From positions 1 through 26,780 of the IMG/VR virus record IMGVR_UViG_3300028653_000049: a DNA stretch of 26,780 bases; one strand, written 5' to 3'. Positions 1 through 26,780 of this stretch are shown one piece after another. Each line of letters starts with the position of its first letter. The first letter of the stretch is position 1. This stretch comes from a virus. Under the pieces are notes generated by a model that searched no databases, was not told where the DNA came from, and saw nothing but the letters and a program-made list of their open reading frames with translations. The position numbers and the translations under genes were made by a program.

Positions 1-3000
1 TAATAAGTTCATCTTCGATTGGAATATTTTTATCGCTTTGAACTTCAAAGCCACGATATCCACCTTCACCATTTGATTTTTCTTTACGAGGAAGGGCCAA
101 ATCATAGTCAGTACCATCATTATCAACAAATTTAATAACCCCAAACGACTTTCCAACAACATCAACTTTACCGAATTTTTGTAAATGATTAATTAAATAA
201 TCAATATCTGTTTTACCAATAACTAAATCAATGTCTTTATTTGGTTTATTTAAAATAAGGTCACGAACTGCTCCACCAACCACATAAACATCTGATTTTA
301 AATCATTTATTAATGATTGAATAAATGGTTTTTGCTTTAAATTATTTACAAAACCAGTAATTTTATTATTTGATTGAGAATCATCTTCAATCATTATTGA
401 TTCATTTAAATTATGTTTTTTAATTAAAATAAGATATCCACCATCACCATCTTCACCAATAATTTCGCCATTATTAATATCAAATTCATCGATATCTGAA
501 AAGTCATCTTCATTAGAATATCTTTTTGCATCCTCAAATGTTTTTGTAATCCAGACAATATCTTTAGCTGGATATTTATCAAGTTCTTTTAATTTTTCAG
601 GAGTTATATTAAAATCATCAACATTACCTAATTCTTTCATTTCAAATCTAACAACATCACCTGCAGTAGTTCCTTTAGATTGAATGAAATTAGAATTCAC
701 TCTATATGCTTTTCCAACATAATTTTCTTCATTAATTTTTAATTTCTTTTCTGGATGTTCCTTTGTATAATTTTTTACAAATTTAGTATAAATTTCTTCA
801 CTAACATCACGACCAAAACCATTTTTTACTCTTTCTCTAAATTCTACTTCTGCTTTATTGGCAATTTCATGTGCACCATCCTTACCTTCACCATCATTAC
901 TATATTTTAAGCCATAATATTTCATTAAATGTCTTTCAAGTGTTTCATGTAAAAGTATTGCTCCTAAATCATCTGGTTTTATTATGAATACATCATCAAC
1001 CCAAATTTCATCTTCTGGAATATGTTTTGCATATTTTTGCTCTTTCTTTGGTAAATCTAAATCAACATAATGGTGACCACCATCGACCCATTCATCAAAA
1101 TTCAGTCCCGGATTTTTACTTCTTACATATTTACCATTAATTGCATATACTTTATAGTCATCTTCTTCAAATAAAAGAAGTTTATCGAGTCCATCATCTT
1201 TATTATCTTTTTCGATTTGTTTTTCAAAATCTTTCATTGATTGTTCATTCAAATTTTTATTATTGTTTTTTATAAAAAAAGGTATATTTTTTTCTTTAAG
1301 TAATTTAATAAATTTATTTTTAGTATCTTCATTTTTTTCTTTTGATGGATCATAAATAATTTTTATTAAATATTTAAACAAATCAAGTTCTTCATTAGGT
1401 GGATAAAGTTTAATTTCTTCTTCACCGAAATGTGTTCCAATCAATTCATCATCACTTCCAGTTTTAAATTTTATATTATCTGCTTTAATTTTATTAAAAT
1501 CCAACACAAAATTAGTCGATAAATTTTTATATGTTGTGCCTTCACTATCTTCTGTTGGATGATAGAATATTGGTTGAATTTGTTTTACTAAATTAATGTT
1601 TGTTGTAGTTGATACTCCATTACTTTCTCCACCACCCATAATATGCCCATCAAATATTATTGATCTTGCACTATTCGTTGTAGTTATGTGATATAAATAT
1701 CTACTATTAATATCACCCTTAAAACCATATTGATTATTATTTTTATTTCTTTTATCAATTTGTACTTTTTGAAATAAAAAATATTTTTGTGATTTTTCTA
1801 ATAAATTTTTGAGTTTATTAACTTCTGCAGTATAATTATTATTATCAATATCTGACATTTTCTTAAACACCTCAACTTGTTTGGGAAACCAACCTGTAGT
1901 TTGATTAAGTATTGATTGTAAATCATTTGGTGTTAAGTATTTTGAAAAATATTTTTTTTTAATTTCATTAGCTAATTCATCAATTTTTTTATATACTTCA
2001 TCTTGTTTTTGTTTAAGTTCATCATTTTCTTTTGCATATTTTATATGTGGTTTATCCACTTCATTTACATTTACCAAATCAGGATATATTTTATCATTAG
2101 GTGCTTTATGATACCTTCTATTAATATATTCCTCAATTGATTTATCATTATAATCTAAAAGTTTTCCTATTTCATATGCTTCTTCAGGTGTTTGGTCACT
2201 TACGTATCCACCATGACTAATCATAATTTGATTTAATTTTTCTGCATTAGCTTTACCTCTAGGCGTTTGACGATAAACAATATGCATATCAATATCATGA
2301 TGATCTTGATTAATCTTAATTAAACCAAAATTATTATTATTTGCCATTTCACGTAATTCAGGATTTATTTTAAATGATAATATGGCAACATCTTTTTTCC
2401 CTTCAATCATTTTTTTTATTGCATCTTCATCTCTATATGCATCACTTGCATCAATTTCTTCATTAATTGATTGTTCGTTTATATAATTTATCAATTTTGC
2501 TTTTCCTTCCGCATCATTAGTCCTTAATATATCGCCTTTACCACCATCCACATAATCCAAATAAATTATATTATTACCATACTTAATTAAGTCAAAAAAC
2601 ATATTTTTGAAAACTTGTTTTACTCTATCTTTGGAATATCCATATAATGATAATTCACCACGATAATCTCTATCTAATTTTTCAAATACTACTCGAACCC
2701 AACCATCTTTCATAGCAACATCAAAAACTCTATCATAATCCCAACCAAAATCTTTGTCTTTATATATTCTCATTATAAAACCCTTATGATTTAATCTTTG
2801 AACTTTATAAAATTGGTCATCTGGTGATACCCATGCCCAGAAAGTTTCATTTGGTAAATATGTTTCATCAATTGATTTAAGATTTAAATTATTAATATCA
2901 CCTTGATTACAAGCAGTACTTGTACCACCATTACCACCTAATCTACATTTCTTTTTAACTTCAACTGATTGGCTATTTGGCATAAATGATTTTGTTCTTT

Positions 3001-5536
3001 CATCGACAGAAAATTTATCATTTGTTGCATCGCTAACAACATGATGATATTCTAAATCTTCTTTTACATCTTCTGGAGTTGTAGGAATATTATTATCTGT
3101 AACTGGAGATGTATCATTAGTTTCATATGGTGGAAAATTATCTTGACCAATTGAGTTTATTGCTGAAAATTTTGAACTACCGTCTTCATTCACAGTTAGA
3201 TTTTCGGCATTATTCGGTTGTAAGAAACCATTACCGAAACCGACATCAAAAAATGCAATTGCTCCACTTTTCTTATACCCAAGATTATCTGGATTATAAT
3301 AGTCCTTACTTTCAATTCCATATTTTTCAACCTCTTCAGCAATTCTTAATATACTATAAAAAAATTCCTCATCTTGTGAATTTTTTGAAAAGTAATTTTC
3401 AACAGTTTTTTTATCAACATTACTATGATATCTCAAACCATAAAGATAATATTCTAACACATCAGAAAATCTAACATTCATTATTTTTTCAAATGCAAAA
3501 TCCATTCTATCAAATAGACGTTTAAATTCTTGTGGGTCTGTCTTTAATTTTTCTAAAACAATTGCATAAGTTTTGGGAATTTTATTATCGTTTTCAGAAT
3601 TAATAGTAAATACGTTATATGGTTGTGCAATATATTTTAATGGTTTACCAATTAGTGATAAATTTTCAGCAGCTTCACTATTATCTTTAGTTATTTTTAA
3701 TACTTTATCATCACCAATATCATAAGCAACACCAAATTGACCACTTCCAAGAAAAGTTGGTTTATTATATCCTTTTACATTTACTATTTTATTAGCTATT
3801 GTGTCTGCAAGACTTCTATTATAATCCTCATTAAATATTTGCTCATTCTCTGGTAAGAAAACAGTATTAATATCATTTACTTGGGGTTCAGTTATACCAA
3901 AATATCCACCTATATCAAAAAATTTTAATATATTGTCTTCATATCCAAGATTTTCAAGATTAGTATAATCATCAGATTTAATACTATAACTTAATAGTTC
4001 TTTTTTAATTTCAAATAATCCAATCAGCCAATTATATGTTTGCTGTCTTTCGATATCCGATATATTAACTTCTGTGTTCTCAGTAAGTATGTTTTTTGCC
4101 AATAAAATAATATCATTATAATTAAATTTCTTTTTCATCATAACATAGAAATTCACAGCATTCATATTATTTGGTTTTATTTTATTGATAACATCAACAT
4201 AATGATTAAATTTTTCAATTGGTTTATCTGTGATGTGTCGTTCAATTATTCCAAAAAATGATAGATTTTTTTCTGTATCAACAATTTTATATAAATTATA
4301 AACAATTGCAATGTGTATTGGCTTTACTCTCATTAATTTTGAAGCAGCGTCTGCTTCACTTATATCTGTTGATAGTTTAAATATTTTTGTATCACCAATA
4401 TCAAATGCAAAACCATTTGAACCACTACCTAAAAATTTTAACGTATTTATTCCTAACTTTTCAGTAAATTCTTTAGCAATATCTGTCGCATAATTTCTAT
4501 CAGTTAGTGTATATCCCTGCACTTTTGGTGATTGTTGTTCAATATTTTCATTTATAATACTAAGTGGTTCTCTATCATAATAATTTTGTGAAATAAGATA
4601 ATTTTGAAGTGCTAATAAATTATTATAAAAAGTTTTCTTATCTTTTACTTGACCTAATGTTTCTTTTAAATTATTTACACATTCATGAAAATTATCTACA
4701 AGTTGTGGCATATTATTTATTGGCTTGTTTGGATATATACTTCTTTTTATGATAAATTCTTTAAATTCTTCATTTATAACACCATCACCATCTCCAACAC
4801 CATATGGAATTAAACCCCACATACCATGTCTTTGATCTTGTCCAACATTACCTATATCTGAAAGTATATCGTCATTTCCATCTGCAAAATTATATAGCTC
4901 ATACATATGATATTTTTGCTTTCTTTGTGGACTATAATATGTGTCATACACTTCGTCATTAAGTCCATAATCAGTTAAGACTATACTTGGTTGACCATCA
5001 CGAAGAACTTCTCCATATGAACTTGGTCTTCCCATATCGCCAGCAAGTTGACCATAATTAGCAATAAATTCTGTTAATTCTTGTGCAAATTCATTTTCAT
5101 TAAGTTGTTCAACAATTTCTTGTTTTTGACCAAAAAGGTTACCCCTACCTCTATTAGATTGTTCAAAATTTCGTACATATTGGTATAATTCATTAAGACT
5201 TGGAATACCTGTTAATTGGACAATTCTTTTTTCGGTTACTTTTTTAGCTTTTTCAGAAATTAACCAACTATAATCATCATAATTATCATATACTATTGTA
5301 ACTATATTTTGAGCATCATTATAATGTCCAATATCTGCTTCTGCTGAATTTTGTGCAACACCTTTAGTATTTTTAGCTAATTTTAAAACTTTTTGACCAT
5401 CAATATCATAAACAATTCTACCAGTACCACTACCAATTCTTGTAAGATATTGACCAGCATATTTTATTTTACCTGCAAAAGATTTTATATTTAGAAATTC
5501 TGGTAAGAAATTCTCTTTAAATTCTTCAAATGTCAT
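1..5536 (-). CDS. Giant polyvalent-type phage protein: three kinase-like domains, ART-like, HE-motif and CCA-nucleotidyltransferase domains (3' end outside window)
   Basis: This is one uninterrupted frame of 1845 codons from ATG at 5536 to the left edge, with no stop. Three kinase-like repeats follow each other. Domain 1 has G-loop GSGTG at residues 35-39, K52, D167 and DYG at 189. Domain 2 has GSGSNG at 370-375, K387, D523-x5-N529 and DIG at 541. Domain 3 has GSGQFG at 597-602, K614, D745-x5-N751 and DVG at 764. Domain 1 has Ser where the catalytic-loop Asn is expected. A WAW-containing segment begins near residue 900 and a GGYVSDQTPEEA segment near 1109. Residues 1281-1377 resemble ADP-ribosyltransferases (YHIT, then STT at 1309, then GEEEI at 1371). 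HETLERH starts at 1530. Residues about 1745 onward match the head of bacterial CCA-adding enzymes: VVGGAVRD at 1752, DID at 1768-1770, then LALPRKEK. The layout fits polyvalent proteins injected with phage DNA; that role is inferred. A TATTTATA motif lies 17 nt upstream. Confidence 0.85.
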   Translation of the reverse strand, partial: MTFEEFKENFLPEFLNIKSFAGKIKYAGQYLTRIGSGTGRIVYDIDGQKVLKLAKNTKGVAQNSAEADIGHYNDAQNIVTIVYDNYDDYSWLISEKAKKVTEKRIVQLTGIPSLNELYQYVRNFEQSNRGRGNLFGQKQEIVEQLNENEFAQELTEFIANYGQLAGDMGRPSSYGEVLRDGQPSIVLTDYGLNDEVYDTYYSPQRKQKYHMYELYNFADGNDDILSDIGNVGQDQRHGMWGLIPYGVGDGDGVINEEFKEFIIKRSIYPNKPINNMPQLVDNFHECVNNLKETLGQVKDKKTFYNNLLALQNYLISQNYYDREPLSIINENIEQQSPKVQGYTLTDRNYATDIAKEFTEKLGINTLKFLGSGSNGFAFDIGDTKIFKLSTDISEADAASKLMRVKPIHIAIVYNLYKIVDTEKNLSFFGIIERHITDKPIEKFNHYVDVINKIKPNNMNAVNFYVMMKKKFNYNDIILLAKNILTENTEVNISDIERQQTYNWLIGLFEIKKELLSYSIKSDDYTNLENLGYEDNILKFFDIGGYFGITEPQVNDINTVFLPENEQIFNEDYNRSLADTIANKIVNVKGYNKPTFLGSGQFGVAYDIGDDKVLKITKDNSEAAENLSLIGKPLKYIAQPYNVFTINSENDNKIPKTYAIVLEKLKTDPQEFKRLFDRMDFAFEKIMNVRFSDVLEYYLYGLRYHSNVDKKTVENYFSKNSQDEEFFYSILRIAEEVEKYGIESKDYYNPDNLGYKKSGAIAFFDVGFGNGFLQPNNAENLTVNEDGSSKFSAINSIGQDNFPPYETNDTSPVTDNNIPTTPEDVKEDLEYHHVVSDATNDKFSVDERTKSFMPNSQSVEVKKKCRLGGNGGTSTACNQGDINNLNLKSIDETYLPNETFWAWVSPDDQFYKVQRLNHKGFIMRIYKDKDFGWDYDRVFDVAMKDGWVRVVFEKLDRDYRGELSLYGYSKDRVKQVFKNMFFDLIKYGNNIIYLDYVDGGKGDILRTNDAEGKAKLINYINEQSINEEIDASDAYRDEDAIKKMIEGKKDVAILSFKINPELREMANNNNFGLIKINQDHHDIDMHIVYRQTPRGKANAEKLNQIMISHGGYVSDQTPEEAYEIGKLLDYNDKSIEEYINRRYHKAPNDKIYPDLVNVNEVDKPHIKYAKENDELKQKQDEVYKKIDELANEIKKKYFSKYLTPNDLQSILNQTTGWFPKQVEVFKKMSDIDNNNYTAEVNKLKNLLEKSQKYFLFQKVQIDKRNKNNNQYGFKGDINSRYLYHITTTNSARSIIFDGHIMGGGESNGVSTTTNINLVKQIQPIFYHPTEDSEGTTYKNLSTNFVLDFNKIKADNIKFKTGSDDELIGTHFGEEEIKLYPPNEELDLFKYLIKIIYDPSKEKNEDTKNKFIKLLKEKNIPFFIKNNNKNLNEQSMKDFEKQIEKDNKDDGLDKLLLFEEDDYKVYAINGKYVRSKNPGLNFDEWVDGGHHYVDLDLPKKEQKYAKHIPEDEIWVDDVFIIKPDDLGAILLHETLERHLMKYYGLKYSNDGEGKDGAHEIANKAEVEFRERVKNGFGRDVSEEIYTKFVKNYTKEHPEKKLKINEENYVGKAYRVNSNFIQSKGTTAGDVVRFEMKELGNVDDFNITPEKLKELDKYPAKDIVWITKTFEDAKRYSNEDDFSDIDEFDINNGEIIGEDGDGGYLILIKKHNLNESIMIEDDSQSNNKITGFVNNLKQKPFIQSLINDLKSDVYVVGGAVRDLILNKPNKDIDLVIGKTDIDYLINHLQKFGKVDVVGKSFGVIKFVDNDGTDYDLALPRKEKSNGEGGYRGFEVQSDKNIPIEDELI

Positions 5537-5553
5537 GTAATTGATAATTTAAT

Positions 5554-5561
5554 TATAAATA
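5554..5561 (-). promoter_or_regulatory. AGTATTTATA-type phage promoter motif upstream of the giant polyvalent gene
   Basis: The coding strand reads TTTGTATTTATAATTAAA, ending 17 nt before the ATG at 5536. It matches the shared consensus WWAGTATTTATAWWAAA seen upstream of seven genes here. Promoter function is inferred from position and recurrence. The opposite strand reads like a T4 late promoter core (TATAAATAC). Confidence 0.5.
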
Positions 5562-5599
5562 CAAACTTAACAATAAAAAGAATTATGAAAAAAGTGCAA

Positions 5600-6271
5600 T
5601 TATTTTTGCTCCTTTACTTTATTTTTTGATTGTATTTCTCGAATTGTTTCGTATACTAATGTCTTAATCATTTCACGATTTTCTTGTAGCACTTCTTTAA
5701 TTCTTTCAACTGCATACATTTCAATGATAGTACCTTTAATTGCTTCTTCAACAACTGGACCAAAATTATCAATTAAATAATTATCAACAATTTTCTTTAC
5801 ATTTTCAACTAAATAGCCTTCATTAATTTGCATTGGCTGTCCAGTATTTGAATTATATGAGGGTATTCCAGCATTTGTATTCTTATTTGGTGCAATTCCA
5901 GCAGACATTGCTTCTGAAAGTGTTTGTTTTCTTTTAACTTCAAGGTCTTTATATAATTGTTCATCTCTTTCTGGAGACATATCAATTGTTTCATGTATTG
6001 TTTGACGTTGAACTGGTGCTACCACTTCATTAATTGGAAGTCTTTTTGATTCACCTTTCTTTACTGCAACTTGATTATCTACTGTTTTAAGTAAATTTGA
6101 TGAAGCATTATCTCTACCAGTTTTAAGTGATTCTAATAATCCATTTAAAAATGTATCTCTTGGTGTTGCACCAATATTTGTTTGACCACCCAATGAGGAG
6201 GGTGCAATATTTTTTTCTCTCTTACGATTATCTATTTCGGTTTTAAGCTTATTTAAATCTGGTTTTGCCAT
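5600..6271 (-). CDS. Uncharacterised phage protein with helical C-terminus, possibly virion-associated
   Basis: This 223-aa protein was not matched to a family. The N-terminal half (MAKPDLNKLKTEIDNRKREKN, then Ser/Thr/Asn-rich stretches) is polar and probably flexible. The last 75 residues are rich in Glu, Lys and Ile and look strongly helical, starting at YLVENVKKIVDNYL and running through VEEAIKGTIIEMYAVERI to a Lys-rich end. Such a layout is seen in phage scaffold, core or assembly proteins, but nothing here proves it. The gene has its own upstream TATTTATA motif, which suggests expression together with other late-type units. It stands between the WYL-like gene and the giant polyvalent gene, and is separated from the latter by a 63-nt spacer. 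An overlapping 61-aa frame at 5809-5994 is a shadow. Confidence 0.75.
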   Translation of the reverse strand: MAKPDLNKLKTEIDNRKREKNIAPSSLGGQTNIGATPRDTFLNGLLESLKTGRDNASSNLLKTVDNQVAVKKGESKRLPINEVVAPVQRQTIHETIDMSPERDEQLYKDLEVKRKQTLSEAMSAGIAPNKNTNAGIPSYNSNTGQPMQINEGYLVENVKKIVDNYLIDNFGPVVEEAIKGTIIEMYAVERIKEVLQENREMIKTLVYETIREIQSKNKVKEQK

Positions 6272-6293
6272 TTTATAAAATTTTATACTTTTT

Positions 6294-6301
6294 TATAAAT
6301 A
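6294..6301 (-). promoter_or_regulatory. AGTATTTATA-type phage promoter motif upstream of the 223-aa gene
   Basis: The coding strand reads AAAGTATTTATAAAAAAG, 22 nt before the ATG at 6271 and immediately after the stop of the WYL-like gene (6304-6306). It matches the recurring motif. Confidence 0.5.
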
Positions 6302-6303
6302 CT

Positions 6304-7284
6304 TTATTGTTTAAAAAAAGTTTTCTTTTGAGTTGGAAACTTTTCAATTTCTTTTATAATTGTTGTTTTTTTATTATCTATCTTAGGTTCTATCTTAGGC
6401 TCTAACTTAGGTTCAGATTGTTTTTTCATTACCAAATTTTTTTGTTGATTAATAAAATTTTGTTCTGCAGGTACTGTTGTTTTAGTATTTCTAACTAATT
6501 TATCATAAAGATTGGTTAATTTTCCAACAATTGCTTCTGGTGGAAGTTTATCTTTTTGAGCAATATCAATAATATGAAATTCACCTTTTTTATCAATAGC
6601 AACTAAATATCTATCTGGTGATTTTTTCATAACTCTCTTTGCTACGTCATATAATTTTTGAATATCCTTTGCTGTTGCATCTCTTTTTTTCTGTCCAGCA
6701 TTATAGAATTTTTTAAATTTATTTGTTTGTGTATCAAATTGTGATTTATCTACTTTTGTTGCCACTACTGATGGTGCAGCAACTTTACCTAATCCTTTTG
6801 TCTGTACAGATTTTGGTTCTTTAGGTGAAACAGAAGCAATAATATTTGTCATTTGCTTATCATTCTGATTATATAATGGTGGTATCATTACATTCCCATC
6901 TTCATCAACAAATCGTTTTCCTGTTGGGTATGCTGAAGTAATTTTATCAATTAAAAATAATCTCCAACCAGCTTTTTCTCTACCATCATTATCTCTATGA
7001 TATTCATGATTAATTCTTTTTCTTGGACTATCTGCTCTAAGACTATCACTCTTGCCTTTATCTTGCCAAGCTCTAAGTACTTTATTTCCAGCAGTACTTG
7101 TTCCCAATACAAATGGTCTTATTGTTCGATAACCCTTTTCTATTGTATCATCACCAGAATAATAAATATAAATATATTCATAATTTTGAATAGCATCAAC
7201 AATATCATTTTCACCTGCACCTTCTTTTAGAAGATGACGGAAATTTTTAATGTTGTTAAATAATATTTTTATTTCTGTGAGCAT
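6304..7284 (-). CDS. WYL-like domain protein with charged C-terminal tail
   Basis: This is a 326-aa protein. Residues about 30-125 resemble a WYL domain, the small beta-barrel ligand-sensing fold of many bacterial regulators. The pattern runs from YIYIYYSGDD, through GYRTIRPFVLG, a LRAWQDKGKSDS turn and GWRLFLIDKI, to a final PTGKRF strand. No helix-turn-helix is visible before it, so this is not a standard WYL repressor. The middle is basic and helical (about 185-265). The tail has short EPKLEPKIEPKI repeats and ends Lys-rich. The gene follows the Cys-rich 95-aa gene after 6 nt, so the two are probably co-transcribed. A virion-associated or host-interaction role is possible but unproven. The WYL call rests on pattern recognition only. 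Confidence 0.7.
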   Translation of the reverse strand: MLTEIKILFNNIKNFRHLLKEGAGENDIVDAIQNYEYIYIYYSGDDTIEKGYRTIRPFVLGTSTAGNKVLRAWQDKGKSDSLRADSPRKRINHEYHRDNDGREKAGWRLFLIDKITSAYPTGKRFVDEDGNVMIPPLYNQNDKQMTNIIASVSPKEPKSVQTKGLGKVAAPSVVATKVDKSQFDTQTNKFKKFYNAGQKKRDATAKDIQKLYDVAKRVMKKSPDRYLVAIDKKGEFHIIDIAQKDKLPPEAIVGKLTNLYDKLVRNTKTTVPAEQNFINQQKNLVMKKQSEPKLEPKIEPKIDNKKTTIIKEIEKFPTQKKTFFKQ

Positions 7285-7290
7285 TATTAA

Positions 7291-7578
7291 TTATGCCGTT
7301 GCTGAACAATATTCATGACCCGGATAATAACGAGCACTGTTTTTTGCAATTGAACAATTTCTATCTGCAATATCTTCATTAGTTCCAATTGAACCACCCG
7401 GTACTTGTGGGTCTCTACCTCTACAATCACCATCAGAAATTGTATCTTTATTTCCTGCACAATATTCATTGCCAGAAGTGTAACCATGACAACATTTATT
7501 TCTAACTAAATTTTCATCTCTGAAACTTGCACTATTTGTTAATAGTCTACTACTATTGTCTGCCGTAATATTTGCCAT
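7291..7578 (-). CDS. Small Cys-rich phage protein with internal YxxGxEYC repeat
   Basis: This 95-aa protein is from no family I recognise. It has six cysteines, including a CC pair. Two imperfect motif copies, GYTSGNEYCAGN and YYPGHEYCSAT, suggest an internal duplication. The first is followed by a DGDC segment and the second is preceded by NCSIAKNSAR. The spaced cysteines could bind metal or form disulfides in a small virion decoration or fibre-tip protein. There is no signal peptide or membrane segment. It starts a unit: its own TATTTATA motif lies 34 nt upstream, and the WYL-like gene follows after 6 nt. A 66-aa overlapping frame (7287-7487) is a shadow. Confidence 0.7.
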   Translation of the reverse strand: MANITADNSSRLLTNSASFRDENLVRNKCCHGYTSGNEYCAGNKDTISDGDCRGRDPQVPGGSIGTNEDIADRNCSIAKNSARYYPGHEYCSATA

Positions 7579-7612
7579 TTTTTTGTGTTTTAATTTCTTT
7601 ATTATTATTTAT

Positions 7613-7620
7613 TATAAATA
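7613..7620 (-). promoter_or_regulatory. ACTATTTATA-type phage promoter motif upstream of the Cys-rich gene
   Basis: The coding strand reads GAACTATTTATAATAAAT, 34 nt before the ATG at 7578. It is the longest motif-to-start spacing in the set and one of two copies with CT rather than GT before ATTTATA. Confidence 0.45.
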
Positions 7621-7632
7621 GTTCTGAATTAG

Positions 7633-8415
7633 TTATTTTTCATTCTCATAAGGCTTGAACACAATTGTGATATATTCTATTAAATGTGGTACAGTATCCA
7701 AATATTTCATTTCAGAAATGTCGTACCAACCATATTTTGTATTTTCATCATTTAATTTAACATCTGTTTCTTCGCCAGCATATCTACAAGCAAATATATG
7801 TTCAATACTATCTGTATGTCTTTGAATGGTAAATGTTTTTATGAATTTTTTAATTTCTAATTTAGTTTCTTCTTTAATTTCTCTCTCAATTGCTTGTTGA
7901 GGTGTTTCATCTTTATTAATTTCACCGCCAACCAATGACCACTTATTTGGCATCCAAATTTTACTATCATCTGCTCTTTTAAGTAAAAGAATTTTATTAT
8001 CATTATTAACAATTACTGCTACAGCATTTTTTTTTAATTCTTTCTTCTCTTCATTTAGTCTTGGTGTTTGATATGGTTTTAATTCTGAATTAGGATTAGT
8101 TGCCACAATTTGTTTAACCCTTTTTGACCTTTCTACACCAGCACGATCTTGATTTAATGTTTTTTCAATAAATGCTTTCATTAAATCACCACCAGCAAGA
8201 GCATATTGATTTTTATCATCTGTTTGTGGATTAAAATAATCAAAATAATTCTTTAATCTCTTTAATGCTTGATATGTCAAAACACCGTTTTTAAGTATGA
8301 AGTTTGCCCTTTTTAGACCATTACTGTTTGAAGTTGATGCTTTTGCCACTTCAATACTTTTAAGTATGTTTTGTGGGATATAATATGTTTTATTTAATAA
8401 TTCTTGATTTGCCAT
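7633..8415 (-). CDS. Nudix hydrolase with an extra N-terminal phage domain
   Basis: This is a 260-aa protein. Residues about 132-255 form a Nudix domain, a fold that cleaves nucleoside-diphosphate-linked substrates. The Nudix box spans G164-x5-E170-x7-R178-E179-I-K-E182-E183, with Lys at 185 where Gly is usual. The metal-binding Glu residues are kept, so activity is plausible; the substrate is unknown. Residues 1-120 are an added helical, polar region (MANQELLNKTYYIPQNILKS, then ALAGGDLMKAFIEK) absent from ordinary Nudix proteins and possibly a virion or partner-binding part. The start codon overlaps the stop of the upstream homing endonuclease as TAATG, implying translational coupling. Before that insertion it was probably coupled directly to the 211-aa gene. 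Confidence 0.9.
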   Translation of the reverse strand: MANQELLNKTYYIPQNILKSIEVAKASTSNSNGLKRANFILKNGVLTYQALKRLKNYFDYFNPQTDDKNQYALAGGDLMKAFIEKTLNQDRAGVERSKRVKQIVATNPNSELKPYQTPRLNEEKKELKKNAVAVIVNNDNKILLLKRADDSKIWMPNKWSLVGGEINKDETPQQAIEREIKEETKLEIKKFIKTFTIQRHTDSIEHIFACRYAGEETDVKLNDENTKYGWYDISEMKYLDTVPHLIEYITIVFKPYENEK

Positions 8416-9587
8416 TATGCCATTATATTAATTGTAGATTTATTTTGTATTTTTATTATATCATTAATTTTCTCACAAATAATATTAATTTGATTGTCAA
8501 CATCTTTTAAAAATTCTTTTTCTTTAATACGTATTATATGACAATTATGTTTTTTCCTTAAAAAATTTTCTCTATTTAAGTCACGTTCTCTTTCTTTTGT
8601 TTTATTGTGGTTAATTTCATCCCATTCGATACATATATTATATTTTTCAATATATCCATCAACCCAATATCTTACGAATTTCTTTTCACCACCATTTAAT
8701 GCATGCTGAATTTTAATTCCCAATTTTTCTGAAATCATATCTAAGTAAATTATCGAATTTGCATTATATGATGGAACACGTTTTTTCCAAATCTCACCAT
8801 ATCTTTCAATAGTGGTATTCATTATTTTTTCACTAATTTCTTTAACTTGTGATGGATGTTCCACACCATATTTTTTTAAAAAAGTTTCTTTCATTTTTTC
8901 TTTAATTTCTAATAAAGAATTGGGGTTTTCAACTCCATATCTTTCTAAACATGTTTGTTTTCTTTTTTTAATGACATCTTCATTTAATGAACAATTTTCA
9001 ACACCATACTTAAGTAAATTAGTTTTTTTTGTTTTTTCTTTAGTGTCGGATGATTGTAAGTTATATTCAACGCCAAATTTTTTTAAACATGTTTGTTTTT
9101 TCTTTTCTTTAATTATATTGGATTGTGAATTATGTTCACAACCAAATTTTTTTAGCGTTGTTTCTTTTATTTTATTTTTTGTGTCTTCACATAATAAATT
9201 TGTTGTTGTGCCAAATTTTTTTAAACACGTTTGTTTTCTTTTTTCTTTAACTTCAGGTAATTGTGAATGATGTTCAACACCATATCTTTTTAAACATGTT
9301 AGTTTTTTCTTTTTAATTAAATTAACAATATCATTATTTACACATTTTCTTGAACAATATTTTATATATCCCTTACTGAATTTATCATATTTAAGTGTGT
9401 TACCACATATACATTTTGGTAATTCAGTTATATTATTCACATAATTAAATAACATTTGCCCCCAATTAGTAATTTTAAATTTTTCATTAAATTTAATAAT
9501 ATTATTAACCTCATCAGGAAATCTATTTCTAATTTGTGAAATTCCTTTATATTCACCATTAAGATAGTCTAAAAAATCGTTATACAT
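8415..9587 (-). CDS. Homing endonuclease: zinc-ribbon, seven 23-residue repeats, Vsr-like nuclease domain
   Basis: This 390-aa free-standing homing endonuclease is a paralogue of the gene at 16983-18056. The N-terminal part has a likely zinc site (CICG near residue 60, CSRKC about 25 residues on). Residues about 101-262 are seven repeats of exactly 23 residues around KYGVENPSQ and KEKxKQTCLK, a probable modular DNA-binding array. The C-terminal nuclease domain resembles PD-(D/E)XK/Vsr-like enzymes: VDGY with D310, IEWDE with E321 and D323, H327, then an IIRI strand. Its ATG overlaps the stop of the 211-aa gene, and its stop overlaps the Nudix ATG, both as TAATG. It has therefore been inserted into a coupled gene pair without breaking either neighbour. 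Confidence 0.88.
   Translation of the reverse strand: MYNDFLDYLNGEYKGISQIRNRFPDEVNNIIKFNEKFKITNWGQMLFNYVNNITELPKCICGNTLKYDKFSKGYIKYCSRKCVNNDIVNLIKKKKLTCLKRYGVEHHSQLPEVKEKRKQTCLKKFGTTTNLLCEDTKNKIKETTLKKFGCEHNSQSNIIKEKKKQTCLKKFGVEYNLQSSDTKEKTKKTNLLKYGVENCSLNEDVIKKRKQTCLERYGVENPNSLLEIKEKMKETFLKKYGVEHPSQVKEISEKIMNTTIERYGEIWKKRVPSYNANSIIYLDMISEKLGIKIQHALNGGEKKFVRYWVDGYIEKYNICIEWDEINHNKTKERERDLNRENFLRKKHNCHIIRIKEKEFLKDVDNQINIICEKINDIIKIQNKSTINIMA
8802..9287 (-). repeat. Seven tandem 69-bp coding repeats in the homing endonuclease
   Basis: Seven units of 23 codons lie between the first RYGVEHHSQ and the closing RYGEIW. Each carries a (K/R)(Y/F)G start and a KxKxTxL end. Nucleotide identity between units is moderate, so this is an old protein-level array rather than a fresh DNA tandem repeat. 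Confidence 0.8.
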
Positions 9588-10222
9588 TATTTTCTCTCCA
9601 ATAAATTTATTAATTTATCAATATCTTTTTTATCAAGTTTATTGATTAAGCCAGCAACCTTTTGAAGTTTTTTGTCTTTAATTTCTTGATTCTCAGATTT
9701 TTTTGATATTTCATCTTCAGATTTTTTATTAACTAATTTATCTTCCTCTACCTTAGATTCAGTAATAGAATTTATTTCATCAATTGGTTCTTTAAATGCT
9801 TTTTTCAAATGTGGTTGAATTGCTTCAATAATTTTTTTTGCCCATACAATATCTTCTTTCTGACATTCCTCTGAATGAAATTTATCATCAACAGCTTTTC
9901 TATAATCACTTTTTAATTTATTTGGATTTCTATAAAAATATTCTAAATCCTTAATATATTTTCCATGAATAAGTTCAGCTAAATCATTTAATAATTCTTT
10001 TTGTTCTTGATTCTCCTTTCCTTCAGCGAAACCTAGATTAGAAAAACCAAAACGACCTAGCATATCATATCTGAAAGGTTGTGTACCAATTTTAACATTA
10101 TAATCTGTAGTATTATTAGCTTGACTTTCTAAATCATTACCATTAGTGGGTATATCGTTTTTACCAATTAGTTCACCATTCGAATCAACTATTTCAAGTA
10201 AGTCTTTCTTTTTTAATTTCAT
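9587..10222 (-). CDS. Uncharacterised phage protein, possibly structural
   Basis: This 211-aa protein belongs to no family I recognise. The N-terminus (MKLKKKDLLEIVDSNGELIG) is followed by a segment rich in Phe and Gly (FRYDMLGRFGFSNLGF, about residues 50-65). The middle (about 70-140) looks helical, with HGKYIKDLEYFYRNPNKL. The end is a long charged stretch of Lys and Glu (about 150-211) finishing DKKDIDKLINLLERK, probably coiled. It heads the unit 211-aa protein, homing endonuclease, Nudix, with a TATTTATA motif 15 nt upstream of its ATG. Its stop overlaps the next start (TAATG). Virion association is a guess from the late-type promoter motif and the composition. Confidence 0.75.
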   Translation of the reverse strand: MKLKKKDLLEIVDSNGELIGKNDIPTNGNDLESQANNTTDYNVKIGTQPFRYDMLGRFGFSNLGFAEGKENQEQKELLNDLAELIHGKYIKDLEYFYRNPNKLKSDYRKAVDDKFHSEECQKEDIVWAKKIIEAIQPHLKKAFKEPIDEINSITESKVEEDKLVNKKSEDEISKKSENQEIKDKKLQKVAGLINKLDKKDIDKLINLLERK

Positions 10223-10237
10223 AAGAATATGTTTTGA

Positions 10238-10245
10238 TATAAATA
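10238..10245 (-). promoter_or_regulatory. AGTATTTATA-type phage promoter motif upstream of the 211-aa gene
   Basis: The coding strand reads TTAGTATTTATATCAAAA, 15 nt before the ATG at 10222. It lies in the 53-nt gap after the DNA polymerase gene and separates the replication operon from the next unit. Confidence 0.5.
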
Positions 10246-10275
10246 CTAAATAATTGATATAAATTATTATTTATC

Positions 10276-13200
10276 TTAAGATTCTACATCATCAACATCT
10301 AAATATTCGCTTACTTCTTCATCAATTTTACCTTCTTGTTCATTAACAAATTCTTCAAACACAACATTCGAATTTTCTATTTCAGCAAAAACTTGTTCCA
10401 TTGTTGAAACTAATGGAATTCCAAATTTTTGTTTAAACTCGATAAAATATTTTCTTCTTTTTTCTTGTTGTGCGCTAAGAAATAATTCTCTATCGGTTTT
10501 AGTTGTTAATTCACTAATTTCCAATTCTTGAATTTTCTTTTGATTTTCTTCTCTTTGTCTATCTAATTCAATTTCAATTTGGCTTTTAGGTATATCTACA
10601 TTACTTCTTTTTATTTGAATATAAACACCATTATATAAACCAACGTGATAATCACTACCATCTTTAACTAATACTAAGTCACCTTCCTTATATTCATCAT
10701 TTATTGATTTAATTTTTGGTTTATTACTTACAATCATTTTATCATTTAAGAACTTTAATGCGTCATCATATATTTCATAATGAACACGATATTCATCACG
10801 CATTTTAAAACCATCCCAAATTTTTCTTGGGTCATATCCTGTTTTATTCCAAAAATCAACTTCAAGGTCTTCTAAGTGCATTGATTCATCGAAATCATCG
10901 AAATCAAAGTTTTTTAACATTAAATCATAACTAGTAAATTCATTTTTCTTTAAATCACCCTTTTTATCAATTTTAACTAATATTTTTTTCTGAATTTCTG
11001 GGTCAAATCCAACTAATAATGTTTCAACTCTTTTATTAAAAGCATCTAAATATTTTTCATAATTATAAACACCTGTCATATTAGGATTTTCAATAAGGTC
11101 TTCATTTTTAATTAATGTAGCACAATATCTTTCTTTCTCAGTTTCTTTATCCACAATTTTACGTGAGTCACCATGTGATTTTTTATAACCACTATTTACA
11201 TAATAAACAACACTATCTAATTCAGGTTCTTGTGGCATATAATTAGCAATTAACTTTATCTTATCATCAATAGTTAGTTCCTTTTTAATTCTTTCGAGAT
11301 TTAATTCATCTTTATGTTGTTCAAATAATTTTTCAGCAATTAATTCTCGTTTTTCAATTAATAATTCCATATGTGCTTGCATACCTTTATCTCTACCATT
11401 CTTATCTTTACCTCTTTTCTTATATGCACTTAAAGTAGTTTTAATTTTACTCTTACTTGCAATTTTCTTTAAAGGAATTTGCATATAACGAATATCATCA
11501 GAATAATCATGATAATATTTAACAAATTCATTACCCTTACCATGAAGAATTAATTTTAATCCATTATCAATAAATTCTTCAATATATTCTGGCATTGCTT
11601 TAGATTTAATGGTATTACCAGTTAATTTGATTTTCTCTTTCATTTCACCTGTCTTTTTATCTTTAACTAATGAAAGCGTAGCATAATTAATACGTGCAAG
11701 ATTTAAACAAGAAGTACTTTTGCCATCATCGTCTACACTCATGTAAGGTGGCTTCATCTCTTCTTTATTATATTTCTCAATTAATGCACCAATACCAACT
11801 TTACCACCATATTGCCACATTTCATCAATTTTTCCTTCTGTCTGACCATCAAATACACCATCATCAGTTATTCTAATTGCTGTTAATTCTGGATATTGAA
11901 AGTTAATACCGTCAGTAACTGCCAGTAATGCAATACAACCATATTTACTAAACCAATTTATTGCATGTCTTAAATGAATTCTACCTACACATGTAATTCT
12001 TGCAGCACAAACATTATCCGACCAGTTAAATGATATGTTTGAACCTAATGCACCGAACAATGAATTATTCAAAATTTTGATAGGCAACTGCTTAATTTTC
12101 GCCATTGATATGTCTGTTGGTGTAAGTTCACCATTCAGATATTTGATATGAATTTCAGGGTCAATTTGCCTTAATAATTCAACTTCTTCTTTATCTAGTT
12201 TATTAATATTTGCTATTTTTTTATAAATATTACGTGTAGTTGTAAGATAAAGTAAAAACTTTTTCATTACACCTGTAATATCAAACATTGGAAATACTCC
12301 TTCAGTTAATTGAATCATTGGATAAAGACTTGCATAGTCAATCTTTATAATACGTTCAGAATATCCAGTTTTAAATGTTCTAGCTAAACCACCACTAAAC
12401 TTTTCATATTTATCTGGACATGGAATCGCTAAATCATTTTCATAACTCCATGCTGTCATAAGTAAATTCCATATTGCTGCAGTGCCCATAGTACAAATAC
12501 GTTGATAAGTAGTTGGTACTATTTTAGCAAGCATAAATGACGATTGATTATATAATTCATCTACCTGTTCTGTTTCCCAAAGGTCATCAAGAAGATATTG
12601 TTTTACTAATTTCTTACCATTAATAAAAATATTTAAATTCTTTGGTTGTGCCTCTACTTTAAACCAATTAATAAAATTTTTATTTTCAGTAAGATATGTT
12701 TTTCTTAATGTTTTATATTCATCATCACTTATTTTATTTTTATTGATTTGAAGCTTATATAAATTCTTAGCAATTTCTTGATACTCTTCAGGAACTTGAA
12801 CATAATTATTTTTTTCATCGATGAGGAATATTTTATTTTCAGAATAATATCTACCAATTGAATTGTCTTCCCCTTCAATATATGTCCTATTTGGTTTAGC
12901 AATCTTTTCAAATTTTGCTACATATTTTAATCCAGTTTCTTTCAAATCACTATTAACTGCTGCAGTTCTTTTTGTTGCATGAATTATATCAATTATTGAA
13001 TAACCCCACATTTCTGTAGCAGTATATTTATCTGAAGTATTACCATATTTAACTGAAACATTACCTCTTCTTTTTAATAATACTCCTTCTTTAAGTCCTT
13101 GTGGTAACTCAGTTAAATCCATTTTAAGTATTTTTGCTCTACCTAAAATAAAATCAAAATCGAATGTTTCTGAAAAATATCCAGAAATAACTGCAGGTTT

Positions 13201-13929
13201 TAAATGGTGAATTATATTAAAAAAATCTTGAATTAATCTAATTTCAGATTCATCATCATTAACTTTATCAACTTCTAATATTGTTTCAAAATCACGATTA
13301 TCTCTAATACCAATTGCAAATACTCTGGCTATCTGATATCGTAAACCAGTTGTTTCAATATCAAATGTTAATTTATGTACATTTTTATATTCATTATATC
13401 CTTTATAAAGCCTAGACTGTGTTGAAATAAAAAATTGTTCAGTTGTTCTTGGTGAATAAAAACAATCACGATATAAATAAATTGCTTCACCCTTTTTATC
13501 ATCTTTAACTATTTGACCATCATCGTCAGTTAATTTTTCATATGGGTCAATTCCACCATCCCTTAAATAACTCAATATGTCATTATATGACCTACTACTG
13601 GTTATCTTAAAACAATAACCTTCAACTAATCTTTTTTGATTACCAGTTTTTAATGGTGTAATAGTAATACCATATTTTATTTTTTTACTTTCAATATATT
13701 GCTCAGATTGATTTTCATATAACTTAATGTTTAACCTTGAAATGTCTTTCATGTAGAGAAATGGCTCATATTTAATACTTTCAATTCTCGGTTCTTTATT
13801 CGGTTCACTTATTACGCATTCAGCATGAGATGTTCGAGGATCGGTTTCAATATTCGTAACGTACCTTAACTCTTCATTATACCCTTCAAGAAAACCTTTA
13901 ATTTCGCTAAGTATATTTTGTTTATTCAT
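10276..13929 (-). CDS. Family B DNA polymerase with 3'-5' exonuclease (T4 gp43-like)
   Basis: This 1217-aa replicative polymerase is longer than T4 gp43 (about 900 aa). The exonuclease motifs are ExoI FDIETTG (D190, E192), ExoII in SGYFSETFDFDF, and a likely ExoIII YLLDD. The polymerase motifs are A, DYASLYP (D531); B, KILNNSLFG (K618, N622, S623); and C, AVTDGIN (D673). Motif C has Val in place of the first Asp of the usual DTDS. The second Asp, which binds catalytic metal in RB69, is kept, so activity is expected. After the thumb, about 150 C-terminal residues include a KOW/Tudor-like strand set (EGDLVLVKDGSDYHVGLY) and a coiled, acidic tail not seen in T4. The gene ends the operon helicase, 123-aa protein, QueC-like protein, polymerase, 12 nt after the QueC-like gene. 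Confidence 0.96.
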   Translation of the reverse strand: MNKQNILSEIKGFLEGYNEELRYVTNIETDPRTSHAECVISEPNKEPRIESIKYEPFLYMKDISRLNIKLYENQSEQYIESKKIKYGITITPLKTGNQKRLVEGYCFKITSSRSYNDILSYLRDGGIDPYEKLTDDDGQIVKDDKKGEAIYLYRDCFYSPRTTEQFFISTQSRLYKGYNEYKNVHKLTFDIETTGLRYQIARVFAIGIRDNRDFETILEVDKVNDDESEIRLIQDFFNIIHHLKPAVISGYFSETFDFDFILGRAKILKMDLTELPQGLKEGVLLKRRGNVSVKYGNTSDKYTATEMWGYSIIDIIHATKRTAAVNSDLKETGLKYVAKFEKIAKPNRTYIEGEDNSIGRYYSENKIFLIDEKNNYVQVPEEYQEIAKNLYKLQINKNKISDDEYKTLRKTYLTENKNFINWFKVEAQPKNLNIFINGKKLVKQYLLDDLWETEQVDELYNQSSFMLAKIVPTTYQRICTMGTAAIWNLLMTAWSYENDLAIPCPDKYEKFSGGLARTFKTGYSERIIKIDYASLYPMIQLTEGVFPMFDITGVMKKFLLYLTTTRNIYKKIANINKLDKEEVELLRQIDPEIHIKYLNGELTPTDISMAKIKQLPIKILNNSLFGALGSNISFNWSDNVCAARITCVGRIHLRHAINWFSKYGCIALLAVTDGINFQYPELTAIRITDDGVFDGQTEGKIDEMWQYGGKVGIGALIEKYNKEEMKPPYMSVDDDGKSTSCLNLARINYATLSLVKDKKTGEMKEKIKLTGNTIKSKAMPEYIEEFIDNGLKLILHGKGNEFVKYYHDYSDDIRYMQIPLKKIASKSKIKTTLSAYKKRGKDKNGRDKGMQAHMELLIEKRELIAEKLFEQHKDELNLERIKKELTIDDKIKLIANYMPQEPELDSVVYYVNSGYKKSHGDSRKIVDKETEKERYCATLIKNEDLIENPNMTGVYNYEKYLDAFNKRVETLLVGFDPEIQKKILVKIDKKGDLKKNEFTSYDLMLKNFDFDDFDESMHLEDLEVDFWNKTGYDPRKIWDGFKMRDEYRVHYEIYDDALKFLNDKMIVSNKPKIKSINDEYKEGDLVLVKDGSDYHVGLYNGVYIQIKRSNVDIPKSQIEIELDRQREENQKKIQELEISELTTKTDRELFLSAQQEKRRKYFIEFKQKFGIPLVSTMEQVFAEIENSNVVFEEFVNEQEGKIDEEVSEYLDVDDVES

Positions 13930-13941
13930 TTTCTTATTTTA

Positions 13942-14754
13942 TTAGTTATGTATTAATTCTTCATTATTATCATTATTAAAATTAAATTCTAATTGAATTG
14001 GTGATAGTTTAGGTTCATCTGATGAATTTAAATATTCGATACCATTGATATTATAAATCTTATATCCATTACATAATAAAACATATGCATTTTGTTTTAT
14101 TAAATTTTTATTATATCTATTAGGATATTTATTTAAACCGTAATAATTACTTGATATAATGTGTTTACATGGCACACATTCACAACAAGGTTCATATTCA
14201 ATTATTTTAGCATCTATTGAACCAATTATTTTTGGCATTTCACAAGAAATAATTAAATCTAAATATTGTTTTGGTAATTCATTAGCAATTTCTTCTTTTT
14301 TTATTTTAACTAGAGGAAATGTTAATGGTTTTATGTTATCAATAATTGAAGAATATGAATTATATATTGCTTGTATCTCAGATAAATAAGAAATTGCATC
14401 ATCATTACTAACATAAGCAATCTGTATTTCATCAAAATTCCTGCATTGTAAATATAATGCACCTAATATCCAAATAGGTAGTTGTTTAAATTTTAATTCA
14501 TCATCATAACATGAATTAATACAAATATTCATTAGATGTTTAATACTTTGTATTTTCAACTCAGATTTATTAAATTCTTTCGAAAATTCTTCAAATAATA
14601 ATTCAACCCTATTTTTTTCAAGAATCGTTTTATTTCTATTGTTCTCAATTTCTACATAAAATGGATATACTTCATTACCATCATTGAGATTTTTCCAAAC
14701 CAAGTATGTTGAATCTAGTCCACCTGAAAAGAAAATAGCTATTTTTTTACCCAT
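13942..14754 (-). CDS. QueC-like ATP-pyrophosphatase family protein (preQ0 synthase-like)
   Basis: This 270-aa protein begins with the PP-loop SGGLDST (residues 10-16) that binds ATP in adenine nucleotide alpha-hydrolases. Cys residues C171, C190, C193 and C196 give a C-x18-C-x2-C-x2-C zinc site like the CxxCxxC of QueC. QueC makes 7-cyano-7-deazaguanine for queuosine, and phage relatives feed DNA modification with 7-deazaguanines. The central part diverges from textbook QueC, and an additional Cys at 191 is present. It overlaps the upstream 123-aa gene by 8 nt and precedes the DNA polymerase by 12 nt, so it is made with the replication proteins. No QueD, QueE or FolE gene lies in the window, so the pathway cannot be confirmed; another PP-loop amidating enzyme is possible. 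Confidence 0.8.
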   Translation of the reverse strand: MGKKIAIFFSGGLDSTYLVWKNLNDGNEVYPFYVEIENNRNKTILEKNRVELLFEEFSKEFNKSELKIQSIKHLMNICINSCYDDELKFKQLPIWILGALYLQCRNFDEIQIAYVSNDDAISYLSEIQAIYNSYSSIIDNIKPLTFPLVKIKKEEIANELPKQYLDLIISCEMPKIIGSIDAKIIEYEPCCECVPCKHIISSNYYGLNKYPNRYNKNLIKQNAYVLLCNGYKIYNINGIEYLNSSDEPKLSPIQLEFNFNNDNNEELIHN

Positions 14755-15118
14755 TTTTTATTTTATTTGTTAATGTTCTTGTTTTTGGATTATATTTATA
14801 AGTTATGTTATCTAATTTAAATTCATTGGTCTTTAATACTGCTTTTATGTCTTTCGGAAATACACATATCATCCACATAGCAGAAATTGGATTGTTGCCA
14901 ATAAGCTTAAAATAACCATCTCTTTTTACTATATCAAAATCTAAATATTTAACGTCATTTTGGTCATTTAATATATCTTCTAATATATTTGCAAATGCTG
15001 CATAAATATCGGGTTTCAAGTTAATTTCTGAAATATCGTTATCGTACATTATTGATTGGAACAATAAATCTCGAAATGGATTGTATCCCCACGAATAAGC
15101 ATTTCCCATATCTTTCAT
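14747..15118 (-). CDS. Uncharacterised small protein in the replication operon
   Basis: This is a 123-aa protein of no recognised family. It is soluble, with no signal or membrane segment. It begins MKDMGNAYSWGYNPFRDLLF, has a helical middle (DIYAAFANILEDILND), then a beta-rich half containing YLDFDIVKRDGYFKLIG and MWMICVFPKDIKAVL. The ATG overlaps the helicase stop by 4 nt, and its 3' end overlaps the QueC-like start by 8 nt, so it is translationally coupled to both. That placement suggests a role with the helicase or in nucleotide/DNA modification, but no function can be assigned from the sequence. Confidence 0.75.
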   Translation of the reverse strand: MKDMGNAYSWGYNPFRDLLFQSIMYDNDISEINLKPDIYAAFANILEDILNDQNDVKYLDFDIVKRDGYFKLIGNNPISAMWMICVFPKDIKAVLKTNEFKLDNITYKYNPKTRTLTNKIKNG

Positions 15119-16911
15119 TTTTTATGTTTATTTTTAATAATTTCAATTAAATCGTTAATAATACTTTGATTAATATCTGATTCATATTTTTCCCCATCAA
15201 TTACTTGTGAAATTTGAGACCGTTTGGATTCTATCAAATTAAAAACGTATTCGTCAATAGTATCTTTATATATAAAAATATATGCATTAACTGCATTTTT
15301 TTGGCCTATTCTAGAAACTCGATCCGTACACTGATCTAAAGTTCCGGGATTCCACGGTATTGTTAACATACCGACTTTACTGGCTTCTGTTAATGTTAAA
15401 CTTTCTTTTGTTGTTCCTTCACTACCTAAAAATATTTTAATTTTTCCGTTTTCATTTTGAAAATCTTTAACAACATTATTTCGCTCAGTATCTGATTCAT
15501 CACCTGTATGAAGTCCACTTAATTCAGGATATTCTTTATGTAGTTCATATAAACTTTCCTTATAGAAATCAATTGCAACAAATTTTTCACCACATTCTAA
15601 TATTGAATCAATTAATTCTTTTACATTATTAACTTTTAAATGTGAAGTATATTCCCTTAATTTACCCATAATTGATAATGGATTTGATAAGTTTTTATTT
15701 ACAAACTCATTTGCAACACCAGCTTCGAGGTCATAATATATTTCATATTCTTTTGGAGTCATTTCTAATACAATTCTTTGATATGTTTTTTCAGGTAAAT
15801 CTTTCAGAACTTCAGATTTTTTCTTTCTGTAAATATATGGTGCAATTTTATTAAATAATTCATCAAATTTAGTTAAAGTAAAATCAGTCTCCCATCCATA
15901 ACCATCTAAATTATAATTCATTCCACAATAATATTCATAAAAATATTTTTGTGTTGCAAAATCAATTGGTGAAATTTGATGTAAAACACTATATAATTCT
16001 GCTATTTTATTAGGACATGGGGTTCCACTCATAAACACTTTTGATACTTTTTTATTTTTAAATATATCATCCTTAAATATTTTCTTAAAATTTTTATATG
16101 TGTTTGATTTTGTTGATTTTAAATGATGTGATTCATCACAAATTAAACAATCAATTTTTCCAATATTTAATTTATTAAATTTATTTTCTACTTTATTAAA
16201 ATCTGAAGAATTAAAATACTCATAATTTACGATAATAAATTTAGCATCTTCAATACTACACGTATTTTTTTTACCAATAATAAATGCATTTGAATTTGTG
16301 AACTTATAAATTTCATTATAATAATTAAACTTAGCTGAGTTGGGTGTAATAACAAATACTTTATCAAAAGGATTCATTTCTACATATGCTATTGATACTA
16401 AGCTTTTTCCTGTACCCATGTCTAATGCTAAGAGAAGATTTCTGGTTACATTTAAGAACATTGTGCTAATTATTTGGTGAGGGTAAAGTACCACATTTGG
16501 TTTTAAATTCTTATGAACAACATCTATATATTTCTCATAAGTTTCTTCTAATTCCTGCTTGTATTTTACCCACTGATCTTTTTTAATATTTAAATCAGCA
16601 ATAAATTTACGTTTTTCAATTTCACTTGCTTCAATTTTTTTTATTTGGTCAATAAATATTTTACGACTATCTTCATTACCGAAATCAAAGTGAATTTTAT
16701 CAGAACCTTTATATTTTTTAATTAAATTTAATAATGAAGGTGTAGTTACTTCCCATACCATCATACCTGCATTCCATTTACGAGTTTCTTCTGGTAAATT
16801 TTTTATCTTTTCAATCAATCCTTCATTGTATTGAAATCTAAGATAATATGCTTGTCTTTTTGAAATTCGTTCTAGATGAACGATAAAAACAGGTACTTGC
16901 ATGTATAACAT
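15115..16911 (-). CDS. SNF2-family DNA helicase/translocase with HARP-like N-terminus
   Basis: The open frame can begin at TTG 16929, but that TTG is the end of a promoter element (TATCTTTG), so ATG 16911 or 16902 is preferred. With the 16911 start it is about 598 aa. An N-terminal segment (FQYNEGLIEKIKNLP, then RKWNAGMMVWEV) resembles the HARP/annealing domain of SMARCAL1-type remodelers. SF2 motifs follow: Walker A MGTGKS (K169), motif II DESHH (D259), motif III MSGTP, and motif VI DRVSRIGQ (from 530), the signature of SNF2 enzymes. It probably remodels replication forks or recombination intermediates, as UvsW does in T4, though it is not a UvsW orthologue by motif. It is the first gene of the replication operon. 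Confidence 0.93.
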   Translation of the reverse strand: MLYMQVPVFIVHLERISKRQAYYLRFQYNEGLIEKIKNLPEETRKWNAGMMVWEVTTPSLLNLIKKYKGSDKIHFDFGNEDSRKIFIDQIKKIEASEIEKRKFIADLNIKKDQWVKYKQELEETYEKYIDVVHKNLKPNVVLYPHQIISTMFLNVTRNLLLALDMGTGKSLVSIAYVEMNPFDKVFVITPNSAKFNYYNEIYKFTNSNAFIIGKKNTCSIEDAKFIIVNYEYFNSSDFNKVENKFNKLNIGKIDCLICDESHHLKSTKSNTYKNFKKIFKDDIFKNKKVSKVFMSGTPCPNKIAELYSVLHQISPIDFATQKYFYEYYCGMNYNLDGYGWETDFTLTKFDELFNKIAPYIYRKKKSEVLKDLPEKTYQRIVLEMTPKEYEIYYDLEAGVANEFVNKNLSNPLSIMGKLREYTSHLKVNNVKELIDSILECGEKFVAIDFYKESLYELHKEYPELSGLHTGDESDTERNNVVKDFQNENGKIKIFLGSEGTTKESLTLTEASKVGMLTIPWNPGTLDQCTDRVSRIGQKNAVNAYIFIYKDTIDEYVFNLIESKRSQISQVIDGEKYESDINQSIINDLIEIIKNKHKK

Positions 16912-16926
16912 TAATTTTATAACACA

Positions 16927-16956
16927 CAAAGATAATTAAAAAAATCTAATTGTCAA
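16927..16956 (-). promoter_or_regulatory. Bacteroidetes-type host promoter for the replication operon
   Basis: The coding strand has TTG (16954-16956), a 19-nt spacer, then TATCTTTG (16927-16934). This matches the Bacteroidetes consensus of TTG near -33 and TAnnTTTG near -7. Transcription would begin about 10-20 nt before the helicase ATG. The same TTGACAAT block is repeated 26 nt upstream. It is the only such match I found in an intergenic gap. Confidence 0.7.
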
Positions 16957-16986
16957 TTAATATTTTAAATTACTATTGTCAATTAA
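16949..16986. repeat. Short direct repeat ATTGTCAATTAA, two copies
   Basis: Identical 12-mers lie at 16949-16960 and 16975-16986. One copy forms the upstream part of the host-type promoter; the other touches the end of the homing endonuclease gene. This could be an operator pair or a remnant of insertion. Confidence 0.5.
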
Positions 16987-18056
16987 ATTACACTGGTTTT
17001 TGTAATACTATCAGAAATAATTGTATTAATTTTATTTAAAATGATATTAATTTGACCATCAATATCATTCATAAATTCGTCTTGATTGATTTTAATATAA
17101 TAACAATTAAAATTTTCTATAATAAATTTTTCTTTAATAATATCTTTTTCTTTAAATTTTTTACAATTATGAAATTTTTCATTCCATTCAATACAAATAT
17201 TATATTTTTCAATGAAACCATCAATCCAATATCTTACAAATTTTTTCTCACCACCATTCAATGCATGTTGAATTGGTAAGCCTAATCTTTCCGAAATCAT
17301 ATCTAAATAAATTATTGAATTTGCATTATATGTTGGTACGTGCTTAAGCCAAATTTCACCATATCTTCTTATTATTGTTTCAAGTCCTTTTTTTGCAATT
17401 TCTTTATTTTGTGAAGGACAATTAACACCATATTTTTTTAAATTTGTTTGTTTTGCCTTTTCTTTAACTTCTTTATTTTGCATTGGATTTTTAACACCAT
17501 ATTTTCTTAAACAAGTTTTTTCAAGTTTATTTCTAATTTCTTTATTTTGCATTGGATTTTCAACACCATATTTTTTTAAATTTGTTTGTTTTGTTTTTTC
17601 TTTAATTTCTTTATTTTGTGTTGGATTTTCAACGCCATAATGTTTTAAAGATGTTATTTTCTTTTGTTCTTTAACTATTTTACTCTGAGATGGAAACCTA
17701 ACACCATATTTTTTTAAACAGGTTTTTTCAAATTTATTTCTAATTTCTTTATTTTGTGATGGATTTTCAACACCATATTTTTTTATGTTAGTTGCAATAT
17801 ATTTATTTTTGGAACAATTACGAGAACAAGCATAATAATTACAATTATTGATACTTTTAATATATGAATAATATACTATATAATTTTCCTTTCCACAAAT
17901 ATCACATTTAACATGAATTTTTGTGTGACTTGTCTTTATTAAATCATCAATTTTAATGAAAAAACTATCACCAAATTTAGTAAAAATATATTTATTTATG
18001 TAGTATTTTTTATTATTATAATTCCAAATTATTTCAACTTTTTTATCTAAAATCAT
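16983..18056 (-). CDS. Homing endonuclease, paralogue with six 23-residue repeats and Vsr-like nuclease domain
   Basis: This 357-aa protein is a close paralogue of the gene at 8415-9587. The N-terminal part has a zinc-like CDIC and a CSRNC motif. Residues about 93-231 hold six 23-residue repeats (KYGVENPSQNKEIRNK type). The C-terminal nuclease domain (WIDGF with D279, IEWNE with E290, H296) is nearly identical to its paralogue over ANSIIYLDMISE and GGEKKFVRYW; Asn292 replaces the paralogue's Asp323. The last residues, IISDSITKTSVI, duplicate the end of the upstream 141-aa structural-type protein, and the DNA repeats there as well. This suggests insertion near the 3' end of that gene with its tail rebuilt. 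It lies 13 nt downstream of that gene. Confidence 0.87.
   Translation of the reverse strand: MILDKKVEIIWNYNNKKYYINKYIFTKFGDSFFIKIDDLIKTSHTKIHVKCDICGKENYIVYYSYIKSINNCNYYACSRNCSKNKYIATNIKKYGVENPSQNKEIRNKFEKTCLKKYGVRFPSQSKIVKEQKKITSLKHYGVENPTQNKEIKEKTKQTNLKKYGVENPMQNKEIRNKLEKTCLRKYGVKNPMQNKEVKEKAKQTNLKKYGVNCPSQNKEIAKKGLETIIRRYGEIWLKHVPTYNANSIIYLDMISERLGLPIQHALNGGEKKFVRYWIDGFIEKYNICIEWNEKFHNCKKFKEKDIIKEKFIIENFNCYYIKINQDEFMNDIDGQINIILNKINTIISDSITKTSVI
17002..17022. repeat. Direct repeat copy A (in the homing endonuclease 3' end)
   Basis: A 21-nt block is identical to 18089-18109, within an imperfect match of about 49 nt. It encodes the ISDSIT part of the homing endonuclease C-terminus in the same frame as copy B. 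Confidence 0.8.
17364..17780 (-). repeat. Six tandem 69-bp coding repeats in the second homing endonuclease
   Basis: Six units of 23 codons start with KYGV and end with KTCLK or QTNLK; a closing RYGEIW follows. Alternating unit types (RNKxEKTCL versus KEKxKQTNL) suggest past duplication of unit pairs. Confidence 0.8.
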
Positions 18057-18069
18057 TTAATGAAAAATA

Positions 18070-18495
18070 TTAAATTATTGTTGTTTTAGTAATACTATCA
18101 GAAATAATTATATTAATTTGCCCATTAACTGGAAATTTTATCTTTCCGCAGCCTCCCTCATCTCCAGATGAAATAAAATCTACAACAAACTCTCCATAGA
18201 ATCTACCAACTTTTCTAGTATCTTTTAATCTGAATTTATATGTTAATGTATATTGAGCTTCACTTGGAAAATTAGATTTATCATTATTGATAACTAAATT
18301 TGCAGCTACATTAGCTATACGATATAATCCTGTATCTGAATCAGTCATAGAAAAAGTCACAGCTACGTTTTCTAACATATCTGGAGTAATACCATATTGC
18401 TCCAATGTATGTTGAGTTAATGGATATTTTAATTCAGGTAATGTACTATCTTTCTTAATAAAGAAGTTACTAATATCGAACGTTGAATAGTTCAT
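18070..18495 (-). CDS. Putative phage structural protein (baseplate/fibre-associated-like)
   Basis: This is a 141-aa protein with beta-rich sequence. An opening FFIKKDSTLPELKYPLTQ is followed by VAVTFSMTDSDTGLYRIANV, then a YTLTYKFRLKDTRKVGRFYG strand pair ending EFVVDF. The pattern resembles N-terminal domains of baseplate upper or fibre-attachment proteins (linking DT and GxY turns), but the match is weak. The ATG overlaps the stop of the holin-like gene as TAATG. Its last residues (GQINIIISDSITKT) are duplicated in the downstream homing endonuclease, so the present C-terminus may have been rebuilt by a homing event. Confidence 0.75.
   Translation of the reverse strand: MNYSTFDISNFFIKKDSTLPELKYPLTQHTLEQYGITPDMLENVAVTFSMTDSDTGLYRIANVAANLVINNDKSNFPSEAQYTLTYKFRLKDTRKVGRFYGEFVVDFISSGDEGGCGKIKFPVNGQINIIISDSITKTTII
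18089..18109. repeat. Direct repeat copy B (in the 141-aa gene 3' end)
   Basis: This is the partner of 17002-17022, identical over 21 nt. The two copies bracket nearly all of the homing endonuclease gene, as expected for an insertion that restored the 3' end of its target gene. Confidence 0.8.
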
Positions 18496-18752
18496 TATAA
18501 TACTTGTTTATTAGATTCAGTATTGACGTTATCTACTGGTTTAGTAATTTCTCCTGTTTTTTCCATTGGTTTTTGTACAAGTTTACCACCAATTGCAATA
18601 CTTACAAGAAATACTACAATATCCATTGGAATACTAGTTCCTTTAATGGTATTATTTATAATAATAAATCCTGCAATTAATAATAAGTATGTTCCTGCTA
18701 ACCTAATCCAAGACCTTTGTCCCGGAGTTTCTTCAAAAAATCCTGTTTTCAT
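18495..18752 (-). CDS. Holin-like small membrane protein
   Basis: This is an 85-aa protein. Two hydrophobic helices (about residues 19-35, LAGTYLLLIAGFIIIN, and about 44-59, DIVVFLVSIAIGGKL) are joined by a short polar loop and followed by a charged tail. The N-terminal PGQRSWIRLAG and the GGKLVQK after the second helix resemble small phage holins. A holin would permeabilise the inner membrane for lysis. No endolysin is seen nearby, so the role is inferred. It starts its unit with a TATTTATA motif 16 nt upstream, and its stop overlaps the next start (TAATG). Confidence 0.65.
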   Translation of the reverse strand: MKTGFFEETPGQRSWIRLAGTYLLLIAGFIIINNTIKGTSIPMDIVVFLVSIAIGGKLVQKPMEKTGEITKPVDNVNTESNKQVL

Positions 18753-18768
18753 AATTATATCTTTTTAT

Positions 18769-18776
18769 TATAAATA
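18769..18776 (-). promoter_or_regulatory. AGTATTTATA-type phage promoter motif upstream of the holin-like gene
   Basis: The coding strand reads AAAGTATTTATAATAAAAAG, 16 nt before the ATG at 18752. It is among the best matches to the consensus. The rest of the gap up to 18850 is AT-rich with no other clear signal. Confidence 0.55.
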
Positions 18777-18850
18777 CTTTTATTTTATAAAAATATTATA
18801 ATCATCCAAACAAATAAAAAGTTCCAATATGAATAACCTTGATTTTATAT

Positions 18851-19360
18851 TTATTTTATATAAATATAAACCCTTCCAGTTCCATCAGTTGCTGCTTGTG
18901 TCCCATAATACATAACTAATTTCCCATTATCTAATTGCATCATTGATGGTCTATATACCCCAGACCACGGATAATCCCCACTTATTACTGTAGGCGTATT
19001 ATTGGGAACTGTAAAATTAATTCCATCAGTGCCATATGCCATCCATATCCCAATCGGATTAGGAGCAGTAATTAACTGTAACCAATACTTGCCCTGATAT
19101 AAAAAAATATCAATATGCCAAGGCTTTCCAGTTAATCCCCCCACTACAATTGTTTCTTCATTTGTAAACGTTCCTTCCAACGAAGTGCATCGAGAACGTC
19201 TGATTTCAAAATTTGGGTCGGTTCCTACGACATAATAAATATAATAGTAATTATCTATTTTTATTACTGCTGGCGAACGAGGGAATAAAGGATATGATGG
19301 TAATTGTCTATCATATCGTTCAGTCCATGTAATACCGTCAGTTGACTTTAAAGAAACCAT
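18851..19360 (-). CDS. Beta-propeller glycosidase-like protein, C-terminal fragment (frameshifted)
   Basis: This 169-aa frame has propeller-like repeats such as STDGITWTER, then FPRSPAVIKIDNYYYIYYV, then KPWHIDIFLYQGKYWL, and finally VYRPSMMQLDNGKLVMYY. They resemble the blades of GH43/GH32-type sugar hydrolases found in tail-associated enzymes. The frame is open upstream of its first ATG (GLFFPIYDLSNNGIMV), and that extension joins the frame of the 84-aa piece at 19375-19629 through a -1 shift near 19392-19396. The two pieces are most simply one gene split by a one-base indel, or by programmed frameshifting. It is the last gene of the tail cassette. The exact glycosidase family is unsure. 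Confidence 0.7.
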   Translation of the reverse strand: MVSLKSTDGITWTERYDRQLPSYPLFPRSPAVIKIDNYYYIYYVVGTDPNFEIRRSRCTSLEGTFTNEETIVVGGLTGKPWHIDIFLYQGKYWLQLITAPNPIGIWMAYGTDGINFTVPNNTPTVISGDYPWSGVYRPSMMQLDNGKLVMYYGTQAATDGTGRVYIYIK

Positions 19361-19374
19361 TATCCCATTATTAC

Positions 19375-19629
19375 TTAAGTCATAGATGGGGAAAAACAGC
19401 CTAGTTTAATATCTCCAAACAAATGATCTTTTAAATATCTACGGCCTAAAATTGATTGTTTAAAATAGTTAATAGCATCAATCAAACTTTTCTCTGCCGT
19501 GAATACACAGGCCGAATGATTAGGAATTGCATCAAACGGTATTTCAGGATATTCTATTTCTTCACCCCTGCGGATCATCCAGTCTAAAAGTGTTTTCCCT
19601 ACTGGATTTATTGTATCTCCTGCTTTCAT
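19375..19629 (-). CDS. N-terminal fragment of the glycosidase-like protein (frameshifted)
   Basis: This 84-aa frame (MKAGDTINPVGKTLLDWMIR, then IPNHSACVFTAEKSLIDAIN) runs to DIKLG before ending in the out-of-frame CFSPSMT. Inserting one T in the run at 19392-19396 would read on as FFPIYDLSNNG and join the 169-aa frame. Together they would give a protein of about 259 aa. The start lies 10 nt after the restored stop of the depolymerase gene, consistent with operon spacing. The N-terminal part itself is not recognised. Confidence 0.65.
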   Translation of the reverse strand: MKAGDTINPVGKTLLDWMIRRGEEIEYPEIPFDAIPNHSACVFTAEKSLIDAINYFKQSILGRRYLKDHLFGDIKLGCFSPSMT

Positions 19630-19639
19630 ATATTTTTAT

Positions 19640-19898
19640 TTAAGGATAAGTTGTACCATTTACTGTAAAATTTGTTATTGTTTTCCCACCAACCGTACTC
19701 ACTATTGTTTTTCCTGTCGAGTTAGTGAAGTTTGTTATTGCAACATTTGAACAACTTGATGAAACAAGGATCGAACTTGTACCTATTACTTCGGCAGTAT
19801 GTGTCCCTGTATCAAATGAAATATTGGCTAAATCTGCGGCACTTGGTGGAGTTGTCGGATAATAGTCTTGCCCAAAAAAGCATATAATAATACTTACT
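19640..19898 (-). pseudogene. Out-of-frame C-terminal remainder of the depolymerase gene
   Basis: Directly after the T run at 19901-19905, a second frame continues with good coding sense: PVSIIICFFGQDYYPTTPP, then ISFDTGTHTAEVIGTSSILV, ending NFTVNGTTYP with TAA at 19640-19642. It is the natural C-terminus of the upstream beta-helix protein, reached by removing one T (or a +1 shift). It holds beta-helix-like short strands. Confidence 0.7.
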
Positions 19899-21380
19899 GG
19901 AAAAACAGGTTGTGTTTGATCCTGTAATATGTCTTATATATCCACCATCACCGGTAAGAATTCTGAAAAAACTAACCCCATCATATGTCGCATAAATATT
20001 TGTAAATGTAATAGTGTCTGTACCACCACCCATATATGACCTATTAACAAAACTGCCAGCGTTAAAGTCAACTAAAGCGATTCCATCATCACCAGTATTT
20101 AATTCTATATTTTTAAATGTAATTTTACGACTACCGTGACCAATGTCTATTCCATCCTGATTTGCTATTCCTGTTTTATAAGCAACTGAGCAATCATGAA
20201 TATTTCCATTACGACTTCTCTGAATTAATAAACACCAAGCTTCATAATCTTTTAAGAATATACCTGACAATTCAAAATTTGTTACATTAAGAAAAAAACC
20301 GCTTAGGTAATGCCATGATCTCCACCCCGAAGTGCCATATGTAGTACGTCCAGTACCATCATTATTATTTTTACAATTTTGCGACAATGTAGTATTGCCT
20401 AATGATATTATTTTTATGTTAGAATTTCCAGTACTGTCTTTGTTCCTGAAAATATTATCATATGTCCCAGCATTTTGAATGATAGTTGCATTATGTATGT
20501 AAACTGTTTTATTTGATGGGATAAGTATAGATGATCCAATTTTAAATTTACCATTTTGAAGTAAAATCGTATCTGCGTTGACCAATGCTGTATTTATACA
20601 AGTTACATTATCTGTAACACTATCCCCAATAGCACCGCACTGAGCTAGATCAACCCATTTATTAGGTAATGACGATGGATTTGGATCAACCGTAGTATAA
20701 TCTAAAGATGTCATCCAAACATCATCTATTGTTATTAATGATCTTACATTTGCACCTCCTGTGTATGTCATTAAGAATTTTTTATTGGTGCCTAAATTAT
20801 ATGTTTGTGTAGTCCCTTTCTGAACCCACGAAGCACCACCCCAAACCCAACAGGAAATATTATTTGAGGCATCTAATTTTATCTTTATTATCGCATTTAA
20901 ATCAGCTATTCCTGTCGCTGTATAACGCGTTGTCCCGCCCTGAACTATTACAAAATCCCATTTCCAATTCGTAAGATCGCGGGTCAAACAGACCCGATTA
21001 TTATTATCAACATAAATTGGACAAATTATTGGACTGACTCCAATCGGGAAATTCATATCAATTGCAAATTTGACTTGTCCTGATGTAAATGTTGCGACTG
21101 AGGCAATATTATCTGCCATAAATGAAGTAGTTCCAACACCTGTAACCATCATCTTTAATACCTGTCCGCCATTTGATATTTTACCGTCTTGGACAAATGT
21201 TACTTTTGTCGGGTCAGGATTTGTAACTGTCCATTTTGCAGCATTAATTGAACTTCCAGAGAAATCGTCATGTAGATATACTGTACCCGAATAAGAGGAA
21301 CTGTTGCCTAAAAAACTAGATAATTGGCACTTCCCTGTTATGCAAGCAAACAATAAAATTGGAATGATGTATTTTTTCAT
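19812..21380 (-). CDS. Secreted-type phage depolymerase: ConA-like plus GH28-like beta-helix domains (frameshifted)
   Basis: This is a 522-aa frame. Residues 1-19 are a signal peptide (MKKYIIPILLFACITGKC). About 34-225 is a ConA/LamG-like jelly roll (DDFSGSSINAAKW). About 240-520 is a right-handed beta-helix of pectin-lyase type. Within it, NQDGIDI (D409) and TGDDGIAL (D431, D432) match the three Asp of GH28 polygalacturonases, so it may cut acidic surface polysaccharide. The frame leaves the true path at the T run 19901-19905 and ends in a nonsense tail (KCRRFSQYFI); the real end is at 19640. The ATG overlaps the upstream gene's stop as ATGA. A signal peptide on a phage tail enzyme is unusual. 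Confidence 0.85.
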   Translation of the reverse strand: MKKYIIPILLFACITGKCQLSSFLGNSSSYSGTVYLHDDFSGSSINAAKWTVTNPDPTKVTFVQDGKISNGGQVLKMMVTGVGTTSFMADNIASVATFTSGQVKFAIDMNFPIGVSPIICPIYVDNNNRVCLTRDLTNWKWDFVIVQGGTTRYTATGIADLNAIIKIKLDASNNISCWVWGGASWVQKGTTQTYNLGTNKKFLMTYTGGANVRSLITIDDVWMTSLDYTTVDPNPSSLPNKWVDLAQCGAIGDSVTDNVTCINTALVNADTILLQNGKFKIGSSILIPSNKTVYIHNATIIQNAGTYDNIFRNKDSTGNSNIKIISLGNTTLSQNCKNNNDGTGRTTYGTSGWRSWHYLSGFFLNVTNFELSGIFLKDYEAWCLLIQRSRNGNIHDCSVAYKTGIANQDGIDIGHGSRKITFKNIELNTGDDGIALVDFNAGSFVNRSYMGGGTDTITFTNIYATYDGVSFFRILTGDGGYIRHITGSNTTCFSSKYYYMLFWARLLSDNSTKCRRFSQYFI

Positions 21381-22027
21381 AAATACCTTTTATAATATGT
21401 TGTGTAGCTAGTCCCGTTATATAAGTACCAAAAAACATAATAGTTTAATGTGTTTAAGGTATGATCAAAAGTGAGCGTCCCCATATTGGTACATGCTGTA
21501 AGGTTGAGATCATGAGTTCCATCCCCAACAAATATTATATAATATTCAGAACCCGAAACTTTTGTTAAGTTTGATAAAACAATTGTCAAAGCAGATGTTA
21601 CACTATAATTATTTGCTATAGTTTTTGAATGATTAAATCTTAATGAATCAAAAACTATATTTGAAACAGGATATGAATAGTTTACTTCTGATAGAAGTGT
21701 ATTTGTAAAATCGTTAGTAGAAAGTCCTTTGCCAGTTACCTTATCTACTTTTGTTGAAAGTAAACTATTAGCATTTTGATAAGTTTCTAATCCTGTTGCA
21801 CTATGAGAGGTATCAGTATTTAATACTGTAATCCTTTCTCTTATTACTTTATTTGTGACAGTATCAATAAATAAAGCCTGTGTTTTAGTTGCTGCAATAG
21901 TAACCGAATCCTTTGGAATCGTTACACTTCCTTTAATATTCAATGTAGCCTGTACCTGTCTTGGAACTTTCTGTCCAAAACAAACACCTGAATAAATAAG
22001 TAGTAATATTATTATAATCTTTCTCAT
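21377..22027 (-). CDS. Tail fibre-like protein with signal peptide
   Basis: This is a 216-aa protein. The N-terminus MRKIIIILLLIYSGVCFGQK is a signal peptide with an FGQ cleavage region typical of Bacteroidetes secreted proteins. The mature part has repeats typical of phage fibres (STKVDKVTGKGLSTNDFTNT, about residues 88-110) and a C-terminal beta-rich region ending WYLYNGTSYTTYYKRYL. It is probably a trimeric fibre or a connector for the neighbouring depolymerases. The gene lies 3 nt after the tailspike gene and overlaps the next start by 4 nt, so all three are co-translated. Confidence 0.78.
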   Translation of the reverse strand: MRKIIIILLLIYSGVCFGQKVPRQVQATLNIKGSVTIPKDSVTIAATKTQALFIDTVTNKVIRERITVLNTDTSHSATGLETYQNANSLLSTKVDKVTGKGLSTNDFTNTLLSEVNYSYPVSNIVFDSLRFNHSKTIANNYSVTSALTIVLSNLTKVSGSEYYIIFVGDGTHDLNLTACTNMGTLTFDHTLNTLNYYVFWYLYNGTSYTTYYKRYL

Positions 22028-22030
22028 ATC

Positions 22031-23752
22031 TTAATAGTTTTGACGTTTAAAATCACAGGTCATTGTTGCTGCTGTTCCTGTATTTGTTGTGGTATAACCT
22101 AATTTCAAAGTGTTAGAAACTCCAGAACGATACACCCCGTTAAATGTCACTCCTGTACTTGCTGACTGGATTAAATCACCGGGATCAATTAGGTATGCTG
22201 TGCCTGTGTTTAATATTTTCATTGAACCATGTGAGTATGTTGTGCCTCTTACTATATTGTAATCAATATCTATTGAACGATTATAAGATAAATCTCCTAT
22301 TGAAATGCTGTCAGTTGCATTGTTTGTTAAGGTAAATGGGATTCTCTGCTGATATTCTGGATAAATATTTGGAATATTTATATAAGTTCCCACTCCCGGA
22401 TTTGATAAATCCTTTGTTAATGATGCAGGATCATAAATAGATGTATATGCTCCTGTAATTGTTTGTGATACCAATTTAATTGGTGAACTTGTACTATAAT
22501 TCCTTAATAAATATTTAGTATTTTTTAAAGAAATATCATTAACTTCAGCATTAATGGTGCCCGAAGACGTTATTTTATTACTAAATGCTATATCACAATT
22601 TTTAAATAAAAAATGAATGCCAGTTGTTTTTGGAACAATCCCCACATCTCCGATGTAATTTATAGCCACATTATAATTTGAAAAAATTAAATCACTCATT
22701 TGACAATAATCCATCCATCGTAACCCAATTGTTTTAGTTGCTGCTTTATTTTTAATTACACCATATGTTATTTCGCAATGTTCTGTTGCAACAATAACTT
22801 CTTGTGTAAGAACATTTAAATAAGTATTTATTTTGCTATTTGCTATTCTAGTATTTAGCATTGACAAATTAAATCCAGTAGTTTGCCTAAAATTTAGATT
22901 ATCTGAACCAAAATATACACCGTCAATATGTTGAGAATTAGGGAACTCAATATTGCAATTGAAAAATGATAAAGAATTAGACTGCTCATAGTTTAATATT
23001 TGGTCAGAAAGTATCGTAATTGTTGTATAATAATCAAAAATATACTTTTGTAAAGTAATATTATAATTTGGTGAAAATATTGTATCACCTACATTCCCTT
23101 CAATTGGGTAGGTTACAGTAGTTGTCGTTCCGAAAAAACAACCTTCTAATATATCAGTTGTATAAGGTGTCCCCGTATATGTAAATGTATTTGACATAAT
23201 TTTTGTCATAGTCAATGGAGTAGCTCTCATATTATAGGTGCCTTTAATTTGAACCCTCGGAGAAGCATACCAAAAATTGGTAAAATTATTTAGTTTTACT
23301 ATTTCTAATTTGTCATTTATGGACATAGTGAATGTACCAGAATCCAATTGTACAGTGACAACCCCATATAGTAAATAAGGATGAATACTTTTTAAAGCCT
23401 TATTGATTGTAGCATATGGATGTGAGGATGTCCCATTTCCTGTAATATCTGATCCCGGAGTTTGTGGATCAGTTGGCATTGAAACATATATGGTTCTTGC
23501 AACCCACTCACTTGCTGTATCAATACCAATTTTATTGCCGTTTTTCATCAAACCTAATTCAGCAGTGACAGTATTTGTCGAAATCATTTTACTACCATCA
23601 GGAAATTTAAGTGTATCTTCAATAGTAATTGTTTTTTTAGTTTGGTCAAGAGCTTTTATACCATCAGTTTCAACTTTCTTAAACTTTTGTCCAAAGACCA
23701 AGACTGGCATCATAAATGCTAATAAAATTAATATTTTTTTCATAATTTTCAC
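22031..23752 (-). CDS. Tailspike-like right-handed beta-helix protein with signal peptide
   Basis: This is a 573-aa protein. Residues 1-22 are a signal peptide (KKILILLAFMMPVLVFGQ). An adaptor segment (KFPDGSKMISTNTVTAELG) follows. From about 85 (DPQTPGSDITGNGTSSHPYA, then TINKALKSI) it shows the typical entry of a pectin-lyase-like beta-helix. Many short strands and Asn ladders run to about 450, and a beta-rich C-terminal domain ends TMTCDFKRQNY. This is the architecture of tailspikes that bind or cut surface glycans. No catalytic site can be named. Its start lies 3 nt after the 108-aa fibre gene. Confidence 0.82.
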   Translation of the reverse strand: MKIMKKILILLAFMMPVLVFGQKFKKVETDGIKALDQTKKTITIEDTLKFPDGSKMISTNTVTAELGLMKNGNKIGIDTASEWVARTIYVSMPTDPQTPGSDITGNGTSSHPYATINKALKSIHPYLLYGVVTVQLDSGTFTMSINDKLEIVKLNNFTNFWYASPRVQIKGTYNMRATPLTMTKIMSNTFTYTGTPYTTDILEGCFFGTTTTVTYPIEGNVGDTIFSPNYNITLQKYIFDYYTTITILSDQILNYEQSNSLSFFNCNIEFPNSQHIDGVYFGSDNLNFRQTTGFNLSMLNTRIANSKINTYLNVLTQEVIVATEHCEITYGVIKNKAATKTIGLRWMDYCQMSDLIFSNYNVAINYIGDVGIVPKTTGIHFLFKNCDIAFSNKITSSGTINAEVNDISLKNTKYLLRNYSTSSPIKLVSQTITGAYTSIYDPASLTKDLSNPGVGTYINIPNIYPEYQQRIPFTLTNNATDSISIGDLSYNRSIDIDYNIVRGTTYSHGSMKILNTGTAYLIDPGDLIQSASTGVTFNGVYRSGVSNTLKLGYTTTNTGTAATMTCDFKRQNY

Positions 23753-23755
23753 AAA

Positions 23756-24082
23756 TTATTTTGAATATACCCTAATTGTTAATAAACCATCTGCTTCTGG
23801 AGTTACTGTTATTCCAGTTAAGTTTTTATTGCTAAAAGCAACTGGAATTATTTGACCATCAGCCCAACTCCAAATATAATCATAATCAGAAACTGTATTT
23901 GGAAAAGAAAAATCAAACCTAGTAGCACCAGTTGTTATTGCTTTAGTAATGGTATAACTATTAATTGTACCTAAATTACCAGTACTTCCAATTTGAGTGT
24001 TACCACTTAATGTTAATGTACTACCTGAAGTTTGTTCAACATTCTGATTAGTTAATTTAATTTTTGTACTTCTTAATGTCAT
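23756..24082 (-). CDS. Small tail fibre-like protein
   Basis: This is a 108-aa protein with no signal peptide, unlike the three genes after it. It opens MTLRSTKIKLTNQNVEQTSG, then STLTLSGNTQIGSTGNLGTI, repeats usual in fibre shafts, followed by a small beta domain (FDFSFPNTVSDYDYIWSWAD). It probably forms a fibre piece or attachment point for the tailspikes. It heads the adsorption cassette. Two TATTTATA motifs lie 13 and 47 nt upstream. Confidence 0.72.
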   Translation of the reverse strand: MTLRSTKIKLTNQNVEQTSGSTLTLSGNTQIGSTGNLGTINSYTITKAITTGATRFDFSFPNTVSDYDYIWSWADGQIIPVAFSNKNLTGITVTPEADGLLTIRVYSK

Positions 24083-24095
24083 ATTTTTATTTTAA

Positions 24096-24103
24096 TATAA
24101 ATA
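24096..24103 (-). promoter_or_regulatory. ACTATTTATA-type phage promoter motif, proximal copy, adsorption cassette
   Basis: The coding strand reads ATACTATTTATATTAAAA, 13 nt before the ATG at 24082. A second copy lies 34 bp upstream, making this the only unit with two. Confidence 0.5.
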
Positions 24104-24129
24104 GTATTATATGAAGAATGTTTCTTTAA

Positions 24130-24137
24130 TATAAATA
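24130..24137 (-). promoter_or_regulatory. AGTATTTATA-type phage promoter motif, distal copy, adsorption cassette
   Basis: The coding strand reads TAAGTATTTATATTAAAG. It is a close consensus match, 47 nt before the ATG at 24082, inside the 108-nt gap after the glycosyltransferase gene. Confidence 0.5.
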
Positions 24138-24190
24138 CTTATATCATTATAAAATATTTGTATAGTTTTAATGTGATAATTTATATTATT

Positions 24191-25096
24191 TTATTTCTGT
24201 TTATTTACTGCTTCAATAATTTGATTTATATCAAATAAATTTACTGTGTCATAAGGAAACTGCTGAATCATTCCCGAAATGTCATCATTCATGTACGAAA
24301 ATTTATTAAAATTATTTATTATGTTTGCATTAGGTAAAATATTAATATGTTCCTCATATCCAAAGACTTGAGGGCTGTTACCTATCCAACAAACAGTGCT
24401 TTGTAAATTTAATGCTGCTGCTGCATGTGCTGCAAAACTATCAATAAATAATCTTTTTGTGCTTAATGGAAACACTGCATATAATTCTCTTAATGGTAAA
24501 TTAAGTGGTTCAACTCCCTGTAAATTTGGTTGATCGGGATTTTTTATGTGAAGAATTCTATATGATTTAGAAAAATAATTTACAAGCTTCTGTGCTATTT
24601 CTATTGGCATATCCCTATACCAAGATTTTTTCGAATACTGTTGACCCCCGCCTCCGTGAGTCTGAAGAAGCATTATGGGACGAGAATCTGGTTTTATTTT
24701 ATCTTTAGCTATTTCGAGTTCTCTTGGATTTAAATATAGTTCTGGTTTATAACCATCATAGGGAACATTAAACATTTTACACCAAGTTTCAGTTAAATGT
24801 TCTTTTCTTAATATATGATTAGTTTCATTATAAGGGTCATGTTTCATTATAATTGTATCATCTTTAATGTAGTCATCCTTAAAATATTGAACTTGACCTT
24901 GTAAATAAAATCTAAATATATTGGGATTATTAAAAAACGAAGCATCCCAGCTTCCTACTACAATAATTTTCCTATTGGGGTATTGTTTTTTTATTGCACG
25001 AATTACAGCAGTTGCTTGGATATTCTTACCGTGGCCCCCAGAAATTTCAAACACAACATAAATATCATTTTCTTTTATTCTATTATCAATTACCAT
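24191..25096 (-). CDS. GT9-like (heptosyltransferase-type) glycosyltransferase
   Basis: This is a 301-aa protein. Its fold order looks like GT-B. An N-terminal ISGGHGKNIQATAVIRAI loop binds the acceptor in GT9 enzymes. A second nucleotide-binding half follows, with RPIMLLQTHGGGG (about 140-155), KRLFIDSFAAHAAAAL (about 223-238) and TVCWIGNSPQVFGY. GT9 enzymes move sugars such as heptose onto lipopolysaccharide. In a phage it could coat virion proteins or modified DNA, or change the host surface to block rivals. The gene lies 14 nt after the GIY-YIG endonuclease and before the fibre cassette, which favours a virion or surface role, though this is inference. Confidence 0.8.
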   Translation of the reverse strand: MVIDNRIKENDIYVVFEISGGHGKNIQATAVIRAIKKQYPNRKIIVVGSWDASFFNNPNIFRFYLQGQVQYFKDDYIKDDTIIMKHDPYNETNHILRKEHLTETWCKMFNVPYDGYKPELYLNPRELEIAKDKIKPDSRPIMLLQTHGGGGQQYSKKSWYRDMPIEIAQKLVNYFSKSYRILHIKNPDQPNLQGVEPLNLPLRELYAVFPLSTKRLFIDSFAAHAAAALNLQSTVCWIGNSPQVFGYEEHINILPNANIINNFNKFSYMNDDISGMIQQFPYDTVNLFDINQIIEAVNKQK

Positions 25097-25110
25097 AAAT
25101 TTCTTATATT

Positions 25111-26238
25111 TTAATTATTAATCATATTATTTTTATATTTCCAAATATAACCACCTGCTGTTTTATATTTTCCATTTAAATTTGCAGAAATAGAAGTTCG
25201 CTGAACATTATTAATTTTAGATGCTTCTTTTATTGAAACATATTCATTCAAAAACATTCCATTCACATCAAATTTTAATACTGCTTTTACGTATAATTTT
25301 CTTTCAACAATATATTTTTTTGGTTTTTCATTAATATATGTAAACATATAACCTTTACACATTTTAGTTTTATGTTTTAAATTTGTTGTTATTAAACCAA
25401 CAGTTATTGTTAATATTTTTGCTGCTTCAGTAATTGAATTATAATTAGCAATTAAATTACCATTTAAATCATATTGTGATATTGATTTTCTTGTACGATT
25501 TTCTCTATATTTTATTATTTCTTCCGGTACATTATTTTCATAAAACCACATATAGCCGCCAGCTTGGTCATAACCATTCATTCTTAAACATTTATTAATT
25601 AATTTTGATTTTACTTTTGTTATTTTTTCTGCCTCACCCTGACCTTTAAATTTATTTAAAAATTTACCTTCTAATGAATATTGTAATATTGAAATATTTT
25701 TTTTTGCTACTTTTCTATATTTAATATTTTTAATGCCATCCATTGAAGTAAACCAATAATATCCTGCTGATGATTTATTAATTTTTTGGTTTAATGCTTG
25801 AGATATTTTAGATATACTAACCATTACTGATTCTGATGCTTCGGTTAATGAATTATATTTTTTCATATATTTACCAAATTCATCGAATTGAAATACTGGT
25901 TTTGAATTTTCCTTACCCATTGTACCACCGCCATCAGTTAAATTAGTTAATTTAACTCCTTCTTCTCTATATTTTTTAATATAAAAAATCTCTAACCTTT
26001 CGTGTTCATACATATTTAATTCTTCATTAAAAATATAATCACACTCATCAATTACTTTCATTTCTGGTTTTAATTCACAATATAATATTTCATCAATAAA
26101 AATATCTTTATTTAGGTTATGTTTATATTTAATGTGTTCTCTTAACCTTCTTTTCGGATTACTTGTATATCCCACATAAAACACATTATTATTTCTTGGA
26201 TCAATTAATACATATATATAAAATTTCCTTTCTATCAT
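25111..26238 (-). CDS. GIY-YIG homing endonuclease with four NUMOD1-like repeats
   Basis: This is a 375-aa protein. Residues about 4-100 are a GIY-YIG nuclease: YIYVLIDP strand, VFYVGYTSNPKRRLREH with the conserved Arg, and a later Glu/Asn-bearing end (LTNLTDGGG). Four DNA-binding repeats follow, each opening FxxxGxxxxxY and ending GGYxW: VFQFDEFGKY (about 116), ILQYSLEGKF (about 185), ISQYDLNGNL (about 248) and VLKFDVNGMF (about 320). It is free-standing, with its own TATTTATA motif 21 nt upstream and a terminator before that. It does not share sequence with the two repeat-type endonucleases in the window. Confidence 0.92.
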   Translation of the reverse strand: MIERKFYIYVLIDPRNNNVFYVGYTSNPKRRLREHIKYKHNLNKDIFIDEILYCELKPEMKVIDECDYIFNEELNMYEHERLEIFYIKKYREEGVKLTNLTDGGGTMGKENSKPVFQFDEFGKYMKKYNSLTEASESVMVSISKISQALNQKINKSSAGYYWFTSMDGIKNIKYRKVAKKNISILQYSLEGKFLNKFKGQGEAEKITKVKSKLINKCLRMNGYDQAGGYMWFYENNVPEEIIKYRENRTRKSISQYDLNGNLIANYNSITEAAKILTITVGLITTNLKHKTKMCKGYMFTYINEKPKKYIVERKLYVKAVLKFDVNGMFLNEYVSIKEASKINNVQRTSISANLNGKYKTAGGYIWKYKNNMINN

Positions 26239-26259
26239 TTATAATTTTTTATATTTTTT

Positions 26260-26267
26260 TATAAATA
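26260..26267 (-). promoter_or_regulatory. AGTATTTATA-type phage promoter motif upstream of the GIY-YIG gene
   Basis: The coding strand reads TTAGTATTTATAAAAAAAT, 21 nt before the ATG at 26238 and downstream of the terminator at 26324-26352. This order, terminator then motif, supports a promoter reading on the minus strand. Confidence 0.55.
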
Positions 26268-26323
26268 CTAAAGTAATAATCAAAAGTTGATGATTCTATA
26301 AATTATTTTGATAATTATATAAT

Positions 26324-26352
26324 AAAAAATGGTGAAAATTTCTTATCACCAT
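26324..26352 (-). terminator. Rho-independent terminator after the fibre gene
   Basis: The minus strand reads ATGGTGA, a 10-nt loop, then TCACCAT followed by six T. The 7-bp stem with a T run lies 34 nt past the stop of the fibre gene at 26387. Confidence 0.75.
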
Positions 26353-26386
26353 AATGATTTTATTTATAGAAAATCAAATTTAAATA

Positions 26387-26780
26387 TTAATTAATAAACG
26401 CTAAACTAAACCATGCATTAAGAATTGAATCATACATTAATTCTAATGCACCATAATTTGTATTAATTATTGCAGTACTAAAACCATCAATATTTTTACC
26501 ATTACCTGATATAGTAATATTATTTACTAAAGCATTATTGCTAACATCTTTAATTTTAAATGCTTGACCATTAATTGGTGAACTTGGTAATATAATTATT
26601 ATTGAAGTCACGGCATTAATTAATTGTACATATGTACTTCCAGTTGTTAATGTTACACCAGTTGTTTGTATTGTTTTAGAATATATATTATTTTTGTCAC
26701 CACTCGTACTACCACTAGCAGTAGTTAAATATACTTGTTTGGTTGTGCTATTCCAACCCAATAAATTACCACTACCACTA
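26387..26780 (-). CDS. Tail fibre/structural protein, C-terminal part (5' end outside window)
   Basis: The frame is open to the right edge, so the apparent TTG start at 26761 is not real. The visible 131 residues begin SGSGNLLGWNSTTKQVYLTT, a phrase common in phage fibre proteins. A beta-rich C-terminal domain follows (YVQLINAVTSIIIILPSSP, ITISGNGKNIDGF, ALELMYDSILNAWFSL). This ending resembles C-terminal domains of fibres with a short glycan-binding or trimerisation fold. A terminator follows, so it is the last gene of its unit. Confidence 0.8.
   Translation of the reverse strand, partial: SGSGNLLGWNSTTKQVYLTTASGSTSGDKNNIYSKTIQTTGVTLTTGSTYVQLINAVTSIIIILPSSPINGQAFKIKDVSNNALVNNITISGNGKNIDGFSTAIINTNYGALELMYDSILNAWFSLAFIN

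Follow-up and report, generated by a model that had tools for sequence, protein, structure and literature searches.

The variable tail-fibre slot of an uncultured jumbo phage appears to hold a laterally acquired cassette of genes for fibre-, tailspike- and GH28-like proteins that begin with Sec signals of the Bacteroidota type. Expression of the cassette probably coincides with that of the fibre genes, and we infer that the infected cell would export its proteins, with no cytoplasmic assembly into particles. At or beyond the cell surface they could then bind, mask or cut glycans of the envelope or matrix, so that re-adsorption would be limited and the spread of progeny helped. On whether the proteins are exported and act at the surface, by masking or stripping receptors or by clearing matrix, we are evenly divided between belief and doubt. 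Export of the three proteins, taken by itself, appears well supported by sequence, given the Q-rule signals, the Bacteroidota-type host, a second family member with such signals, and a T9SS domain found there.

Signal-bearing genes in a fibre locus

The window, meaning the whole stretch of DNA that was analyzed, is a viral record of 26.8 kb. The gene block under study lies on its minus strand and has the following features:

24191..25096, minus strand: conserved gene adjoining the fibres, with a weak resemblance to LPS heptosyltransferases (TIGR02201, E=0.0029, below cut-off) and copies 47-91% identical in relatives
23756..24082, minus strand: short fibre of 108 aa without signal, directly upstream of the signal-bearing trio
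22031..23743, minus strand: ORF for a tailspike-like (beta-helix/tail-like) protein of 570 aa, signal MKKILILLAFMMPVLVFG followed by Q
21377..22027, minus strand: ORF for a fibre-like protein of 216 aa, signal MRKIIIILLLIYSGVCFG followed by Q, with the fibre motif VTGKGLSTNDFT
19640..21380, minus strand: frameshifted jelly-roll and GH28-like gene, ORF 19812-21380 (522 aa), the other frame running to about 19640
19874..19879, minus strand: T6 run with the frame change in the GH28-like gene (sequencing error, decay or slippage)
18851..19629, minus strand: signal-less gene in two frames (ORFs 19375-19629 and 18851-19360)
18070..18752, minus strand: small membrane protein (putative, holin-like) and conserved 141-aa gene, which delimit the slot on its 3' side across the family

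An earlier note on this DNA had claimed that three consecutive genes carry Sec signals, two of them ending FGQ, and that the fibre just before them has none. Both claims held when a rule set was applied to the proteins: all three signals are present, and the 108-aa fibre lacks one. The first protein starts at the ATG at 23743 and reads MKKILILLAFMMPVLVFG before QKF (the GTG at 23752 is probably not its start), the second starts at 22027 and reads MRKIIIILLLIYSGVCFG before QKV, and the third starts at 21380 and reads MKKYIIPILLFACITGKC before QLS. All three have a positive n-region, a hydrophobic core, a small residue at -1 and Gln at +1, and none of them contains a further stretch hydrophobic enough to form a membrane helix. 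The first two signals end in FG; the third ends in KC, where LFAC also resembles a weak lipobox, and this protein could be a lipoprotein instead of being cleaved as a Sec/SPI substrate.

The signal calls come from a home-made rule set that is crude and is not SignalP; shuffled versions of the three proteins pass it 3.0-4.4% of the time. When it was applied to the fibre loci of relatives of this phage (leaving out one genome, G012, described below), a single ORF passed among 156 of at least 180 aa, and this one looks like an over-extended start. The contrast between the window and these loci thus appears large, despite the crude predictor. Two candidates were discarded: the signal of a 1775-aa ORF in locus L150 probably reflects an over-extended start, with both calls in that locus counted as false, and MGKKIAIFFSGGLDS in a QueC-like gene of the window is a false positive of the predictor. 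The latter gene (13942-14754; phrog_1550, 1.3e-27) adjoins the DNA polymerase gene, a position conserved in the family.

From the 108-aa fibre through the three signal-bearing genes, the gaps are 12, 3 and -4 nt, a spacing from which co-transcription of all four is probable. The third gene had been taken as one ORF reaching 19640; in fact its frame breaks at 19874-19879, and 19640 is reached only in another frame. A second homopolymer frame change, at 19388-19396 (T5C4) in the gene that follows, is suggested by the ORF layout. At both sites consensus error and decay cannot be told apart, and a programmed frameshift at the T6 run, which was also considered, is indistinguishable from either. The following gene (18851..19629) gave a GH43 match in Pfam that is not significant (E=0.065) and has a GC3 of 0.24-0.25, like the adjoining GH28-like gene; it is probably part of the same acquired block as the trio. 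Elsewhere in the window, two genes with repeated KYGVENPSQNKEI-type units (16983-18056 and 8415-9587) look endonuclease-like by eye, and relatives have comparable genes next to the same conserved neighbours.

The fibre slot in the phage family and related genes elsewhere

The polymerase led to 60 loci of relatives and the 141-aa gene to 128, of which 80 were retained; these place the window in a family of jumbo phages with contigs of up to 365 kb. Gln directly after the cleavage site is the Q-rule of Bacteroidetes (PMC5837995), and Shine-Dalgarno motifs are nearly absent from the family (0-1 of 11-19 genes per locus). In this the family resembles the cultured Bacteroidota phages Molly (3/51), phi38:1 (4/47) and FCL-2 (1/42), the count in crAss001 being 9/34; some other phages in the set, by contrast, have them before 7/9 or 11/14 genes. 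The Gln at +1 and the scarcity of these motifs make a Bacteroidota host likely for the window virus.

Among the relatives of the 141-aa gene, 37 fibre loci were distinct, and together these contain 225 ORFs of 90 aa or more. Convincing signals were found in only one of them, L146 of IMGVR_UViG_3300037225_000856 (G012, also L024 and L073), so that a signal-bearing cassette is present in 2 of the 38 family members examined. In G012 the slot is occupied, between signal-less fibres and a small membrane protein, by a run of four genes that all have signals; their products are of 352 aa (LamG), 613 aa, 910 aa (beta-helix) and 89 aa (T9SS sorting domain). BLAST detected no significant similarity between the window proteins and the three long ones of G012. 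That four signal-bearing genes of another make-up stand at the corresponding place argues that the arrangement is real, and signal-bearing cassettes of different kinds apparently entered the slot on two occasions. The free-standing 89-aa ORF (L146:6712-6981) consists of little beyond a Sec signal and a type A T9SS sorting domain, which scores above the Pfam and NCBIfam cut-offs; it may represent part of a gene, or else a small protein that engages the type IX machinery of the host. No such domain was found in the window proteins, the third being scanned only to its frame break. Near the same slot, relatives carry envelope-sugar genes (L046:369-2272, L047:3838-4476, L140:893-2382), namely GT11, UDP-galactopyranose mutase, a sugar transferase and a sulfotransferase with APS kinase, as would suit a locus that modifies the cell surface. 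The N-terminal 32 aa of the 108-aa fibre share up to 66% identity with fibres of relatives that have no signal.

Fibre-like genes that carry signals are also present in unrelated phages. The beta-helix family of G012 is found in other viral contigs in two forms, one starting directly with M[AT]TYYVK and the other with a signal first. Signal-bearing proteins of 457 aa (L104) and, from its ATG, 466 aa (L105) match phrog_9729 tail fiber at 1.4e-10 and 2.1e-6, and two signal-bearing genes lie beside portal and terminase genes in L119. In the cultured Flavobacterium phage FCL-2, gp71 is a signal-bearing protein of 147 aa (phrog_3484 tail fiber, 5.7e-9) that recurs at 99% identity or more, with its signal kept, in 78 closely related records of Flavobacterium phages. 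No such signals were seen in the fibre genes of crAss001 or in the stretches of phi38:1 and phi17:2 that were read. In two further viral contigs (L117:1991-8238 and L120:4243-14943), a beta-helix protein is surrounded by runs of successive genes that carry signals or lipoboxes; strong Shine-Dalgarno motifs in L117 indicate that its host is probably not a member of the Bacteroidota. In Maribacter phage Molly (L127:7301-10401), the annotated tail fiber gp17 is apparently a lipoprotein whose start was annotated too late, and an OmpA-like protein with a Sec signal follows it.

Of known systems, tail fibres and tailspike depolymerases of phages (PHROGs 4577, 32680, 4775 and 9729) share motifs, gene neighbourhood and perhaps fold type with the window proteins, which differ in their N-terminal Sec signals, for which virion fibres have no need. 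FCL-2 gp71 and its relatives have, like the window proteins, a Sec signal with Gln at +1, together with a domain that matches tail-fibre families; gp71, however, stands alone towards the end of the genome, apart from the structural genes, and is annotated as hypothetical. Phage products that go to the host envelope include the superinfection lipoprotein Llp of T5 and, in Molly, gp17 (a repetitive GADG-type lipoprotein) and the OmpA-like gp18; none of these, however, belongs to a fibre or depolymerase cassette within the fibre operon. The secreted phage endolysin Lys44 of fOg44 has a Sec signal (PMC6116005) and uses the host Sec pathway, as predicted here, but it serves cell-wall lysis and is neither fibre nor tailspike. 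Tailspike or fibre folds used by a cell outside a virion are reported for the secreted tailspike-like enzyme WceF of Pantoea (PMC7949094) and for fibre proteins of Bdellovibrio (PMC10769870); these are encoded by bacteria, whereas the window genes are phage-encoded. The window trio would be a variant of known phage-encoded exported accessory proteins. A search of the open-access literature returned no description of signal-bearing fibre cassettes, and their placement inside a fibre locus is apparently an undescribed arrangement.

Protein families and origin of the cassette

Matches of the three proteins to PHROG tail families are weak and cover short stretches (4.6e-5, 4.5e-4 and 2.0e-4). The 570-aa protein matches phrog_4577 tail (4.6e-5) and has no Pfam match; the 216-aa protein matches phrog_32680 tail fiber (4.5e-4) and, across 33 aa, shares 61% identity with Maribacter phage Molly tail proteins. 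Sequence searches of the PDB gave nothing useful, and AlphaFold without an alignment produced unusable models (pLDDT 33 and 36), that of the 570-aa protein among them. The third protein is the only one with a significant Pfam enzyme match, to GH28 (4.2e-7; 29.8 bits against a cut-off of 22.9), which covers part of the profile (96-179 of 324). Aligned with host GH28 proteins, it keeps their N-x-D-G and DD acidic motifs, and the GHG and RIK motifs are not evident. The earlier suggestion of free secreted depolymerases fits this protein alone; the first two resemble modules of fibres or adhesins, and no enzyme was recognised in them.

The signal-bearing genes have a GC3 of 0.18-0.24 in the window and, in G012, 0.20-0.24 for the three long genes and 0.12 for the 89-aa ORF, against 0.07-0.11 for the resident fibres of both phages, although some other phage genes also lie at about 0.2. 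The raised GC3 suggests that the cassettes came later than the resident fibres, not necessarily recently. No close relative turned up for any of the three proteins in viral contigs or phage records, nor for the first (taken at 573 aa) in 29 family records. In 396 sampled Bacteroidota genomes no close homologue was found, the best matches being partial stretches at 29-39%; a scan of genomes with a GH28 pair confirmed nothing, and two weak matches (L125, L126) were discarded because the chromosomal genes that contain them appear unrelated. For the jelly-roll of the third protein, the best match (29%) is a gene of a prophage-like locus (L121) that lacks a signal and adjoins a long fibre. Its GH28 domain is about 30% identical to a signal-less protein of Flavobacterium phage FL-1 and also matches GH28-like genes in Bacteroidota genomes, 3/4 of them with signals. 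The recent host capture proposed in the earlier note is not supported, since the sampled genomes showed no close host source and the best match of the jelly-roll is a signal-less, prophage-like tail gene. The genome searches covered a sample of the phylum or short patterns, so that a source elsewhere is possible, and both host and phage sources are possible.

The strongest competing account, which we consider unlikely, is that the fibre locus took up genes for secreted proteins by recombination and that these are now undergoing domestication or loss, their signals being vestigial and without a selected role. The distinct GC3 of the cassettes, the frameshifts in the GH28-like gene of the window and in the gene that follows it, and the two forms of the beta-helix family, whose signal-less form starts at the mature N-terminus as signal loss during domestication predicts, all agree with it. 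The signal is intact, however, in 7/7 genes of the two cassettes and retained across the 78 records related to FCL-2, and the sampled genomes offered no close host source.

Where the proteins would act

That the three are virion proteins after all, with a hydrophobic N-terminus anchoring them in the particle or with exported copies joining released virions outside the cell, is in our judgement quite improbable. Their place in a tightly spaced fibre operon, the weak tail-family matches, and the signal-bearing fibre genes close to head genes in L105 would suit such a role. But signal-less fibres stand alongside in both the window phage and G012, all the signals have n-h-c structure and cleavage-type ends rather than those of plain anchors, and family fibres are otherwise devoid of them. 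The earlier expectation that export, as predicted, would keep the three proteins off virions is sound as an argument. Metabolic cargo, that is, host-type polysaccharide-degradation or surface-adhesion genes that benefit the infected host and are unrelated to adsorption, could account for the GH28-like domain and for the LamG, beta-helix and T9SS domains of G012, yet it is very improbable with 2/3 window proteins fibre-like, no transport or catabolic gene beside the trio, and a slot otherwise filled by fibres and envelope-sugar genes.

The reading in which the cassette proteins are exported and act at the surface also has points against it: the third gene and the next are frameshifted, the cassette is found in few family members, no enzyme family was recognised for two of the three proteins, and the GHG and RIK motifs are not evident. 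A broader proposal, tentative and in our view doubtful, is that in some Bacteroidota phages the fibre locus makes two classes of receptor-binding protein, a signal-less one for the virion and a Sec-exported one (possibly T9SS-linked in one relative) that coats or strips the surface of the infected cell, masking or destroying receptors in a manner comparable to influenza neuraminidase. Should the predicted export prove real, to class all fibre-like phage proteins as components of the virion would be wrong for a recurrent class, the prediction of host range from fibres would be affected, and there would be a testable way for phages to remodel the infected cell's surface. FCL-2 gp71 brings this question within reach of a cultured phage.
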